The notes under the pieces were generated by a model. That model saw only the letters and a program-made list of their open reading frames with translations. It did no database searches and was not told the origin of the DNA. Shown here in pieces: positions 1-64,000 of a stretch of 64,000 bases of DNA (within the stretch, counting starts at the first letter, position 1; each line of letters begins with the position of its first letter). The translations under genes were made by a program, and so were the position numbers. This DNA is from Halosolutus amylolyticus. GTDB taxonomy: Archaea > Halobacteriota > Halobacteria > Halobacteriales > Natrialbaceae. The DNA lies in contig NZ_JALIQP010000003.1 of assembly GCF_023566055.1 (NCBI RefSeq), positions 186,001-250,000 on the forward strand, in the 5' to 3' direction.

Positions 1-650
1 CCGCGGCGGAGGTTCATCGAGACGGCCGTTTTCGACACGTCGAAGTGGTCCGCCAGGTCGTCGAGCGTCGTGTCCCGTGGCGTCTCGTAGTACCCCCTGG
101 CGGTCGCGACCTCGAAGGTTTCGCGTTCCGTCTCGGTCAGGGACCGGCAGCCTTCGAGGAGCGCGGTTGCGCTGTCGGAGTTCTCGAGCAGGTCGAACAG
201 GGTCGTCGGGCCGAACTGGTCGCGTCCCTCGACGGAGTAGTCGTTGTGTCGTTCGAGCTCGGCGAGCGCGCGGTCCTCGTCCTGGTCGTCGTCGAACCCG
301 ACGTGCCAGCGCTCCCGGCCGTTCTCGATCCGGAACGGGCCGGTGATGTAGCCGCCGTTGTCCTGGATGGTCGCCATGGCGTTCGTCTGCTCGATCGTCG
401 TCCCGATCTCGGCGACGTTGTCCCGCTTCGAGAGGATGTAACAGTCCGTCATGTTCGGGTGCTCCCGGAGCGCGCGGAGTCCGTCGTCGAGCGCACCCAT
501 CGAGTCCGCCTGCGCGATGAGTCGCGTCTCGAGTTTCTCGTCGTCCGTATCGAGTTGCCACTGGACGGCCGAGAACGCGATGTCGACGTCGTCGGTCGTA
601 TCGATGAACGGGCAATCGTACTGCCGCATGTCGATATCGAGGTCGATCAT
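1..650 (-). CDS. HTH-10 (bacterio-opsin-activator type) transcriptional regulator, C-terminus cut by window edge
   Basis: The reverse-strand frame opens with MIDLDIDMRQYDCPFIDTT and reaches the window edge after 216 codons. The last visible residues (ATARGYYETPRDTTLDDLAD, then HFDVSKTAVSMNLRRG) are the typical C-terminal helix-turn-helix of the HTH-10 family of haloarchaeal regulators related to bacterio-opsin activator. The N-terminal two thirds is the ligand- or signal-binding part of such proteins. Members are usually about 215-230 residues, so little is missing. An in-frame ATG 24 bases upstream (674) is an alternative start. Target genes are unknown. It is divergent to the SDR/acyl-CoA-synthetase pair and could regulate it, which is inference only. 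Confidence 0.85.
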   Translation of the reverse strand, partial: MIDLDIDMRQYDCPFIDTTDDVDIAFSAVQWQLDTDDEKLETRLIAQADSMGALDDGLRALREHPNMTDCYILSKRDNVAEIGTTIEQTNAMATIQDNGGYITGPFRIENGRERWHVGFDDDQDEDRALAELERHNDYSVEGRDQFGPTTLFDLLENSDSATALLEGCRSLTETERETFEVATARGYYETPRDTTLDDLADHFDVSKTAVSMNLRR

Positions 651-816
651 CGCTCGATAGCCAACAACAACCATGGAGGGAATTAACTGTTTTCATTTCT
701 GGCACGTCCGACCGGCGACGGCCGACCCGTTCGCGACCGTGCGACCGCGATCGTCGTTGATATGTTAACGGCGCCGTTTTACCGTGCCCCTAGCGAACGT
801 TTCTCGTGTTCGAGCC

Positions 817-1674
817 ATGTCTCAGGACCAGGTTACACCGCCGACGGTGACGCGAGAGGACATTCACAGGATCGACGACGACTCGTTTACCGAACGGAAC
901 ATCTGTCTCGTCACGGGCGCCGGATCGGGGATCGGACGTGCGACCGCGCTCGCGGCCGCGGGCAACGGGCTCACCGTCGCGGCGACCGACGTCGACGAGG
1001 ACGGCCTCGAGGGTACCGTCGATCGGGGCGCGGAACTCGATCTCGCGGGGTCGATCGAACCGATCGCGGGGGATCTCACGGACGACGACGACATCGAGCG
1101 GATCGTCGCGGACGCCGCGGAACTGGGCGACGTCAAGTACCTCGCGAACGTCGCGGGGATGCAACACATCGATTCGATCGACGACTTCCCGATGGCGGCC
1201 TACGATCGAATGCACCAGGTGATGCTTCGAGCGCCGCTGTACCTCTCGAAGCTGTGCATTCCGCACTTCCGGGAGACCGAGGACGGACAGGGGTGCGTCG
1301 GTAACATGGCCTCGGTCCACGGCCACTACGTCACCAGCGACAAGGTCGGCTACAACGTCTCGAAGTTCGGCCTGCGCGGGCTGACACAGTCGATCGCCGC
1401 CGAGGGCGACGGCGAGATCCGCTCGTTCTCGGTCAGCACCGGCTACGTCCAGACGCCGCTCGTGACGGACCAGCTAGAGGACACCGCCGAACAGCGCGGC
1501 ATCAGCGTCGACGAGGTGGTCGAGGACGTGATGCTCGGCCAGTCCCGCGTCAAAGAGATGATGGACCCGATCGACGTGGGGAACCTCTTCCTGCTCGGCT
1601 TCTCGGATCTGGGACGGCACCTCGACGGTGGAGACCTGTTGTTTGATGGTGGAATGACTCTTACGTACGAGTGA
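817..1674 (+). CDS. Short-chain dehydrogenase, D-3-hydroxybutyrate dehydrogenase-like
   Basis: A 285-residue Rossmann-fold SDR. The cofactor motif TGAGSGIG lies at residues 33-40, NVAG at 111-114, and the catalytic Ser156, Tyr169 and Lys173 (YNVSK) are intact. The C-terminal region (VQTPLVTDQL, later ISVDEVVEDVML) matches the pattern of NAD-dependent 3-hydroxybutyrate dehydrogenases, which interconvert 3-hydroxybutyrate and acetoacetate. The ATG at 817 was preferred over a GTG at 784 because the extra 11 residues do not look like an SDR. The stop overlaps the leader of the following acyl-CoA synthetase, so the two genes are almost certainly co-transcribed. Exact substrate is inferred. Confidence 0.85.
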   Translation: MSQDQVTPPTVTREDIHRIDDDSFTERNICLVTGAGSGIGRATALAAAGNGLTVAATDVDEDGLEGTVDRGAELDLAGSIEPIAGDLTDDDDIERIVADAAELGDVKYLANVAGMQHIDSIDDFPMAAYDRMHQVMLRAPLYLSKLCIPHFRETEDGQGCVGNMASVHGHYVTSDKVGYNVSKFGLRGLTQSIAAEGDGEIRSFSVSTGYVQTPLVTDQLEDTAEQRGISVDEVVEDVMLGQSRVKEMMDPIDVGNLFLLGFSDLGRHLDGGDLLFDGGMTLTYE

Positions 1675-1679
1675 GTTCC

Positions 1680-3698
1680 ATGTCCGCAGATACCAGCCTG
1701 GAAGACGTCGACGAGATCGTTCACGAACCCAGCGAGGAGTTCGTCGAGTCGACGAACGTCCACGAGTTCATGCAGGCGTACGACATCGACGACTACGACG
1801 AACTCGTCGAGCGAACCACGACGGACCTCGAGGGCGTCGAGGCGTCGGGCGTCGACTGGTTCTGGGACGAACTGGTCGACTACCTCGATATCGAGTTCTA
1901 CGAGGAGTACGACGACGTACGGGACGACAGCGAGGGGCCGCAGTTCACCGACTGGTACCCCGGGGGCGAACTCAACGTCGCCCACAACGTCTGCGATCGC
2001 CACGCCGCCGTCGACGAGGAACGACGCAACACGGTCGCGACCATCTGGGAGGGCGAGGACGGCGATATTCGAGAGGTAACGTACCACGAACTCCACCGCC
2101 AGTCGAACAAGGTCGCCAACGCGCTCGAGGCGCGGGGCATCGAGACCGGGGACACCGTCGGCCTCTACATGCCGATGGTCCCCGAGGTCGTCTCGATCCT
2201 CTACGGCTGTTTCAAGGTCGGCGCGATCGCGGTGCCGATCTTCTCCGGGTTCGGTGTCGACGCCGCCGCCACCCGGATCGCGGACGCCGAGTGTTCAGTG
2301 CTCTTTACGGGTGACGGCTTCCTCCGACGCGGCGATCCGGTCTTCCTCAAGTCCGCCGCCGACGAGGCGATCGAGGAGGCCGGCTACGTCGAGCACACGA
2401 TCGTCTTCGACAGATTAGACTCCAGCGATCCGAAGAGCGAGCACGAGATCCCCTGGACCGACGATCGCGACGAGTGGTGGGCCGACGCCGTCGAGTCGGC
2501 CGACGACGCGTACGAGACGAAGTCGCTCGACTCGAGCCAGGAGTCGATGCTCCTGTACTCCTCCGGAACCACGGGCAAGCCGAAGGGGATCGTTCACACG
2601 CACGCGGGCGTCCAGATCCAGTGTGCCAAGGAACTCCACTTCGGCTTCGACCTCAAGCCCGCCGATCGGTTCTTCTGGGTGAGCGACATCGGCTGGATGA
2701 TGGGTCCCTGGACGCTGATCGGGACCCACACCTTCGGCGGCACCGTCTTCATGTACGAGGGTGCGCCCGACCACCCGGAACCCGATCGGTTCTGGGAGAT
2801 GATCGATCGGCACAAGCTGACCCAGTTCGGCATCTCGCCGACCGCGATCCGTGCCCTACGCAAGCACGGGGACGACTGGCTGGAGGGCCACGATCTCTCC
2901 TCGCTCCGACTGCTCGGGTCGACGGGCGAACCCTGGGATCCCGAGTCCTGGCGGTGGTTCTACGAGAACGTCGGCGGCGGTGAGGCCCCGATCATCAACA
3001 TCTCCGGCGGCACCGAAATCTGTGGCTGTTTCCTGATGCCGATGCCGACCGAACCGCTGAAACCCTGCACGCTCGGCGGGCCTGGCCTCGGGATGGACAT
3101 CGACATCGTGAACTCCTCGGGCGAGTCCGTCAAAGCGGACAACGAGCGGGGCTTCCTCGTCGCGAAGGATTCCTGTCCGTCGATGACGAAGTCGCTCTGG
3201 TCGGGCGACGAGCGCTACCTGAACGAGTACTGGTCGATGTTCGAGGACATGTGGGATCACGGCGACTGGGCCCAGAAGGACGCGGACGGCTTCTGGTTCC
3301 TCCACGGCCGCGCCGACGACGCGCTTAACGTCGCCGGCCGCAAGGTCGGCCCGGCGGAGGTCGAGGGGGCGCTCATCGATCACGAGGCGGTCAACCAGGC
3401 CGCGGCGATCGGCGCGCCCGACGACACCACCGGAACCGCCGTCGTCGCTTACGTCGTCCTCGAGGACGGGATCGACGAAACGGACGATCTCCGCGAAGAA
3501 CTTCGCGCACAGGTCGGCGAGGAACTCGGCAAGCCGTTCCGCCCGCGCGAAGTGCTGTTCGTCGACGAGTTCCCCAAGACACAGTCCGGCAAGATCATCC
3601 GCCGAGCCATCCAGGCGATCTACACCGGCGAGGATCTGGGCGACATGAGCAGCATCGAAAACCCGGGCGCGTTAGAGGACCTCGAGGAAGCGAGATAA
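1680..3698 (+). CDS. AMP-forming acyl-CoA synthetase (acetyl/acetoacetyl-CoA synthetase-like)
   Basis: A 672-residue ANL-superfamily ligase, which activates a carboxylic acid as acyl-AMP and transfers it to CoA. Visible motifs are the P-loop YSSGTTGKPKG near residue 291, GGTEICG near residue 443, and the C-terminal PKTQSGKIIRRA with the adenylation lysine at about 638. An N-terminal cap of about 90 residues precedes the WYPGGELNVAHNV motif common to acetyl/propionyl/acetoacetyl-CoA synthetases. The ATG at 1680 lies 6 bases after the SDR stop. Pairing with a 3-hydroxybutyrate-type dehydrogenase suggests acetoacetate or another short acid as substrate, but acetate cannot be excluded. A decayed partial copy lies at 7609-7941. 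Confidence 0.87.
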   Translation: MSADTSLEDVDEIVHEPSEEFVESTNVHEFMQAYDIDDYDELVERTTTDLEGVEASGVDWFWDELVDYLDIEFYEEYDDVRDDSEGPQFTDWYPGGELNVAHNVCDRHAAVDEERRNTVATIWEGEDGDIREVTYHELHRQSNKVANALEARGIETGDTVGLYMPMVPEVVSILYGCFKVGAIAVPIFSGFGVDAAATRIADAECSVLFTGDGFLRRGDPVFLKSAADEAIEEAGYVEHTIVFDRLDSSDPKSEHEIPWTDDRDEWWADAVESADDAYETKSLDSSQESMLLYSSGTTGKPKGIVHTHAGVQIQCAKELHFGFDLKPADRFFWVSDIGWMMGPWTLIGTHTFGGTVFMYEGAPDHPEPDRFWEMIDRHKLTQFGISPTAIRALRKHGDDWLEGHDLSSLRLLGSTGEPWDPESWRWFYENVGGGEAPIINISGGTEICGCFLMPMPTEPLKPCTLGGPGLGMDIDIVNSSGESVKADNERGFLVAKDSCPSMTKSLWSGDERYLNEYWSMFEDMWDHGDWAQKDADGFWFLHGRADDALNVAGRKVGPAEVEGALIDHEAVNQAAAIGAPDDTTGTAVVAYVVLEDGIDETDDLREELRAQVGEELGKPFRPREVLFVDEFPKTQSGKIIRRAIQAIYTGEDLGDMSSIENPGALEDLEEAR

Positions 3699-3774
3699 AC
3701 GGAAAATCGGAGTCGCGTACGTAGCCCCGATCGAACGGGGGCGATACGGTCGGTCTCTTTACCGGGCGACGCCG

Positions 3775-4518
3775 TTACCGGCGTCGCCGCGACCAGACGC
3801 CGCCAGCGATCGCGATCGCCGCCGCTCCGAGTCCGAACCCGGGCTGGGAGTCACCGTCGTCTGCCCCGTCCGACGGGACGATGACCGCCTCATATCCCTC
3901 GAGCGACGTGTTCGCATCCCAGCTGACGTGTCCGTCAGCACGCTCCGACGGCTCCGGCGTCGCCTCCGCGAGCGCGTATCCGTCGGGAAGCTGCAGGACG
4001 ACCGCCTGATCAGCCGTGAATCCGCTGTTGAACGGTTCTGCGATGGTCAGCAGTCCGTCCTCGGTTGCTGCGAACCCGCGCCAGGTCGCCGAGACGGAAA
4101 CGATACCGCGATCGGTCTGGTCGTCCGTCTCGAAGGAGACGCGCGTCTCCTCGATCGCCATCTCGCGGTCGGTCTCGTTAGCCACACCGGCCACGACCGA
4201 CTGCAATCGCCGTTCGGTGCGCGCCTCGAGTTCGCTCCGTTTCGTTTCGTTCTCTTTGAGCGACTGGAACGCCGCACGGTCCGCTTCGTCGGTCAGATCG
4301 AACGTGACGACGACAGTGACCGTCGCGTCGCCGTCGTCCTCGAGGGCGACCACGAACGCCGAGTCCGTTCCCTGTGAGTGGGCGTCGATCGCACTTGCGC
4401 TATCGGCGGTTGCGGCGACGCTTCCGGTCAGGAGGAGCGCAACGAGTACGACGGCGAAGAGCCGCGACGCGTACACGCCCACCCGCCGGAGTCGCGGTTG
4501 GTTCGGTTCCCGATTCAT
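3775..4518 (-). CDS. PGF-CTERM surface protein with an ectodomain shared with the HTH protein at 6351-7505
   Basis: 247 residues. An N-terminal signal peptide (hydrophobic LFAVVLVALLLTGSVAATA) is followed by one extracellular domain. The end has the tripartite archaeosortase signal: PGF at about residue 226, a short hydrophobic helix and a final WSRRRR. Such proteins are cut and lipid-anchored by archaeosortase A, which is encoded at 50347-51390. The central region aligns by eye with residues about 70-220 of the divergent protein at 6351-7505: a charged helix ending in ERRLQSVVAGVANET versus ERRMTGVVSNAAEST, then SATWRGF versus SFTWTNF, FNSGF versus FGGGF, and LPDGY versus PPTGY. The start ATG overlaps the stop of the upstream poly-Asp gene (ATGA), indicating an operon. 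Function is unknown. Confidence 0.85.
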   Translation of the reverse strand: MNREPNQPRLRRVGVYASRLFAVVLVALLLTGSVAATADSASAIDAHSQGTDSAFVVALEDDGDATVTVVVTFDLTDEADRAAFQSLKENETKRSELEARTERRLQSVVAGVANETDREMAIEETRVSFETDDQTDRGIVSVSATWRGFAATEDGLLTIAEPFNSGFTADQAVVLQLPDGYALAEATPEPSERADGHVSWDANTSLEGYEAVIVPSDGADDGDSQPGFGLGAAAIAIAGGVWSRRRR

Positions 4519-6185
4519 CGGTCATCGTCTTCGGAATCGTCGTCACCGTCCAGCTCGTCGTCGTCCACGACGTCATCGTCGTCAGCTTCGGTATCGTCGT
4601 CTACGTCGTCATCGTCTTCGGAATCGTCGTCGTCAGCTTCGGTATCGTCGTCTACGTCGTCATCGTCTTCGGAATCGTCGTCGTCAGCTTCGGTATCGTC
4701 GTCTACGTCGTCATCGTCTTCGGAATCGTCGTCGTCAGCTTCGAACTCGAGTTCGATCTCGGTCTCGAGTTCGCCGCGATTCACGTCGATGTCGAGTTCG
4801 TCTGTATCCGCGGGGAGGGCGAAGGAAACCGTGCCGTCGTCCCCGGTCGTGCCGACTGCTTCGTCGTTTGCGACGACATTTGCACCCGACACTGGGGTCC
4901 CGTTGAACGTCACGGAGACGGTCACGGTTCCGTTGTCGATCGTCGCTTCGGCGTCCAACTGCGATTCAGCATCGTCGTCCATCTCGTCCGAATGGTCGCC
5001 GAACTCGAACTCGAGTTCGCCCTCGGCCTCGCCGCGTTCGGCGTCGATATCGACATCTTCGCGTGGCAGGGTAACGGTGAGTTCGCCGTTGCTATCCGTC
5101 TCGCCAACGGCCTGGTCGTTGACGGTAACCGTCACGTTGGCTGCCGGCTGTCCGTCCGCGAGCACTCGCAGCGTCACCTCTTCGCCGGGTCCTGGCGATC
5201 CGGACGCGACGAGAATTACTAACCGCTCGTCGTCTTCGTCTTCTCGCTCGTCACTGTCGTCGTCATCGTCTTCGTCCGCCGCTCGCGTCGCGATCTCTTC
5301 CTCGAGTTCGAAGACGGTTCCCGTTTCGCCGTCGACGCTGACCTCGGCCTCGCCGGTTTCGGTTCCCGTCAGAACGAACTCGAACTCGTAGACGCCGTCG
5401 TCGTCGGTTTTGGCCTCGACGAGGCTCCAGCTACTGTTGCCGTCGACGTCCGAAAGGGCATCGGTCGTTGCAGTGAGTGCGTCCGTCTGAGAGATCTCCA
5501 GCGATCCGTTCCCGTCGCGGGGCCGCTCGTACTCGCGGCTCCGTTCGCCGTCTTCGTTCTCGACTTCGATCGACAGGCCGCCGTCGATCTCGATCTCCGC
5601 GTTACCGCGCTCTTCACCGGTGAACTGTCGGAGCAGCGCGTCGGTCCCGGAACCTGTGAGCTCGGACAACGCCTCCCGTTCGTCTTCGATCTCGGACAGC
5701 GTCACGCCGGCGCTACGACGGTCGACCTCGTCGAGTGACTCGACGCGCTCCTCGAGGCGGTCGTAACTCGACACGACGCTCTGGGCCCGTGTGTTCAGCG
5801 ACGCGAGCTGCTGTGCGTACGTCGACTTGTCAATCTCGCCGGACTCGTAGGCTGCAGTGGCCTCCTCGTACTCCGCCTGGAGCGTTTCCGACCGGTTCTC
5901 GAGGACCGCCGCTCGATCAGCGATCGCCGTTGCACGGTCGCTGTCGTTACTCCGCTCGATGCGTTCGTCGAACGCCGTGTTCTCGAACTCAGTTCGGACT
6001 TCGTCGCTCGTTGCCGTGACGACCGTCGACAGCTGTGCGCCGGTCGTCACGGTCACGTTGTCCTCGGTCGTTTCGTGGCCGTTCGTCTCGTCCTGCGCCA
6101 CCGTCCCGGCGGCGACCGCCGGGCCGAGGACGCTCGTACAAAGCAAGATCGCCATCGAGACGATCAGTAGTCGTCGGGGTATCAT
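4515..6185 (-). CDS. Secreted, highly acidic protein with two Ig/CarboxypepD-like repeats and a poly-Asp tail
   Basis: 556 residues. An N-terminal signal peptide ends near VLGPAVAAG. A helical, probably coiled-coil region (residues about 75-150, e.g. LENRSETLQAEYEEATAAYE) comes next. Then there are two copies of a beta-type domain: one contains GQPAANVTVTVNDQAVG and VTLPREDVDIDAERGEAEG, the other GTPVSGANVVANDEAVG and FALPADTDELDIDVNRGELE. The tail is almost pure Asp/Glu and contains three perfect 17-residue repeats. No C-terminal membrane anchor is visible, so it should be secreted or held by partners. It is the first gene of an operon with the PGF-CTERM protein. It resembles haloarchaeal surface proteins of unknown function; the acidic tail could bind cations (inference). 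Confidence 0.8.
   Translation of the reverse strand: MIPRRLLIVSMAILLCTSVLGPAVAAGTVAQDETNGHETTEDNVTVTTGAQLSTVVTATSDEVRTEFENTAFDERIERSNDSDRATAIADRAAVLENRSETLQAEYEEATAAYESGEIDKSTYAQQLASLNTRAQSVVSSYDRLEERVESLDEVDRRSAGVTLSEIEDEREALSELTGSGTDALLRQFTGEERGNAEIEIDGGLSIEVENEDGERSREYERPRDGNGSLEISQTDALTATTDALSDVDGNSSWSLVEAKTDDDGVYEFEFVLTGTETGEAEVSVDGETGTVFELEEEIATRAADEDDDDDSDEREDEDDERLVILVASGSPGPGEEVTLRVLADGQPAANVTVTVNDQAVGETDSNGELTVTLPREDVDIDAERGEAEGELEFEFGDHSDEMDDDAESQLDAEATIDNGTVTVSVTFNGTPVSGANVVANDEAVGTTGDDGTVSFALPADTDELDIDVNRGELETEIELEFEADDDDSEDDDDVDDDTEADDDDSEDDDDVDDDTEADDDDSEDDDDVDDDTEADDDDVVDDDELDGDDDSEDDDR
4583..4740. repeat. 51-bp in-frame tandem repeat (three copies) encoding a 17-residue Asp-rich unit
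   Basis: The motif cagcttcgg recurs at 4583, 4634, 4685 and, truncated, at 4736, a strict 51-bp period. On the reverse strand each unit encodes EADDDDSEDDDDVDDDT. The three full copies are identical at nucleotide level as far as I can read, so they are recent or kept alike by recombination. Copy number changes would alter tail length without a frameshift. Confidence 0.95.
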
Positions 6186-6280
6186 CGATCACGTCTCGGA
6201 ACCTATCAGGGATAAACCGGATCGATCGTGGCATCGATTCCTACCGAATTGCACGGCTCGGGGCCGGTTCGTGCGGTCGT

Positions 6281-6310
6281 TTGCAGCGATTTGCGATGGC
6301 TTGCAATCGT
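6281..6310 (+). promoter_or_regulatory. Three TTGC half-sites at exact 10-bp spacing upstream of the HTH membrane protein promoter
   Basis: ttgcagcgat, ttgcgatggc and ttgcaatcgt follow each other at 6281, 6291 and 6301, one helical turn apart, just 5' of the TATA box at 6323. Spacing on one DNA face is typical of an activator or autoregulator site. Which protein binds is unknown; the membrane HTH protein itself is a candidate. Confidence 0.4.
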
Positions 6311-6322
6311 GAAGACAGTATG

Positions 6323-6328
6323 CTTATA
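6323..6328 (+). promoter_or_regulatory. TATA box for the leaderless HTH membrane-protein gene
   Basis: cttata lies about 25 bases 5' of the GTG at 6351, the distance at which archaeal RNA polymerase starts, so the transcript is probably leaderless. This supports the GTG at 6351 as start. Confidence 0.55.
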
Positions 6329-6350
6329 CGACCTCTCTCGAAAGTGAACG

Positions 6351-7505
6351 GTGACCGTGAGTACCCCATTCGATCGTATTGCCGTGGTCCTCGCAGTGAT
6401 ACTCACGCTGGTAGCGGTTCCCGTCGGGACGACAGCGTCGACCGGCCAATCTGGTCCGACCGGTACTGACGATGGGTCCGCGATCGTGGCAGCCGAGACG
6501 CCCGAGGCCGACACGACAGTAACGCGGATCGCGATGGACGAGAACGGCACCGCTCACTGGTCGGTGACGGTTCGGACGCGACTCGCCAACGACTCCGAGG
6601 TGGACGACTACGAGGCCTTCCAGGAGCAGTTTCGTGCTAACCGAGAGAGCTACGTCGAGCAGTTCGAACGCCGAATGACCGGCGTCGTCTCGAACGCCGC
6701 GGAATCGACTGGCCGGAACATGACGGCGTCGTCGTTTCGCGCGGAGACGTCGATCCAGGAGGTGCCGAGACAGTGGGGTATGGTTACGTACTCGTTCACG
6801 TGGACGAACTTCGGCGTGGTCGACGGCGACGAAATCGCCGTCGGTGACGTGTTCGGTGGCGGATTCTACCTCGACGACGACGATCGGCTACAGATCGCCC
6901 CGCCGACGGGGTACGCGCCGACGGCGACATCGCCGCCGCCGGACGAGCGCGATGGCACAACGGCCGTCTGGGCGGGGCCCGAAAGCTTCGCCGATCGCCA
7001 TCCCACGGTCCGGTTCGAACCGGCCAACTCGGCCGTCGATAGCGACCACGAGGGAACGAACCCGTGGGACAGCACACCACTCGGGGTCGTCGGCGGTATT
7101 CTGCTCGTTGCGATCGTTGCGATCGGCGTTTTCGTCGGATCGCGACGCGGTCTCCCCCGGCAATTACGCTCGAGCGTGCACATACTGACCGCGTCGACCG
7201 ACCCTGCTGCCGCGACCGAGACTGACGACAGCGCTGAAGCACGGAGCGACGGCGACGAGTCGGTGGAATCGCCAGCAAGCGGCCCCGCATCACCGGCGCC
7301 CGAACTCGCGACCGACGAGGATCGCGTTCGGACACTTCTCGAGCGAAACGACGGTCGGATGCGGCAGGCTGCGGTCGCCGAGGAACTCGACTGGTCGGCG
7401 TCGAAGACCTCGCGGGTCGTGTCGGGAATGGCCGAGGAAAACGCGGTCGAAAAACTGCGGATCGGGCGCGAAAACGTGATAGACCTGCTCGAGAACTCGG
7501 ACTAG
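6351..7505 (+). CDS. Membrane-anchored transcriptional regulator: extracellular sensor domain, one TM, cytoplasmic winged HTH
   Basis: 384 residues. An N-terminal signal/TM segment (about 7-28) is followed by an extracellular domain of about 200 residues that resembles the PGF-CTERM protein at 3775-4518. A membrane helix (about 243-263, LGVVGGILLVAIVAIGVFVG) and a disordered acidic linker come next. The C-terminal winged HTH (about 322-384) reads DEDRVRTLLERNDGRMRQAA and then VAEELDWSASKTSRVVSGM. This architecture is known in Halobacteria as a one-component membrane-tethered regulator. It is divergent to the operon encoding its ectodomain homologue, which suggests it controls that operon (inference). 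The start is a GTG at 6351; GTG at 6357 is an alternative. Confidence 0.8.
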   Translation: MTVSTPFDRIAVVLAVILTLVAVPVGTTASTGQSGPTGTDDGSAIVAAETPEADTTVTRIAMDENGTAHWSVTVRTRLANDSEVDDYEAFQEQFRANRESYVEQFERRMTGVVSNAAESTGRNMTASSFRAETSIQEVPRQWGMVTYSFTWTNFGVVDGDEIAVGDVFGGGFYLDDDDRLQIAPPTGYAPTATSPPPDERDGTTAVWAGPESFADRHPTVRFEPANSAVDSDHEGTNPWDSTPLGVVGGILLVAIVAIGVFVGSRRGLPRQLRSSVHILTASTDPAAATETDDSAEARSDGDESVESPASGPASPAPELATDEDRVRTLLERNDGRMRQAAVAEELDWSASKTSRVVSGMAEENAVEKLRIGRENVIDLLENSD

Positions 7506-7608
7506 ACGTCGGTACTGTCCCTGCGACTACGTAGTGGAGGGAAACGCGAAGCAAACAGCCACAGCGGTGTCCGCGGTGGTCCAGCGAGCTCAGTCGCTCC
7601 CCGCTGCG

Positions 7609-7941
7609 GTATCGGCGTCGACCGGTTCTGTGACGGACTGGTCGACTACCTCGGGATCGAGTTCGACGAGGAGTACGACGAAATCCGGGACGACTGCGAC
7701 GGGTCGCAGTTTTCCGACCGGTATCCCGGCGAACTCGACATCGCTCACAACGTCGTGGATCGCCACGCCGCGGTCGACGAGTGCTCCAAGACCCAGTCAG
7801 TCGGGGAAGATCATCCGACGGGCTCAGGCGACCTACACGGGCGAAGATCTCGGCGACATGAGCAGCATCGAAACCCCCGGGGCGATCGAAGAACTCGAGG
7901 ACGCGCGGTACGCATCGATCGAATCGGTACCCGAGGGCTGA
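7609..7941 (+). pseudogene. Internally deleted, frameshifted remnant of an acyl-CoA synthetase
   Basis: The first part encodes GLVDYLGIEFDEEYDEIRDD and AHNVVDRHAAVDE, matching residues about 60-112 of the synthetase at 1680-3698. The next codons jump directly to its C-terminus, and after a frameshift read QSGKIIRRAQATYTGEDL and DMSSIETPGAIEELEDARY. In the intact gene these segments are about 1.55 kb apart. The junction falls in gtcgacgag (7773-7781), a 9-mer present at both corresponding positions of the intact gene (2010-2018 and 3561-3569). The adenylation P-loop and core are absent, so it cannot be an active ligase. No start codon or promoter is evident. Confidence 0.85.
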
Positions 7942-8005
7942 CCCGCTGGCCGAAAAGTCGCCGGCTCGGCCGTCTTTCGACGCGTCTCGCCTGTGTTCTC
8001 GCCCG

Positions 8006-8104
8006 TCAGTCGTCGATCTCCATCGACTCCTGACGCTCGGTGTTCCACTTCTCGACGTCCTTGATCGCGTGGAGGCGGATCGGTGGTCGCTGGGACGGCC
8101 TGCG
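8006..8104 (-). pseudogene. Possible C-terminal gene fragment of unknown identity
   Basis: Between the pseudogene at 7609-7941 and the lactate locus, a reverse frame of 32 codons reads PPIRLHAIKDVEKWNTERQE and then SMEIDD before a stop. It is bounded upstream by an in-frame stop. The composition (Trp, acidic, no Arg/Ser/Pro excess) looks like a genuine haloarchaeal protein end rather than a chance frame. No family could be assigned. The rest of 7942-8324 shows only an AT-rich patch (about 8137-8155, aatttatattttc) that could be a promoter with nothing obvious behind it. Confidence 0.3.
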
Positions 8105-8324
8105 TCAGATATCCACTCACACGACCCACGACGTCGAATTTATATTTTCACCAGTACCGCACCCTAGGTGGAACCGGGCGGTTTCGAACGGTTCCGGATG
8201 CGTTCGACCGGGTCGGAATCCGATCGGTAGAAAACGCCGGGCAGAGAGCCGTTCCTGCGGACCGTGGCTGCCTCACCCGACCGGGTGGCCGGCGTCGCGA
8301 CTGAACGGATCGAAGGGGATCGGA

Positions 8325-10550
8325 TCAGCGGAGCCGCGACCGCGGATCGAGCACCTCGATCGGGTGGACCGCGTCCCGATCGAGCAGGTCTCCTAACTGC
8401 TCCTCGCAGGAGGTGCCGCTGGCGACGACCAGCCGATCCTCGGCTCGGGGATCGGTGAACTGCTCGGCGAGTCGCTCGCCGACGTCCATGCTGAGTTCGT
8501 AGTACTCGCGCTTGTAGCCGAAGCTCCCGGCCATCCCACAGCACTCGACGTCGCTCTCGACGACGTCGTAGACGAGGTCGTCGAAGACGGCGGTCGTGTA
8601 GCGATCGAGCCCCAGCGTGCGCTGCTGGCAGTGGGCGTGGTAGGCGATCGGCGGGCCCTCCCCGCCGTCACGGAGTTCGGTGGGATCGCCCCCGTTCTCG
8701 AGCAGTCCGTAGACGTACTCGAGGATCTCGTAGCTACCGTCCCGGAGTCGCTCGAACGATCGCTCGGGCAAGAGGTTCTCGTACTCGCGGCGGAACATCG
8801 CGAGGTCGCTGGGTTCGATCACGACGACGTCCCGGCCAGCGTCGATGTGTTCGGCGAGCGCGGCGTAGACGCGACTCGCCTGCTCGTCGGCGGTGGCGAT
8901 CAGGCCCTGCGAAAGCGGCGCACGCCCGCTCTCGCCGACGTCGGGGATGCGGACGTGAACGTCGAGCGCCTCGAGGACCCGGACGGCCGCCTTGCCCCGA
9001 TCGACGTCGACGTAGTTCGTGTACGTGTCGGGGTAGAGGACGACCTCGCGATCCGCGTCGATCGGGTCGACCCGCGACCCCCGTTTCTCGTACCACTCGC
9101 GAAGCGTCTCGCGCTGGAACTCGGGAAGGTCCCGACGGCTATCGACGCCGACGACGCGCTCCAGCAGGCTCCTGACCGGGCCGAGACCGGCCATCCAGTT
9201 CGAGAGCGGCGCGGTCGCGCTCCCGAGTTTCGCCAGCGTCTCGTAGTTCCCGAACAGTCGCTTCTGGGGGTCGAGGCCGCCCGGTTCCTCGTCGGGGACC
9301 AGTTCCTCGTAGACGAACTCGAACTGCCCGTCGTCGCCCTCGCGGTTGATCCGATCGCGGACGACCGTGTTGAGCCACGGGATGTCGATCTTCACGGGGC
9401 AGGCGTTCACACAGCGGGTGCAGCCGGTACAGAGGTCGTTGAACTCGGCCGCCGACTCCTGCCCGTGGACGCCCGCTTCCCACCCGGTCGCGATGCCGCC
9501 GGTGTAGGTCTCGCCGCCGAAGGCGTGGCCGCCGACGCTCTGGAAGTTCGCACACGAGTTCGCACACGCCGAACAGCGGATGCAGTACAGCGTCTCGCGA
9601 AGCTGCTCGTCATCGCGCATCGCCATGCGCCCGTTGTCGATCAACACGAGGTGGAAGTCCCGATCGTCGTTCCGGTCCGCGAACGCGACGTCCGGTTCGT
9701 CGAAGTCGACGACCGGAGACTCGACCGGCGGCGTCAGCAACGAAATGTAGGAGGTGATGTCCTGGCCGGTTCCGGATCGGCCGATCAGTTCGATGAACGG
9801 CGCGAGATCCTCGACGGAGGGAACGATCTTCTCGACGCCGGCGACGGCGACGTGCGTGTCCGGGACGACGGCGGACTTCCGGGCGTTCCCCTCGCTCGTG
9901 ACCAGCATGATCGAACCCGAATCGGCCGTGATGAAGTTCGCGCCGGTCATCCCGACGTCCGCGTCACGGATCAGTTCGCCCAGCCGCTCGCGGGCGAACA
10001 TCGTCAGCTCCTCGGCGGTCTCGAGCGGTTCTTCGGGATCGAACTGCTCGTTGAACAGCTGGGCGATCTCGTCCTCGGACTTGTGGATCGCCGGCGCGAC
10101 GATGTGCGACGGCGCCTCGTCGGCGACCTGCAGGACCCACTCGCCGAGGTCGGTCTCGACGACGTCGACGCCGTCTTCCGCGAGCGCGTCGTTGACCTCG
10201 AGTTCCTCGCTGGTCATCGACTTCGACTTGACGACCCGCCCGGCGTCCTTCTCGCTCGCGACGTCGCGGATGTAGCGATTCGCGTCGGCCGCGTCGTCGG
10301 CGAGGTAGACGGTCCCGCCGTTTTCCTCGACGGTCTCGGTGACCTCGTCGATCAGTTCCGGGAGGCGCTCGATCGCGTCCTCCTTGATCGCCCGCGCCTC
10401 GTCTTTCAGGGCCTCGTAATCCTCGAGGTCCGCGACCGACTCGTACCGTCCCTGGTTGAACCCGAGCGTGTTCGCCTCGACGGCCTCGCCCTCGGTCTCG
10501 AGGAGGTGACGGATCCGGTCGGCTTTCGCCCCGCGATCGGTCTCACTCAT
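8325..10550 (-). CDS. LUD-domain iron-sulfur protein fused to a CCG (LutA-like) domain, lactate utilisation
   Basis: 741 residues. The N-terminal two fifths is a LUD domain (TGANFITADSGSIMLVTSEG). A ferredoxin-like part has two cysteine clusters (CIRCSACANSCANF and CTGCTRCVNACPVKIDIP), which would hold two [4Fe-4S] clusters. The C-terminal part is heterodisulfide-reductase-like with HAHCQQRTLG and ECCGMAGSFGYKREY. This fuses the roles of LutB (LldF) and LutA (LldE), subunits of the three-part bacterial L-lactate dehydrogenase. It overlaps the end of the upstream lutC-like gene by 8 bases. The ATG at 10550 was chosen over a GTG at 10559. Electron acceptor and exact substrate are inferred. Confidence 0.88.
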   Translation of the reverse strand: MSETDRGAKADRIRHLLETEGEAVEANTLGFNQGRYESVADLEDYEALKDEARAIKEDAIERLPELIDEVTETVEENGGTVYLADDAADANRYIRDVASEKDAGRVVKSKSMTSEELEVNDALAEDGVDVVETDLGEWVLQVADEAPSHIVAPAIHKSEDEIAQLFNEQFDPEEPLETAEELTMFARERLGELIRDADVGMTGANFITADSGSIMLVTSEGNARKSAVVPDTHVAVAGVEKIVPSVEDLAPFIELIGRSGTGQDITSYISLLTPPVESPVVDFDEPDVAFADRNDDRDFHLVLIDNGRMAMRDDEQLRETLYCIRCSACANSCANFQSVGGHAFGGETYTGGIATGWEAGVHGQESAAEFNDLCTGCTRCVNACPVKIDIPWLNTVVRDRINREGDDGQFEFVYEELVPDEEPGGLDPQKRLFGNYETLAKLGSATAPLSNWMAGLGPVRSLLERVVGVDSRRDLPEFQRETLREWYEKRGSRVDPIDADREVVLYPDTYTNYVDVDRGKAAVRVLEALDVHVRIPDVGESGRAPLSQGLIATADEQASRVYAALAEHIDAGRDVVVIEPSDLAMFRREYENLLPERSFERLRDGSYEILEYVYGLLENGGDPTELRDGGEGPPIAYHAHCQQRTLGLDRYTTAVFDDLVYDVVESDVECCGMAGSFGYKREYYELSMDVGERLAEQFTDPRAEDRLVVASGTSCEEQLGDLLDRDAVHPIEVLDPRSRLR

Positions 10551-11070
10551 CGGACTCACCCCGCGTCTCGAGGACGACGACGTGGACGTCTTTCGGCCCG
10601 TGCGCTCCCTTCACGAGCGCGCCCATGTCGGCGGTCGCGCTCGGTCCCGTCGCGACGATGGCGCTCCCGCCGTCGCGCAGGTCCGGCCCTAGGCGAGCGA
10701 TCGCCGTCGACATGTCCGCGACGACGTCCTCGGCCCGGACGATCGGGACGTGAAGGTCGGGAAAGAGACTCACCTGCTCCGATCCGGCCGCCGTTGCCGG
10801 GAGGACGACGCTCCCGTAGTCGGCGATCCCGATCGAGGCGGCCGTGATACCGGTTACCGCCGAATCGAGGCTCGCGGGCGTCGGGTCGTCGTCCACCCAG
10901 TCCGGAAGCGAGACCGACGGGAACGGGAGGGACGTTCCGATCGCTGGCTCGCGGGCGATAGTCTCAAGCGTACGATCGAACCCGGCTGGATCGGTGTACG
11001 TGACCGGCACGTCGAGGTCCGCGAGCGCGGCTTCGAACCGCTCCGGCGCGGACCCTGGGTCGACACTCAT
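10543..11070 (-). CDS. lutC: LutC-like LUD domain protein
   Basis: 175 residues, a stand-alone LUD domain with the family stretches ADYGSVVLPATAAGSEQVS and GPSATADMGALVKGAHGPKD. LutC (LldG) is the third component of the LutABC lactate oxidase. It is first in a two-gene operon with the fused LUD/Fe-S/CCG gene, whose start lies inside its last codons. A TATA-like aaatag about 22-25 bases before the ATG fits a leaderless transcript. It is divergent to the first lactate permease across a 600-base regulatory interval. Confidence 0.85.
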   Translation of the reverse strand: MSVDPGSAPERFEAALADLDVPVTYTDPAGFDRTLETIAREPAIGTSLPFPSVSLPDWVDDDPTPASLDSAVTGITAASIGIADYGSVVLPATAAGSEQVSLFPDLHVPIVRAEDVVADMSTAIARLGPDLRDGGSAIVATGPSATADMGALVKGAHGPKDVHVVVLETRGESDE

Positions 11071-11300
11071 GGGACGATGCTACGACCGTGCCTATTTCAC
11101 TGTTCTGTTCGTTCACGCAGTGCACACTTGCAATGGGTCGGTGGGTGCGCTCTTCGAGGTGGCGCTCCTCCCCCGATCCCGATACCGTCCGCCGGATTCG
11201 ACGGTCTCGGTTCCGATCGGCACAGATCGGGTGTGTCCGCCTGCTCCAGACCGTCGAATCGTGGTATTCGTAACCGCGCGCCAGCCGACGCGTCCGTGGG

Positions 11301-11352
11301 ACACGTCTGAAAAGGCCAATTCACACGACTGTATATCCTGTACACACGACTG
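11301..11352 (+). promoter_or_regulatory. Three direct repeats ACACG(T/A)CTG spaced 22 and 21 bp
   Basis: acacgtctg at 11301, acacgactg at 11323 and acacgactg at 11344, the first and last each followed by aaaa. Spacing of two helical turns places all three on one face of the DNA. This is a plausible operator for a regulator of the divergent lutC and lctP promoters. The winged-helix protein at 13921-14520 is a candidate binder (inference). Confidence 0.45.
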
Positions 11353-11431
11353 AAAAAGAGTCGCTTCGTTTCCGGTCGCGCCTCAAGTCGAGAGTCGCCA
11401 GCAGTATCCCGTCGCCCCATTCGACGTAGCT

Positions 11432-11453
11432 ACCGCGAAAAATCGCGGTAGGT
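11432..11453. promoter_or_regulatory. Perfect 9-bp inverted repeat with AAAA loop
   Basis: ctaccgcga - aaaa - tcgcggtag. It could be an operator or an RNA hairpin. It lies roughly midway in the divergent interval, not directly behind any gene, so a terminator role is unlikely. Confidence 0.4.
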
Positions 11454-11640
11454 GGCCACGACAGTTGTCTATACAGGACGATCGCTCCCGATCAAGGCGT
11501 CCGTCTTACGTGCCGGATTCGCCCCGATCGTGGTTCCGTCTAGCATATACTCAATCTTTCCTCAGAGTACTAAATGAAAATTACACCTGCAGGGCGAGAA
11601 CAGCGGACTTGATCGGCCGACGACCTCAAACGGTCGAAGG

Positions 11641-11650
11641 TTATATATAC
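11641..11650 (+). promoter_or_regulatory. TATA box of the first lactate-permease transcript
   Basis: ttatatatac is a strong archaeal TATA element. The expected start point (25-27 bases downstream) coincides with the ATG at 11672 of a 28-residue mini-ORF rather than with the permease ATG at 11751. Confidence 0.7.
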
Positions 11651-11671
11651 TGGTTTAACTGTCCTGAACCC

Positions 11672-11758
11672 ATGCCAGATCCGATTCCACACGGCATCGA
11701 TACCGATCGTCCACTGCTAGCTCCGAAGACGGGCACAGGGGATGAGCTGAATGGTTAG
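11672..11758 (+). CDS. Leaderless 28-residue mini-ORF ending on the lctP start codon
   Basis: The ATG sits at the predicted transcription start and the frame reads [20 protein letters not shown] then GTGDELNG. Its TAG (11756-11758) lies inside the first codons of lctP (atggttag), giving an 8-base overlap. It has no Shine-Dalgarno sequence, which suits leaderless initiation. The likely role is a leader peptide that delivers ribosomes to lctP by termination-reinitiation. Sequence resembles no family I know. The second permease has an equivalent mini-ORF at 14818-14880. Confidence 0.5.
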
Positions 11759-13487
11759 TACGGTCGAACTACTGCTCGCGGCCACGCCGCTCGTGCTCGC
11801 CGGGGTTTTGCTCGTGGGACTGCTGTGGCCCGCGACGCGGGCGATGCCGGTCGCCTACGTCGTGGCGGTGCTGGTCGGCTGGGCCGTCTGGGATATGCCG
11901 GGAGCGTACCTCTTTGCAGCCTCCACGAAGGGGGTGTTGACGGCGATCCAGATCCTCTGGATCGTCTTCGGCGCGTTGCTTCTGCTGTACACGCTGATGC
12001 AGGCCGGCGCGTTCGACCGTATCAACCGCGGTTTCGCGACGATCAGCGACGATCGGCGGGTACAGATCATCCTCCTCGGCTTCTTCCTCGCGGCGTTCAT
12101 CGAGGGCGCGGCCGGCTTCGGGACGCCCGCCGCCGTCGTCGCGCCGCTCCTGCTGGCGCTCGGATTCCCGGCGCTCGCCGCAGTGATTGCCGGACTGATC
12201 GGTCACGTCCTCGCCGTCACCTACGGCGCGGTCGGGACGCCGATCATCATCGGGATCGAGAACCCGCTCGGCTCGACCGAGACCACGAGCACAGCGATCA
12301 CTGACGCCGGGTTCACGGTACAGGAGTATTCGCTCGAGGTCGCTATCTGGGCGGCGACCTACCACACGCTGGTCGGCTTCGTCATGCCGCTGTTCGCGGT
12401 CGGCATGGTCGTCTACTTCTTCGGCGACACGGACGAGCGCAGCCTCGAGCCCGCGTGGGAAGTCGCCCCGCTGTGCCTGTTTTCGGGCATCGCGTTCGTC
12501 GTCCCCTACTGGCTCTCGGCGCAGATCAGCGCCGAGTTCCCCAGCCTGATGGGCGCGATGGTCGGCGGTGCGATCGTCGTCGGTGCGCTGAAGGCCGGCT
12601 ACTTCGTCCCGGACGAGGAGTGGGACTTCCCGGACCGCGAGGAGTGGCCGGCCCACTGGGTCGGGACGATCGAACCCGGCGAGGCCAGTGCACCCGGTAC
12701 GGGCAGCAGTACGGGCGATGCGACCGTCGCCGACGGCGGCGTCGGCACGTCGGACATCTCGCTGCTCCGCGCCTGGACGCCGTACATTTTGCTGGTCGTC
12801 TTGCTCGTCGTCACTCGCGTCGTCGAGCCGCTCCCCACCGTCCTGCAACGGTTCGGCACGGAGTGGGGTGATATTCTCGGGACGGGTATCAGCGGCGGCG
12901 TCGACTGGCTGTACGTCCCCGGCTTCTGGCTGGTGCTCTGTGCACTGGTCGCGATTCCGCTGTACCGGATGACTGGGAATCAGGTCAAAGCCGCCTGGAC
13001 GGAGACGCTCCAGAAGCTCATCTCGCCGCTGATCGCGCTCGTGTTCGTCATCGCGATGGTGCAGGTGATGCTCCAGTCCGGCGCACACGCCGCGGGGACC
13101 GACAGCATGATCTTCGTGCTCGCCGAGGCGACCGCTAACGTCGCCGGACCGGCGTATCCGTTCATCGCCGCCCTCATCGGCGCTCTCGGCGCGGCGATGG
13201 CCGGCTCGAACACGGTGTCGAACATTACGTTCGGCGGGTTCCAGTTCGAGGCCGCCTCACAGCTCGGCCTGCCGACCCAGCTCATCGTCGGCGCACAGGC
13301 CGTCGGCGGCGCGATCGGGAACCTCGTGGCGATCCACAACGTCGTCGCCGCGCTGGCGACCGTCGGCCTCGTCGGGGAGGAGGGGCGCGTGATGCGGCTG
13401 AACCTGATCCCGCTCATCTACTACGCCCTCGGCGTCGGTATCGTCGTGACGGTGTTCAGTTACGTCCTCTTCCCTGGCTTCTTCTAG
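11751..13487 (+). CDS. lctP: L-lactate permease (LctP/LldP family)
   Basis: 578 residues with about a dozen or more hydrophobic helices. Family signatures are the N-terminal [38 protein letters not shown], and [14 protein letters not shown] near the C-terminus. These proton-coupled carriers import lactate and glycolate. A Gly/Ser/Thr-rich loop (about residues 305-335) is the least conserved part. The ATG at 11751 gives [15 protein letters not shown], aligned with the start of the paralogue at 14873. The gene lies in the lactate locus, divergent to lutC. An 89-nt segment (13281-13369) is identical to the paralogue. Confidence 0.92.
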
Positions 13488-13544
13488 AAGTCCGGGTCCG
13501 TTACGGCCACGACTACCATGATTCTCCTCACTGTTCCGTGAACG

Positions 13545-13817
13545 ATGACACGAACGACGATCGAACGGCAGTACGACGACGATACACCGGCCAGCGTCGC
13601 CATCGTCGACGGGATCAGTACGCTCGAGGGAACCGACGGGGCCGCGACGACGGACGAACTCGGCTTTCGGCTCTACGACTACGTCGATCCCGAGGCGCTC
13701 GATACGATCGTGGCGGAGGGCTCCGGTGCCGGCGACGTCGTCGTCTCGTTCCGGGTCGAAGCGTATCACGTGACGGTAACGAACGCGGGGCGCATCCGCA
13801 TCCGATTCCGCGAGTAG
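13545..13817 (+). CDS. HalOD1 domain protein
   Basis: 90 residues with the typical order of a HalOD1 output-domain protein: an early VAIVDGISTLEG, then DELGFRLYDYVDPEALDTIV and a terminal beta pair (VVVSFRVEAYHVTVTNAGRI). HalOD1 is a small haloarchaeal domain, predicted to have a signalling role, of unknown biochemical activity. It lies 57 bases behind lctP on the same strand and may share its transcript. Confidence 0.8.
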   Translation: MTRTTIERQYDDDTPASVAIVDGISTLEGTDGAATTDELGFRLYDYVDPEALDTIVAEGSGAGDVVVSFRVEAYHVTVTNAGRIRIRFRE

Positions 13818-13920
13818 CGATCGAGACCGCCCGGAAGACCGGTCGCCGCGGTGCGGTCACGGCGGTCGTCGATCGGCCTTCGACGCGGTTCCCGTCCCAC
13901 CGAGGCACCCGGCCGCGTCC

Positions 13921-14520
13921 TCAGCCGAGCGTCGGCGTGAACCGATCGCTTCCGAGGAAGTTCCAGATGTGGCCCCGTTCTTCCGGCGGATCGACGCCAG
14001 GCAACTCCTTCAGCGCGGGCTGGATCGCGTTCCACCAGCCCTCGGCGGTTTCGAACTCCGCGGGGTGATCGGGATACACGTTCTCGAGGAAGTCCGACTT
14101 CCGTGCGCTGGGATGGTCGATGAGGAACTCGTACGACGCGAGCAGCGCCTCGCGCCGGGCCTCGAGCGTCGCTCCCGTCCCGGGGAGATCGATCGTCTCC
14201 ATCGCCTCCTGGACCGCCCGTGGTGGCGCCTCCGCCCCGGTTCGATCGGTCGCCGGCTGCGGTTCGGATGACGCCTCCATCGGAACCCACCAGACCCGTC
14301 CGCGAGCGCCGATCTTGCGGGTCCTGAGCGCTCCGTCTTCGACGAGTTCGGTGAGTTTGTTGTGTGCCGTTCGGCGCGAACAGTCGAGCGTCTCCATCAC
14401 GTCGTCGGCAGTCAACGGGCGGCCGAGATCGTCGCGGTCGTCGAAGGCCTCGAGGGCGGTCTCCGCCGGGATCCGATCCGCATACTGTCCGTGACTGTTT
14501 CGTTCACGGTCGTTGCTCAT
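13921..14520 (-). CDS. Winged-helix transcriptional regulator between the two lactate permeases
   Basis: 199 residues. The N-terminal domain holds a winged HTH (LTADDVMETLDCSRRTAHNK, then LTELVEDGALRTRKIGARGR with VWWVP as the wing end), preceded by PAETALEAFDDRDDLGRPL. The rest contains RKSDFLENVYPDHPAEFETA, of unknown function and possibly a sensing region. The ATG at 14520 was chosen because a TATA-like tgcatatgcc lies about 27 bases 5'. Its position between lctP1 and lctP2 makes it the best candidate for the lactate regulator (inference). It is convergent with the HalOD1 gene. Confidence 0.75.
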   Translation of the reverse strand: MSNDRERNSHGQYADRIPAETALEAFDDRDDLGRPLTADDVMETLDCSRRTAHNKLTELVEDGALRTRKIGARGRVWWVPMEASSEPQPATDRTGAEAPPRAVQEAMETIDLPGTGATLEARREALLASYEFLIDHPSARKSDFLENVYPDHPAEFETAEGWWNAIQPALKELPGVDPPEERGHIWNFLGSDRFTPTLG

Positions 14521-14782
14521 GGATCGGCCCAGAGTACACAACTGCATATGCCTTTACATTCGAGTGAAACAGCACAGGAGACCGATCGAAACCGGATCTC
14601 GTGGCGGTTCCGATCGACGGCTCTTCCGGGCTGGTTCGCGTGACATCCAGCCGCCGGGATGTGTCGGTCACGCCACCGTCAGCTGGCGGGAACGTGGGTG
14701 TGATGGCCGAAAACAGCGGTTCCCGACCGTCGAACCGGAGCGAGCGAAAATCCGGGCCGACGATCGTGAACGGTCCGCTACC

Positions 14783-14789
14783 TATAAAT
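14783..14789 (+). promoter_or_regulatory. TATA box of the second lactate-permease transcript
   Basis: tataaat, with an expected start at about 14811, 5-7 bases before the ATG at 14818 of a mini-ORF. The permease itself begins only at 14873. Confidence 0.6.
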
Positions 14790-14817
14790 CAGAGATCTAC
14801 CCAGGGTATCGCGTGAC

Positions 14818-14880
14818 ATGATCGAGCCGCGGCACGACTCGTGGACCGGTCCGGGGGCCGGGGGTGACAGCGATGGTTGA
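14818..14880 (+). CDS. 20-residue mini-ORF ending on the second lctP start codon
   Basis: It reads MIEPRHDSWTGPGAGGDSDG and stops at TGA 14878-14880, inside atggttga of the permease start (ATG at 14873). The arrangement is the same as at 11672-11758: predicted transcription start at the mini-ORF, 8-base overlap with the permease start. The peptide sequences differ, so position rather than product appears conserved. Likely a translational leader. Confidence 0.5.
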   Translation: MIEPRHDSWTGPGAGGDSDG

Positions 14881-16654
14881 TGCGGTCGGCGTCGCCTTCG
14901 CAGCCGTCCCGCTGGTCGTCGTCAGCGTCCTGCTCGTCGGTCTCCTCTGGCCCGCGACGCGGGCGATGCCGATCGCGTGGCTCTCGGCGCTCGCCGTCGG
15001 CTTTTTCGTCTGGGAGATGCCGATCACGTGGCTGGCCGCGGCGACGATCGAGGGGGTCATCACCGCGATCCAGATCCTCTTCATCGTCTTCGGCGCGCTC
15101 GTGTTGCTGTACACGATGCTTCGAGCGGGGGCGTTCGACGTCCTCAACGGTGGATTCGCGACGATCAGCGAGGATCGTCGCGTGCAGGTCGTGTTGATCG
15201 CGTTTTTCCTCTCGACGTTCGTCGAGGGCGCAGCCGGATTCGGGTCCCCCGCCGCCGTCGTCGCGCCCCTGTTGCTCGGACTCGGTTTTCCCGCGCTGGC
15301 CGCCGTCGTCGCTGCGTTGATCGGCCACATCATCGCGGTCACGTACGGCGCGGTCGGGACGCCGATCATCGTCGGCATCCGGGAACCGGTGGCGAGCGTC
15401 TCCAGCATCCGATCGGCCATCGAAGCCGAGGGGCTGACCGCGACCGAGTTCGCGGTCAACGTGGCCGCGTGGGCGGCGACCTATCACCTGCTCGTCGGCT
15501 TCGTGATGCCCCTGTTCGTGGTTGGCATGGTCGTCTACTTCTTCGACGAACCCGGGAACCGATCGATCAGGCCGGCCCTCGAGGTGTGGCCCCTCTGCCT
15601 GTTCGCAGGGTTCGCGTTCGTGATTCCCTACTGGCTGTCGGCGTGGTTCATCAGCGCCGAATTCCCGGCGCTGGTCGGATCGATGGTCGGGGCGGCGATC
15701 ACGATCGCCGCACTCCGCGAGGGGTACTTCCTGCCGGAGGAGGAGTGGACGTTCCCGGAGCAGGAGGAGTGGCCGGACCACTGGGTCGGCTCGATTCAGC
15801 CCTCCGAGGCCAGGAGCGTGCTGGCCGGGAGCCACGACATCTCGCTCCTGCGGGCGTGGTCGCCGTACCTGCTGTTGCTCGGGCTCCTGATCTGTACCCG
15901 CGTCTTCGATCCGCTCCCCGGATTGCTCCAGGGCGAACCGGTACAACTGTTCAGCGCCCGGATTTCGCTCACGCTCGGGACGATCACGACGGGAGTCGGG
16001 GAGTTCACGGTCGGCCTGTTCCGCTTCGAGTGGGCGAACATTCTCGGGACCGAACTCGGCAACGGCATCGACTTCACCTACGTCCCCGGGACCTGGTTGC
16101 TGGTCAGTGCGATCGCGGCGATCGGGCTCTTCGATATGGACCGGACGCAGGTGCGGGAGGCCTGGCTCGGCGCGACGGCGAAACTGGTTTCGCCCCTGAT
16201 CGCGCTCGTGTTCGTGCTCGCGATGGCCCACGTGATGCTCCAGTCGGGATCCCACGCCGACGGCGTCGACAGCATGATCGTCGTCCTGGGAACCGCGACG
16301 GCGAACCTGTTCGGCCCGGCCTACCCGCTAGTCGCCGCACTCATCGGTGCGCTGGGGGCCGCACTGGTCGGCTCGAACACGGTCAGTAATCTCACCTTCG
16401 GACCGTTCCAGTTCGTCGCGGCCCAGCGACTCGGCCTGTCCCACGAACTCATCGTCGGCGCACAGGCCGTCGGCGGCGCGATCGGGAACCTCGTGGCGAT
16501 CCACAACGTCGTCGCCGCGCTGGCGACCGTCGGCCTGATCGGAGAGGAAGGACGCGTGATCCGCCTCAATCTCGTTCCGCTCGTGTACTATACGGTCTTC
16601 GTCGGCGTCTGGGCACTGCTGTTTACGTACGTGTTCTTCCCGGAGGTGTTCTGA
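14873..16654 (+). CDS. lctP: L-lactate permease paralogue (LctP/LldP family)
   Basis: 593 residues, clearly paralogous to the permease at 11751 over its whole length ([52 protein letters not shown]). It has a longer loop around residues 340-385 (QLFSARISLTLGTITTGVGE). The ATG at 14873 was preferred to a GTG at 14864 because it aligns with lctP1 and with the overlap to the mini-ORF. The D-lactate dehydrogenase follows 111 bases downstream on the same strand, so this copy may serve D-lactate or glycolate uptake (inference). A gacccc-gac-ag-tcgggtc hairpin lies in the gap behind it. Confidence 0.92.
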   Translation: MVDAVGVAFAAVPLVVVSVLLVGLLWPATRAMPIAWLSALAVGFFVWEMPITWLAAATIEGVITAIQILFIVFGALVLLYTMLRAGAFDVLNGGFATISEDRRVQVVLIAFFLSTFVEGAAGFGSPAAVVAPLLLGLGFPALAAVVAALIGHIIAVTYGAVGTPIIVGIREPVASVSSIRSAIEAEGLTATEFAVNVAAWAATYHLLVGFVMPLFVVGMVVYFFDEPGNRSIRPALEVWPLCLFAGFAFVIPYWLSAWFISAEFPALVGSMVGAAITIAALREGYFLPEEEWTFPEQEEWPDHWVGSIQPSEARSVLAGSHDISLLRAWSPYLLLLGLLICTRVFDPLPGLLQGEPVQLFSARISLTLGTITTGVGEFTVGLFRFEWANILGTELGNGIDFTYVPGTWLLVSAIAAIGLFDMDRTQVREAWLGATAKLVSPLIALVFVLAMAHVMLQSGSHADGVDSMIVVLGTATANLFGPAYPLVAALIGALGAALVGSNTVSNLTFGPFQFVAAQRLGLSHELIVGAQAVGGAIGNLVAIHNVVAALATVGLIGEEGRVIRLNLVPLVYYTVFVGVWALLFTYVFFPEVF

Positions 16655-16765
16655 TCCTGGCGGACCCCGACAGTCGGGTCGATCCACGCCGACACCGCTT
16701 CCCGGACGCCGACCGCGCCGCTGTCGATCGCCACCCGACGACCAACCCACATCGAGACCACACCA

Positions 16766-19700
16766 ATGGCTAGCAATCCCACGGATTCACGAGACCGCCG
16801 ATCGACTGTATCGGACCCTGCGGCCGATCCGCAGGCGAACTACGACTACCGGAACGACGACGTCGAGCGGCCGACGCTGGTCGCCGACCTCGAGGACCGC
16901 ATCGCGGGCGACGTTCGTGCCGACTCGTACTCGAGACAGCTGTACGCGACCGACGCGAGTCTCTACGAGGTGACACCGATCGCCGTCGTCTTCCCGCAGT
17001 CGACCGCCGACGTCGCCGCAGTCGTCTCCTACTGCGCCGACAGGGAGATTCCGGTGTTGCCCCGCGGCGGCGGAACGAGCCTCGCGGGCCAGACGGTCAA
17101 CGAAGCCGTGGTCCTCGACTTCACGACGCAGATGGACGACGTCGTATCGATCGATCCCGACGAGCGGCGTGCGACCGCCCAGTCGGGGATCTACCTCGAG
17201 ACGCTCAACGAGGCACTCGCCCCCCACGACCTGAAATTCGCACCGGATCCCGCCTGGGGCGACAAGAGCGCGCTCGGCGGGGCGATCGGCAACAACTCGA
17301 CGGGCGCACACTCGCTCCAGTACGGCAAGACCGACGCCTACGTCGAGGAGGTCGAGGCCGTCCTCGCGGACGGCACAGTGACGACGTTCGGCGAGGTCGA
17401 CGTCGATGACCTCCCCGACCTCGCCGACGGCGAGGACCTCGAGTCGGCAATCTACGCCGAAGTGGCCCGTATCCTCGACGAACGGGGCGACCTGATCGAG
17501 GAGATCTATCCCGATCTCAAGCGCAACGTGTCGGGGTACAATCTCGACTGGCTGGTCAGCGAGGCGCGAAGCGCCTCGACGGACGCGAACGGCGATGCCG
17601 TGAGCGAAGACGCCCGCGGCACCGACCGCGGGATCGGCGAACCCGACGCCGACGGCGGGACGATCAACCTCGCGAAACTCCTCTGTGGCAGCGAGGGGAC
17701 CCTCGCGATCGTCACCGAGGCGACGGTCTCGCTCGAACCCGTCCCCGAAACGAAGAGCATGGCCCTGCTCGCGTACGACACGGTGCTCGACGCGATGGCT
17801 GACGTCGAGGCGATCGTCGAGCACGACCCGGCCGCGGTGGAGGTGCTCGACGACGTGATGATCGACCTCGCGCGCGATACGCCCGAGTTCGGCCCGGTCA
17901 CTGAGATGCTGCCCGCGGGAACGACCGCGGTCCTGATCGTCGAGTTCTACGCCGACGACGTCGCCGACGGCAAGCGAAACGTCGCGAACCTGCTGGCCGA
18001 TCGCTGTCCATCGGTCGATCCAGACGGGGTCGCCGACGACGCGGCCGAGCGGACGGTCACCGACGCGGACGTCCTCGCGTTCGACGCGATCGAGGCCTAC
18101 GACGAGGCGAGTCGCGCGAAGATCTGGAAACTCCGCAAGTCCGGCCTGCCGATCCTGCTCTCGCGGACGACCGACGAGAAACACGTCGCGTTCATCGAGG
18201 ACACCGGGATTCCGCCCGAGAACCTCCGGGCGTTCGTCGCGGACTTCCAGTCGGTCCTGGAGGATCACGACACTTATGCGAGTTTCTACGCCCACGCCGG
18301 ACCCGGCGTGCTCCACATCCGACCGCTCGTGAACACGAAGTCGGAGGCGGGCCTCGAGACCATGGCGTCGATCGCCGACGACGTGACCGATCTCGTGGTC
18401 GAGTACGACGGCTCCATCTCGGGCGAGCACGGCGACGGGCGGGCCCGAACCCAGTGGAATCGCAAACTCTACGGCGAGGACCTGTGGGAGACGTTCCAGG
18501 ACCTGAAGAGCGCGTTCGATCCGGACTGGGTGCTCAACCCCGGCCAGGTCGTCTTCCGCGACGAGAACCCGACGGACATGACCGAGAATCACCGGTTCGG
18601 TCCCGACTACGAGTTCGACGCCGGGTTCGACCCGGTCCTCGAGTGGGAGACCGATCAGGGGTTTCAGGGAATGGCGGAACTCTGCCACGGCTGTGGCGGC
18701 TGTCGCGGCGAGCAGTCCACGACCGGCGGCGTGATGTGTCCCACGTTCCGCGCGAGCCACGAGGAGATCCTCTCGACGCGCGGGCGAGCGAACATGCTCC
18801 GGCAGGCGATGAGCGGGGACCTCGATCCCGAGGCGCAGTTCGACGACGAGTTCGTCGAAGAAGTGCTCGACCTCTGTATCGGCTGCAAGGGTTGCAAACA
18901 CGATTGCCCGAGCGGCGTCGACATGGCGAAGCTGAAAGCCGAGATCGTCCACGAACACCACCAGCGAAACGGGATTTCGCTTCGCGATCGCGTCTTCGCG
19001 AACTTCGAGACGCTCGCGAAACTCGGGAGCGCGACCGCACCCGTCTCGAACTGGATGACGGCCCTCCCCGGGACCGGCCTCCTCGCGGAGACGGTGCTCG
19101 GCATCTCCCGGGAGCGGGACCTCCCGACGTTCGAGCGTCGCACCTTCGCGAAGCGGGTCGCCGATCGCGACCCCGCCGTGCCGGCGGCCGAGGCGACCCG
19201 CCGCGCCGTGCTGGTGCCGGACGTCTACACCAATCACGAGTATCCCGAGGCGGGTGAGGCGGCGCTGGCCGTGCTCGAAGCCGCCGGCGTTCACGTCGAG
19301 GTCGCGACGCCGCGGGACGTCGGCCGGCCGGCGTTCTCGAAGGGGATGCTCGACCTGGCGGCCGAGAAGGCGCGCGGCACCGTCGACGGTCTCGAACCGC
19401 TGGTCGAGGACGGCTGGGACGTGCTCCTGCTCGAACCCTCCGACGCGGTCATGCTCCAGTCGGACTACCGCGATCTCCTCGCGGGAAGCGACGTCGATCG
19501 GGTCGCCGAAAACACGTACGGCGTCTGCGAGTACCTCGATCGATTCGATCTCGACGCCGATCTCGCGTTCGACGCGCCGGACGACCACCTCGTCTACCAC
19601 GGCCACTGCCACCAGAAGGCCCACGCGAAAGACCACCACGCCGTCGGCGTCCTTCGCCGCGCGGGCTACGCGGTCGATCCGCTCGACTCGAGTTGCTGTG

Positions 19701-19912
19701 GCATGGCGGGCAGTTTCGGCTACGAGGCCGAGCACTACTCCATGAGCAAGGCGATCGGTGAGGTCCTCTACGACCAGGTCGACGACAGCGAGGGCGATCG
19801 GGTCGTCGCTCCCGGCGCTTCCTGTCGGACCCAGCTCGGCGATCGACCCGGGGCGGACGACGAGCCGCCGACGCCGATCGAGGTCGTCGCCGAGGCGCTC
19901 GATCGATCCTGA
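16766..19912 (+). CDS. FAD/Fe-S D-lactate dehydrogenase (or glycolate oxidase), three-part fusion
   Basis: 1048 residues. Order: FAD_binding_4 domain (PVLPRGGGTSLAGQTVNEAV near residue 95), FAD-oxidase C-terminal domain (SISGEHGDGRARTQWNRKLY near 555), an Fe-S part with CHGCGGCRGEQSTTGGVMCP and CIGCKGCKHDCPSGVDM, and a CCG domain with HGHCHQKAHAKDHHAVG and SCCGMAGSFGYEAEHYSMSK. This is the GlpC/Dld fusion type that oxidises D-2-hydroxyacids and passes electrons to quinone or an Fe-S carrier. About 32 residues of low-complexity acidic sequence (around residues 267-297) interrupt the FAD domain. It is the last gene of the lactate region. Confidence 0.9.
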   Translation: MASNPTDSRDRRSTVSDPAADPQANYDYRNDDVERPTLVADLEDRIAGDVRADSYSRQLYATDASLYEVTPIAVVFPQSTADVAAVVSYCADREIPVLPRGGGTSLAGQTVNEAVVLDFTTQMDDVVSIDPDERRATAQSGIYLETLNEALAPHDLKFAPDPAWGDKSALGGAIGNNSTGAHSLQYGKTDAYVEEVEAVLADGTVTTFGEVDVDDLPDLADGEDLESAIYAEVARILDERGDLIEEIYPDLKRNVSGYNLDWLVSEARSASTDANGDAVSEDARGTDRGIGEPDADGGTINLAKLLCGSEGTLAIVTEATVSLEPVPETKSMALLAYDTVLDAMADVEAIVEHDPAAVEVLDDVMIDLARDTPEFGPVTEMLPAGTTAVLIVEFYADDVADGKRNVANLLADRCPSVDPDGVADDAAERTVTDADVLAFDAIEAYDEASRAKIWKLRKSGLPILLSRTTDEKHVAFIEDTGIPPENLRAFVADFQSVLEDHDTYASFYAHAGPGVLHIRPLVNTKSEAGLETMASIADDVTDLVVEYDGSISGEHGDGRARTQWNRKLYGEDLWETFQDLKSAFDPDWVLNPGQVVFRDENPTDMTENHRFGPDYEFDAGFDPVLEWETDQGFQGMAELCHGCGGCRGEQSTTGGVMCPTFRASHEEILSTRGRANMLRQAMSGDLDPEAQFDDEFVEEVLDLCIGCKGCKHDCPSGVDMAKLKAEIVHEHHQRNGISLRDRVFANFETLAKLGSATAPVSNWMTALPGTGLLAETVLGISRERDLPTFERRTFAKRVADRDPAVPAAEATRRAVLVPDVYTNHEYPEAGEAALAVLEAAGVHVEVATPRDVGRPAFSKGMLDLAAEKARGTVDGLEPLVEDGWDVLLLEPSDAVMLQSDYRDLLAGSDVDRVAENTYGVCEYLDRFDLDADLAFDAPDDHLVYHGHCHQKAHAKDHHAVGVLRRAGYAVDPLDSSCCGMAGSFGYEAEHYSMSKAIGEVLYDQVDDSEGDRVVAPGASCRTQLGDRPGADDEPPTPIEVVAEALDRS

Positions 19913-19999
19913 TTCGCGCACGGAGACTGCAGAAACAGGCGTCGACCGCCGGGGTGAGAAACAGATACCAATCGCGCTATACAACGGACGTCGATCGCG

Positions 20000-20395
20000 C
20001 TATGCCGGCGAGAACGAGAGTACCCGTTCGCCGGTCGTCTCCGAGACCGAAATCTCGATCTCGACGGTGAGGCCGGGTTCGATCGCTTCGAGGTCGACGT
20101 CGACGACCTGTCCGGTGATTCGGACGGGGCCGAAGTTCGCGATCGCGGTGGCGTAGGGGGCGTCGTCCTCGAACGCGGGGGTCGGGACGTGCGTGACGGT
20201 GAACGTCTCGATCTCGCCGGTCGCGGGGAGCGGGACCTCCTCGAGGTCCGTCGCCCCGCAGTCGGGACAGACCCGACGCGGCGGGAGCGAGCCGTGTTCG
20301 TTCGGACACTCGAGGTAGTAGGCGTCGCCGTCCTCGGCGGCGTCGAGCCACTCGTCGAATCCCGCGTCCTGCACGGCGTTTTCGGAGTCCGTCAT
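20000..20395 (-). CDS. DUF35 (zinc ribbon plus OB-fold) partner of thiolase
   Basis: 131 residues. An N-terminal helix and CPNE...CPDCGATDL zinc-ribbon stretch (some Cys spacing atypical: C30, C43, C46) are followed by an OB-fold with VTHVPTPAFEDDAPYATAIA and ITGQVVDVDLEAIEPG. Archaeal DUF35 proteins bridge thiolase and HMG-CoA synthase, or bind acyl-CoA for thiolases. The start ATG overlaps the thiolase stop (ATGA), so the pair is translated together. Confidence 0.85.
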   Translation of the reverse strand: MTDSENAVQDAGFDEWLDAAEDGDAYYLECPNEHGSLPPRRVCPDCGATDLEEVPLPATGEIETFTVTHVPTPAFEDDAPYATAIANFGPVRITGQVVDVDLEAIEPGLTVEIEISVSETTGERVLSFSPA

Positions 20396-21558
20396 GCGAC
20401 CACCTCCAGCACGTGAACCGTCGCACTCGCGACCGTGCCACCCGCGTTGTGGGCGACGCCCGTCGTCGCGTCCGCGACGTGGTCGCTGTTCGGGTGCGTC
20501 CCCGCGAGGAGTTTGCTGACCTCGGCGATCTGGGAGGCCCCGGTCGCCCCGACCGGGTGGCCCTTCGCCTTCAGGCCGCCCGAGAGGTTGATCGGCGTCT
20601 CGCCGTCGGCGGTCGTTCGACCGTCCCGGGCCGCCGAGATCCCCTCGCCGATCGGTTCGAGGTCGAGCGCCTCGATCGCGAGCACCTCGGCGATCGTAAA
20701 GCAGTCGTGGACCTCCGCGACGTCGACATCGCTCGCGTCGATGCCGGCCTCGGCGTACGCTTCCTCACCGGCCTCGCGAGCGGCGGGCGAGCGCGCGAGG
20801 TGTTCCCGATCGTGCAGGGCCATCCGATCGCCGCCCTGTCCGGTGCCGGTGATCGCGACCGGGGCGTCGAGGTCGTGCTCCGCGGCGTAGTCCTCGCTCG
20901 TGAGGACGAGTGCCGCCGCGCCGTCCGAGATCGGACAGGAGTCGTAGAGGCCGAGCGGACTCGAGACCTGCGGGGCCTCGAGGACGTCGTCGACGTCGAT
21001 CGCGCGCTGGTACTGGGCCTTCTCGTTGGTCAGCGCGTTCTCGTGGTTCTTGACCGCGATGTGAGCCAGGTCCTCGTGTTCGCCGCCGAACTCGGAGAAG
21101 TACGCCTGGGCCATCAGCGCGTACGCACCGGGGAAGGTCGTCCCCGCACGGACCTCCCAGAGGTCGTCGGCCGCGATCGCGAGCGCTTCGGTCGCCCCCG
21201 CGGTCCCGAGGTTGGTCATCCGTTCCGCCCCGCCGACGAGGAGAACGTCTTCTTCGCCGTTACGGATCCGCTTGACCGCGTCCCGGATCGCGACCCCGCT
21301 CGACGCGCACGCGGACTCGTAGCGGGTCGCGGGTGCCCGGATGCCAGCCGCTTCGGCCATCAGCGGCCCCTGGTGGCCCTGGTGTTCGGAGAGTTCACCC
21401 ATGAAGTTGCCGTAGAGGAGGGCCTCGACGTCGTCCCGCGGGACACCGCTGTCCGCGAACGCCTCGATCGTCGCGTCCCCGAAGAGGTCGCGACTCGTCC
21501 GTTCGGGCGTGTTCCCGAACGATGTCAGGCCGACACCTGCCACACGTACGTCGCTCAT
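20392..21558 (-). CDS. Thiolase-family acetyl-CoA C-acyltransferase
   Basis: 388 residues. The active-site cysteine region is TRYESACASSGVAIRDAVK (Cys near residue 86), and the C-terminal AKGHPVGATGASQIAEVSKLL and VAHNAGGTVASATVHV carry the His and the usual GG loop. The final cysteine motif of biosynthetic thiolases (CxGGGQ) is absent, placing it with the SCP2-type/archaeal thiolases that work with a DUF35 protein. It could supply acetoacetyl-CoA for mevalonate synthesis or cleave 3-ketoacyl-CoA. Confidence 0.88.
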   Translation of the reverse strand: MSDVRVAGVGLTSFGNTPERTSRDLFGDATIEAFADSGVPRDDVEALLYGNFMGELSEHQGHQGPLMAEAAGIRAPATRYESACASSGVAIRDAVKRIRNGEEDVLLVGGAERMTNLGTAGATEALAIAADDLWEVRAGTTFPGAYALMAQAYFSEFGGEHEDLAHIAVKNHENALTNEKAQYQRAIDVDDVLEAPQVSSPLGLYDSCPISDGAAALVLTSEDYAAEHDLDAPVAITGTGQGGDRMALHDREHLARSPAAREAGEEAYAEAGIDASDVDVAEVHDCFTIAEVLAIEALDLEPIGEGISAARDGRTTADGETPINLSGGLKAKGHPVGATGASQIAEVSKLLAGTHPNSDHVADATTGVAHNAGGTVASATVHVLEVVA

Positions 21559-21719
21559 GGGGGATCGTAGCAGACCGATCGGTTAATACTCCGCGGTTCA
21601 CATCTTAACCATCACGATCGTTGATATGAGTTTCGAGCGCGGGAGCGAGCGGTCGGGTCGAGCGGTGGCCGACGGTCCCGAACCATCGAGAGCCGGTTGG
21701 CGGACCCGCTTTCCACGCG

Positions 21720-21726
21720 TTTATAG
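21720..21726 (+). promoter_or_regulatory. TATA box of the M42 peptidase gene
   Basis: tttatag centred 27 bases before the ATG at 21750; leaderless transcript expected. Confidence 0.55.
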
Positions 21727-21749
21727 CCGGGTACGACCGACGTGAGAGC

Positions 21750-22817
21750 ATGTCATCGGCTTCGTTCGATCTCGACCTGCTCACCGAACTGACCGAGACG
21801 AGTGGCGTTCCCGGCTACGAGGATCGGATTCGAGACCTCGTCCGGCGAGAATTCGACGAGAGCGTCGATTGGGTCCGGTCCGACGCGATGGGAAACGTCG
21901 TGGGAACGATCGAGGGCGACGGCGACTACTCGGTGGCCGTCGCGGCTCACATGGACGAAATCGGCTTCATGGTCCGTCACGTCCGCGGCGAGGAGGGCGA
22001 GTTCGGCTTCGTCGAACTCGACGCGCTCGGCGGGTGGGACGCCCGCGTCCTCAAGGCCCAGCGCGTGACGATCCACACCGAGGACGGCGATCTGCCCGGC
22101 GTAATCGGCTCGCCGCCGCCACACACCCTCGACGAGGACGAACGCGAAAAGACCCCCGAGGTCGACGACGTCGCCGTCGACGTCGGCCTCCCGTACGAGG
22201 AGGCCGCCGACCGAATCTCGCCCGGCGACCTCGTGACGATGGACCAGACCACCGAGCGCGTCGGCGAGACGATCACCGGCAAGGCGCTGGACGATCGGGT
22301 CTGCCTGTTCGCGATGCTCGAGGCCGCACGCCGGATCGAGGACCCCGACGCCACGATCCACTTCTGTGCGACGGTCCAGGAGGAAGTCGGCCTACGCGGC
22401 GCTCGCGCGCTTGGCGTCGATGTCGACCCGGACCTCGCGATCGCGCTCGACGTCACGGTCGCCAACGACGTCCCCGGCTTCGAGGACGGCGATCACGTCA
22501 CCGACCTCGGCGAGGGGACCGCGATCAAACTCAAGGACTCGAGCGTCATCACGAACCCCAAGGTCCACCGCCGTCTGCAGGCCGTCGCCGAGGACGAGGG
22601 AATCGAGTACCAGCACGAGATCCTGCCGGCAGGGGGCACTGACACCGCCGGCTTCCAGTTCTCGGCGGGCGCGAAACCCGTGGGTGCGATCTCGATCCCG
22701 ACGCGGTACCTCCACACCGTCACCGAGGCGGCCCACGTCGACGACGTCGCGGCGACGATCGACCTCCTCGCGGCGTTCCTCGAGAGCGAGGACGGCGAGC
22801 ACGAGTACACGCTCTGA
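21750..22817 (+). CDS. M42-family metallo-aminopeptidase
   Basis: 355 residues of the M42 (glutamyl/tetrahedral aminopeptidase) type. The metal-site signatures can be read in order: AAHMDEIGFMVRH, GKALDDRVCLFAML, TVQEEVGLRGARAL with the catalytic Glu pair, IALDVTVAND, and the C-terminal RYLHTVTEAAHVDD histidine. These enzymes form cytosolic dodecamers that degrade peptides from the proteasome and import systems, which suits a cell with two peptide transporters. It is monocistronic with its own TATA box and convergent with trkA. Confidence 0.9.
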   Translation: MSSASFDLDLLTELTETSGVPGYEDRIRDLVRREFDESVDWVRSDAMGNVVGTIEGDGDYSVAVAAHMDEIGFMVRHVRGEEGEFGFVELDALGGWDARVLKAQRVTIHTEDGDLPGVIGSPPPHTLDEDEREKTPEVDDVAVDVGLPYEEAADRISPGDLVTMDQTTERVGETITGKALDDRVCLFAMLEAARRIEDPDATIHFCATVQEEVGLRGARALGVDVDPDLAIALDVTVANDVPGFEDGDHVTDLGEGTAIKLKDSSVITNPKVHRRLQAVAEDEGIEYQHEILPAGGTDTAGFQFSAGAKPVGAISIPTRYLHTVTEAAHVDDVAATIDLLAAFLESEDGEHEYTL

Positions 22818-22847
22818 CGGCGGTCGGTCGATTCGGCCACCGTCCTC

Positions 22848-24185
22848 TCAGAGGTACGCGACGACCGCGTCGACGACCTCGGTATCGACGAACAGGACCA
22901 CGTGATCGCCGGCTTCGAGCACCGTTTCGCCGCGGGGCGTGACCAGTTCCTCGCCGCGCGCGATCGCCCCGATGACGACGCGATCGGGCAGATCCGCCAT
23001 TACGTCCTCGATCCGGGCCCCGGCCAGTGGGCTCTCCTCCTCGACCTCGAACTCGAGCACCTCGGCCCGATCGTGTTCGAGCATCGCGATCCGTTCGGTG
23101 CGTCGCTCGCGGGTGAACCGGGTGATCTCTTCGGCCGTCACGAGGCGCGGATTGACCGCGACGTCGATGCCGACGGTCTCGAAGATGTCGACGAACTCGC
23201 CGGCCTCGACGACGCCGATCGTGCGATCGACGCCGAGTCGCTTCGCGAGCAGGGAGACGAGCAGGTTCCGCTCGTCGCTGTCGAGGGCGGCGACGACGAT
23301 GTCGGACTCGTTGACGTGTTCCCGGACGAGGAAGTCGACGTCGGTCGCGTCGCTCTGGAGAACCACCGTTTTCGGGAGGCGTTCGGCGAGTTCCCGCGCC
23401 TGCTCGGGATCCTGTTCGATCAGTCGCGGCTCGAGCCCCCGGGATTCGAAGAAGCCGGCCGCCTGCGCACCGATCTCCGTCCCGCCGACGATGACGACCT
23501 CGTTCGCCCCGGTCGTCGTAGACTCGGGCGACACCGTGCCGGCGAACTCGCGGACGCTCTCTCCGGAGCCGATGACGACGACGTCGTCGCCGGTCTGGAT
23601 CGCCGTCTCGCCGCGGGCGACGAGGACGTCGTCGCCCCGAATGATCGCCGCGAAGGTCAACGACTCGTAGCGATCGGCCTCGGCGACGGTCTCGCCCGCG
23701 ATCGGGCTGTCGGGGTGGACCTCGAACTCGGCCATCGTGACCAGGTCGTTCGCGAAGCGTTCGACGTCGCGAGCGCCCGGCAGTTCGGCGATCCGGACGA
23801 TCGTCCGGGCGGTCTGGAGGTCGGTACAGACCATGAAGTCGACGCCGAACGCCCTCTCGGAGCGCTCCCACGTGTGCAACAGGCCCGGTTCCCGCACGCG
23901 GGCGATCGTGAACGGATCTGCCACCGCCTTCGCCGCCCCGCAGACGACGATGTTCGTCTCGTCGACGTCGGTGCTCGCGATGACCATGTCGGCGTCCTCG
24001 ATCCCCGCCTCCTCGAGCGTCTCGATCGCCGTCCCGTCGCCTTCGATCGCGAGGACGTCGTGGGAGTAGGTGATCGAGTCGACGCGATCCTCGTCGGTAT
24101 CGACGACCGCGACGCGGTGGTCGTCGTCGAGGCTGGCGGCGATGTTGGTCCCGACCTCGCCGGCACCGACGATGATTACGCGCAC
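22848..24185 (-). CDS. trkA: TrkA potassium uptake regulator with two RCK modules
   Basis: 445 residues starting at GTG (MRVIIVGAGEVGTNIAASLD). The Rossmann motif GAGEVG appears at residues 7-12, and the second half begins with NEVVIVGGTEIGAQAAGFFE. Each RCK_N is followed by an RCK_C domain (FEVHPDSPIAGETVAEADRY and FEVEEESPLAGARIEDVM). TrkA proteins bind NAD(H)/ATP and gate TrkH-type K+ channels, central to salt-in osmoadaptation. No trkH is adjacent in this window. The GTG at 24185 was chosen because the nucleotide-binding strand must begin there; the longer frame upstream is not homologous-looking. Confidence 0.9.
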   Translation of the reverse strand: MRVIIVGAGEVGTNIAASLDDDHRVAVVDTDEDRVDSITYSHDVLAIEGDGTAIETLEEAGIEDADMVIASTDVDETNIVVCGAAKAVADPFTIARVREPGLLHTWERSERAFGVDFMVCTDLQTARTIVRIAELPGARDVERFANDLVTMAEFEVHPDSPIAGETVAEADRYESLTFAAIIRGDDVLVARGETAIQTGDDVVVIGSGESVREFAGTVSPESTTTGANEVVIVGGTEIGAQAAGFFESRGLEPRLIEQDPEQARELAERLPKTVVLQSDATDVDFLVREHVNESDIVVAALDSDERNLLVSLLAKRLGVDRTIGVVEAGEFVDIFETVGIDVAVNPRLVTAEEITRFTRERRTERIAMLEHDRAEVLEFEVEEESPLAGARIEDVMADLPDRVVIGAIARGEELVTPRGETVLEAGDHVVLFVDTEVVDAVVAYL

Positions 24186-24315
24186 GCGAAAAACACCGTC
24201 CGGTCGATCGAATAGCGTCGAGAGGGACCGATCGTGATCATGTGACTGGCCTACACCGTGAAGGGGCAAGTGGGTTGGCGTGGGACCCGCAGGGGACGAG
24301 CGGATGCGACCGGCC

Positions 24316-24837
24316 CTACGGCATCTCGTGGATCGTCAGTTCGACGTCACGGCGCCGGCCTTCGATGTCGGCGACCAGTCGCTGGACGACGGTCTCTGCC
24401 TCGTCGAGGAGCCGCGGCTCGACCCTGTCGACGACCCAGTCCAGCGAGACGAACCGCGGGAGCGAGATTGAACTCCTGTCCGCGGAGTAGGGATCGTAGA
24501 CGGCGTCGAAGTAGATCCGACTCGCGGTCGGTTCGTCCGCGGGGGCCGATTCGGGTTCCGGTTCGACGCGCCACTCCCCCCGGGCGTCGATGTCCTTGGT
24601 CAGTCGCCACTGCAACGAGTTGGGGGCGGTGATCTCCGTCACTTTCGATCGGGCGGTGTAGGTAAGTTTCCACCACGAGAGCACCAGGTCGTACACCGAG
24701 CCGACGTTGCCGTCGCCGTGCACCCGGACCTCCTCGAGGTGGTCCGTGTACCGGGTGTAGTCCGCGAACGATCGAACGTGCGGGAAGACCTCCTCGGGGG
24801 ACCGGTAGGCGAGCGTGCTGAGGAGAATTCTGTCCAC
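24316..24837 (-). CDS. SRPBCC (START/polyketide-cyclase-like) family protein
   Basis: 173 residues starting at GTG. The pattern LSTLAYRSPEEVFPHVRSFA...YTDHLEEVRVHGDGNVGSVY is that of the SRPBCC ligand-binding fold, with a C-terminal amphipathic helix (LDEAETVVQRLVADIEGRRR). Such proteins bind hydrophobic ligands; the ligand here is unknown. It lies upstream of trkA on the same strand with a 130-base gap, so co-transcription is possible. Confidence 0.7.
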   Translation of the reverse strand: MDRILLSTLAYRSPEEVFPHVRSFADYTRYTDHLEEVRVHGDGNVGSVYDLVLSWWKLTYTARSKVTEITAPNSLQWRLTKDIDARGEWRVEPEPESAPADEPTASRIYFDAVYDPYSADRSSISLPRFVSLDWVVDRVEPRLLDEAETVVQRLVADIEGRRRDVELTIHEMP

Positions 24838-24962
24838 GGGCGTCCCGTAGGAGCGGTTCGATAGTAAGGATTACTCTCGATCGCGGCGGGTGGACCGCCG
24901 GAGCCGATCGGCGGCCGTTCCAGTCAACAACCTTCTATACTCGTGGCAGGCAACGAGAACCC

Positions 24963-25706
24963 ATGCGAGACGTCTGCATCGTCGGCGGTGGGGTCGCCGG
25001 ACTCGCCGCCTCGATCTTCACCGGCCGGGCCGGACTGGACACCCTCGTGGTCGACGGAGGAGAATCGATCCTCGCGCGTAACGCGAGCCTCGAGAACTAT
25101 CCTGGCTTCCCGGGCGGGATCGACGCCCGCCGCTACCTGCAACTGACCCGCGAGCAGGCCAGCGAGGCGGGGGCGTCGTTCGAACTGGGGCGGGTCACGC
25201 GCGCCGAACCCCGCACAGAAACGGCCCTCGAGGAGGGATTCGTCCTCGAGACCGAGGGTGGCGACCCGATCGAGGCCCGGCGCGTGATCGCCGCCTCGTG
25301 GCCGGACAGCGACTATCTCGTCCCCCTCGACGTCGGTCGCACCCAGCGCGGGAGCAAGCACGTCGTCGCGGTCGACGAGGGCGGCCGGACGGCCGTCGAC
25401 GGGGTCTACGCGGCGGGTCGGATCGCGGACAGACCCCACCAGGCGATCGTCGCGGCCGGCCACGGGGCGACGGTCGGCCTCGCGGTCATCCACGACTCCG
25501 AGGCGAACTTCTACCACGACTGGGTCGCCCCGGAGGGGTACTTCACCGGTCGCGGGCGCGAGGTGCCACCGGCCTGCGAGGAGATCGACGACGCGGAACG
25601 CCGGGCGCGGGACGAGCGGGCGCGGAAGCGCCTTCTCGAGGCCTTCTCGGAACCGCTCGGCGAGAAGCCGACGATGCACCCGAGCGTCGATCGGGAGGAC
25701 GACTGA
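24963..25706 (+). CDS. Short FAD-dependent oxidoreductase, thioredoxin-reductase-like without the NAD(P) domain
   Basis: 247 residues. The N-terminal FAD motif MRDVCIVGGGVAGLAASIFT and a C-terminal GVYAAGRIADRPHQAIVAAG are those of thioredoxin-reductase-type flavoproteins. The usual central NADPH domain with its second GxGxxA and the redox CxxC are absent; family members are normally 310-340 residues. A C-terminal extension (about 180-247) rich in Arg/Glu follows. A ctatac box at 24935-24940, 26 bases 5' of the ATG, supports the start. Catalytic role unknown; annotators often call these NAD(P)/FAD-dependent oxidoreductases. Confidence 0.75.
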   Translation: MRDVCIVGGGVAGLAASIFTGRAGLDTLVVDGGESILARNASLENYPGFPGGIDARRYLQLTREQASEAGASFELGRVTRAEPRTETALEEGFVLETEGGDPIEARRVIAASWPDSDYLVPLDVGRTQRGSKHVVAVDEGGRTAVDGVYAAGRIADRPHQAIVAAGHGATVGLAVIHDSEANFYHDWVAPEGYFTGRGREVPPACEEIDDAERRARDERARKRLLEAFSEPLGEKPTMHPSVDREDD

Positions 25707-25794
25707 TCGGCGGTCCTCGAGCGCGGAGTCGCCGAAACGGGTGCGGAGAGCGCAATTCTTATCAGCCAGTTGGCCGTTCGCGGCGAACGGCAAG

Positions 25795-26358
25795 ATGAAG
25801 ATCCGACGACTTCCCAGCACGGACAGCGCCGTCCGTCGCTTCGCCGAGGACCTGTGGCTGCCCTACCACCGCGAACTCGAGGCGACCGTCGACGCGCACG
25901 CGCTGGCCGACGACGTCGACCTCGTCGCCGAGGAGGTTCCGTTTCGACTCGAGCGACTCGAATCGGAGGGGTATCGCGCGTGGGTCGCCGTCGACGCGAC
26001 GGGAGACGAAGGCGACGAGGCGGAGCGAAACGCGGGCGACAGCGACCTCGCCGACGGCGACGCTGTCCTCGCTGGATTCGTCACGACCGAGATCGACGAG
26101 ACGCCGACGGTCTTCGATCGCCCGGACCAACTCGTCGTGGGCGACATCTACGTCCGCGACCCCTACCGCGGAACGGGCCTCGCCCGCGACCTGATCGACC
26201 GCGCGGCGGAGCGAGCGCGGGCGGCGGACTGTCCGGAACTGGTGCTCGACGTCGACGTCGACAACGAGCGTGCCGTCAGGTTCTACGAGGCCCTCGGATT
26301 CGAAACAGCCCGTCGCCGACTGCGAGCCGGGGTCGACGAGGTGTCGTCCGACCCGTAA
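25795..26358 (+). CDS. GNAT-family N-acetyltransferase
   Basis: 187 residues from MKIRRLPSTDSAVRRFAEDL. The acetyl-CoA-binding pattern is clear: VGDIYVRDPYRGTGLARDLI (motif A, R-G-x-G-L/A) followed by LVLDVDVDNERAVRFYEALG (motif B). The ATG at 25795 is preferred to GTG 25741 because the upstream stretch contains the likely promoter (caattcttatcag). Substrate unknown. Confidence 0.8.
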   Translation: MKIRRLPSTDSAVRRFAEDLWLPYHRELEATVDAHALADDVDLVAEEVPFRLERLESEGYRAWVAVDATGDEGDEAERNAGDSDLADGDAVLAGFVTTEIDETPTVFDRPDQLVVGDIYVRDPYRGTGLARDLIDRAAERARAADCPELVLDVDVDNERAVRFYEALGFETARRRLRAGVDEVSSDP

Positions 26359-26409
26359 CCGCCGGGTCGCTCGCTATCCTTAACACGTCCCCATGAGAAT
26401 ATCGGGCAA

Positions 26410-27624
26410 ATGCTCGAGGGAGTCAACGTCGCGCTCGGGATAACCGGCTCGATCGCGGCCGTCAAGACCGTCGAACTGGCCCACGAGTTGCGACGGCAGG
26501 GGGCCGAAGTGCGCGGGGTTATGACCGACAGCGCGCGGGGAATCGTCCATCCCTGGGCCGTCGAGTTCGCGACCGACGACGACGTCGTGACCGAGATCAC
26601 GGGCGGCGTCGAACACGTCGATCTCTGCGGGTACGACGGCTGGGCGGACGTCCTGCTGATCGCGCCCGCGACGGCCAACACGGTCGGCAAGATCGCGGGC
26701 GCCGTCGACGACACGCCGGTGACGACCTGTGCAACCACCGCGCTCGGGGCCGACACGCCGGTCGTGATCGCGCCCGCGATGCACGAACCGATGTACGACC
26801 ACCCCGGCGTGCTCGAGGCGATCGAGACCGTCGAGTCGTGGGGTGTCGACTTCGTCGACCCGCGCATCGAGGAGGGGAAGGCCAAGATCGCGAGCGAGGA
26901 GGCGATCGTCTGTGCCGTCGCGCGCGCCGCGGGCGATCGGCCGCTCGCGGGCGAGCACGTCGTGGTCACGAGCGGCGCGACGGCCGAGGAGGTCGACCCC
27001 GTCCGGGTACTGACGAACCGATCGTCCGGTCGGATGGGCCGTGCCGTCGCGAAGGCCTGCTACGCCCGCGGAGCCGACGTGACGCTCGTCCACGGGGTCG
27101 TTGGTCCGCGACCGGTCTCCCGCGAGCCGGCGCTCTCGGGCGGCGACCTTCCCTACGCCGACGTCCGCGAGGTCGAGACGGCCGACGACCTGCTCGCGGC
27201 GACGCTCGAGGCCTGCGAGGACGCCGACACGCTCGTCTCGGCCGCCGCGATCGGGGACTACACGGTCGAGACCAGCCCGGAGAAACTCCGGTCGGGTCAG
27301 GACCGCACGCTCGACCTCGAGCCGACGCCGAAGGTCATCGACGAGGTCCGCGATCGGTTCCCGGACCTGCCGATCGTCGGCTTCAAGACCGAGACGGCGG
27401 ACGACGACGGGGCCATGATCGAGGCCGCGCGGAAGACGCTCGATCGGGTGAGCCTCGCGTTCGTCGTCGCCAACGACGCGAGCGTGATGGGGGCCGACCG
27501 GACCCGCGCGCTGCTGGTCCACGAGGGCGACGCCGCCCGCTACGAGGGGACGAAGACCGGGCTCGGGAGCGAGATCGCGGCCTCGGTCGCGGCGATGCTC
27601 GGCGACCAAGCGTCAGACGGGTAA
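26410..27624 (+). CDS. coaBC: Bifunctional phosphopantothenoylcysteine decarboxylase / phosphopantothenate-cysteine ligase
   Basis: 404 residues. The N-terminal CoaC flavoprotein half has GITGSIAAVKTVELAHEL and IAPATANTVGKIAGAVDD. The C-terminal CoaB half has SGATAEEVDPVRVLTNRSSG, SAAIGDYTVETSPEKLRSG (catalytic Lys) and PTPKVIDEVRDRFPDLPIV. It makes 4'-phosphopantetheine from phosphopantothenate and cysteine in CoA synthesis. A ccttaaca element about 27-30 bases 5' of the ATG may be its TATA box. Monocistronic. Confidence 0.93.
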   Translation: MLEGVNVALGITGSIAAVKTVELAHELRRQGAEVRGVMTDSARGIVHPWAVEFATDDDVVTEITGGVEHVDLCGYDGWADVLLIAPATANTVGKIAGAVDDTPVTTCATTALGADTPVVIAPAMHEPMYDHPGVLEAIETVESWGVDFVDPRIEEGKAKIASEEAIVCAVARAAGDRPLAGEHVVVTSGATAEEVDPVRVLTNRSSGRMGRAVAKACYARGADVTLVHGVVGPRPVSREPALSGGDLPYADVREVETADDLLAATLEACEDADTLVSAAAIGDYTVETSPEKLRSGQDRTLDLEPTPKVIDEVRDRFPDLPIVGFKTETADDDGAMIEAARKTLDRVSLAFVVANDASVMGADRTRALLVHEGDAARYEGTKTGLGSEIAASVAAMLGDQASDG

Positions 27625-27660
27625 CAGGCCTCTATCACGGCAGCTGACGGGTCAGGAGAA

Positions 27661-27667
27661 TTATATA
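27661..27667 (+). promoter_or_regulatory. TATA box upstream of a mini-ORF and the DUF7344-type gene
   Basis: ttatata; the expected start at about 27690 coincides with ATG 27691 of a 12-codon frame. Confidence 0.6.
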
Positions 27668-27690
27668 GGTGGCGTTCCTGCCACGAATTA

Positions 27691-27729
27691 ATGGGTGTGC
27701 GACCGGATTTGACCGGCGCGCCGAGGTGA
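27691..27729 (+). CDS. Leaderless 12-codon mini-ORF before the HTH membrane protein
   Basis: MGVRPDLTGAPR, with TGA at 27727-27729, four bases before the GTG start at 27733. The ATG sits at the predicted transcription start, as with the two lactate-permease mini-ORFs. It probably acts in translation of the downstream gene if it is used at all. Confidence 0.35.
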   Translation: MGVRPDLTGAPR

Positions 27730-27732
27730 TCC

Positions 27733-28314
27733 GTGGTGGCCCAGCAACAGCAAAGCGAACCCGACGACCCCCTCTCGAAAGGCGAAATCTTCGAAGTTCT
27801 CAGGAACCAGCGGCGGCGCTACGTGCTCCAGTTTCTGAAACAGGACGGGCGACCCGTCGAACTGGGCGATCTCGCCCAGCAGATCGCCGCCTGGGAGTAC
27901 GAGACCACGCTCGACGGCGTCACCCCCGAGCAGCGAAAGCGCGTGTACACGACGCTCCAGCAGACGCACCTGCCGAAGATGGACACGGCCGGCATCCTCG
28001 AGTTCGATTCCGACCGGGGAGTCATCGAACCGACCGATCGAACGCGGGACATCAGCGTCTACCTCGAGATCGTCCCGGGAAGCGAGTTCGCGTGGCGGGA
28101 ACTGTATCTCTCGCTGGGCGCGATCAGTTGCGCGCTCGTCGCCGCGCTGTGGCTCAGGATCTATCCACTGATCCTGCTGTCGGATCTGGCGTGGGCAGGG
28201 GTCATCGCCGTCACGTTCACCGTGACGGCGATCGCCCACATCTACCACGAACGGAATATGCGCGTCGGACAGGGTGAACAGCCGCCGGAACTGAGCTACG
28301 GAACCGACGACTGA
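27733..28314 (+). CDS. HTH membrane protein (DUF7344-type)
   Basis: 193 residues. The N-terminal winged-helix part reads LSKGEIFEVLRNQRRRYVLQ and LGDLAQQIAAWEYETTL, with a later TTLQQTHLPKMDTAGILEFD. It is followed by two transmembrane helices (about 130-170: LYLSLGAISCALVAALWLRI, LSDLAWAGVIAVTFTVTAIA). The ArsR/MarR-like fold with the RRRYVLQFL signature is widespread in Halobacteria. It is probably a membrane-tethered DNA-binding protein; signal and targets are unknown. Start GTG 27733 or 27736. Confidence 0.75.
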   Translation: MVAQQQQSEPDDPLSKGEIFEVLRNQRRRYVLQFLKQDGRPVELGDLAQQIAAWEYETTLDGVTPEQRKRVYTTLQQTHLPKMDTAGILEFDSDRGVIEPTDRTRDISVYLEIVPGSEFAWRELYLSLGAISCALVAALWLRIYPLILLSDLAWAGVIAVTFTVTAIAHIYHERNMRVGQGEQPPELSYGTDD

Positions 28315-28392
28315 CCGCGAAGGGTGTGTGGACGCCTCACGTTTGCTCGTCGGTATCGTCAACTTTTACTCCGCTACCGACCGATCCACGAC

Positions 28393-28962
28393 ATGGATCA
28401 GTTGAAACGGTCGCTTCTCGAGGCGCCGATCATCGAGAAAAACGGGTACCACTACTTCGTTCATCCGATCAGCGACGGCGTTCCCAAACTCGATCCGGGC
28501 CTGCTTCGCGAGATCGTCATTCGAATCATCCGCAAAGCCGAACTCGAGAACGTCGATCGCATCGTCACCCCGGCCGCGATGGGCATCCACATCTCGACCG
28601 CGGTGTCGCTGATGACCGACATTCCGCTGACGGTGATCCGCAAACGGCAGTACGGGCTCGAAGACGAGGTCGCGATCTCCCAGAAAACGGGCTACTCGGA
28701 GAACGAGATGTACATCAACGACGTCCGTGAAGGCGAGCGCGTGCTCGTCTTGGACGACGTGCTCTCGACCGGTGGCACGCTCGCGTCGGTGCTCGCGGCA
28801 CTCGACGAGATCGGCGCGGAGGTCATCGACACCGTCGCGGTCATCAAGAAGGTCGGCGGCGAGAACAAGGTCGACGACGCCGGCTACCACGTCAAGACCC
28901 TGATCAACGTCGACGTCGTCGACGGGGAGGTCGTCATCGTCGACGAAGACGGCGACGACTGA
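28393..28962 (+). CDS. hpt: Purine phosphoribosyltransferase (archaeal hypoxanthine/guanine type)
   Basis: 189 residues from [20 protein letters not shown]. The PRPP-binding loop [20 protein letters not shown] and the early [20 protein letters not shown] are characteristic of archaeal Hpt/APRT-like enzymes, which salvage free purine bases with PRPP. The ATG at 28393 is chosen because a TATA-like tttactcc lies about 25-30 bases upstream and the longer frame (from 28324) would contain the promoter. Confidence 0.88.
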
Positions 28963-29345
28963 CCCTCTCCCGGCACCCGATAGCAACGTAACGACGGATT
29001 ACGAGGGGCGTGTCCGTGTCGTGGCGTCGGCGATCTCGCCGATCGGACGCCAACAGTCGAGGGTGCGAACCCGATGCTGTCTCCCGAAAACGCGATCAGT
29101 TCCAACAGTGCTCGTTCGGACGGGGCGAACATGTTAGGAGTTCACACGGCCGCGTCCCGGAACAATAATCTGTACGTACAACTGAAAATTGCCGCATCAT
29201 ATGGAGGGTTTATCTGCTTGTTAATGCAAATATGCTTTATTTCTTTATTTCCGTAGATTCTACGCCCATCATGGTAATGAGTCACTACTCTTGATGGAAA
29301 CGCACGCCGGAACGTTTATGAATCATGTATGATTAATCCACGCTT
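28963..29345. other. Intergenic region before the first peptide-transport operon
   Basis: No gene seen. The left part has a GC-rich hairpin-like ggcgtcggcga...cgccgatcggacgcc that may end hpt transcription. From 29157 the sequence turns AT-rich, with several TATA-like stretches (atgctttatttc, acgtttatgaatc). A palindrome lies at 29321-29334. Confidence 0.5.
29321..29334. promoter_or_regulatory. Palindrome AATCAT-GT-ATGATT at the start of the peptide-binding-protein gene
   Basis: A perfect 6-bp dyad with a 2-bp centre, 12 bases before the ATG at 29346 and just behind the TATA-like gtttatg (29314-29320). A protein bound here would cover the transcription start. A related ATCAT/ATGAT palindrome lies before the other peptide-binding-protein gene (44953-44962). 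Confidence 0.4.
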
Positions 29346-31175
29346 ATGTCCGATACTCCGAATCGGAAGGACGTGGATCACTCACGAAGACGGATGCTAG
29401 CAGCTCTCGGTGGGACCGCAACGGTCGGTCTCGCTGGCTGTTCCGCCCTGCTCAGCGACGACGAAGAGGACGACGATGACTCGACCGGCGACTACGAGAC
29501 GTCCGAACACGCGGACAAGGCTCAGGCAGCCTGGGAGCGGATCATCGAGAACCCGGGTCCCGACGCGGAAGACACCCGGACCCAGGCGTACGTCGAAATC
29601 GAGGAAGCCGTCCGCGACGACATGGTCCTGCTGCCCACGCACCACGGCAAGGGCGAGTTCTTCTGGTACGACTACGTCGACATGCCGAAGGTGGGCGCGC
29701 TCGGCCGCCACCACGTGCAGCACAACCGGACGGAGGTGGATGGCGATACTGAACTGAACCTGATCAACGCCACCTTCGACGAACTGGACCCGATCATGTC
29801 GACGGACACCGCGTCCGGCGAGGTCATCGCTCAGATCTACGAGACCCTGACGACCTATCCGGCCGGAGTCGCGGAGATCGAGAACAACCTGCTCGACTCC
29901 TTCGAGACGTCCGAAGACGGTCTGACGTGGACGCTCACGCTCAAGGACGGCGTCCAGTTCCACGACGGACGGGACCTGACGGCGGACGACGTCGTGTACT
30001 CCTTCCGTCGACTCGCCGAGTCCGAATACAGCGAACGAGTCAACTTCATCACCGAATCGACGGGCGGTCTCGGTATCGAGCACGAAACGGACGACGAGGG
30101 CGGCATCGTCCCCGACTCGCTGGGAATCGAAGTCATCGACGACCTCACGCTCGAGGTCACCCTTCGGGAACCGAACCCGGCCGCACTGGACGTTCTCTCG
30201 TACGACGGCTTCGCCATCGTTCCGGAAGGACTCGTCGGGGACATCGAGGGGTACGACGGCGAAGTTACCCACGACGAGTTCCGGACCGAAATGGCCAACG
30301 GGACCGGTCCCTTCGAGTACGACCAGTTCAGCCCCGGTGAGAGCATGCGCGTGGTCCGCAACGACAACTACCACGGGACCGTCGCGAGCGTCGAGTCCCT
30401 CCACTGGGAAATCATCGAGGAACCCGAAGCGAAGTTCACCTACTCGATGGAACAGAACGCGGACTTCTTCGAGATCCCAACCAACCAGTACGATCCCGAA
30501 CTCATCGACGCCGAAACCGACGACAGAGGCCGTGAATCCGGCACCTACGGACCGGTCGAGAACGACGAAACCCTGAACTACCTCGGGGTTCCCGAACTGT
30601 CGACGTTCTACTTCGGGTTCAACGTCTCCCACGTCCCGAAACCCGTCCGCGAGGCCGTCGCCTACGTCACGAATCACGAGGAGTTCATCGAGGACGTCCT
30701 CCTGAACCGTGGCTTCCCGGCGTTCAGCTTCACGCCGCCGGCGATGTGGCCGACCGGACAGGACGGGTACGAGGGCTGGGTCGACGAGTGGCCGTACAGC
30801 CCCAACGAGACCGATCGGGAGGGTGCCCGATCCGTGCTCGAGGACGCGGGCTTCACCGAGGACGATCCCTTCGAGATGGAGATCACCGTCTACGAGACGA
30901 GTCCGGCGTTCCAGGACATGGCCGAACAGGTCCGAGAGAAGCTCTCGGGGCTCGGCGTCAACGTGACGTCCCAGTCGACGCAGTTCTCCACGCTCATCGA
31001 CCGCGGTGAAGACGGCGACCTCGAGATGTTCTCACTGGGCTGGATCTGGAGCTGGCCGGACGTCGCGTACGGCCACTTCGGCTTCGAGCCGAAGAACACC
31101 GACACCTCGAAGATGCCCGGCGAGGCGAACGGGTACTACCTCGACTGGCAAGAGAACCTCGACGAAGAGGCCTGA
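29346..31175 (+). CDS. Dipeptide/oligopeptide ABC transporter, solute-binding lipoprotein
   Basis: 609 residues. A Tat signal with lipobox (SRRRMLAALGGTATVGLAGC) predicts export in folded form and lipid anchoring at Cys32. An acidic linker (SDDEEDDDDS) follows. The body is SBP_bac_5: WTLTLKDGVQFHDGRDLTAD, DVVYSFRRLAESEY, and ANGTGPFEYDQFSPGESM. It captures peptides or similar solutes outside the membrane. Its TATA/palindrome is separate from a second promoter-like site before the permease genes. First gene of the + strand peptide system; substrate not predictable. Confidence 0.9.
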   Translation: MSDTPNRKDVDHSRRRMLAALGGTATVGLAGCSALLSDDEEDDDDSTGDYETSEHADKAQAAWERIIENPGPDAEDTRTQAYVEIEEAVRDDMVLLPTHHGKGEFFWYDYVDMPKVGALGRHHVQHNRTEVDGDTELNLINATFDELDPIMSTDTASGEVIAQIYETLTTYPAGVAEIENNLLDSFETSEDGLTWTLTLKDGVQFHDGRDLTADDVVYSFRRLAESEYSERVNFITESTGGLGIEHETDDEGGIVPDSLGIEVIDDLTLEVTLREPNPAALDVLSYDGFAIVPEGLVGDIEGYDGEVTHDEFRTEMANGTGPFEYDQFSPGESMRVVRNDNYHGTVASVESLHWEIIEEPEAKFTYSMEQNADFFEIPTNQYDPELIDAETDDRGRESGTYGPVENDETLNYLGVPELSTFYFGFNVSHVPKPVREAVAYVTNHEEFIEDVLLNRGFPAFSFTPPAMWPTGQDGYEGWVDEWPYSPNETDREGARSVLEDAGFTEDDPFEMEITVYETSPAFQDMAEQVREKLSGLGVNVTSQSTQFSTLIDRGEDGDLEMFSLGWIWSWPDVAYGHFGFEPKNTDTSKMPGEANGYYLDWQENLDEEA

Positions 31176-31220
31176 CCACGAACCGCCGTACCGGTTCCCG
31201 TTCTCGAAACAGCGAAACGA

Positions 31221-31258
31221 AATATTTAGATACATGTGCGAAAGTCACACGATCGTGT
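31221..31258 (+). promoter_or_regulatory. Internal promoter-like site with perfect 12-bp palindrome before the permease genes
   Basis: An AT-rich aatattta (31221-31228) is followed by ACACGATCGTGT at 31247-31258, a perfect palindrome located at the expected transcription start. It sits in the 134-base gap between binding protein and DppB-type permease. It could allow separate control of permease and binding protein, or serve as an operator. Confidence 0.4.
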
Positions 31259-31309
31259 AAATATGCAAGGTTATCCGCAAAACACCCACCGAAGTGTACG
31301 TGACCTCCC

Positions 31310-32386
31310 ATGAGTCGGTGGAGATACTTCTTCAAACGGCTCCTGCTCTCGGTCCCGGTCCTCTTCATGGTAATGACGTTTATCTTTATCCTGCTCCGGA
31401 TGGGGCCGGTCGATCCCGTCGCCGCGAGGCTCGGCCCCGAGGCCTCGGGAGCGGAAGCCGAGCGGATGCGCGAACGGCTCGGACTCAACGATCCGCTCTG
31501 GGAGCAGTACCTCGACTTCGTTACGAACTTCCTGACCTTCGACCTGGGCCAGTCCTGGGTGATCTACGGGGACATGGAAGTCACCAGAATTATCACCTTT
31601 GCGGGCCCGCCGACGCTCTGGCTCGGATTCTGGGCGGTCCTGCTTCCGCTGTTTATCGGTATCCCGCTCGGATTCTACGCGGGGCTGAATCCCAACAGCG
31701 GCGGTGACTACCTCGCGTCCGTAGGCGGCATCCTCTGGCAGGCGATGCCGAACTTCTGGCTGAGCATCATCCTCCTCGCCGTCCTCCGACAGACGAAAGG
31801 CGGCGGATGGTTCGGCTTCGACTGGTACACGTTCGGTCCGGACATAACCGGGTTGAGCATCACGGGAACTCCGGATCTGGCGTTCCTCTCGATCAGTTCG
31901 ATCGACGTAGCGGGAGCAATCTCGATTCCGCTCCTGACCGGCGTCGACTGGGGCGCACTCGCGGTCGACATCAAACTCATCCTCCCGCCCGCGATCGTCC
32001 TCGGATCGGCGTCGATGGCGGCCGAACTCCGCATTGGACGAACGGCCATCCTGGAGACGATTAACTCGAATTACGTCGAGACGGCCAAGGCAAAGGGCCT
32101 GAAAGACCGCGCGATCGTCTGGAAGCACGTCTTCAGAAACGCGCTGATCCCGCTCGTCCCGGTCATCACCAACGAGGCGTTCCTGTTGATGGGGGGATCG
32201 GTCATCGTCGAGTCGATCTTCAACATCAACGGCCTCGGCCGGATTTTCTTCCTGGCGACGGTACAGGGTGACCTGCCGCTCGCGGGAGCGTTGCTGTTCG
32301 TCTTCACACTGCTCATCATCTTCCTGAACATCTTCCAGGATCTGCTGTACACGATAATCGATCCACGAGTGGGGTACGAACGATGA
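31310..32386 (+). CDS. Peptide ABC transporter permease, DppB type
   Basis: 358 residues. The N-terminal helix (RLLLSVPVLFMVMTFIFIL) and the SVG-GILWQAMPNFWLSIILLA loop are typical of BPD_transp_1 DppB/OppB proteins, as is the EAA-like cytoplasmic motif KAKGLKDRAIVWKHVFRNAL. It forms half of the membrane channel with the DppC-type subunit. The stop overlaps the next start (ATGA). Confidence 0.9.
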   Translation: MSRWRYFFKRLLLSVPVLFMVMTFIFILLRMGPVDPVAARLGPEASGAEAERMRERLGLNDPLWEQYLDFVTNFLTFDLGQSWVIYGDMEVTRIITFAGPPTLWLGFWAVLLPLFIGIPLGFYAGLNPNSGGDYLASVGGILWQAMPNFWLSIILLAVLRQTKGGGWFGFDWYTFGPDITGLSITGTPDLAFLSISSIDVAGAISIPLLTGVDWGALAVDIKLILPPAIVLGSASMAAELRIGRTAILETINSNYVETAKAKGLKDRAIVWKHVFRNALIPLVPVITNEAFLLMGGSVIVESIFNINGLGRIFFLATVQGDLPLAGALLFVFTLLIIFLNIFQDLLYTIIDPRVGYER

Positions 32387-34113
32387 CCGCGAGAGAACAC
32401 GCTGAGACGATCGAATCGACAGATGATGACTCGACGCTTCGTGAGCGTGTCGCGGCCAACCCCGGCCCAGCACTGTTCTGGCTGGCCGGCGCCGCAGTCC
32501 TGTTCGCGCTCGAGTTCGGCCGCTACGTGGGCTGGCTCTCCAGACTCGGGACGGCCGTCAAGTACGCGTTCGAGCTGTTCGCGCTGATTCCCGGCTGGAT
32601 CGGGGGCAACGTCGGCGACGCGACCGCTCCCCTGGTCGGTTACCTCGTGATGGACGCCGTTTCGTTGCTCATGATGTTCGGCATCGCCGTGCTCCTCATG
32701 CGAGGCACATCCTGGTCGCTCACCGACCGGTTCGACGTCGGTGTAGGCGATCGGGTCCTGTACGTCCTCGATCGAGCCGTCGTGACCGTCGTCCTCGCTG
32801 TCGTCACGATTCTGCTGACCGCCACGCCGGTCGGAACGATCCTCGGATCCGCGGTCGGTGGCGTGTTCGACGCGCTGTCGTCGCTTCCGACGCTGACCAG
32901 TCGCGAAGTCATTCCGAACCAGGGCTACAGGACGCCGGACGGCGGCTGGGAGGGAACGTTCCTCGGACTCTCGCCGGCCGTGGCGTGGGGCATTCGAACC
33001 CTCCTCGTCTACGGCTACGCCCTCGTGGCGGTCGTCTGGGCCTGGAAGGGCTACAACGTCTTCCGGGACCACTACCGGCAGGCCGACTGGACGCCGCGCG
33101 ACGACACGATTCGTCGGTTCCGGAACCACTACTGGGGGCTGTTCGGGCTGTTCGTCGTGATGCTGTTCATCGTCACGGCGCTCTGGGCACCGGCCGTCAG
33201 TCCGACCACGGCCGAACAAAACATTCACTCCCCGTACTCGTACGAGATCGAGCACCTCGACGACGACGGCGAACTCACCACTACGACGCCCGGTCGGGCG
33301 AACCTCAACAGCCAGTCGAACGGGCAGAACACGGTCGGGCCGATGAGCTACGACGACTACGATCGCTGGGCCCCGCTCGGGACGACCGCGAAGGGGCAGG
33401 ATCTGATGACTCACGCTGCCTACGGCGCCCGGACGTCGCTGGTGATCGGTCTCCTCGCTATCGGCCTCGGCGGGCTGATCGCAGTCACCATGTCGCTTCT
33501 GACCGCCTACTACAAGGGGCTGGTCGACGTCCTGACGGTGATCGCGAGCGATACGATCATCTCGATTCCGGCGTTCCTGCTCGTCATGATGTTGTCGGTC
33601 ATCTTCAAGAGCGGCAATCATCCGATCGCGGATCCGCTCAACGGCGGGCTCCTCCTCGGGTTGATCTTCGCGTTCGTCTACTGGCCGGGGATGTGGCGGA
33701 CGATTCGTGGGCCATCCCTCCAGGTCGCAGAGCAGGAGTGGGTCGACGCCGCCCGCAGTTACGGCCAGTCGCCGACGAACACAATGCGTAAACACATGGC
33801 ACCGTACATTGCCGGGTATATCATGATCTACGGCTCGCTGTTGCTCGGCGGCATTATCATCTCTACCGCCGCCCTGTCGTTCCTCGGGCTGGGTATCAAC
33901 CCGCCGACCCCCGAGTGGGGACGGCTCGTCGACGACGGGCGATCGTTCGTCGCCACGTCGTCGTGGCACGTCGCGACGATTCCCGGCCTGCTGATCGTCC
34001 TCGTCGTCACCGCGTTCAACGCACTGGGTGACGGGATCCGTGACGCGATCGATCCGGAGGCCGACACCGGGACGGACGATGCCGGTACCGCGGCCGTCGG
34101 AGGTGGTGGATAA
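32383..34113 (+). CDS. Peptide ABC transporter permease, DppC type, with about 225-residue N-terminal extension
   Basis: 576 residues, against about 300 for usual DppC. From about residue 235 on it is a normal DppC: RFRNHYWGLFGLFVVMLFIV, then PLGTTAKGQDLMTHAAYGAR and an EAA-like RSYGQSPTNTMRKHMAPYIA. The first 225 residues add three or four membrane helices (WLAGAAVLFALEFGRYVGWL, MDAVSLLMMFGIAVLLM, AVVTVVLAVVTILLTATPVG and one near 205-225) of unknown role. It overlaps its neighbours by 4 bases at the start and 1 base at the end, so the five-gene core is one operon. Confidence 0.88.
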   Translation: MTAREHAETIESTDDDSTLRERVAANPGPALFWLAGAAVLFALEFGRYVGWLSRLGTAVKYAFELFALIPGWIGGNVGDATAPLVGYLVMDAVSLLMMFGIAVLLMRGTSWSLTDRFDVGVGDRVLYVLDRAVVTVVLAVVTILLTATPVGTILGSAVGGVFDALSSLPTLTSREVIPNQGYRTPDGGWEGTFLGLSPAVAWGIRTLLVYGYALVAVVWAWKGYNVFRDHYRQADWTPRDDTIRRFRNHYWGLFGLFVVMLFIVTALWAPAVSPTTAEQNIHSPYSYEIEHLDDDGELTTTTPGRANLNSQSNGQNTVGPMSYDDYDRWAPLGTTAKGQDLMTHAAYGARTSLVIGLLAIGLGGLIAVTMSLLTAYYKGLVDVLTVIASDTIISIPAFLLVMMLSVIFKSGNHPIADPLNGGLLLGLIFAFVYWPGMWRTIRGPSLQVAEQEWVDAARSYGQSPTNTMRKHMAPYIAGYIMIYGSLLLGGIIISTAALSFLGLGINPPTPEWGRLVDDGRSFVATSSWHVATIPGLLIVLVVTAFNALGDGIRDAIDPEADTGTDDAGTAAVGGGG

Positions 34114-35471
34114 TGTCCCTCCAGCAAACCCCCACGGAGTCGGCCGCGCAAACCGACTCGATCGTCGAGGTGCGGAACCTCCAGACGGCGTTCTTCACCG
34201 AGAAGGAGACCGTTCGAGCGGTCGACGGGGTCTCGTTCGACATCAGCCCGGGCGAGACCGTCGGGATCGTCGGCGAGAGTGGTTCGGGGAAGAGCGTCAC
34301 CGCCAGGTCGATCATGCGGCTCATCGACTCCCCCGGACGGATCCTCGACGGCAGTAGTATCCGGTTCAATCACCTCGAAACGGTCCGGGAGTACGCCTCG
34401 TCGTTCCCCGGTCGAACCGTCGAACTCGACTCGATCGCGGCCGAGTACGATCCGGTCACGCTGTTCGAGCGTGGAACGATCGACGCCACGCCGGCGGCGT
34501 TCGGGTACGACAGCGCGGCCGAGGTGCCGCTCGCGGACGTCGTCGCCGCCGGATACGGCGACGAACTCGGCCTCGTCGACGAGGACGACTGCGTGTTCGT
34601 CACGGAGGGCAGTGCCGACGACCCCGAGAACATCACGGACGGGTTCGTCGAGATCACCCGTCTCAGTGGCGAGCCACAGCGGCTCATGCGCGGCGGCCGG
34701 ATCGCGATGGTGTTCCAGGACCCGCTGACGAGTCTCAATCCCGTCTACACGGTCGGGAACCAGATCAAGGAGGCGCTCCGTCTCCACCAGGGTCTGAAAG
34801 GCGAGGAAGCGACCCAGGAAGCGGCGAGCCTGCTCGAGGACGTCGGGATTCCCGACGCGCGCCGGCGCGTGAACGAGTATCCCCACCAGTTCTCCGGCGG
34901 GATGCGCCAGCGTGCCGTGATCGCGATGGCGCTGGCCTGCGATCCGGAGGTGTTGATCTGTGACGAGCCGACGACGGCGCTGGACGTGACGATCCAGGCC
35001 CAGATCCTCGACCTGCTGGCCGACCTGCAGGAAGAGCGCGACCTCGGGATGATGTTCATCACCCACGACATGGGCGTCATCGCGGAGATCGCCGATCGGG
35101 TAAACGTCATGTACGCCGGCGAGGTCGTCGAGACGGCCGACGTCGAGACGCTGTTCGCGAACCCGGCACACCCCTACACGCAGGGCCTCCTCCAGTCGAT
35201 TCCGGGACGGCAGACCGGCGATCGGCTCCAGACGATCGAAGGCAACGTGCCGACCCCGAACGAACCGGCGACCTACTGCCGGTTCGCGCCCCGGTGTCCG
35301 AAGGCGTTCGACGAGTGTGAGGCGGTTCACCCCGCCTCGGTTCCGGTCGACGAGGACGCGGACGGCCACACCGCGGCCTGTCTGCTCTGTCCGGAACACC
35401 TGTCGACTGCAGACGCGGTGGCCGAGCATCGACGACGAAATTCGAGGCAGAACGGAGGCGAGAACGAATGA
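34113..35471 (+). CDS. Peptide ABC transporter ATPase, DppD type, with insertion after Walker A
   Basis: 452 residues. Walker A is GESGSGKS (54-61), Q-loop Gln202, signature FSGGMRQR, Walker [13 protein letters not shown]. Between Walker A and the Q-loop there are 142 residues against 51 in the second-system homologue: about 90 extra residues (roughly 88-178, acidic, e.g. [18 protein letters not shown]). The C-terminal motif [15 protein letters not shown]...HTAACLLC keeps the four cysteines of the oligopeptide/dipeptide C-terminal domain. It pairs with the DppF-type ATPase downstream (ATGA overlap). Confidence 0.9.
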
Positions 35472-36820
35472 GCAAGGAACTGAGTCAGGAGGCGAGCGCG
35501 CTCGAGACCGAGACGTCGACCGACGCCGACGGAGAGGCGATGATCGAGGTCAATGGCCTGAAAACCTACTACGACGACGGCGGGCTGTTCGGCGGCACGC
35601 CGGTCAAGGCGGTCGACGGCGTCACGTTCGACATCCGCCGCGGCGAGACGCTCGGACTGGTCGGCGAGTCCGGCTGTGGGAAGACGACCCTTGGCCGGAC
35701 GCTCATCCAGCTCGAGGACGCGACCGACGGCGAGGTCCTGTTCGACGGGACCGACATCACACAACTCAGCGGTGACGACCTCCACGAGTGGCGACGGAAC
35801 GCACAGATGGTGTTCCAGGACCCCGAGTCGAGTCTCAACGACCGGATGACGATCGGCGAGATCGTCCGCGAACCGCTCGACGTCCACGAGTGGGGGACGC
35901 CACGCACGCGGCGCGAGCGGGTCAAGGAGTTGCTCGACACCGTCGGACTCCAGCGCGAGCACTACTACCGCTATCCCCACCAGTTCTCCGGCGGCCAGCG
36001 CCAGCGGATCGGGATCGCCCGGACCCTGGCGCTCGAACCGGACTTCGTCGTGCTCGACGAACCGGTGTCGGCGCTGGACGTCTCCGTCCAGGCCGAAATC
36101 ATCAACCTGCTCGAGGACCTGCAGGAGGAGTTCGGGCTGACGTACCTGTTCATCGCACACGACCTCTCGGTCGTGCGCCACATCTGCGATCGGGTCGCAG
36201 TGATGTACCTCGGGAACATCATGGAACTCGGCCCGACCGAGGAACTGTTCACCGACCCGTCGAACCCGTACACGCAGGCGCTCCTGTCGGCGATTCCCGA
36301 ACCGGACCCGACGAGCACGCGCGAACGCATCACGCTCCACGGGACGCCGCCGAACCCGCGGTACCCACCCTCCGGCTGTCCGTTCAGCACGCGCTGTCCG
36401 GCGCGGATCCGACCGGAAGAGTACCGCGACCTCGACGACGAACTCTGGGTGCGGATCAACACCCTCCGGGAAGTGCTCAGCGAGCGCAAGCGCGCGGAAC
36501 GATCGATCCGCGAGCGAATCCGTGAGAAAGTCGGGAAAGACACGCGCTTTGCGACGATCGAAGAGACGTACGACGAACTGTTCGGCGACCAGGACGTGCC
36601 GTCGCGCGTCGAGTCCGTGCTGACCGAAATCGCTGAGCACGCGCGCGCGAACGACGAGAGTGCTGCGATCGCCCTCCTCGACGAGGAGTTCGGCAGTATC
36701 TGCGAGAGCGAATCGCCGGCGTATCACACCGTGTCCCGTAACGGGAAGCAGAGCTACTGTCATCGCCACGAGGACGGGTACCGGACGTCCGAGGCCGTCC
36801 TCGATCACCGGCATCGGTGA
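35468..36820 (+). CDS. Peptide ABC transporter ATPase, DppF type, with split C-terminal cysteine motif
   Basis: 450 residues. [28 protein letters not shown] and [11 protein letters not shown] mark a complete ATPase. After GCPFSTRCP the normal short spacer to the next cysteine is replaced by about 100 charged, helical residues ([39 protein letters not shown]), before [14 protein letters not shown] and SYCHRHED. The paralogue at 38257-39594 has a comparable insertion at the same place. The stop overlaps a possible GTG start of the next gene. Confidence 0.9.
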
Positions 36821-36822
36821 CG

Positions 36823-37266
36823 ATGCCGGCGCGCGACTCGATGGGGGAGCGATTTCGATCACTCGCTCGAATCTGGGCGGACGCGCTCACGTACGCCCTC
36901 GCGGTGACTGCCGTGGCTGCCGTCGCCGCCCTGGTGCTCAGCGTCGCGACCGGGGGCGGACTCGTCCGCACGAAGGCGTTCCTTTTCGTCGGCGGCTGGG
37001 TGCTTCTCGCCTACGCGACGGTTCGGCTGTGGCCGACCTCGCCGGAGGACGTCGGGGACCCCCAGCGGAATCGCGTCGGCGAATCGTTGCCCGAAACGGA
37101 GACGTCGACGCGGTTCCAGACGTTCGTCCGGCGCCTGCCGCCGATGCGATGGATCCAGTCGCCGCCGCCCGAGGATCGAATGACGACACAGGGGAAGCTC
37201 CTGCTCGGCAGTCTCCTGGTGTTGTTGCTGTCGTTCCTGCTGGAGACCGTCTTCGGTGTCGGCTGA
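36823..37266 (+). CDS. Small membrane protein downstream of the peptide transporter
   Basis: 147 residues from ATG 36823; a GTG at 36817 overlapping the upstream stop (GTGA) is an equally possible start. Three hydrophobic helices can be seen: YALAVTAVAAVAALVLSVAT, AFLFVGGWVLLAYATVRLWP and LLLGSLLVLLLSFLLETVFG. The middle of the protein is an acidic, Pro-rich loop. Not recognised; its tight coupling to the ATPase gene suggests it belongs to the transporter operon. Confidence 0.7.
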   Translation: MPARDSMGERFRSLARIWADALTYALAVTAVAAVAALVLSVATGGGLVRTKAFLFVGGWVLLAYATVRLWPTSPEDVGDPQRNRVGESLPETETSTRFQTFVRRLPPMRWIQSPPPEDRMTTQGKLLLGSLLVLLLSFLLETVFGVG

Positions 37267-37326
37267 GCCGCCGTTCCCTGGATCGGTCCGAAAAGAGTTA
37301 TCCGGTTCCCACCACCACAGTCGAGT

Positions 37327-37848
37327 ATGATCGACGACCCCGACGTTTCTGATCCCCGGATCGCCCGCCAACAGGATCCCCAGGGAGTGCAGACGGAAGC
37401 CTGGAAACGAACGCTCGAAGACATGGAGGCGATCGCCGAGAGTCGCCGCGACGACGGGTGGGAGGTCGTCACCATCATGGCCGCCCACACCGACACCGTG
37501 AGTCGTGACATGGGCGAAGAGGACACGTTCGGGCTCATGCACGTCGTGCCGAACAATTACGTCGACAGATTCACCGACGTCTACGACAGCGACGAGTTCA
37601 CCGAGTACCTGGCGTACGGGACCGACGTCAACGGATTCATGTTCGTCGTGACCGAGCTGATCGATCCGCCGGCCGAGCGATCGATCCTGATCGCCAGCCG
37701 GTACGACATGACTCGCGCCGAGGGCATGATCAACGCCGCGGAAGACGCGGGCGTCCTGTACACGCACCTCAAGACGATCGACGGGACGATCATCGGCTCG
37801 TTCGAGCACGAGGAGTACGAACCGCTGATTTCCCGGCCGAACGCGTAG
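37327..37848 (+). CDS. Conserved haloarchaeal protein of unknown function
   Basis: 173 residues, soluble and acidic, without signal or helices in the membrane. It has ESRRDDGWEVVTIMAAHTDT near residue 45 and VNGFMFVVTELIDPPAERSI in the middle, and resembles a family of haloarchaeal proteins of unknown function (DUF7529-like). It carries its own upstream AT-rich gttatccgg about 27 bases before the ATG. Its place at the convergence of two transporter operons gives no clear clue. Confidence 0.7.
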   Translation: MIDDPDVSDPRIARQQDPQGVQTEAWKRTLEDMEAIAESRRDDGWEVVTIMAAHTDTVSRDMGEEDTFGLMHVVPNNYVDRFTDVYDSDEFTEYLAYGTDVNGFMFVVTELIDPPAERSILIASRYDMTRAEGMINAAEDAGVLYTHLKTIDGTIIGSFEHEEYEPLISRPNA

Positions 37849-37923
37849 CGCGCGTCGCCCGGCACCGGTCGGCGGCAGTCGTTCCGTGTCCCAATTCGGC
37901 GGTTGCGAGGCGATCGCCGCCCC

Positions 37924-38184
37924 TCACGACGGCAGGTCACCGACCGACGCCCGGAAGATCGCACCCAACACTATCGCGATCGAGACCAGCCCGAACGCGA
38001 GGACCAGTGCGACGTTCGCGAGCACGTAACTCCCCAGCAGCGCGGCCACCAGACCGACGGCGGTAAGCGCGACTGCGGCGACGGCGAGGGCGACGCCGAC
38101 CTGTCCGAGTGCTCCGAGCGAGCGCGGTGGCTCCCCGGCGTCCGTCGGGGCCGGGGAACCCTCGTCGACACCGTCTCGGTCCAT
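37924..38184 (-). CDS. Small two-helix membrane protein
   Basis: 86 residues. After a hydrophilic N-terminus come two helices (VGVALAVAAVALTAVGLVAA and VLANVALVLAFGLVSIAIVL). Typical haloarchaeal small membrane protein, not assignable. It lies downstream of the reverse-strand peptide operon, 72 bases after the DppF stop, and may be on the same transcript. Confidence 0.6.
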   Translation of the reverse strand: MDRDGVDEGSPAPTDAGEPPRSLGALGQVGVALAVAAVALTAVGLVAALLGSYVLANVALVLAFGLVSIAIVLGAIFRASVGDLPS

Positions 38185-38256
38185 ACGCTCCCGTCTCGGG
38201 AGCGGACCAAAAAATCCACTGCGACGAGACGATTCGAACGGGGGAACGCCGCCGGC

Positions 38257-39594
38257 TCACTCCGTCAGTCGGAGTTCGTCGGGTTCCGCCGGGGCGTCGT
38301 CGAGGAGATGGCAGGCGGCCTCCTGGCCGCCGCTACAGCCCTCGAGTTCCGGTTTCTCGCGTTCGCAGACGGTCGTGAATTCCTCCGCGAGACGCGCTTT
38401 CGCGCGCTCGGCCTCGCCCTCGAGGATCGCGTCGAGCGCGTCGTCGACCGCCGCCTCGGCACGCGGATCGTCCAGGCGATCGGGAACGTCGTACTCGGTC
38501 CGGATCCACCGTTTGCAGTCCGCGTCGTCGATCGCGTCCGGTGACGGGTCCTCGAGACCCTCGTATTCGCCGTCCGATTCCAGCACGCCCACCTCGACGA
38601 TGCTCTCTACGTCGATCGACTCGCGCTCGACCTGTTTGCGGAAGTTGAGGACGGCTCGCCAGATCTCCTGTGGGAGATCGATCCCCGACGGCGGGATCAC
38701 CTCCGGACAGCGCGTGTGGAACCGACAGCCGCTCGGCGGGTCCGACGGGTCCGGGACGTCGCCGGTGAGTTCGACGCCGAGACCCCGATCCGTCGGGTCG
38801 GGCGTCGGGATAGCGGACAGCAGCGCCCGCGTGTAGGGGTGCTGTGGATTCGAGAACAGCTCCTCGGTCGGCCCGACCTCCACGAACTCGCCCAGGTACA
38901 TCACCGCGACGCGGTCACACACCTGGCGGACGACGCCCAGATCGTGACTGATGATGAGTACCGTCAGCCCCAGTTCTCGCTGGAACTCGTCGATGAGTCG
39001 GAGGATCTCCGACTGGACGGAGACGTCGAGCGCGGAGACGGGTTCGTCGGCCACGATGAGTTTCGGGTTCACCGCGAGCGCCCGGGCCAGCCCGATCCGC
39101 TGTTTTTGGCCCCCCGAGAACTCGTGTGGATACCGTTTCATGTCCGACGCCGAGAGGCCGACCCGTTCCAGGAGGTCGGCGACGATCTCCCGGCGTCGAT
39201 GGCGATCGGTCATCCCCTGCACGACGAGCGGTTCCGCGACGGCGTCGCCGACGTTCATCCGGGGATCGAAACTCGAGTCCGGGTCTTGGAAGATCAACTG
39301 GACCTCGCGGCGGAACTGACGGAGTTCCGCCGCGTCGTACTTGAGGATGTTCTCGCCCTCGAAGCGGACCTCGCCGTCCGTCGGCTCCTCCAGGCGAACC
39401 ATCGACGCCGCCGCGGTGGACTTGCCACACCCGGACTCGCCGACGATGCCGAACGTCTCGCCGCGTTCGAGTTCGAGGCTGATCCCGTCGACCGCACGGG
39501 CCCGGCCGACTTCGGTGTTCAGTACTCCCTCGGTGATCGGATAGTGTTTTTTCAGCCCGTCGACGCGGAGCAGCGAGTCGTCGGAGCGGCTCAT
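38257..39594 (-). CDS. Peptide ABC transporter ATPase, DppF type (second system), with split C-terminal cysteine motif
   Basis: 445 residues. GESGCGKST, FSGGQKQRIGLARALAVNPK and [12 protein letters not shown] are intact. As in the first system, the C-terminal motif GCRFHTRCP is separated from the next conserved cysteine pair (TTVCEREKPELE ... AACHLL) by about 113 residues, including VESIVEVGVLESDGEYEG and RAEAAVDDALDAILEGEAER. Its start overlaps the DppD stop (ATGA). It provides ATP hydrolysis with the DppD-type partner. Confidence 0.9.
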   Translation of the reverse strand: MSRSDDSLLRVDGLKKHYPITEGVLNTEVGRARAVDGISLELERGETFGIVGESGCGKSTAAASMVRLEEPTDGEVRFEGENILKYDAAELRQFRREVQLIFQDPDSSFDPRMNVGDAVAEPLVVQGMTDRHRRREIVADLLERVGLSASDMKRYPHEFSGGQKQRIGLARALAVNPKLIVADEPVSALDVSVQSEILRLIDEFQRELGLTVLIISHDLGVVRQVCDRVAVMYLGEFVEVGPTEELFSNPQHPYTRALLSAIPTPDPTDRGLGVELTGDVPDPSDPPSGCRFHTRCPEVIPPSGIDLPQEIWRAVLNFRKQVERESIDVESIVEVGVLESDGEYEGLEDPSPDAIDDADCKRWIRTEYDVPDRLDDPRAEAAVDDALDAILEGEAERAKARLAEEFTTVCEREKPELEGCSGGQEAACHLLDDAPAEPDELRLTE

Positions 39595-40700
39595 CGTCGG
39601 TCACCCCGCTCGACGCCGTCGGACGGGGACGGCGATCCGGCCGGTTCCAGGTCGGCGTTCAGGACGGTACTCGAATCTCGCCCCGGTTCGAAGTGAACGC
39701 AGGACGTCGTGTGATCGGGCGCGTCCCCCACCTGGTGCATCCGCGGTTGCTCGTCGGTTCGACAGGCGTCGATCGCGTGCGGACAGCGATCCGCGAACCG
39801 GCAGCCGGGCGGCGGCGACCGGGGATCCGGGAGATCGCCGGGGATACCACCGATCCCGCCTCTGCCGGGGAGACAGTCGAGGAGCGCCCGGGTGTAGGGA
39901 TGGGCGGGCGTCTCGAAGACGTCCACGACCGATCCCTTCTCCATGATCTTCCCGGCGTACATCACGGCCACGCGATCGGCGATTTCGGCGACGACGCCGA
40001 GGTCGTGCGTGATGAACAGCATCCCCATGTCCCGTTGCTCCTGGAGTTCCTTGAGCAGCTTCAGGATCTGGGCCTGGATCGTCACGTCCAGCGCCGTCGT
40101 CGGCTCGTCGGCGATCAGCAGGTCCGGTTCGCAGGCCAGCGCGATCGCGATGAGCACGCGCTGTTTCATCCCGCCGGAGAACTCGTGTGGGTAATCGTCG
40201 AGTCGGGAACTCGCCTCGGGAATACCCACCTGCGTGAGCAACTCGACGGCGCGCTCGCGGGCCTCGGATTTGGTGACGTCGGCGTGGAGTTGAATCGCTT
40301 CGCGGATCTGCCAGCCGATCGTGTACACCGGGTTCAGCGCACCCTGCGGGTTCTGGAAGATGTGGCTCACCTCGGCGCCCCGGACCTGGCGGAGTTCGTC
40401 GTCGGACAGTTCCGTGATCTCCCGCCCGTTGATCCGGATCGACCCCTCGGGAATGTAGCCGGGCGGGGACTTGAACAGCCGCGTGATCGCTTCGCTGGTG
40501 ACGGTCTTTCCCGATCCGCTTTCGCCGACGATCGCGACAGTTTCGCCGGGTTCGACGGAGAGGGAGACCCCGTCGACCGCTCGCACGTCTTCGCTGTCCG
40601 TCCTGAAGTACGTGTGGAGGTTCGAGATCTCCAGGAGCGGGCGATCGTCCTGCCTGGTCGATACGTGGGCGTCGGTCGTGTCGTCGTCTCGTGTACTCAT
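39591..40700 (-). CDS. Peptide ABC transporter ATPase, DppD type (second system)
   Basis: 369 residues from [48 protein letters not shown] and [12 protein letters not shown] are intact, Walker A to Q-loop spacing is normal (51), and the C-terminal cysteines [15 protein letters not shown]...TTSC are in the usual arrangement. It overlaps the DppC stop (ATGA). The frame stays open for another 400 codons upstream, but that part is antisense-like low complexity and was excluded. Confidence 0.9.
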
Positions 40701-41932
40701 TCTCCACTCCCTCCGTGTCTCGGGTCGAGCGCGTCCCGGAGCGCGTCGCCGAGGAAGTTGAACGCGAGGATGGTGAAAAACAGGAATCCACCCGGGATCG
40801 TCGAGATCCACCACGCGGTGCCGAGTTGATCGCGACCGTCCGCGATCAGCCGCCCCCACGACGGAACCGTGGGGTCCCCGAGGCCGAGGAACGCGATCGC
40901 GGCCTCGGCCAGGATGATCGACGGGATCGTCAGCGTCGCGGCGGTGATGAGGCTGTTCGAGATATTCGGCAGGAGGTGTCGACGGATCGTCCAGACGCTC
41001 GATGCGCCGGCGTTCTTCGCGGCCTGCATGTACGGCTCCTCGCGGCGCTGGAGCGCCTCCGAGCGCATGATCCGGGCGGAGGATCCCCACCCGAACAGGC
41101 CGAAGATGAGGATCAGCACGAACAGGCTGCCGCCGATCGTGTACGCGAGCAACAGGAACAGGAAGAACGTCGGGAACGTCATCTGGATGTCGACGTACCG
41201 CATCAGCACCTCGTCGACGAGGCCGCCGTAGTAGGCGGCCGTCAGGCCGACCGCCGCCGCGACGGAGATGCTCATCAGGGTCGCGATCAGTCCGACCTGC
41301 ATGCTCACTTCCATCCCGTAGATGCTCGACAGCAGGATGTCCTCGCCCGATGAGGTCGTCCCGAGCGGGTGCTGCCAGCTTCCCTGACACATCGTCACGC
41401 CGTCGACCATCGTCGTCCCGCCGGCACAGGTCGTCCCGGCGTTGTACGCTTCGATCGAACCCCAGACCGGCGGCTGGTTCTCCAGCCCCGGCGTCGGTCC
41501 GGGTTCCGGCAGGACGCGCGGGCCAATAATGCCGATCGCGAAGGTCACGATCAGGTAGAGCCCGCTGATGACGGCCGCCTTGTTCTTCCGGAACTCCTTC
41601 CAGTAGTAGCGGGTCATCCGCGGGTTCTCGTACAGCGGGACGACACCGTAGTACAGGAGGACGAGTAGCGTGAACGACCACAGCCAGTCGACCGGCGAGA
41701 CCGGTCCGAGAACCGGGAACGTCGCCTGTCCGGTTTCGGCGACGAACCGGGTGTAGAGGTCGTACGCCACGCCGATCGTCCACAGGCTCACGACGACGAG
41801 CCAGGCGACCTGTTTTTTCGATCGCGCCACGCCGTCGGCGTCGATCTCGTCCCAGTCGACCCGCTCGAACGTCGCATCCCCGGGTGCGGTACCGCCGTCC
41901 GTCTCCGTCCGCGTGTCCGTATCCTCGCCCAT
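40697..41932 (-). CDS. Peptide ABC transporter permease, DppC type (second system)
   Basis: 411 residues. Cytoplasmic N-terminus with two helices (VAWLVVVSLWTIGVAYDLYT, WLWSFTLLVLLYYGVVPLYE), then the normal core from FRKNKAAVISGLYLIVTFAI. PLGTTSSGEDILLSSIYGME and the EAA-like KNAGASSVWTIRRHLLPNIS follow. The N-terminal extension is about 100 residues, shorter than in the first system. It is coupled to DppB by TAATG and to DppD by ATGA. Confidence 0.9.
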   Translation of the reverse strand: MGEDTDTRTETDGGTAPGDATFERVDWDEIDADGVARSKKQVAWLVVVSLWTIGVAYDLYTRFVAETGQATFPVLGPVSPVDWLWSFTLLVLLYYGVVPLYENPRMTRYYWKEFRKNKAAVISGLYLIVTFAIGIIGPRVLPEPGPTPGLENQPPVWGSIEAYNAGTTCAGGTTMVDGVTMCQGSWQHPLGTTSSGEDILLSSIYGMEVSMQVGLIATLMSISVAAAVGLTAAYYGGLVDEVLMRYVDIQMTFPTFFLFLLLAYTIGGSLFVLILIFGLFGWGSSARIMRSEALQRREEPYMQAAKNAGASSVWTIRRHLLPNISNSLITAATLTIPSIILAEAAIAFLGLGDPTVPSWGRLIADGRDQLGTAWWISTIPGGFLFFTILAFNFLGDALRDALDPRHGGSGE

Positions 41933-42996
41933 TAGCGATCACCGTAGTCGATCCGCGGGTCGAGCACCGCGTACATGATGTCCTCGATCAGGTTGCCGAC
42001 GATCGCGACGAACGTCGGCAGGAGGATCGTTATCGCGACCAGATCGGTATCCTGCCTGATGATGGCCTGGAACGACGCCAGCCCGATGCCGGGGATCCCG
42101 AACACCACCTCGATCAGGTACGAGCCGAACAGGACCAGTCCGAGGATCCGCCCGACGAGGATCGTCATCAACGGAATCGACGCCGGCCGGAAGATGTGCC
42201 TGGCGACGATCGCCCGGTCACTGACGCCTTTCGACTTCGCGGTCTTGACGAAGTCGGCGTCGACGTACTCGAGCGCTTCCGCGCGCGCGTAGCGCATGAC
42301 GGAGGCGATCGCGCCCGTCATCAGCACGAACGTCGGCAGGATGAGCTGTTTGAGGTTCGCCGGACTGAGGATGCCGACGTAGCGCTCGCCCTCGAAGTCC
42401 TGACGGAAGAACGCCGGGTGGTCGGAGCCGGCGGTCTCCAGCAGCGTCCAGCTCCCGTCGGCCGCCTTCGGGAGTGCCTCGTTCCAGCCGATCGGCACCC
42501 AGCCGAGCCACGATCCGAAGACGACGAGCAACACGATCCCGAACCAGAAGTTCGGAATGCTGATTCCGAAGAAGGCGGCGAACGTCGCCGCGTAGTCTTT
42601 CTTCGTGTACTGGTTGACCGCCGAGTAGAGCCCGATCACGGTCCCGATGATCGTCGAGAGAACGATCGCGGGAACGCCGTACAGCAACGAGTACGGCACG
42701 GTATCACGGACGACGTCGATGACCGGCTGACTGTACTCGTAGGACCAGCCCCAGTCACCCTGGAAGACGTTCGTCATGAAGTCGACGTATCGTTCGTGAA
42801 ACGGTCGATCCAGGCCGAGCCGTTCCTTCTCGGCTTGGACTGCGGTTTCGACGTCCACGTCGTTCACTGCCGCCTGGAACTCCGCCTGCATGATCTGCTG
42901 GTTCGGCACCTGGTCCATCAGTACGAACGTGATCGTGAGGATGATGAACGAGGCAAAGGCGGCCCAGAGCGTCCGACGAATGATATACCATTTCAT
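41932..42996 (-). CDS. Peptide ABC transporter permease, DppB type (second system)
   Basis: 354 residues. A typical start (MKWYIIRRTLWAAFASFIIL) is followed by LGLDRPFHERYVDFMTNVFQ, a DppB loop FFGISIPNFWFGIVLLVVFG, and the EAA-like TAKSKGVSDRAIVARHIFRP. It partners the DppC-type subunit encoded directly downstream. It lies 47 bases after the binding-protein gene, with no promoter visible in the gap. Confidence 0.9.
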   Translation of the reverse strand: MKWYIIRRTLWAAFASFIILTITFVLMDQVPNQQIMQAEFQAAVNDVDVETAVQAEKERLGLDRPFHERYVDFMTNVFQGDWGWSYEYSQPVIDVVRDTVPYSLLYGVPAIVLSTIIGTVIGLYSAVNQYTKKDYAATFAAFFGISIPNFWFGIVLLVVFGSWLGWVPIGWNEALPKAADGSWTLLETAGSDHPAFFRQDFEGERYVGILSPANLKQLILPTFVLMTGAIASVMRYARAEALEYVDADFVKTAKSKGVSDRAIVARHIFRPASIPLMTILVGRILGLVLFGSYLIEVVFGIPGIGLASFQAIIRQDTDLVAITILLPTFVAIVGNLIEDIMYAVLDPRIDYGDR

Positions 42997-43043
42997 AGAG
43001 AGTGTATTGGAAAACTCCGTGCTGTGTTCGTAGTCCGCGCGGC

Positions 43044-44945
43044 TCAGACCTCTTCGAGCGTGAAGTTGTCGTTGTCGCGCAGGAGGTCACGCGCCGCGAC
43101 GATGTCGTCCTCGGTGATGTCGATGCCGTAGACGTCGACCGACGACTCGTCGTACCAGTCGGACCACGTCGGCTGGAACGTAACTGCGGGGTCTGCCTGT
43201 CCGCGCTGGATGTCCTGGGTGATCGTCTCCTTGTCGACCACGCGCGCGATCGCTTCCCGTCCGTCCCGCTCCCGGGTCAGGGTGCTCCCGTTCGATCGCT
43301 GGTTGAAAAAGAGGAAGCTGATGTACGGATCCTCCTGATCTTCGACGCGGATCTCGTCGACGGCTTCCTGGAACTCCTGGACGTTCTCGCTCGGGAGTTC
43401 CATCCGATCGGCCTCTGCGTTCCGGAACCGCTCGACGCGGGTCGACTGTTCGGACTCGACGTCGAACTGGAACTGGTCGAAGTACGGCGCGTCCGCCCAC
43501 GCGTCGTCCATGACCTGGACGTTGCTGTCGTCCGTGTGCTCGTGCATGTAGTAGTCGTCGTTGCGAACGGCGGTGAACGACCCCGTCTGTCCGGGCGTTC
43601 GATCTTCGAACGTGTACGCGCCGAGGTTCCCGGTCCAGGTGAACTCCTGCACCTCGTCGGACTGGCGAAGCGCCTCCGCGTCCGGCGCGTACTCCTCGTA
43701 GAGCGCCCGCGGGTAACAGTACTCGCCCCAGAGGATCGGCCGGAGCGGGAACAGCGGGTCCGGCTCGACGAGTTCGAGCTGGAACTCGAGTTCCCCGGTC
43801 TGCTCGACGTTCTCGACGTCCACCCAGTCCGCAGGCTGGCCCGGGGGCTGATCCTCGTTCCACATGTCGGCGGCGTCGTCGGCCACCCCGTGGACGTTCT
43901 CGATCTGGAAGACCCAGTCCTCGGCGGTCATCTGTCCGTACGAGTTGCCGTCCGCGTCCGTTCCGAACTCGAGGTTGTCCCGGAGGGTACACACCCACAC
44001 CTCCCCGTCGCCGCTGTCCTCGACGTCCATGAACAGCGGGAAGACCTCGTCGTTCGTGTCGACCGCGTAGGAGTAGTCGGAGATGAGGCTGGTCCTGTTG
44101 CTCGACGGGACGTCCTCCTGTTCGGGCAGGTACGCCTCGTTGAACTGGTTGCCAGTCAGCCAGACGTAGTCGCCGCCGACCGACTGGTCGTTCCGGTACC
44201 GGTTAATATACCCGGGTGCGTAGCCGTACTGATTGAACTCGTCGGACGTGTTGATTTGCTCCTCGAACCCCCAGAACCGAAGCGACTCCGACATGAAGTT
44301 CGCCGGGAGTTCGTCGGTGAGCGCACCCATGATCTCGTTGAGGTACTCCTGTTTGTCTGCTTCCGTTTCGGCGTTCCGGAAGTCCTCGTACAGGCCTGCC
44401 ATGTCGACCTCGGGAACGTAACCGTAGGCGTTCGTCCCCGAGTCTTTCAGCCAGAACGTGTCGGTGTTCCCCGGGGTCCGCGGGTAGGAGTTGGCGGCGA
44501 TGCCGTAGAGCATGTCCCAGTCGGAGACGGTCCGGGTTCGGTCCGGCGGGCCGGCGTTGAACAGTCCCGGGTTGTACTCGAAGTCCTCCGGATCCTCGTC
44601 CGGCAGCGGTTCGGATCCGAAGTGGTCGCCGATCAGTTGCGTCTTGCCCTCGAGTTGCAGGTCGACGCCGATCTGCTCGAGGTCGCTCTGGATCTGGGAC
44701 GCGACGTCCTGGTGCGTGTCGTCGCCCTGGTCGAAGAAGATCGTCGGCGCGATCCGATCGCCGTCCGGGCCGTACAGTTCGACTTCGGGCAGGTCCGCTG
44801 CCGGATCGCTGTCGTCGTCAGTTTCGGACCCGAAACAGCCGGCGAGACCGGCAGTGGCACCGATGCCGACCGTCTGGAGGACTCGTCGGCGGGAACTCGT
44901 CACTTTTAGTTTCGCGTGATCTTCTGCCGTGGAACGATTTGGCAT
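43044..44945 (-). CDS. Dipeptide/oligopeptide ABC transporter, solute-binding lipoprotein (second system)
   Basis: 633 residues. Tat signal and lipobox (SSRRRVLQTVGIGATAGLAG, then Cys37) predict a lipid-anchored extracellular protein with an acidic linker (SETDDDSDP). The SBP_bac_5 features are a TIFFDQGDDTHQDVASQI opening and WVCTLRDNLEFGTDADGNSY with MTAEDWVFQIENVHG. Compared with the first binding protein it has little identity and an N-terminal extra segment, so the two systems probably import different solutes. First gene of the reverse-strand operon. Confidence 0.88.
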   Translation of the reverse strand: MPNRSTAEDHAKLKVTSSRRRVLQTVGIGATAGLAGCFGSETDDDSDPAADLPEVELYGPDGDRIAPTIFFDQGDDTHQDVASQIQSDLEQIGVDLQLEGKTQLIGDHFGSEPLPDEDPEDFEYNPGLFNAGPPDRTRTVSDWDMLYGIAANSYPRTPGNTDTFWLKDSGTNAYGYVPEVDMAGLYEDFRNAETEADKQEYLNEIMGALTDELPANFMSESLRFWGFEEQINTSDEFNQYGYAPGYINRYRNDQSVGGDYVWLTGNQFNEAYLPEQEDVPSSNRTSLISDYSYAVDTNDEVFPLFMDVEDSGDGEVWVCTLRDNLEFGTDADGNSYGQMTAEDWVFQIENVHGVADDAADMWNEDQPPGQPADWVDVENVEQTGELEFQLELVEPDPLFPLRPILWGEYCYPRALYEEYAPDAEALRQSDEVQEFTWTGNLGAYTFEDRTPGQTGSFTAVRNDDYYMHEHTDDSNVQVMDDAWADAPYFDQFQFDVESEQSTRVERFRNAEADRMELPSENVQEFQEAVDEIRVEDQEDPYISFLFFNQRSNGSTLTRERDGREAIARVVDKETITQDIQRGQADPAVTFQPTWSDWYDESSVDVYGIDITEDDIVAARDLLRDNDNFTLEEV

Positions 44946-44952
44946 GATAGTC

Positions 44953-44980
44953 GATCATGATCTTCAACATATATATTTAT
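44953..44980 (-). promoter_or_regulatory. TATA box and GATCATGATC palindrome of the second binding-protein gene
   Basis: On the reverse strand an A/T run (forward atatatatttat, 44969-44980) is a strong TATA element. The palindrome gatcatgatc (44953-44962) lies between it and the ATG at 44945, at the expected transcription start. Transcript nearly leaderless. Confidence 0.55.
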
Positions 44981-45189
44981 CGGAAGATGACTCGCCGCGT
45001 CTAGATCTCATTGAATAGAGTCACAAATATGAAATACGATACACTAGTATCGTATTACTATGGGATTAGGGGGTGGTATCGGGCCGACATCCAACGATCG
45101 GCAACTCTCGTCGCTCCGGATGGAACGAGTCGATCGCCGTCGAGACCCGATCGCACCGCTATTCGCGTCTCGTTCAAATTCTCACTACT

Positions 45190-45256
45190 CACGACACTCG
45201 TCACTCCGCTCCTCGGTATTGTTCGCGTCGAAACGTAGCGGGAGGTAGATTTGAAC
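45190..45256. repeat. 67-bp imperfect repeat, copy 1, ending in a tRNA-Met 3' fragment
   Basis: cacgacactcgtcactccg through agcgggaggtagatttgaac. It matches 45444-45510 with the same internal spacing and only a few substitutions. The last 20 bases equal the 3' end of the tRNA gene (acceptor strand and T-arm). Confidence 0.75.
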
Positions 45257-45355
45257 CACGCCGAGACGTACTCACTGCGATGCGCGCGTCTCGTCTGGTT
45301 CAAACTTCCACCGTGCTATACTTGCCGCTCGCGAATTTGCTCGCGGCAAAAGTAT

Positions 45356-45378
45356 AGCGGGAGGTAGATTTGAACTAC
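45356..45378. repeat. tRNA-Met 3' fragment, copy 2
   Basis: agcgggaggtagatttgaac followed by tac, identical to the acceptor/T-arm end of the tRNA at 45490-45564 and cut off after the T-arm. Flanked by a different 5' context (cttgccgctcgcgaatttgc) from copies 1 and 3. Confidence 0.75.
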
Positions 45379-45443
45379 GCCGACTTCGGTCGCCTTGCTC
45401 CCTCGTCGTCTACTTCAAATCTACTCCATACTCTTTCGACGCT

Positions 45444-45510
45444 CACGACACTCGTCACTCCGTTCCTCGTTGTTGTTCGCGTCGAAAAGTAGCGGGAGGT
45501 AGATTTGAAC
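45444..45510. repeat. 67-bp imperfect repeat, copy 2, running into the intact tRNA-Met
   Basis: Same unit as 45190-45256, 254 bases away, here continuous with the full tRNA gene. This shows that the repeat spans the tRNA 3' end plus its downstream flank. Confidence 0.75.
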
Positions 45511-45564
45511 TACCGATCTGCGGGTTATGAGCCCGCCGGAATCTCCTGGCTATCCCATCCCGCT
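45490..45564 (-). tRNA. tRNA-Met (CAU), initiator type
   Basis: Reverse strand, 75 nt. The acceptor AGCGGGA pairs with TCCCGCT and has discriminator A. The anticodon arm GCGGG-CTCATAA-CCCGC has anticodon CAT at 45527-45529, and the T-arm is GGTAG-TTCAAAT-CTACC. The 5' A1:U72 pair and three consecutive G:C pairs flanking the anticodon loop are hallmarks of archaeal initiator tRNA. No intron. An AT-rich tta-acta element (about 45584-45592) upstream can act as promoter. Confidence 0.93.
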
Positions 45565-45630
45565 ACCAGATTATACCCGAGTGCCCTAGTTAAGGGTTGT
45601 GATTCGGCCGCCGTATGTGGGTTTCTACCG

Positions 45631-46077
45631 TTAGTCCCGATGTACCTTCCACGTGAACAGGCTCTCGAAGGTGTAGTTGACGACAAATCCGACGGCGAGG
45701 CCGATCACGTTCGCGAGCAGATAGAACACGTCGAACAGGGTCACCAGTCCCCAGTACACCGCGAGCGTTACCAGGAAGCCGGCGAACCGGACCACGTACG
45801 ATCGGCCGAGCCGTTTGCCCAGTGCCCGCGGTGACATGTCGCCGAACGACGCGAACGTCCACGCCTCGTTGATCGCGAAGACGACCCCGATCGCGATCGC
45901 CCAGGCGACGACCTTCGCGAGGACGAATCCGGCGTCGGCCAGTTCGACGAGCACGAGGAGAACACCGTTGTCGACGGTCGCGCCGACGACGCCGACGCCC
46001 GCAAACTGGCCGAACCGGGTCGTCGAGACCAGCGCACGACCCCGCGTCCGGATGGCGTCGGCGAGCGAATCGCTCAT
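45631..46077 (-). CDS. GtrA family membrane protein
   Basis: 148 residues with four hydrophobic helices, e.g. FAGVGVVGATVDNGVLLVLV and VVRFAGFLVTLAVYWGLVTL. The family end VIGLAVGFVVNYTFESLFTW is typical of GtrA/DPMS-like proteins. They are thought to flip or handle polyprenyl-linked sugars for glycosylation. It has a plausible start at ATG 46077. No glycosyltransferase neighbour in the window. Confidence 0.85.
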   Translation of the reverse strand: MSDSLADAIRTRGRALVSTTRFGQFAGVGVVGATVDNGVLLVLVELADAGFVLAKVVAWAIAIGVVFAINEAWTFASFGDMSPRALGKRLGRSYVVRFAGFLVTLAVYWGLVTLFDVFYLLANVIGLAVGFVVNYTFESLFTWKVHRD

Positions 46078-46377
46078 CGTCGGGGGGTCAACCTCGCGAG
46101 CGCGCCCGACGCCGCGCTCTGGTCTCGAATCCCGTCTGTGCGTCCGATCGTCGGTTCGCGATCGCCGTGTGGAACCGGTCTTTCCGGTGGCGCGCCCGAC
46201 GGAGACCGGTCCCGAGTTCTCGACTCGGTCCGATCGACGGCCGTGCTGCCGTCAACGCGGAGTGGGTCGTCGTTCGGACGGAACGTGGAAGCGACGAGAC
46301 CGACCGTCCGGCTCATTCGTATCGGACTCTATAGCTGTGGGACGAAAAACGTTCGGAGACTGACTGGTGGGCAGGCG
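46078..46377. other. 300-base gap without a supported gene
   Basis: An 80-codon reverse frame (46074-46316) overlaps the gtrA start, but its Arg/Ser/Pro-rich composition and lack of a promoter at the right distance argue against coding. A tatagag element near 46331 could be the gtrA promoter. Confidence 0.4.
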
Positions 46378-46644
46378 CTAGATCGCGAGGTCGCCTTTCG
46401 GCCGGACGACGCTCACCGCGTCCGCATCGACCCGATCGACGTCGAGGAAGTGCGGCTGGTAGTTCCGTTTCTCGAAGTCCTCGAACTCGTCGTCGGTGCC
46501 GACGGTACACCAGAGCTGGACTTCCTCGGGGCCGTGGTACTCGCCGTTGCGGTTGATACCGAAGCAGACGACCTCCTCACCGTCGTACTCGATGATGGCA
46601 CCCTTCCGGATCCCGGGGTCCCCGTGGATGATGAGCCGCTTCAT
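46378..46644 (-). CDS. Small conserved haloarchaeal protein (HAH_0734 family)
   Basis: 88 residues from MKRLIIHGDPGIRKGAIIEY, with GINRNGEYHGPEEVQLWCTV and HFLDVDRVDADAVSVVRPKG. It matches the pattern of a short haloarchaeal-only family of unknown function. A TATA-like cgcttactcc (reverse strand, about 46668-46677) lies about 27 bases 5' of the ATG, fitting a leaderless transcript and ruling out the longer 146-codon frame. Confidence 0.75.
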   Translation of the reverse strand: MKRLIIHGDPGIRKGAIIEYDGEEVVCFGINRNGEYHGPEEVQLWCTVGTDDEFEDFEKRNYQPHFLDVDRVDADAVSVVRPKGDLAI

Positions 46645-47004
46645 GGCGGCGAATTCGCACGAGAGGGGAGTAAGCGTTTCGGAGTCCGCGCCGCCGCGAG
46701 CGGCGACGATCGGCCGTCCCCGGCAGTATGTTCCTGAGAGCCATCGACTGCAATCACACCCGTCGACGTCCTCCCAGACGCCGAAATCGGTTGTAGTATA
46801 GTAGCAACTGAAAGTCAATGCACATCTGATCGCAGGACGACGTTGTGATCAGTGTGTAAATCGTTTCAGTTGCTACTATAGTGGACGCGTCACTCGTCGG
46901 CGTTTTATTCCCGGGTTCGAGACGGGGGGCTCCGATCGGACGACGGCGACGAACCAAACGGGTTTTAAACGGCGCTGTCTTAGCCCACGCCAAGTGAGAT
47001 AACC
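46645..47004. other. Divergent intergenic region before the ribosomal operon
   Basis: Contains the promoter of the reverse-strand small gene (about 46668-46677), the MITE-like element (46797-46880) and a TATA-like ggttttaaac (46961-46970) about 37 bases before the L44e ATG. Nothing else is recognisable. Confidence 0.5.
46797..46880. mobile_element. 84-bp MITE-like element with perfect 17-bp terminal inverted repeats
   Basis: TATAGTAGCAACTGAAA at 46797-46813 and its exact complement TTTCAGTTGCTACTATA at 46864-46880 enclose about 50 bases without an open frame. Length and termini are those of a miniature inverted-repeat element mobilised by a related transposase. The ends carry TA/TATA, consistent with a TA-type target. 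It sits between the divergent HAH_0734-type and L44e genes, about 125 bases before the L44e start. No autonomous relative in the window. Confidence 0.75.
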
Positions 47005-47286
47005 ATGCAGATGCCACGCCGATTCAATACCTATTGCCCGCACTGTAACGAACACCACGAACACGAAGTCGAGAAGGCTCGATCGGGGCGCTCCTCCGGG
47101 ATGAAGTGGGACGCTCGCCGCACCCGCCGTAACACCGCCAGCATCGGGAACTCCGGTCGCTTCTCGAAGGTGCCGGGTGGCGAGAAGCCGACCAAGAAGA
47201 CCGACCTCAAGTACCGCTGCAGTGAGTGTGGCAAGGCCCACCTCCGCGAGGGATGGCGCGCCGGCCGACTCGAGTTCCAGGAGTGA
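47005..47286 (+). CDS. rpl44e: 50S ribosomal protein L44e
   Basis: 93 residues beginning [20 protein letters not shown] and ending [16 protein letters not shown]. The zinc ligands are CPHC near residue 11 and CSEC near 72, as in archaeal/eukaryal eL42 (L44e) of the large subunit E site. First gene of an operon with S27e, aIF2-alpha, Nop10 and a PAC2 protein, the standard archaeal arrangement. Confidence 0.97.
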
Positions 47287-47291
47287 TTACA

Positions 47292-47465
47292 ATGGCAGGA
47301 AACTTCTACAGCGTCCGATGCAGTGACTGCGAGAACGAACAGACCGTCTTCGGCAAGGCCGCCACGGAGGTCTCGTGTGCCGTCTGCGGCACGACCCTCG
47401 CCCGACCGACCGGCGGGAAGGCCGAAATCGAGCACGAAGTACTCGAAACAGTCGAGTCACGATGA
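47292..47465 (+). CDS. rps27e: 30S ribosomal protein S27e
   Basis: 57 residues ([20 protein letters not shown], then [20 protein letters not shown]), a C2-C2 zinc-ribbon protein of the archaeal small subunit. Starts 5 bases after the L44e stop; its stop overlaps the aIF2-alpha ATG (ATGA). Confidence 0.97.
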
Positions 47466-48262
47466 AATACAGCGGCTGGCCCGATCCCGGCGAACTCGTC
47501 GTCGGCAAGATCGACGAGATCGAAGACTTCGGCGTCTTCGTCGATCTCGAGGAGTACGAAGACAAACGCGGCCTGATCCACATCTCCGAGGTCGCGAGCG
47601 GCTGGATCAAGAACGTCCGCGATCACGTCCGCGAGGGCCAGATCGTCGTCTGCAAGGTCCTGGACGTCGACGAGGAGTCCCAGCAGATCGACCTCTCGCT
47701 GAAGGACGTCAACGACCACCAGCGCTCGGAGAAGATCCAGCAGTGGAAAAACGAGCAGAAGGCCGACAACTGGATGAGTCTCGCGCTCGGCGAGGAGATC
47801 GACGACGAGGACTACACCGCGATCGCGAACGAACTGATCGGTGCCCACGGGAGCCTCTACGAAGGCTTCAAGCAGGCCGCGATTCACGGTGAGGGAGCCC
47901 TCGAGGACACCGACCTCGACGACGACGAGATCGACGCGATCGTCGACACGGCCCGCGAGAACGTCTCGGTGCCGTACGTCAACGTCACCGGCTACGTCGA
48001 CCTCGAGAACCCCTCGCCGAGCGGCGTCGACGGCATCCGTGAAGCGCTCGCGGCCGCCGAAGGCAACGGCGAGGTCCCCGAGGAGGTCGACCTCGACGTC
48101 AGCTACGTCGGTGCCCCCGAGTACCGCATCGAGGTACAGGCACCGAACTACAAGACCGCCGAGTCCCAGCTCGAGGCGAGCGCCCAGCGCGCGATCGCCG
48201 CGATCGAGCAGGAAGGCGGCGAGGGCGAGTACCACCGCGAACGCCGAACCGACGACGAGTAA
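47462..48262 (+). CDS. eif2a: Translation initiation factor aIF2, alpha subunit
   Basis: 266 residues. An S1 RNA-binding domain (about 10-82: [40 protein letters not shown]) is followed by the helical middle domain and the alpha/beta C-terminal domain ([20 protein letters not shown]). With aIF2-beta and gamma it carries initiator Met-tRNA to the small subunit. The ATG at 47462 overlaps the S27e stop. Notably, the initiator tRNA gene lies 1.4 kb upstream. Confidence 0.97.
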
Positions 48263-48441
48263 TGAAGTCCGACATCCGGGTGTGTTCGGCGTGGCGCGGG
48301 ACCCACGATCGCCCGGTGTATACCCTTTCTGACACCTGTCCGGAGTGCGGCGCCGACGCCGAAAACAGCGCGCCGGCACCGTTCGACCCCGCGGATCCCT
48401 ACGGGGAGTACCGACGGTCTCTTAAACGTCGCCGCCGCTGA
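48262..48441 (+). CDS. nop10: H/ACA RNP protein Nop10
   Basis: 59 residues. The family core VYTLSDTCPECG and the end FDPADPYGEYRRSLKRRRR are unmistakable. In place of the first CxxC of other archaeal Nop10 proteins there is a single Cys8 with His15 nearby (VCSAWRGTHDRPVY), so zinc binding may use C-H-C-C. It is part of the H/ACA pseudouridylation complex with Cbf5, Gar1 and L7Ae. Its ATG overlaps the aIF2-alpha stop (TAATG). Confidence 0.93.
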   Translation: MKSDIRVCSAWRGTHDRPVYTLSDTCPECGADAENSAPAPFDPADPYGEYRRSLKRRRR

Positions 48442-48447
48442 TACGGT

Positions 48448-49215
48448 ATGGACGAACTCGAGATCGACGCAGTCGCGGAGGTCGACCTCACGGATCCCGT
48501 CCTCGTCGAGGGGTTGCCGGGTGTGGGACACGTCGGGACGCTCGCCGTCGAACACCTGCTCGAGGAACTGGAAGCCGAGAGTACGCTCGTTCGCCGGATC
48601 TACTCCCGGGAGTTCCCGCCGAAGGTGAGCATCGAAGACGGCGTCTCCGAACTCACGTGTGCCGAGATCTACGCCGTCACGGTCCCCGACGGCCGTGACA
48701 TGCTCTTGCTGACGGGGGACCACCAGGCCCAGACGAACGAGGGCCACTACGTGTTGACCGACGCCTTCCTCGACGTCGCCGCGGAGTTCGGCGCGTCGGA
48801 CGTCTACGCGCTGGGCGGCGTGCCGACGGGCGAACTCATCGAGGAGTACGCCGTCGTCGGTGCGGTCAGCGACGAGTCGCTGTGCGAGACCCACGAGGAC
48901 GCCGGCGTCGAGTTCCGCGAGGACGAACCGGCCGGCGGCATCGTCGGCGTCTCGGGACTCCTGCTCGGACTCGGAGAGCGACGCGGCTTCGACGCGGTCT
49001 GCCTGATGGGCGAAACCAGCGGCTACCTCGTCGATCCGAAGAGCGCTCGCGCCGTCCTCGAGGTACTCGAAACCGTGCTCGGCTTCGAACTCGACTACGA
49101 GACGCTCGACGAGCGCGCCGACGAGATGGAGGAGGTCGTCGGCAAGATCCAGGAGATGGAACAGCAACAGCAGATGGACGTCCCGACCGACGACGACCTG
49201 CGCTACATCGGCTGA
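48448..49215 (+). CDS. PAC2-family protein (archaeal proteasome assembly chaperone type)
   Basis: 255 residues. Family stretches are VLVEGLPGVGHVGTLAVEHL near the N-terminus, DVYALGGVPTGELIEEY, and GGIVGVSGLLLGLGERRGFD. A C-terminal acidic helix ends in DVPTDDDLRYIG, resembling the HbYX-type tails by which PbaA-like proteins touch the proteasome core. Begins 6 bases after nop10, completing the operon. Confidence 0.88.
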   Translation: MDELEIDAVAEVDLTDPVLVEGLPGVGHVGTLAVEHLLEELEAESTLVRRIYSREFPPKVSIEDGVSELTCAEIYAVTVPDGRDMLLLTGDHQAQTNEGHYVLTDAFLDVAAEFGASDVYALGGVPTGELIEEYAVVGAVSDESLCETHEDAGVEFREDEPAGGIVGVSGLLLGLGERRGFDAVCLMGETSGYLVDPKSARAVLEVLETVLGFELDYETLDERADEMEEVVGKIQEMEQQQQMDVPTDDDLRYIG

Positions 49216-49280
49216 GCGATCGAGTTTTCACGATCGCGCATCTCGTCGTGGGCGCTCGATTCTCGTCGCGGCCAGCAACC

Positions 49281-49324
49281 AGCGGCGGCCACTCGTCGAT
49301 TTAGTGGCGGCCACTCGTCGATTC
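49281..49324. repeat. Two tandem 22-bp repeats between convergent genes
   Basis: agcggcggccactcgtcgat-tt followed by agtggcggccactcgtcgat-tc, with a third partial agcggc. Lies in the short interval between convergent PAC2 and regulator genes; no function apparent. Confidence 0.7.
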
Positions 49325-49373
49325 AGCGGCACAGAACTCGTTTCCGTCGGAAGAGGGGCCCCGCACCGCCCAC

Positions 49374-50153
49374 TCACTCTTCGAGCACTTCGTAGGAGAC
49401 GCCGGCGTCGCGGAGCCGATCGGTGACCCGCCCGACCTCGTCGGTCGTCGCGACGGCGGTGACGTGGAGGCCGCGTTCGGCACCGTCGGCAGCGACCTCG
49501 CCGGCCGCGAACGTGACGACCGGGTCGATACCGGCCTGTCGACAGGCGACGACGGCCTCGACGCCCGCTGCAACGACGCGATCGGCGTCCGCGCAGTGTT
49601 CGACGACGGTCGACTCGTCGATCGCCCGGCTCCCGCCGGCGCGGACCGTCGGGACCTGCAGGACGGTCACGGAGCCGGGTTCGAGGTCCATGACGCCCTC
49701 GAAGCTGGTGACGCCGACGTCGGTACCGGCCTCGGCGTCGGTCGTCGCGACGCCGGTTGCGGGCCCTTCCTCGCCCGGACTCGCGTGGAGCAGGCCGTCC
49801 TCGACGAACAGCGAGACGGTTTCGCCTTCCTCGATGTCGTCGGTGGCGATGTAGGCGGCCTCGCTCATCGCCCCGAGGACGTCGCCGGTGACGTGGTCCG
49901 CGAACCGTCGCACGTCGTCCGCGGCTCGAAAGAGCCAGTCGACACCTTCGTTCGTGACGCGATACCGCGATCGCCCCTCCTTCTCGACGAGTCCGTCGTC
50001 GACGAGTTCCCGGATGTACTCGCTGACGGCCTGGCTCGTGACGCCGACCTCCTCGGCGATCTCTCCCTGACTGACCGCGGGCTGGCGCTCGGCGATCTGG
50101 ACGAGGATCCGGAACCGCGTCGCCGCTCGCTTGTTGTCGAGGACGTCGACCAT
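49374..50153 (-). CDS. MarR/HTH-type transcriptional regulator with a sensing C-terminal domain
   Basis: 259 residues. Residues about 12-75 are a winged HTH (RFRILVQIAERQPAVSQGEI, AEEVGVTSQAVSEYIRELVD, then a wing EKEGRSRYRVTNEG). The remaining 180 residues include SVTVLQVPTVRAGGSRAID, VEHCADADRVVAAGVEAVVA and VTFAAGEVAADGAERGLHVT. This architecture is common in Halobacteria, with unknown ligand. It is divergent to archaeosortase A across an inverted repeat at 50284-50305, which it might bind. Confidence 0.78.
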   Translation of the reverse strand: MVDVLDNKRAATRFRILVQIAERQPAVSQGEIAEEVGVTSQAVSEYIRELVDDGLVEKEGRSRYRVTNEGVDWLFRAADDVRRFADHVTGDVLGAMSEAAYIATDDIEEGETVSLFVEDGLLHASPGEEGPATGVATTDAEAGTDVGVTSFEGVMDLEPGSVTVLQVPTVRAGGSRAIDESTVVEHCADADRVVAAGVEAVVACRQAGIDPVVTFAAGEVAADGAERGLHVTAVATTDEVGRVTDRLRDAGVSYEVLEE

Positions 50154-50283
50154 AGGGCATCTTCTCTCGAGTGCGGCAAAAAGGTACTCGGTCGCGGGTC
50201 GTCGATCGATGGGTCGATCGATCGCCTCGGTCGTGGAACGCCGACCTGCCGATACACGACAGCCGTCCGACCATCGCCGACCA

Positions 50284-50305
50284 GTTCCACAGCCCGTAGT
50301 GGAAC
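50284..50305. promoter_or_regulatory. 7-bp inverted repeat upstream of archaeosortase A
   Basis: gttccac - agcccgta - gtggaac. It lies just 5' of a TATA-like gttgatag (50311-50318) that precedes the ATG at 50347 by about 30 bases, so a bound protein would sit at the usual position of transcription factor B or an activator. Located between the divergent HTH regulator and artA. Confidence 0.4.
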
Positions 50306-50346
50306 GTCAAGTTGATAGCGCGAGAGTCCTTCGGGACAACACGACA

Positions 50347-51390
50347 ATGTGGTCGTTCGTAACGACGCCCGGAAGTGCACCGGCCGTCGGTGTCGGGGTC
50401 GTAGACGCCGTCCCGGTGATATCGGCCGTGATCAGTTCCGGGATGACCGACTGGCTGGCGTGGGTCGCCATCGGCGCGTTCGTCGTCGCGCTCGCCCTCC
50501 AGTGGCAGGATCGGCCCGGCCCGGCCCGCCACGTCGCCGCGGCCGCGTGGGTCGTCTTCGGCGTCTTCTGGCTGACGATGGTGCCGTACTACTACACCGA
50601 CGCCCAGAGCCCGTTACAGACCGTTCTCTCGCTCGCCGCCCTGCCGCTGTGTACCTACACGGGGTATCTCCTCTTCCGGGGACGGGACTCGCTCATGCTC
50701 CTGTCGAAAGCGGTGATGTTCATGGGGGTGATCTACCTGCCCGCCGAGACCATCCCCGTCGTCCGGACGTGGCTGATCGAGACGACCGCAGCCCAGACCC
50801 ACTACGGGATGGAACTCCTGGGGCACAGCCCCGGACTCGCGGAGGGGCCGGAGGGGTACCGGAGCAAGTTCGCGTTCGATCCGGACGAGACCGTGACCGG
50901 CCGGACGACCTACATCGTCCTCGCCTGTACCGGCATCGGGAGCATGGCCATCTTCGGCGGCCTGATCGCCGCCGTGAAGGCACCGCTCCGCCGAAAAGCC
51001 ACCGCGTTCGCGCTCGCGGTCGGGGTCATCTGGTTCCTCAACCAGGTCCGGAACGTCTTCATCGGCCTCGCGTCGCCGTGGGGCTGGTTCCAGCAGGACT
51101 GGCTGGTCTCGTTCATGACGACGTACATGGGTGCCGAGCCGAGTCGCGTCTCCTTTCTCGTCGCGCACAACTACATCGCCCAGATGCTGTCGGTCGTCGC
51201 GCTCGTCGGGATCACCTTCCTCGTGGTCCGGATCCTCCCCGAGATACTCGAGCCGCTAGAGGACGTCCTGTTCGTCCTCACCGGCACCGAGTACGACCTC
51301 CAGGAGGCGCTCGGCGAGGAGGTTCGCGCCGACGGCGGCCACGCCGCCGGGGCCGAAGATAGTTCGGGTTCGGGATCGAACGCCGAGTGA
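50347..51390 (+). CDS. artA: Archaeosortase A
   Basis: 347 residues, about eight membrane helices. The catalytic cysteine is Cys194 in VLACTGIGSMAIFGGL and the catalytic arginine is Arg235 in FLNQVRNVFIGLASPWGWF. His274 in SFLVAHNYIAQMLS, with Arg267 close by, occupies the third conserved region of the archaeosortase/exosortase family. ArtA cleaves PGF-CTERM proteins and supports their lipid attachment; a substrate is encoded at 3775-4518. The ATG at 50347 was chosen because upstream codons contain the promoter. The stop overlaps the next start (TGATG). Confidence 0.93.
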   Translation: MWSFVTTPGSAPAVGVGVVDAVPVISAVISSGMTDWLAWVAIGAFVVALALQWQDRPGPARHVAAAAWVVFGVFWLTMVPYYYTDAQSPLQTVLSLAALPLCTYTGYLLFRGRDSLMLLSKAVMFMGVIYLPAETIPVVRTWLIETTAAQTHYGMELLGHSPGLAEGPEGYRSKFAFDPDETVTGRTTYIVLACTGIGSMAIFGGLIAAVKAPLRRKATAFALAVGVIWFLNQVRNVFIGLASPWGWFQQDWLVSFMTTYMGAEPSRVSFLVAHNYIAQMLSVVALVGITFLVVRILPEILEPLEDVLFVLTGTEYDLQEALGEEVRADGGHAAGAEDSSGSGSNAE

Positions 51391-52118
51391 TGACCGAGAC
51401 CGGCGTCGAGATCGACGTCCCGTTTTCGATCCACGAACGCGCCGTCGTCGTCCCGGCGGCCGAGGCGCTCGTCCTCGCCGACGTCCACCTCGGCCGCGGG
51501 GCCGCCTCGAGCGTCGACGCGCCGATCGACGACGGGGCCGACGTCGTCGCCCGTCTCGAGGACGCCCTCGCGGCGACGACCCCCGAGACGGTGGTCGTCG
51601 CGGGCGACCTCCTCCACTCGTTTTCGCGGCTCCCCCACGGGGTCGAGGACGACCTCTCGCGACTCCGGGCGGCCGTCGATCGGGCCGGCGCGTCGCTGGT
51701 CGTCGCGCGCGGGAACCACGATACGATGCTCGATCCGGTCTTCGACGGCGATCCAGTCGACGAGTACCGCCTCGAAAGCAAGTCCGACGGGGCGACGATC
51801 GTCTGCCACGGCCACGAGCGGCCCGACGGGGACGCCGATCGGTACGTGATCGGGCACGACCATCCCGCGATCTCGATCGACGGCCGCAAACGCCCCTGTT
51901 TCCTCTACGGACCGGGCGCGTACGAGGGGAGCGACGTGCTCGTACTCCCGGCGTTCACCCGCCTCGCGCGGGGGGCGACGGTCAACGGAATGTTCGCCAG
52001 CGACTTCCAGTCGCCGCTGGTCACGGACCCCGACGCGTTCTACCCGGCGGTGTGGGACGACGCGAACGACGAACCGCTGTGGTTTCCCCCGCTGGGGGAG
52101 TGTCGCCGGCTACTGTGA
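51390..52118 (+). CDS. Metallophosphoesterase (calcineurin-like)
   Basis: 242 residues. All metal motifs are visible in order: LADVHLGRG, VVAGDLLHSF, VARGNHDTML, VCHGHE and VIGHDHPAI. The ATG at 51390 overlaps the archaeosortase stop, so both proteins are made from one transcript. Substrate unknown; related archaeal proteins are often found next to helicase genes, which is not the case here. Confidence 0.88.
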   Translation: MTETGVEIDVPFSIHERAVVVPAAEALVLADVHLGRGAASSVDAPIDDGADVVARLEDALAATTPETVVVAGDLLHSFSRLPHGVEDDLSRLRAAVDRAGASLVVARGNHDTMLDPVFDGDPVDEYRLESKSDGATIVCHGHERPDGDADRYVIGHDHPAISIDGRKRPCFLYGPGAYEGSDVLVLPAFTRLARGATVNGMFASDFQSPLVTDPDAFYPAVWDDANDEPLWFPPLGECRRLL

Positions 52119-52365
52119 GCGCCGTTCCCGTGAGTACCGGACGAATCGGGGGCGCCAGGGATCCCGATCGCCGATCGGGGACCGAATGCCGATCGGCGGC
52201 CGGGACGACCGGAATGCCGCCTTCGGAGTGTCCAATATATACCGCCAATCGGGGGGTGAAGTTGGCTCGTGGGCGAAAAAATCGACATAATATTAGGTAT
52301 ACTGGTTATTGGTGGACATATGTCCGCAACTGTTATGCTCCGGCACGTGGTAGAGTCTATATAAC

Positions 52366-52815
52366 ATGATCGAGACGAGTGTCGACGCTGTCCGAATCCG
52401 TTCTCCGGGAACGGTCGCGCCCGATACGACCGTGACCGAAGCTGCACGTCTGCTGTGTGACCCTGCAGTTCCCGCCCTGGTAGTCCTCGAAGACGGCGAC
52501 GTCATCGGGATCCTCACGGAATCCGACATCGTTTCGCTGGTCGCAGAGTCGGACGCACGGCCGGTCGTTCGAACGATCATGTCGACACCGGTGACGACGA
52601 TTTCGCCGGGGGCGACGATTCGGGACGCCGCCGAGACGATGCGAACCGCTGGCGTCACACAGCTTCCGGTTGTCGACGACGGCGTCTACCGCGGATTACT
52701 CTCCGCCCGGACCCTGGCACCGTATCTCTCTCGACGCAGTCTGGATATTGAACGCCGCCGCGAGCCGGTGCGGCCGTCCCGATCGAACCGGCCGAAACTA
52801 CCCGCGGGCGAGTGA
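52366..52815 (+). CDS. Two-CBS-domain protein
   Basis: 149 residues. Two CBS motifs can be read: APDTTVTEAARLLCDPAVPA to DVIGILTESDIVSLV, and ISPGATIRDAAETMRTAGVT to YRGLLSARTLAPYLS. The basic C-terminal tail (RRSLDIERRREPVRPSRSNR) is unusual in this acidic proteome. CBS pairs bind adenosyl nucleotides. Several AT-rich boxes (cataatatta at 52288-52297, gtatactgg at 52299-52307) upstream can act as promoter; the rest of the gap from 52119 holds nothing recognisable. Confidence 0.82.
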   Translation: MIETSVDAVRIRSPGTVAPDTTVTEAARLLCDPAVPALVVLEDGDVIGILTESDIVSLVAESDARPVVRTIMSTPVTTISPGATIRDAAETMRTAGVTQLPVVDDGVYRGLLSARTLAPYLSRRSLDIERRREPVRPSRSNRPKLPAGE

Positions 52816-52914
52816 CCGCGAAGAACGAACCTCGCGCGGGAACGTGACCGCGAACTGACCTCGATCGCCGCTCCGCGTGGACCCGACCTGACGCCTCCTT
52901 CCCGACGCCCCGAC

Positions 52915-54216
52915 TCACCGTGACAGATCGTCGATCACGGCTTTCGCCGCCTGCCGGCCGCTCTCCATCGCACCCTGGATCGACGACCACCGGGTGTAGT
53001 CCCCGGCCAGGTAGATCGGGCCCGCCGGATCGCGCGGGTCCGGCAACCGATCGTGGATTCCGGGCGGCTGGGCGAACTGGGCGAACTCGATCCGATCGGT
53101 GTGGAGCGTCTCGAAGCCGTCGAACCGCCGTTCGGGGTACCAGCCGGCGAGCGCGTCGCGGGTACGATCGGCCAGTTCCTCGTCGCGTTCCTCGCGCTCG
53201 CCCAGGTAGGTCGCGCTGATCAGCGTAGCGTCGTCGGGCGCGTACTCGGGAGCGACGGCGCTGTGGGGGACGACGTGGTTCGGTCCGGTCTCGGTAGCGT
53301 TCAACAGCAACCGTCGTCCCGTCTCGAGGTCCGTCCGCGCCGGCAGTTCGTAGTACTGGGTGACGCAAGCGCGTGCCTCGGTGGGAATCGACTCGACCCC
53401 CGTCAGGTCGCGAGCGGTCGGCGGATCGGTCGCAACGACGACCGCGTCGGCGGCGATCGACTCCTCTCCAGCCGTCACCGTCGTTCCACCGGCGCCGTCG
53501 GCGTTCCTGTCCGCCGCGACGTCCGCCACGTCGATCCCGGTCTCGATCGCCGCGCCGGCCTCGCGAGCCGTCTCGGCGAGTTGTTCGGGGATCGCCCCCA
53601 TGCCGGCGGCCGGGACGGCCGTGTCGCCCGCCGCGAGCGCCCGGAAGGTGTACTCGAAGACCCGCTTCGAGGTCGACAGCGATCGATCGAGGGTGATACC
53701 GCCGTAGAACGGCGCGGCGAACCGCTCGACGAAGCGATCGGAGAATCCCCGATCGCGGAGGAAGGCGTCGATCGAGACGTCGTCCGGTTCGGTGCCGTCG
53801 AAAATCGCGTCGGGATCGGTCCGCAGGAGGTCCCACCGGAGTCGCGCGACGCGGAGTTTGTCCCCCAGCGAGACGTCGGGGTTGAACAGCGTCGCCGGCA
53901 GGGCGGCCGGATCGCGGATCGGATCCGAGAGCGTCGACCGGTGGTTCGGCCGGGCGATGGTGGCCCCCGGCGCGAACCGGCGCAGGTCGAGCGCGTCGAG
54001 GTCGAGTTCCCGCTGCACGGCGGGATAGGCGGTAAAGAGCACCTGGAATCCCCGATCGAGGCGGAACCCGTCCCCTTCGCGGGTCCTGACGCGACCGCCG
54101 GGCGTCTCCTCGCGTTCGAACAGCGTCACGTCGGCACCGCCGGCGGCGAGGTGACGCGCGGCGACCAGTCCGGCGAGTCCCCCACCGACGACGATCACTC
54201 GCGGCGTCCGGGTCAT
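52915..54216 (-). CDS. NAD(P)/FAD-dependent amine-oxidase-family oxidoreductase
   Basis: 433 residues. The N-terminal dinucleotide motif RVIVVGGGLAGLVAARHLAA and the following FEREETPGGRVRTREGDGF are those of the protoporphyrinogen-oxidase/phytoene-desaturase group. The C-terminal FAD motif is GPIYLAGDYTRWSSIQGAME. Start ATG 54216 gives MTRTPRVIVVG. The family includes carotenoid desaturases and haem-pathway oxidases; without a pathway neighbour the substrate stays open. Confidence 0.85.
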   Translation of the reverse strand: MTRTPRVIVVGGGLAGLVAARHLAAGGADVTLFEREETPGGRVRTREGDGFRLDRGFQVLFTAYPAVQRELDLDALDLRRFAPGATIARPNHRSTLSDPIRDPAALPATLFNPDVSLGDKLRVARLRWDLLRTDPDAIFDGTEPDDVSIDAFLRDRGFSDRFVERFAAPFYGGITLDRSLSTSKRVFEYTFRALAAGDTAVPAAGMGAIPEQLAETAREAGAAIETGIDVADVAADRNADGAGGTTVTAGEESIAADAVVVATDPPTARDLTGVESIPTEARACVTQYYELPARTDLETGRRLLLNATETGPNHVVPHSAVAPEYAPDDATLISATYLGEREERDEELADRTRDALAGWYPERRFDGFETLHTDRIEFAQFAQPPGIHDRLPDPRDPAGPIYLAGDYTRWSSIQGAMESGRQAAKAVIDDLSR

Positions 54217-54357
54217 GCGTGACGGTTCGGAGACGAGACACAAAACGATGGACCCAACGGCAAACGGGTGGGTCGACGCGTTCGGGTCTGGAGAGTCCGG
54301 TCGGGAGCCAGATCCGGCCCGATCGCACCCAGGGACCGATCGGGGAGTGTCCCGTCG

Positions 54358-54492
54358 CTAGCTGTCCGTCAGCAATCGTAGCGCGACGCCGACGAGGATG
54401 ACGATGACGCCGAGCGCCGTCGCGATCGGCGGAATCGGCACGAACAGCAGGGCGACGCCGAGGAGGATCACGATCGTCGAGGCTCTGACCAT
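54358..54492 (-). CDS. 44-residue two-helix membrane protein
   Basis: MVRASTIVILLGVALLFVPI then PPIATALGVIVILVGVALRL and LLTDS: two hydrophobic helices joined by a Pro-Pro turn. Codon use is like that of neighbouring genes. Small proteins of this kind are common next to haloarchaeal metabolic genes. Lies 141 bases upstream of the FAD oxidoreductase on the same strand. Confidence 0.65.
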   Translation of the reverse strand: MVRASTIVILLGVALLFVPIPPIATALGVIVILVGVALRLLTDS

Positions 54493-54592
54493 GCAAACGC
54501 ATCGCCGTGACGACAGGTAGTGCTGTGCCCGGCATATACAGGACGTCACTGTTACCCCCCACGGATAACCGACCGTCCGTCGTAACTGACGT

Positions 54593-55387
54593 ATGGTCGA
54601 TGCAACCATCACCCCGATCGATCGCGGAACGATCACGACCGATTTCAATCACATCGTCGAGGGCCACACGCTGGGGACGGCGGCGGACCCGAACCCGGAC
54701 GTGACGATGGGCGACGGGCCGGTCTACAACCTCGTGATCGAGCACCCCGAGGGGACGATCCTCTGGGACACCGGCTCCCATCCCGAGGCCGATTCGGGCC
54801 ACTGGCCGGCCGAACTGTACGCGGCGTTCGAACACACGGGCCTGCGCCCGATCGAGGACGATCTCGCGGAAGCGGGCTACGCCGTCGACGACATCGATTA
54901 CGTGATCCAGACGCACCTCCACCTCGACCACGCGGGCGGCCTGTACGCCTTCGAGGGAACCGAGACGCCGATCTTCGTCCACGAGGACGAGTTCAAGTAC
55001 GCCTACTACAGCGCGAAGACGGACGCGGGGAGCGACGCCTACGTAACCGGGGACTTCGATCGGGACCTGAACTGGGAGATCGTCCACGGGGAGCGCGAAC
55101 AGCACTTCGAGGACCTCGAGTTCGTCCACCTCCCCGGTCACACGCCGGGTCTGCTCGGCGTCAGACTCGACATAGACGACGCCGGGACCGTAATCTTTGC
55201 CGGCGACCAGGCCTACGTGCGGGCGAACTATCACGACGAACACCCCATGGGTGGCGACCTGCTGTGGAGCAAGCGGGCCTGGTACGAGAGCCTGCGCCTG
55301 CTGAAAGACGAGGAGCGACGGCACGACGCACGGATCTTCTGCGGCCACGACGCCGAGGACCTCGAGACGTTACGGGAGGGGCTCTGA
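54593..55387 (+). CDS. N-acyl-homoserine-lactonase-like metallo-hydrolase
   Basis: 264 residues of the metallo-beta-lactamase fold. The zinc motif is QTHLHLDHAGGLYAFEG; further ligands are in HLPGHTPGLLGVRLD, VIFAGDQAYVR and the final CGHDAEDLETL. The N-terminal VYNLVIEHPEGTILWDTGSH is typical of AttM/AiiA-type lactonases. Real substrate in a haloarchaeon is unknown; lactone or another ester hydrolysis is likely. Confidence 0.82.
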   Translation: MVDATITPIDRGTITTDFNHIVEGHTLGTAADPNPDVTMGDGPVYNLVIEHPEGTILWDTGSHPEADSGHWPAELYAAFEHTGLRPIEDDLAEAGYAVDDIDYVIQTHLHLDHAGGLYAFEGTETPIFVHEDEFKYAYYSAKTDAGSDAYVTGDFDRDLNWEIVHGEREQHFEDLEFVHLPGHTPGLLGVRLDIDDAGTVIFAGDQAYVRANYHDEHPMGGDLLWSKRAWYESLRLLKDEERRHDARIFCGHDAEDLETLREGL

Positions 55388-55460
55388 GCGGCCGTCCGGC
55401 GGCCGTGTGAGCGATTGCCGGGGCCGATATCACTTTACTGATCGACGTGCCGTTGCCCCT

Positions 55461-55919
55461 ATGGAATCCACGGACCGCGACGACGGGCCCGCGTTCCAGT
55501 CCGTCTTCGAGAACCGCGTCCGGTTCGCCGAAACCGACCTCCAGGGCATCGTCTTCTACGGCGAGTACTTTACCTTCCAGGACGAGGCGGTGACCGAGTT
55601 CTTCCGACAGATCGGCTACGGCTTCGAGGAGATGATCGATCGCGGCTGGCAGACTCACGTCGCGAACACGGAACTGAACTACCGGGAGGGGGCCGAACTC
55701 GGCGACGTCATCGAAAACGAGTTGCGGGTCGTCGAGTTCGGCACGGCGAGTTTCACCTCGGAGTATCGCGCCCGGCGAAAGGACGACAGTTCCCTCCTCG
55801 CCGACGGAACCGTCACCCACGTCGCCGTCGACCTCGAGACCGACGAGACGATCCCGGTCCCCGACGAGTTCCGCGAGGCGATCGCCGCGTTCCAGGGCGG
55901 TCTCGAGTCGATCGAGTGA
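55461..55919 (+). CDS. 4-hydroxybenzoyl-CoA-thioesterase-type acyl-CoA thioesterase
   Basis: 152 residues. The hot-dog signature RVRFAETDLQGIVFYGEYFT (Asp in the D-x2-G-I/V-V-Y/F motif) and ELNYREGAELGDVIENELRV define the 4HBT/YbgC family. It hydrolyses acyl- or aroyl-CoA thioesters. It is convergent with the Liv operon, whose substrate could feed CoA-linked degradation (inference). Confidence 0.85.
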   Translation: MESTDRDDGPAFQSVFENRVRFAETDLQGIVFYGEYFTFQDEAVTEFFRQIGYGFEEMIDRGWQTHVANTELNYREGAELGDVIENELRVVEFGTASFTSEYRARRKDDSSLLADGTVTHVAVDLETDETIPVPDEFREAIAAFQGGLESIE

Positions 55920-55976
55920 CGGCCGCGTTTCGCTCCCGACGCGGTGGTGGAGACGGCCGTCGAAGAAACGCCGCGC

Positions 55977-56695
55977 TCAGTGAACGCCGACGTACGCCTC
56001 GCGGACGTACTCGTTGTCGTGGAACTCGTCGGCGGTCCCGGTGAGTTCGATCTCCCCGGTCTCGATCAGGGAGAGCCGCTCGGCGTGGCCCAGCGCGAAC
56101 GTCGAGTTCTGCTCGGCGAGCAGGATCGTCAGGTCCTCGGTTTCCCGGAGCGTCTCGAGTGCGTCCCCGATGTCCTCGATGATGACCGGGGCGAGCCCGA
56201 GCGTCGGTTCGTCGAGCATCAGCAGGTCGGGGTCGCTCATGAGCGCCCGGCCGACGGCGAGCATCTGTTGTTCGCCACCGCTCATGGTTCCGGCCTCCTG
56301 TTCGCGGCGTTCGTCGAGCCGCGGGAACAGGTCGTAGACCATCTCGAGGTCCGCCCGGACCGCGTCGCGATCGTCGCGGAACTGCGCCCCCATCAGCAGG
56401 TTCTCGTGGACCGAGAAGAACGGGAACAGGTCCCGATCCTCGGTACAGTAGATCAGGCCGTCCCTGACGATCCGCTCGGAACTCACCGTGGCCAGGTCCC
56501 GTCCGTCGTACGTGATCGTCCCCTCGTAGTCGACGAAGCCGGCGATGGCGTTCAGCATCGTCGTCTTGCCGGCCCCGTTCGGGCCGATCACCCCGTAGAT
56601 CTCGCCGCGATCGATCGACAGGCTGATTCCTTTCAGTGCGTGCGACTTGCCGTAGTAGACGTTCAGATCCTGGACGTCGAGTATCGTATCGGACA

Positions 56696-56696
<1 letters not shown>
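55977..56696 (-). CDS. livF: Branched-chain amino acid ABC transporter ATPase (LivF)
   Basis: 239 residues. Walker A GPNGAGKTT, signature MSGGEQQMLAVGRALMSDPD and Walker B LLMLDEPTLGLAP are complete; YYGKSHALKGISLSIDRGEI is typical of LivF. It is the last gene of a five-gene operon (SBP, LivH, LivM, LivG, LivF), coupled to livG by TAATG. Confidence 0.9.
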
Positions 56697-57420
<724 letters not shown>

Positions 57421-57424
<4 letters not shown>

Positions 57425-58539
57425 TCGTGATCACCTCCGATCGAGCCGAGAGCGTGCCAGATCCAGCGGAACAGCCCGTCGCGGGCGAACACGAGGACCA
57501 GCAGGACGAGAAGCCAGAGTACGATCCACCGCGTCGAGTGGCCGAACCAGAGGCGTAACACCTCGTCGCGGAGCAATACGAACAGGAACGCGCCGCCGAT
57601 CGGGCCGAGGATGGAACTCATGCCGCCGATGACGGCCATCGCGATCATCTCGATGCTCCGGTCGACGACGACGAAGGTGGCGGGGTCGACGTTCCCGCCG
57701 AAGTGGGCGAGCAGGACGCCGCCGATCCCCATCGTGATCGAACTGAGAACGAACGACCAGAGCTTGAACGTGGTCGGGTTGAGTCCGGCCGCGGAGACGG
57801 CCTGCTCGTTCTCCCGGATCGCGACGAGCACCATCCCGACGTTCGATCGCGCAACGACCGTCAGTACGACCGCAACGACCAGCATCGGGACGAGCATGTA
57901 GTAGTACCGCATCGTGAAGTCCCAGGTGAACACCTCGACCGCCTGGAAGCCGTTTTCGCCGCCGAGCGTCTCGCTGAACCCGATCGTCAGCCGGTAGAAC
58001 AGGAGCACGGCGACGAACGTGACGAGCGAGAAGTAGGGCCCGGACAGCCGGAGCGAGGGAAGCCCGATGAGAAGCCCCACGATCACCGCCGCGAGGATCG
58101 ACAGCGGGATGGTGACCACGAAGCCCAGGTCCGGACTCACGGTGACGACGAGCAGTGCGGTCGTGTAGCCGGCGGCCGCCGACAGCACCGAGTGGCCGAA
58201 GCTGATGTAGCCGGTGTAGCCGCTCTGGATGTCCCACCCCATCGCGAAGATGGCCCAGATGCACGCGAGCGTGAGGGTTCGCATGTAGTTGCCCGCGAGC
58301 AACGGTGCCCAGGTCGGGGCGACGACGAGCGCGACGAGGGAGACGAGGAGCGCGGCCAACTGGAGCCCGGTCACGTCGCCGACGTAGGGACCGAACAGGC
58401 GGTTGAATCGGTCCGCGAGGGGCTGGAGTGTCTCGTCGATCGGGGCCAGGACGCGAGCGGCGACGCGGCCGCTCGGCCCGATGATCGTCCGTCGAACCGT
58501 ACTGCGCACCGCTCCGGACCGCTGTAGTTCTTCACTCAT
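57421..58539 (-). CDS. livM: Branched-chain amino acid ABC transporter permease (LivM)
   Basis: 372 residues. An N-terminal extension of about 65 residues precedes eight or more helices. The family core GWDIQSGYTGYISFGHSVLS and LRLSGPYFSLVTFVAVLLFY are clear, and FGGNVDPATFVVVDRSIEMI follows later. Pairs with LivH to form the channel. The start overlaps the livH stop by 8 bases. Confidence 0.9.
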
Positions 58540-59413
58540 GGACGTATTCCCTCCCGTACAGCCCCTGCGGTAACAGGAACAGCACGACGAGCAAGATGAC
58601 CAGGGAGAGGATGCCCCGGAAGCTCTGGCCCAGCACGGAGACGGTGAGCGTCTCGGTGTACCCGATCAGGTAGGCGGCGACGATCGAGCCCTTGATCGAG
58701 CCGATGCCGCCGATCACCACGATGATGAACGCGAGCGCGAGCGGGTTCAGCCACATCAGCGGCGTCGCGGCCTGTCCGCCGCCGAGGAAGATCCCGGCGA
58801 CGCCCGCGAGCGAACCGGCGATGAGCCACGTTCGGGTCCGGACCGAGTGCAGATCCACGCCGGTGAGTCGAGCGCCCCGCTCGCTCATCGACGCGGCGAG
58901 GATCGATCGGCCCCCGTCGGTCTTGGTGATGTAGTACCAGAGCAGTCCGATGGCGATCCAGGAGACGACGAATCCGGCCAGGTCGTTGTACGAGACGGCC
59001 GTGCCGGCCAGGCCGACGGTCCCCGAGATGACCGTGTAGGAGTAGGGCTGATCGCCGAAGATGCCGATCGCGACTTCGGTCACCGTCGTCGCGAGGACGA
59101 CGGTCGCGAGGAACGTGATCACCGCGTTGTCTTCGATGTACCTGACGAGACCGACGTACAGTCCGTAGGAGAGTCCCGCGACGATGGCGACCGCGAGCGG
59201 GAAGACGACGATCGAGGGCAACGCGATCGCTTCCGCGACGATATCCCTGTTCAGGGCCATGAACACGTACGCGCCGGCCATGATCAGCGCACCGTGGGCG
59301 AGGTTCAAGACGCCGCCGACGCCGAAAATCATCGTAAAGCCGATCGCGATGAGCGCGTAGAGCGCGCTGATCATCGCTCCGGTGATCAGTATCGAGAGTA
59401 TCGATTCGAGCAT
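58532..59413 (-). CDS. livH: Branched-chain amino acid ABC transporter permease (LivH)
   Basis: 293 residues from ATG 59413 (MLESILSILITGAMISALYA). ALIAIGFTMIFGVGGVLNLA and HGALIMAGAYVFM are LivH hallmarks, and IGGIGSIKGSIVAAYLIGYT lies near the end. The longer frame upstream reads Arg-rich non-membrane sequence that covers the SBP stop and was excluded. It starts 2 bases after the SBP gene. Confidence 0.9.
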   Translation of the reverse strand: MLESILSILITGAMISALYALIAIGFTMIFGVGGVLNLAHGALIMAGAYVFMALNRDIVAEAIALPSIVVFPLAVAIVAGLSYGLYVGLVRYIEDNAVITFLATVVLATTVTEVAIGIFGDQPYSYTVISGTVGLAGTAVSYNDLAGFVVSWIAIGLLWYYITKTDGGRSILAASMSERGARLTGVDLHSVRTRTWLIAGSLAGVAGIFLGGGQAATPLMWLNPLALAFIIVVIGGIGSIKGSIVAAYLIGYTETLTVSVLGQSFRGILSLVILLVVLFLLPQGLYGREYVHE

Positions 59414-59415
59414 TC

Positions 59416-60750
59416 CTAGTTCATCCAGTTCGGTGCGACGTGCTCTTCGGTGCGGTGTTGTTCGGGGTAGACGCACTCGAGTCCGCCCTCGGGTAGCCAC
59501 TGGGTAATCGGGAAGTTCGTGATCACACCGTCGCCGTTGCGCTCTTCCTGGACGTCGTGGGGGTAGTCGTCGCCCTCCTCGTAGAACGAGATCTGGCCGG
59601 CCGTCCCGGTGTAGTCCAGCCCCAGCATCGCGTCGACGATGTCGTCGAGGTTACTCCCGTAATCGGCGGTCCCGGCCTCCTCGACGGCCTCACGGTACAG
59701 GTAGACCGCGTCGTAGGTGTTGAATCCCATGTACATCGGGAGGTCGGGCGCGTCCTCGTCGTCCTCGACGAACGACTGGTAGCGATCGACGAAGTCGAGC
59801 GTCTCGCCCGTGATCTCGGTCGTCCCGGCAGCACCCGACTGCGAGGTGGTCTCGTAGGTGGCGGCCCCCTCGGAGAGTTCGTAGAAGTCCGGCGTCATGG
59901 AGGCGACGTGGATCCCCTCGATGCCGAACTCGAGTTCTCGCTGGTGCCACTGGCCGAGCATCTCCGCGCCGATGATGTGGGCGAAAAACCGGAAGACTGC
60001 GTCGGGGTCTTCCTCCTGGAGGGTGTTCATGACCGGCGTGAAGTCGTCGATCTCCGTCGAGAGTTCCTCCTCGTAGACGACGTCGTAGCCGCGCGATTCC
60101 AGTTCGTCCGGCAGGTTGTTCGTGAACGGATCCGTCCACGCCGCGTCGTCCGCGAGGTACGCGAACGTGTTCCAGCCGTGGCGGTCCGAGAGGTAGTCGG
60201 CGTACCCGCCCATTGCCTCGGCCTGGTAGAACGAGTTGATCGGTCCGGACCGGAAGATGTTCTTGTTCGCCTCGTAGTCCGATCCGACGGAGTTCTCGAT
60301 GATCGCCGGCGACGCCGACCCCGTGACGATGTACGGGACGCCGTTCTCGGTGACCATGTCCATGATGTTGAGCGATACCTCGCTGGAGAACGTCCCGATC
60401 AGGACGTCGACGTTCTCCTGGTTGATCAGCCGAGAGGCTTCGTCCTGTGCCGTCGACGGATCGGCTCGCGTATCCTCGCTGATCAGGTCGACCTCTTCGT
60501 CCATGATCCCGCCGTCCTCGTTGATCTCTTCGATTGCCAACTCGGCGCTTCGTTCGGAGCCGAGTCCCTGGGTGATCTCCAGCGGACCGAGGTGACCGAT
60601 CGTGATCCCGTCACCGTCGCTGCCCCCCAGGCACCCGGCGAACGTCGTCGCGACTGCCCCTGTCCCGGCGGCCCCGAGGAACGTTCGCCGAGCCACCCCA
60701 CTATTACCATCCTTTCCCGAATTCAGATTTTTGTTACTCTTGTTAACCAT
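59416..60750 (-). CDS. Branched-chain amino acid-type ABC transporter, solute-binding lipoprotein
   Basis: 444 residues. Tat signal and lipobox (ARRTFLGAAGTGAVATTFAG, then Cys40). The periplasmic-binding-protein type I body begins ITIGHLGPLEITQGLGSERS and has VDVLIGTFSSEVSLNIMDMV. Such proteins bind leucine/isoleucine/valine but also amides, urea or aromatic acids, so the ligand is open. First gene of the Liv operon; 60751-60864 is its promoter region. Confidence 0.88.
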   Translation of the reverse strand: MVNKSNKNLNSGKDGNSGVARRTFLGAAGTGAVATTFAGCLGGSDGDGITIGHLGPLEITQGLGSERSAELAIEEINEDGGIMDEEVDLISEDTRADPSTAQDEASRLINQENVDVLIGTFSSEVSLNIMDMVTENGVPYIVTGSASPAIIENSVGSDYEANKNIFRSGPINSFYQAEAMGGYADYLSDRHGWNTFAYLADDAAWTDPFTNNLPDELESRGYDVVYEEELSTEIDDFTPVMNTLQEEDPDAVFRFFAHIIGAEMLGQWHQRELEFGIEGIHVASMTPDFYELSEGAATYETTSQSGAAGTTEITGETLDFVDRYQSFVEDDEDAPDLPMYMGFNTYDAVYLYREAVEEAGTADYGSNLDDIVDAMLGLDYTGTAGQISFYEEGDDYPHDVQEERNGDGVITNFPITQWLPEGGLECVYPEQHRTEEHVAPNWMN

Positions 60751-60864
60751 TGTGGCTCACTGTGTTACCAATTCTGGCCACTCTGTTTCGATTAGTCCGT
60801 ATTAAAGATGAGGGAGTGTAACAAGGAACACGCGCTACGTGCAAACAAGAAACATAGAAGAGAT

Positions 60865-61887
60865 TTATTCGGTTGGCAGGTCGATACCCGCGAGATCGAC
60901 GTCCGGTTCCTCGAGTCGGTATCGGCCGTTCTCGACCGTCACGACCCCGTCGTGGCGAAGCTGGTCGAGATGAGCGTAGGCCTCGCCTGGCCCGTGAACG
61001 ACGTGAATCCCCTCGAGGTCGCCGAACAGTCGCTGGCTGACCGCCCAGGGGTCGACCGGCCCGCGTTCGCGAAGCACCTCGAGAATCGCCGCGGTCCGGT
61101 CCCGGTGGTGGTCGAGGATGTCACGGGCGCGGGCCGTCGGATCGGCGATCGGGTCGCGGTGGCCAGGCCAGACCCGATCGTAGTCCCGATCGGCGATCCG
61201 TTCGAGCGATTCGCGGTACGTCTCCAGCGGCCGGTCGACCCGGAGGTCGGCTCCGCCGACGTTCGGCGTGTACACGGGGAGGACGGCATCACCGACGAAC
61301 GCCTCGGGTCCGTCACTGACGGCTTCGCCCTCCGTTCGTTGCGTGACCGACGCACCGATCGTCTCGAAACAGCAGTGTCCGGCCGCGTGTCCGGGCGTGT
61401 GGACAGTCTCGAGAGTCCACCCACCGACCTCGAGTACCGTCCCGTCCTCGATCGGCGTCGCCTCGGGCGGCGTGCCCTCGATCCCGCTCGCCGCATCCAG
61501 GAACGCGAACAGATCCGCCTGTGCGTCCGCCGGGACGCCCCACTCGTCGAGCATCGTCTGCCGGCGCTCGTCGGCCGCGGCGACCGCCCCGGGGTCCCGT
61601 TCGACGAGCGGCAGGTCGGCCCCGTGAACGTAGACGGTCGCGCCGCTCTCGGCCTGGATCTCCCCGGCGAGTCCCGCGTGATCGACGTGGTAGTGGGTCA
61701 ATACGACGTCGTCGACGTCGGCGAACTCGTAGCCCCGCTCGGCCAGCCCCGCCCGGAGGTCCGATCGGACCCCGTCGGTCGCGATCCCCGTATCGACGAG
61801 CGCGAGTTCGTCGCGGGCGTCGTCGGCGAGTACGTACGCGTTGTTGCGCCCCTCGAATTCGTCGTTGCCCAGCGAAATGCGGTCCAT
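60865..61887 (-). CDS. Metallo-beta-lactamase-fold hydrolase with C-terminal winged helix
   Basis: 340 residues. The zinc motif VVLTHYHVDHAGLAGEIQAE, with TPGHAAGHCC and FVGDAVLP, defines the glyoxalase-II/lactonase-like fold. The C-terminal 70 residues (ILDHHRDRTAAILEVLRERG, QLRHDGVVTVENGRYRLE) form a winged-helix-like LACTB2-type domain. ATG 61887 fits an AT-rich promoter (forward ccaattaatattgg mirrored near 61907-61920) about 25 bases upstream; ATG 61902 is an alternative. Substrate unknown. Confidence 0.82.
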   Translation of the reverse strand: MDRISLGNDEFEGRNNAYVLADDARDELALVDTGIATDGVRSDLRAGLAERGYEFADVDDVVLTHYHVDHAGLAGEIQAESGATVYVHGADLPLVERDPGAVAAADERRQTMLDEWGVPADAQADLFAFLDAASGIEGTPPEATPIEDGTVLEVGGWTLETVHTPGHAAGHCCFETIGASVTQRTEGEAVSDGPEAFVGDAVLPVYTPNVGGADLRVDRPLETYRESLERIADRDYDRVWPGHRDPIADPTARARDILDHHRDRTAAILEVLRERGPVDPWAVSQRLFGDLEGIHVVHGPGEAYAHLDQLRHDGVVTVENGRYRLEEPDVDLAGIDLPTE

Positions 61888-62177
61888 GTCCACCACACAC
61901 ATCCTGTCCAATATTAATTGGTTGGGTGAAGAGAGGTAGAACTGTTAACTCAGGCAGTAATAGTTCGAACAGAGTTAGTTCGGGATCGGTCGAGCGACCG
62001 GACGCGATAGCGGAGTGGATGCCAGTCCCGTTCGATACTGTCTGCGTGCGTCGAGAGAGCGGTCCGCCGTCGACCTGCGCGCGTCGATCGCGGGGTTCAG
62101 ACGGACTACTGTAGTCAGTTTCGGTGCACCCCCAGGACGGTAGCGGTTGTACCGGTACTCCGGTACAGCGGACCGTC
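61888..62177. other. Gap between the MBL protein and gatB
   Basis: Nothing beyond the AT-rich promoter of the MBL gene (61905-61925) could be recognised. Confidence 0.4.
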
Positions 62178-63674
62178 TCAGCTTTCGAGTTCAGCGCGAA
62201 ACAGCTGATTGACGTCGCCCGGATCGGCGCTGCCGCCGGTCTTTTGCATCACCTGGCCGACGAGGAAGTTGATCGCGCCGTCGTCGCCCGACTCGTAGTC
62301 GTCGACGGCACCCGGGTTCTCGTCGATCGCCTCGACGACGGCCTGCTGGACCTCGTCCTCACCGGTCTTGCCCAGCCCCGCTTCCTCGACGATCGCGTCG
62401 GGCGCGGTTCCGTCGTCGAGCATCGATCGGAGGACGGTCTCGCGGGCGTTTTTCGCCGTGATCTCGTCGTCGGCGACGAGTTCGACGAGCCGGGAGATTT
62501 CGTCGAGTCGATCGTCGACGTCCGTAATTTCCATGTCGCGGTAGTTGAGTTCGCCCAGCAGGTTGTCCGCGACCCAGGTCGCCGCGAGGTCCGGATCGAA
62601 CTCGCCCGCGACGTCCTCGTAGAAGTCCGCGACCTGCTTCGTGGAGGTGAGCTTCGAGGCGGCCTCCTCGCTCAGGCCGTACTCGTCCTGGAACCGCTCG
62701 CGGCGAGCAGAGGGGAGTTCCGGGATCGCGATCTCGTCCTTCCAGCCCGAGACGCGAAGCGGCGGGAGGTCGGCCTCCTCGAAGTAGCGGTAGTCCTTCT
62801 CCTCCTCTTTCGATCGCATCGAGACCGTGATCCCGCGGGACTCGTCCCAGTGGCGAGTCTCCTGTTCGACCGCGCGCCCGCGCTGGATCGCGTTCTTCTG
62901 GCGGGTCTCCTCGTAGGCCAGCGCCTTCTGTGCGCCCTTGTGGCTCGAGATGTTCTTGACCTCGGTTCGGTTGGCCGCCGCGAGCGCCTCGGAACCGATC
63001 TCGTCGGTGTCGTCCCCGTCGATCTCGTCCGCAGGGACGATCGAGAGGTTGGCGTCGATCCGGAGGCTCCCGTCGCGTTCGGCGTCGAAGACGCCCAGGT
63101 ACTCGAGCACCTCCTCGAGTTCGGCGAGGAACGCCCGCACCTCGTCGGGACTGCGGAAGTCCGGTGCCGTGACGATCTCCATCAGCGGCGTCCCCGCACG
63201 GTTGTAGTCGACGAGAGTGTACTCCGCCGAGTCGATGCCGCCACCGCCGCCGACGTGCTGGAGGCTCCCCGGGTCCTCCTCCAGGTGGGCGCGCTCGATC
63301 GCGACGGTGCGGCGCTGGCCCTCGACGGACACCTCGAGTTCGCCGTCGGCGCAGATCGGTTCGTCGTACTGGGTGATCTGGAAGTTCTTGGGCAGGTCGG
63401 GGTAGTAGTAGTTCTTCCGGTGGAATCGGGTCTCCTCCGGGATGTCGGCGTCGATCGCCTTCCCGATCTTGACGGCGGCCTCGACGGCGGCCTCGTTGAG
63501 AACCGGGAGTGCGCCCGGCAGGCCGAGACAGACCGGGCAGACGTTCTCGTTCGGCTCGTCGGTCGCGTCGGTCGAGCAGCCACAGAAGATCTTCGTGTCG
63601 GTCTCCAGCTGGACGTGGACCTCGAGGCCGATGACGGTCACGAGGTCGCCCTGCTGGACGGTCTGGGCAGTCAT
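62178..63674 (-). CDS. gatB: Asp-tRNA(Asn)/Glu-tRNA(Gln) amidotransferase subunit B
   Basis: 498 residues starting MTAQTVQQGDLVTVIGLEVH. Family signatures are GLEVHVQLETDTKIFCGC with VCPVCLGLPGALPVLN, LEEDPGSLQHVGG, YNRAGTPLMEIVTAPDFRSP and the C-terminal Yqey-like helical tail (INFLVGQVMQKTGGSADPGD). The zinc-ligand cysteines are present. With GatC and GatA it converts misacylated Glu-tRNA(Gln) or Asp-tRNA(Asn). gatA/gatC are not in this window. Confidence 0.95.
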   Translation of the reverse strand: MTAQTVQQGDLVTVIGLEVHVQLETDTKIFCGCSTDATDEPNENVCPVCLGLPGALPVLNEAAVEAAVKIGKAIDADIPEETRFHRKNYYYPDLPKNFQITQYDEPICADGELEVSVEGQRRTVAIERAHLEEDPGSLQHVGGGGGIDSAEYTLVDYNRAGTPLMEIVTAPDFRSPDEVRAFLAELEEVLEYLGVFDAERDGSLRIDANLSIVPADEIDGDDTDEIGSEALAAANRTEVKNISSHKGAQKALAYEETRQKNAIQRGRAVEQETRHWDESRGITVSMRSKEEEKDYRYFEEADLPPLRVSGWKDEIAIPELPSARRERFQDEYGLSEEAASKLTSTKQVADFYEDVAGEFDPDLAATWVADNLLGELNYRDMEITDVDDRLDEISRLVELVADDEITAKNARETVLRSMLDDGTAPDAIVEEAGLGKTGEDEVQQAVVEAIDENPGAVDDYESGDDGAINFLVGQVMQKTGGSADPGDVNQLFRAELES

Positions 63675-63880
63675 TGCACCTCGATTCGGGCCGGCGGGGG
63701 TAAAACGTAACGGGACGGCTCCGCCGTCGGTTCCGGCACGCGATCGCGCGTCACGGCCGTCGTATTTGCGCGTTCGACGATTCGCGCCGGGTTCGAGCGC
63801 CGATCGAGTGATGCCGAACGTACGGTGCCCGGAAATCGAGCGTCCGACCCGGATCCGTCCGGGTCCCACGCGTTACGTTC

Positions 63881-64000
63881 TCACTCGGTCGCAGTGTGGT
63901 CCGGTTCGATCTCCACGTCGGTCGTTCCGAAGGGTTCGAGGGGGTCCTCGAACGTCGCGGTCAGTTCGTTCTCCGGGAAGAACCCGATGATGCGGGCGGT
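63881..64000 (-). CDS. C-terminal 39 residues of an unidentified gene running off the right edge
   Basis: The reverse frame enters at the window edge as TARIIGFFPENELTATFEDP and ends LEPFGTTDVEIEPDHTATE before TGA at 63881-63883. The acidic composition is that of a true haloarchaeal protein. The family cannot be named from so short a tail. The gap to gatB (63675-63880) shows no feature. Confidence 0.6.
   Translation of the reverse strand, partial: TARIIGFFPENELTATFEDPLEPFGTTDVEIEPDHTATE

Follow-up and report, generated by a model that had tools for sequence, protein, structure and literature searches.

In the BlaR1/BlaZ and MecR1 systems, a sensor and a surface protein are encoded divergently in one locus, and the ectodomain of the former is homologous to the latter, BlaR1 having borrowed the beta-lactamase fold of BlaZ. 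Transmembrane transcription regulators (TTRs) are defined as proteins with a DNA-binding domain and at least one transmembrane (TM) segment within one chain (PMC10269533). The boxes recognized by one of them, ToxR, are direct repeats with a 10-bp period (TNAAA-N5-TNAAT) located just upstream of the promoter (PMC7496328). The window, i.e., the whole 64-kb stretch of haloarchaeal DNA analysed here, encodes a protein that is a TTR by the domain criterion, a DNA-binding domain and at least one TM being found in a single chain. Its gene lies opposite those of a stand-alone look-alike of its ectodomain and of a third, secreted protein.

A shared ectodomain in a divergent locus

The proteins of the locus and the archaeosortase of the same window are as follows.

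3775-4518 (-): stand-alone look-alike, 247 aa; signal peptide, DUF7345 and short hydrophobic C-terminus
3976-4350 (-): DUF7345 of the look-alike, residues 57-181 (Pfam E 2.7e-23)
about 3778-3843 (-): hydrophobic C-terminus of the look-alike with a PGF motif, seen by eye
4515-6185 (-): DUF7096 protein (middle gene); signal peptide, Pfam DUF7096, Ig-like domains and poly-Asp tail
about 5649-6050 (-): DUF7096 region, a long helical hairpin (Pfam E 5.1e-8; AF2)
about 5007-5219 and 4746-4958 (-): two Ig-like domains of the DUF7096 protein (Fn3_arc 1.3e-7 / CarboxypepD_reg; AF2, Foldseek Ig folds)
about 4518-4739 (-): its acidic poly-Asp/Glu tail (sequence)
6351-7505 (+): transmembrane transcription regulator, 384 aa (ORF, Pfam, hydropathy, AF2)
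6525-6914 (+): DUF7345 ectodomain of the regulator, residues 59-188 (Pfam E 7.2e-33)
about 7080-7136 (+): TM of the regulator, residues 244-262 (hydropathy)
about 7305-7487 (+): cytoplasmic DUF7343 winged HTH of the regulator, residues 319-379 (Pfam)
50455-51300 (+): archaeosortase A (ArtA; TIGR04125 E 2.4e-99, above cut-off)

DUF7345, DUF7343, DUF7096, DUF7094 and Fn3_arc are all Pfam families of unknown function, and the three proteins of the locus are members by score: DUF7345 (PF24036) reaches 114 bits in the regulator and 83 bits in the look-alike (gathering cut-off 27.5 bits), DUF7343 (PF24034) 95.5 bits in the regulator (E 1.7e-27; cut-off 27.6 bits), and DUF7096 (PF23379) 33.5 bits by Pfam and 38.9 bits in the genome scan (cut-off 27 bits). 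The N-terminus of the regulator is hydrophobic, with a hydropathy peak at residue 10 and a second one at residue 244, and the AF2 pLDDT is mostly 85-98 in the ectodomain and 88-96 in the HTH. The ORF positions and the order of N-terminal hydrophobic segment, ectodomain, TM and winged HTH are thus as given in an earlier, sequence-only reading of the locus. DUF7345 is modelled as a confident globular domain (AF2); the Foldseek matches of the regulator ectodomain (FMO protein, M61 peptidases, LppM and ZrgA) were discarded, since no TM-score exceeded 0.43 and the rmsd was large.

That reading had also claimed that regulator and look-alike share one ectodomain, and the comparison of profiles bears this out: both carry DUF7345, direct BLASTP aligns the two proteins at 2e-14, and hhalign of 13 look-alikes against 12 regulators gives a probability of 99.9% and an E of 1.1e-34 over 204 columns. 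Its claim of co-translation with a secreted poly-Asp protein bearing two Ig-like domains likewise holds, the DUF7096 and look-alike genes overlapping by ATGA and the Ig folds being found. A model of protease control, which would follow from a PepSY domain (PF03413) in the DUF7096 protein, was dropped because the score of this domain lies under the cut-off (15.7 bits, E 0.019, vs 24 bits); the segment appears as helix-strand-strand-strand in AF2, with pLDDT below 50. The proposal that the look-alike is a PGF-CTERM protein anchored by ArtA, the enzyme for processing such proteins, fared less well. The C-terminal sequence, QPGFGLGAAAIAIAGGVWSRRRR, contains the motif by eye and ArtA is present in the genome, but the PGF-CTERM model TIGR04126 (cut-off 24.5 bits) was not detected in the window look-alike, even at E 10, by own-genome scan or hmmscan. 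A paralogue at C3:285696 is detected by the same model (25.2 bits), and in several orthologues the C-terminus reads PTPLAPTLALL..GWRR and lacks PGF. We infer from its sequence that the window look-alike may be anchored by a sortase.

The arrangement recurs in relatives, as the same reading would have it: orthologous loci of the window type are divergent in all 22 cases, and the look-alike lies directly downstream of DUF7096, at 0-97 bp, in 17 of them and is not nearby in the other five. The two outcomes which that reading had named as refuting it, ectodomains lacking significant profile similarity and genes seldom adjacent in relatives, were thus both looked for, and neither was found. Among the named look-alike loci, found by a close alignment that reaches close look-alikes only, DUF7096 is in the same stretch in 13/15 and the HTH in 11/15. 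DUF7096/look-alike pairs also occur without an adjoining HTH (L111-L113, L133, L134) and in other archaeal classes, co-directional versions are found across Halobacteria, the A-type is a universal divergent pair near V-ATPase genes, and these domains are present in 60/60 Halobacteria surveyed. The system spans the class, the window locus being one divergent form of it, and the earlier interpretation needs widening. Because DUF7096 accompanies DUF7345-HTH regulators even where the look-alike is absent, the look-alike is an add-on and DUF7096 the more constant partner. In the tree, the window look-alike sits within a stand-alone clade of 28 (support 100/99), which is not nested inside any one regulator subclade. 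Look-alikes have at least two origins, L074 with L114 (100/92) and L115 standing apart from this main clade, and each origin is marked by the position directly downstream of DUF7096.

The 10-bp array and its targets

The intergenic region holds the following candidate elements.

6280-6309 (+): candidate operator, three direct repeats with exact 10-bp spacing, TTTGCAGCGA TTTGCGATGG CTTGCAATCG
6323-6328 (+): putative TATA-like box CTTATA of the regulator, by sequence reading
6213-6217 (-): putative TATA-like box TTTAT of the DUF7096/look-alike operon, by sequence reading

The candidate array is placed upstream of the DUF7096 promoter, and CTTATA follows it by about 15 bp on the regulator side; given a start 25 bp past this box, the regulator transcript would be leaderless. 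The period-10 self-match of the array is equalled in 0.75% of dinucleotide shuffles, and the array is the sole occurrence of TTGCN6TTGCN6TTGC, whether the 64 kb or the genome is searched. Equivalent 10-bp arrays are seen in orthologous intergenic regions (p<=0.035 in 17/20 tested, window included).

Across 391 genomes, the exact consensus TTRAWCSGNNTTRAWCSG gives about 129 matches vs 3 for the reversed pattern. Of 45 upstream regions of non-A DUF7096 genes, 62% match themselves best at period 10, vs 8% of 526 control upstream regions, a separation that period 10 alone gives, self-match over all periods 9-12 separating weakly. Fifty of 81 distinct array sites lie upstream of one of five families, namely DUF7096, the regulator itself, small secreted proteins (PVPxFV), secreted Ig-like proteins, whose Ig domains are matched by those of the window DUF7096 protein, and DUF4382 proteins. 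A further seven lie on the reverse strand at promoters of these same kinds, and 24 precede nothing recognised; several of these matches are due to chance, since they precede transposons. The distance from the start of the array to the TATA-like box is 30-54 bp (median 44) and, as far as such boxes can be read, corresponds to the position of an activator. In A-type DUF7096 genes, the upstream regions were searched for the array and none was seen, so not every family member works through it, and the idea that A-type loci supply this operator too was rejected. For the K-type pattern MAAAMCGNNNMAAAMCG the signal is weak (28 matches vs 4 controls): of the matches read, three stand before expected targets, one of them the small PVPDFV gene of the window's own genome, and the majority resemble chance occurrences.

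The array unit changes with the HTH. TTRATC units are found in 21/23 loci with KTS[Q]V and in 0/10 with KTS[K]V (Fisher 7e-7, a value that overstates the evidence because the Q/K change may have occurred once on the tree), and all 20 readable loci of the window type have KTS[R]V, their units being GTTTGCA / GTTTCRC-like. As the unit covaries with a single HTH helix position, occupied by Q, K or R, the membrane regulator is the probable DNA-binder of the array, and the target set is probably a cell-surface regulon. The recurrence of the array upstream of these genes in many relatives suggests a switch that would control a small, undescribed set of cell-surface proteins. To this extent the earlier idea of a cell-surface sensing circuit is supported, by the conserved array, the helix covariation and the recurrent targets.

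A probable autoregulated surface circuit and its alternatives

From the computed homology, gene arrangement, operator array, target list and covariation, we consider it likely, with a probability of roughly 0.6, that the locus is an autoregulated cell-surface circuit in which the regulator acts through the direct-repeat array. The DUF7345 domain of the membrane-tethered regulator would read the outside, while its cytoplasmic winged HTH would bind the array head to tail, on repeats spaced one helical turn. It would control, and most likely activate, the DUF7096/look-alike operon and its own gene, and in other genomes the same operator would drive the small secreted PVPxFV, Ig-like and DUF4382 proteins. 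DUF7345 domains probably have the DUF7096 protein as their direct partner, and a look-alike, where there is one, would probably bind this same partner or ligand on the cell surface. The output of the regulator would then report the amount of free partner or ligand, a predicted feedback; alternatively, the look-alike may pair with the regulator ectodomain as a co-sensor. Whether co-sensor, titrator or effector, its role and the ligand are conjectural. A more far-reaching version, which we hold only tentatively and think rather doubtful, makes DUF7096 itself the signal, shared by the regulator and an anchored copy of its sensor domain, with a surface regulon controlled via an operator of 10-bp direct repeats whose period, though not the sequence, has been conserved across archaeal classes.

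It is possible, though on balance unlikely, that the work at the surface is done by look-alike and DUF7096, the regulator borrowing the domain only to sense their ligand. The two are co-translated behind the array, the remaining array targets are surface proteins and BlaR1/BlaZ is a precedent, but no catalytic or binding site was recognised and, with the stand-alone clade lying outside any single regulator subclade, either form may have come first. Slightly less probable still is an obligate or stabilising heterodimer of the two DUF7345 domains in the manner of VtrC/VtrA or ToxS/ToxR. Known co-component systems do consist of a regulator and an adjacent partner (PMC9214523), and here domain and locus are common to both proteins and the models confident and globular; however, many regulators (A-type, most B-type) are conserved without a look-alike, so the pairing cannot be obligatory, and the comparison is an analogy only, since no single domain is duplicated between VtrA and VtrC.

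That the array serves another transcription factor, the HTH being just a neighbour, we regard as improbable. Arrays do occur upstream of DUF7096 genes that have no HTH next to them (L133, L147, L153), and the A-type regulator locus lacks an array, but the recognition-helix residue covaries with the unit across the Q, K and R classes, the regulator's own promoter carries the array in window-type loci and in L194, and period 10 also comes out best at upstream regions from other archaeal classes, where the unit differs (L115, L126). Clustering of surface-protein genes with regulators is common, and the operon might stand beside the regulator by chance or hitch-hiking, with nothing regulatory about it; as order and spacing are conserved over many genera and the operator is shared, we give this very little credence.

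Comparison with known systems

A literature search found no relevant paper on DUF7345, DUF7343, DUF7096, DUF4897 or COG2512, and no operator or regulon described; CsmR of Haloferax, a 13 kDa winged-helix protein reported without relation to the DUF7345-DUF7343 family, was set aside. Archaeal sensing of envelope state is largely open, and the autoregulated circuit would turn domains of unknown function into a concrete one, testable in haloarchaeal laboratory strains, whose regulator and operator sequence are named and whose targets are listed. Operators drifting with one helix residue while keeping the 10-bp period would also form a natural series in which the co-evolution of a membrane regulator and its operator could be studied.

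Like ToxR, CadC and ArnR (PMC10269533, PMC6396743), the regulator unites wHTH, TM and extracytoplasmic domain in one chain. The HTH of ToxR is N-terminal and of OmpR type, whereas here it is C-terminal, of DUF7343, and closest to IclR/MarR models, and the ectodomain also differs; ToxR and VtrA are absent among the 50 Foldseek matches listed for the regulator model and, as no sequence relation was found, the likeness is one of analogy. As in VtrA/VtrC and ToxR/ToxS (PMC9214523), the regulator lies beside the gene for an extracytoplasmic partner, but this partner duplicates the regulator's own domain and is accompanied by a third protein, DUF7096, and is not obligatory in all genomes; being DUF7345 and not lipocalin-like, it falls outside the VtrA/VtrC type of co-component and resembles it by analogy only. 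Unlike BlaR1/BlaZ and MecR1, the locus has neither an enzyme nor a metalloprotease module, the regulator being a one-component protein. BlaR1/BlaZ, ToxR/ToxS and VtrA/VtrC are precedents for parts of the idea, and what is new here is the 10-bp direct-repeat array together with its target set in many relatives.

Three genes, their domains and their neighbours

Reanalysis of the open reading frames bore out the positions and domain content of the three genes proposed for this locus, which comprises the following features:

3775-4518, minus strand: look-alike, a small, stand-alone secreted DUF7345 protein
4515-6185, minus strand: DUF7096 protein, containing two Ig-like domains and ending in a poly-Asp tail
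6280-6309: candidate operator array, TTTGCAGCGA TTTGCGATGG CTTGCAATCG, adjoining the regulator's own TATA-like box
6351-7505, plus strand: membrane regulator, DUF7345 ectodomain and cytoplasmic DUF7343 winged HTH
7614-7905, plus strand, immediately behind the regulator gene: remains of another acetyl-CoA synthetase gene, in two pieces with 57-82% amino acid identity to the gene at 1671-3698

The Pfam domain DUF7345 is found in both regulator and look-alike, each far above the curated cut-off, and the two sequences match directly in BLASTP (2e-14). An alignment of profile against profile, 13 look-alikes vs 12 regulators, gave significant similarity (probability 99.9, E 1.1e-34, 204 columns), so the shared ectodomain claimed in the sequence-only reading stands. 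The secreted poly-Asp partner with two Ig-like domains described there is the DUF7096 protein, whose gene shares an ATGA overlap with the look-alike gene. AlphaFold2 predicts both ectodomain and HTH of the regulator with confidence, and for the DUF7096 protein a long helical hairpin, two Ig domains, which match Ig/Fn3 folds, and a disordered tail; no close resemblance to the regulator ectodomain was found among solved structures.

DUF7345 and DUF7096 are present in 60/60 genomes of a class-wide sample (own genome and 59 others). In arrangement A, the regulator is divergent from a long DUF7096 gene near V-ATPase genes; in arrangement B, it accompanies a short DUF7096 gene; a look-alike frequently comes next, and argG/argH are frequent neighbours. 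The window locus falls into a third group; the regulators most closely related to its own (42-83% identity) are present in about two dozen of 242 genomes, with a patchy distribution over several families. The adjacency of the three genes is conserved: DUF7096 is divergent from the regulator in 22/22 window-type loci and the look-alike lies 0-97 bp behind DUF7096 in 17/22 (window included in both), while 15 named look-alike loci have DUF7096 in 13 and the HTH in 11, all counts resting on a basic gene caller and purpose-built profiles, so that single cases may be off. DUF7345 occurs seven times in the own genome (in five regulators and in two look-alikes), and a second complete, co-directional triad is located about 90 kb away (G000:C3:283086-285554; L008 4433-7789). 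A small secreted PVPDFV gene, itself with a 10-bp array upstream, precedes this triad. At A-type loci (L010 3987-7262; L091-L104), the regulator is divergent from a DUF7096-DUF7094-Fn3_arc protein beside V-ATPase genes; in most cases a short protein whose N-terminus is pilin-like comes after the latter protein. No array was found at these loci. A Haloarculaceae bin (L142 3808-7495) carries a cluster with three DUF7345 genes, in the order look-alike, regulator, DUF7096, look-alike.

A candidate operator with a 10-bp period

Upstream of the DUF7096 genes of non-A loci, ahead of a TATA-like box, lies a direct-repeat array; 10 was the best self-match period in 62% of 45 such regions vs 8% of 526 controls taken from these loci. 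Exact searches for the commonest form, TTRAWCSG repeated at 10 bp, gave 20 matches in 59 genomes and about 129 in 391, compared with 0 and 3, respectively, for the reversed pattern. An equally good period-10 match to that of the window array arose in 0.75% of dinucleotide shuffles, and arrays were significant (p<=0.035) in 17/20 window-type intergenic regions tested. At DUF7096 promoters, 30-54 bp (median 44) separate the start of the array from the TATA-like box downstream, a position that suits an activator.

The HTH helix occurs as KTS[Q]V, KTS[K]V or KTS[R]V. TTRATC units accompany Q in 21/23 loci and K in 0/10 (Fisher 7e-7, too optimistic a value, as Q-to-K may be one event on the tree), and R is present in 20/20 readable window-type loci, whose units are mostly GTTTGCA or GTTTCRC. 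Because three residue classes agree with three operator classes, the sequences make the neighbouring regulator the best candidate for binding the array.

Sorted by downstream gene, 81 distinct array sites comprise 33 DUF7096, 7 small secreted PVPxFV, 5 secreted Ig-like and 4 DUF4382 genes, 1 regulator and 31 others, of which 7 are arrays on the reverse strand at promoters of the same kinds; since 40 sites were picked by hand as unlike DUF7096 promoters, these figures underestimate the proportion of DUF7096. The secreted Ig-like targets have Ig-like domains that match those of the window DUF7096 protein. In three genomes of one genus (L151, L213, L218), arrays precede response-regulator receiver-like proteins, a possible further target class. 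Two related genomes (G007 and G001; L149, L150) share an identical array, TTAATCCGAGTTAATCCG, then further AATT-rich repeats, with no gene recognised directly downstream. In a different archaeal class (L126, upstream of 2932), GAAC-type repeats precede a DUF7096-like gene, with the same 10-bp period and a different unit.

Origin and possible roles of the look-alike

A tree built from 100 DUF7345 domains unites the halobacterial look-alikes in a single clade (28 rows, support 100/99). The L074 and L114 look-alikes fall elsewhere, among A-type regulators (100/92), and the L115 look-alike has a further, separate position. L114 and L115 belong to other groups of the phylum, and DUF7096 is still directly upstream of the look-alike there. 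The tree thus implies two or more independent gains of the look-alike, always behind DUF7096, which suggests that DUF7096 is the probable partner of DUF7345. In L114, from a non-halobacterial archaeon, the DUF7345-HTH gene (6737-7713, plus strand) is split across two reading frames and divergent from the DUF7096/look-alike pair.

The look-alike had also been described as archaeosortase-anchored. Sortase anchoring is plausible, as ArtA is encoded in the same window, but the window copy does not pass the PGF-CTERM model; several orthologues carry a different tail.

A putative surface circuit and known systems

The membrane regulator would act through the array on the DUF7096/look-alike operon, forming an autoregulated surface circuit, and would also control related surface proteins by the same route. 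The look-alike may titrate DUF7096 or its ligand, may take part in sensing alongside the regulator, or may be a pure effector. ToxR is a membrane-tethered winged HTH protein whose boxes are 10-bp direct repeats (PMC7496328), and the window circuit likewise combines a membrane-tethered winged HTH with a predicted 10-bp direct-repeat operator. If the look-alike is a modulator, the circuit would also resemble co-component systems (PMC9214523) and BlaR1/BlaZ. It is nevertheless not a member of the ToxR, co-component or BlaR1/BlaZ families, because HTH type, HTH position and ectodomain all differ.

Follow-up and report, generated by a model that had tools for sequence, protein, structure and literature searches.

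Short leader frames ending on the lactate permease start codon across Halobacteria are probable fore-cistrons for translational reinitiation

Each of the two L-lactate permease (lctP) genes in the 64,000-nucleotide stretch of Halosolutus amylolyticus DNA analysed here (the window) is preceded by a short open reading frame whose stop codon overlaps the permease start codon, which raises the question of whether this arrangement is a chance product of a GC-rich leader or is itself under selection, and for what. At the second copy, a TATA box (TATAAAT, positions 14783-14789, + strand) begins 35 nt 5' of the ATG at 14818 that opens a leader mini-ORF, or fore-cistron (14818-14880, +; 20 codons plus TGA at 14878-14880; kept in relatives), with the translation MIEPRHDSWTGPGAGGDSDG. 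The mini-ORF and the permease share an 8-nt stop-start overlap, ATGGTTGA (14873-14880, +), and a Shine-Dalgarno (SD)-like GGGGTGA lies inside the 3' end of the mini-ORF (14861-14867, +). The permease itself (LctP, second copy, 593 aa, 14873-16654, +) matched PF02652 (Lactate_perm; E = 5.2e-100) and scored 315.9 bits against NCBIfam TIGR00795, under the cut-off of 341.15; an in-frame GTG at 14864 is also present in its frame, and the alignment of relatives favours ATG 14873. An earlier note on this DNA had placed the TATA box, ATG, 20 codons, TGA and overlap exactly to the base, and its coordinates for the same layout at the first copy were likewise right. The usual archaeal TATA-to-start distance gives a predicted transcription start for the second lctP at about 14810-14816, and the 14818 mini-ORF is probably leaderless or has a leader of a few nucleotides. 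Between the TATA box and the mini-ORF start, a ATCTNCCCATGG-like element (14793-14806 and the aligned leaders) is kept in relatives of the 14818 leader; at 14793-14806 the window reads CCCAGGG, without the ATG found in most of these relatives.

At the first copy, the TATA box (11641-11649, +; conserved in the alignment of 24 loci) begins about 30 nt 5' of ATG 11672, a spacing from which the 11672 mini-ORF is predicted to be leaderless. This frame (11672-11758, +; 28 codons plus TAG at 11756-11758; 24 loci with an identical 79-nt spacing) ends in the 8-nt overlap ATGGTTAG (11751-11758, +) with a 578-aa LctP (11751-13487, +; PF02652, E = 5.7e-98). An inverted repeat, ATGCCA-N14-CGGCAT (11672-11697, +), spans the mini-ORF start and is the single match to ATGCCA-N14-YGGCAT across the whole 4.6-Mb genome; it is putatively an operator or a 5'-end hairpin holding the mini-ORF AUG. 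In the 24 equal-spacing loci the TATA box, ATG, palindrome, GAGGTGA 5' of the permease start and stop are all conserved. The two mini-ORF peptides of the window have no evident shared sequence, as the earlier note had said. Its argument that two occurrences make chance less likely held in its conclusion and not in its premise: the two permeases are tandem paralogs (66% identical) and not independent origins, and independence therefore rests on the wider survey described below. Both lctP genes lie among lactate-oxidation genes, namely those for an LldF/LdhH-like protein (8325-10559, -), a LUD-domain protein (10543-11070, -) and an FAD/Fe-S oxidoreductase (16766-19912, +). Lying between the two permeases and oriented divergently from the second, the gene at 13921-14547 (-) gave a weak, sub-cut-off match to Pfam HTH_20 and is a candidate regulator; HTH genes are also found before lctP in Halobellus limi and near lctP in Haloarcula.

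A survey of upstream regions in Halobacteria, as the earlier note had suggested, covered 151 lctP starts from eight families (f1, f3, f4, f6-f10), picked blind to their leaders and sampled among the matches listed, with 60 taken from outside the family alongside automatic loci. These came from 156 distinct loci, after 36 duplicates and two loci with <140 nt of upstream DNA (L076, L042) were dropped; the other five loci had no ATG or GTG near the aligned start, and N-terminal matches in G003, G007, G008, G015, G047:C19, G063, G098:C16 and G122 were left out of the sample. A leader was scored as framed if an ATG located at -130 to -34 relative to the permease start opened a frame 12 or more codons long, with the first base of its stop at -8 to +13. 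With ATG alone, 140 of the 151 starts were framed, against 34.3 expected from dinucleotide shuffles of the 140 nt upstream of the permease with the permease kept intact; allowing GTG raised the number to 144, GTG frames being present in four of the 11 starts without an ATG frame. When each leader cluster was represented by a single locus, 56 of 62 were framed (13.2 expected). Among annotated genes on three haloarchaeal plasmids (Haloterrigena turkmenica, Haloarcula marismortui and Halobellus limi), frames occurred in 12 of 93, and in 7 of the 68 whose free upstream DNA spanned 100 nt or more, where the incomplete plasmid gene table means that "free" DNA may contain genes; the lctP on each of the same plasmids was framed. 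Bacterial lctP genes with a usable start were framed in 3 of 64 cases. A chance ORF in a GC-rich leader was ruled out by the shuffles and controls together.

In an extra set, the frame was present in all four loci of the main subfamily (L267, L270, L273 and L279, two of them only via a chosen GTG permease start), in 4 of 10 loci of a sister haloarchaeal LctP subfamily (three from one genus, ending ATGA) and in one of five loci from non-halophile archaea (L251 being judged with TTG starts); a further halophile paralog, L276, had no such frame. In the sister-subfamily genus, L257, L260 and L261 have a 15-codon frame from -44 that ends ATGA, and their peptides differ. The arrangement thus distributed looks haloarchaeal, and held deepest in the LctP subfamily to which both window genes belong. 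One further lctP copy (G072:C2:779263-780928) lies in three pieces with an internal stop and is apparently a broken paralog beside another copy.

What is kept within this arrangement can be read from close relatives whose frames have shifted. An indel of 8 nt shifts the frame among relatives of the 14818 leader, and stops fall at +5 in the window, L008 and L009 (ATGGTTGA, ATGGGTGA), at +1 in L013 (ATGA), at -2 in L010 and L012 (TGATG) and at +10 in L011. In leaders of the 11672 type, the palindrome starts mostly at -79 (21 loci; -92 in two, -80 in one and -70 in one); the palindrome-anchored shifts of +13 and +1 change the frame, and both give a stop at -2 instead of +5. One locus (L063) has the usual spacing and a stop at +14, just beyond the range scored. 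Relative to the permease, the mini-ORF occupies the two out-of-frame registers in 86 and 59 loci and is in frame in four. The earlier note had held that out-of-register frames in close relatives would count against its proposal; such frames do occur, yet the stop still falls on the permease start, and register shifts with the stop re-formed there support selection on the arrangement. Together with the framed orthologs, this bears out its proposal that the arrangement, and not the peptide, is selected: what selection seems to maintain is the endpoint of the frame and not the encoded content. Control of carrier synthesis, the purpose that the note had given for this selection, is a putative one. 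The same registers bear on the idea that the permease really begins with the mini-ORF as its N-terminus, joined by a programmed frameshift or split off by a sequencing error, for which one could cite the long open frame reaching up to the start and a minor frameshift product reported for ppe2. Both out-of-frame registers occur, the peptide is unconserved and no slippery site common to the leaders was seen, and a layout repeated in eight families excludes sequencing error; we rejected a frameshift or N-terminal extension on the registers, and regard this reading as the least credible of those considered.

Stops of framed lctP loci peak at +5 (50 loci), +1 (33), +4 (18) and -2 (15), corresponding to overlaps of 8, 4, 7 and 1 nt. 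The 8-base overlap that the earlier note had seen in both window genes is one of several solutions. The ATGA class alone carries little weight, ATGA being common at haloarchaeal starts anyway (a +1 stop, in any frame or none, in 44 of 91 control genes); the +5 and +4 stops do count, being present at 55 and 21 of 151 lctP starts against 2 and 0 of 91 controls. A GCT second codon, the source of the TAG in ATGGCTAG, was dropped as support, as GCT also accounts for four of six control Ala codons. Matches of at least 5 nt to GGAGGTGATC, which we take to be the SD string, precede 39 of 62 lctP starts and 11 of 91 control genes. The leaders thereby combine the two features by which haloarchaeal termination-reinitiation pairs are recognized, namely stop-start proximity (at most ~10 nt) and an SD motif before the downstream start. 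The SD-like motif in 39 of 62 leaders would also suit a permease initiated independently from the SD, with the mini-ORF irrelevant or untranslated, but this leaves the kept frame and stop (140/151) and the compensated frame changes unexplained, and in H. volcanii the SD is reported not to function in de novo initiation (Kramer 2014, relayed in a review); we consider independent initiation quite improbable. An Rfam scan of 11400-15400 found no known RNA family, and folding of six leaders gave z-scores of -1.20 to +1.53, indicating no structure beyond composition; RNA structure masking the permease start accordingly gained no support from either and was set aside.

DNA signals could in principle produce such a frame as a by-product, with the TATA box, an operator palindrome and the SD embedded in GC-rich, stop-poor sequence, and the clade-level residues MPDxIPHGI of the 11672 group do coincide with the palindrome ATGCCA-N14-TGGCA. 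The exact palindrome, however, is present in only 21 of 151 leaders, against the frame in 140, which rules it out as sole cause, and shuffled leaders of equal composition yield a frame in 23% of cases; a by-product origin is accordingly very unlikely in our judgement, a little more so than independent initiation.

Promoter spacing is consistent with leaderless initiation on the mini-ORF. Across the 56 representatives, the best TATA lies 26 to 44 nt from the uORF ATG in 36 (mode 31), a figure biased upward by taking the ATG nearest to a 29-nt spacing; it lies >44 nt from the nearest uORF ATG in 16, and <26 nt from it or downstream of it in four. The distance from TATA to permease is broad in the same representatives. 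When the ORF was left out of the selection and the first ATG 24 to 45 nt past the best TATA and >20 nt before the permease was taken, 30 of 38 such frames stopped at -8 to +13; among controls, four genes qualified and one stopped in this range. By this TATA scan, which is a crude one, a leaderless start does not appear to be universal.

Constraint on the encoded peptide was slight. Over 101 pairs in 13 clusters, the mini-ORF frame had a pN/pS of 0.86, compared with 0.97 and 0.71 for the other two frames and 0.18 for permease codons 6 to 35, and codon-position entropy in the mid-frame was nearly equal at the three positions (24 equal-spacing loci). Leader ORFs range from 13 to 42 codons; residues recur within clades (SWTG in the 14818 group, as well as MPDxIPHGI in the 11672 group), and none are common to the mini-ORF peptides of different clades. 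We rejected a conserved peptide on the pN/pS values and codon-position entropy, and the mini-ORF peptide appears nearly unconstrained. The conserved peptide or regulatory codons that mark an attenuator or sensing leader were not found in these leaders; the mycobacterial pattern, in which the linkage is kept while the peptide is not, was. A functional small peptide, acting as a regulator or as a stalling or sensing leader peptide, could draw on the within-clade residues and on the L180 cluster (12 loci, 36 pairs), whose mini-ORF pN/pS of 0.51 is below that of the other clusters with many pairs and whose leaders may be under some constraint on peptide or codons. Against it stand the pooled pN/pS near wrong-frame values, the lack of mid-frame codon-position bias, the absence of a PHROGs match for the 14818 peptide and a net charge that is positive in 35 of 56 peptides, unlike the low isoelectric points given for H. 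volcanii uORF peptides in the parts of that report used here. We hold this reading to be improbable, if marginally less so than independent initiation.

The best explanation, to which we give a probability of roughly three in four, is that the mini-ORF serves as a leaderless fore-cistron, bringing ribosomes to lctP through termination-reinitiation. The lctP message would start at, or a few nucleotides before, the leader-ORF ATG. Leaderless initiation is the main mode in haloarchaea, and a ribosome would initiate in this way on the leader ORF of 13 to 42 codons, translate it and terminate at the stop overlapping the permease start codon, where the SD-like GGAGGTGA at the end of the leader ORF would aid reinitiation on the permease. 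The peptide would be a by-product, with selection retaining the start codon at the transcript end, the open frame and the stop on the permease start; the benefit might be that a hydrophobic carrier gets a steady initiation route, or that its synthesis is braked. As an alternative in its own right, such a brake would have most ribosomes terminate and leave, inefficient reinitiation keeping permease levels low. The anatomy would be the same, and a uORF is reported to suppress metE in M. tuberculosis, but the SD-like element at the junction and the strongly coupling overlap classes point to efficient reinitiation, and we think a brake doubtful, if the least so of the rivals. A bolder and rather speculative reading is that in Halobacteria the carrier is made only via leaderless loading and then reinitiation, a regulated gate tying its synthesis to the translational state (for example, through the availability of recycling or initiation factors, or an operator protein on the mini-ORF start) and kept class-wide while the peptide drifted.

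The proposed mechanism is already known from haloarchaeal gene pairs and, in mycobacteria, from leaderless small ORFs coupled to a downstream gene. For nine overlapping pairs of H. volcanii, downstream translation was abolished once a premature stop was placed in the upstream ORF (Huber 2019, PMC6728339). Haloarchaeal pairs most often have distances of -4, -1 and -8, with a preference for overlaps of 4, 1 and 8 nt; coupling is abolished at a distance of about 22 nt, and it needs no more of the upstream gene than its last 15 nt (Huber 2023, PMC10666635). The lctP leaders resemble the pairs described in the consulted parts of these two reports in their stop-start overlap, its 4-, 1- and 8-nt sizes, the SD at the junction and the out-of-frame register. 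They differ in that those pairs are annotated genes, often for complex subunits, whereas the upstream cistron of lctP is unannotated, has 13 to 42 codons and no conserved product, and precedes the genes of one transporter family. Short ORFs with ribosome delivery as their sole role have been discussed in a review, and in the lctP leaders the question of whether some frames have no other purpose could be tested cleanly on natural material.

Mycobacterial leaderless small ORFs likewise have an RTG at the transcript start and are coupled to the gene that follows; a figure legend states that leaderless start and linkage are conserved in them, unlike the peptide sequence (Shell 2015, PMC4633059). 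The portions of that report used here concern bacteria and a single ortholog example, whereas the lctP leaders are archaeal and class-wide and concern one gene family, with several registers and compensated frame changes; among the titles and abstract openings of the open-licence papers searched, we found no class-wide, gene-specific archaeal case. The stop-start overlap is also shared with uPPE2-PPE2 of M. tuberculosis, whose downstream gene depends on translation of the uORF; that AUGA-coupled pair is described in the sections consulted as leadered and under a B12 riboswitch (PMC11260477), whereas the two lctP leaders of the window are without an Rfam match. Haloarchaeal uORFs of 15 to 31 aa have been reported in 16 of 97 very long H. 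volcanii leaders (Babski 2016, PMC4983044); unlike the lctP leaders, these lie in 150- to 250-nt leaders and encode acidic peptides; the sections of that report drawn on here mention no stop-start coupling, and the word permease is absent from its text. What the lctP leaders add is a stop position, and not a peptide, kept class-wide for one gene family, in coding frames that are absent from the annotation of the three haloarchaeal plasmids examined. A related design is the leaderless bicistronic arrangement of C. glutamicum, in which a leaderless fore-cistron with an SD drives the second cistron (PMC10367133, in the part of the report consulted); that is a synthetic construct, of which the lctP leaders would be the natural archaeal counterpart, providing a ready natural collection of such bicistronic leaders for gene expression in haloarchaea.
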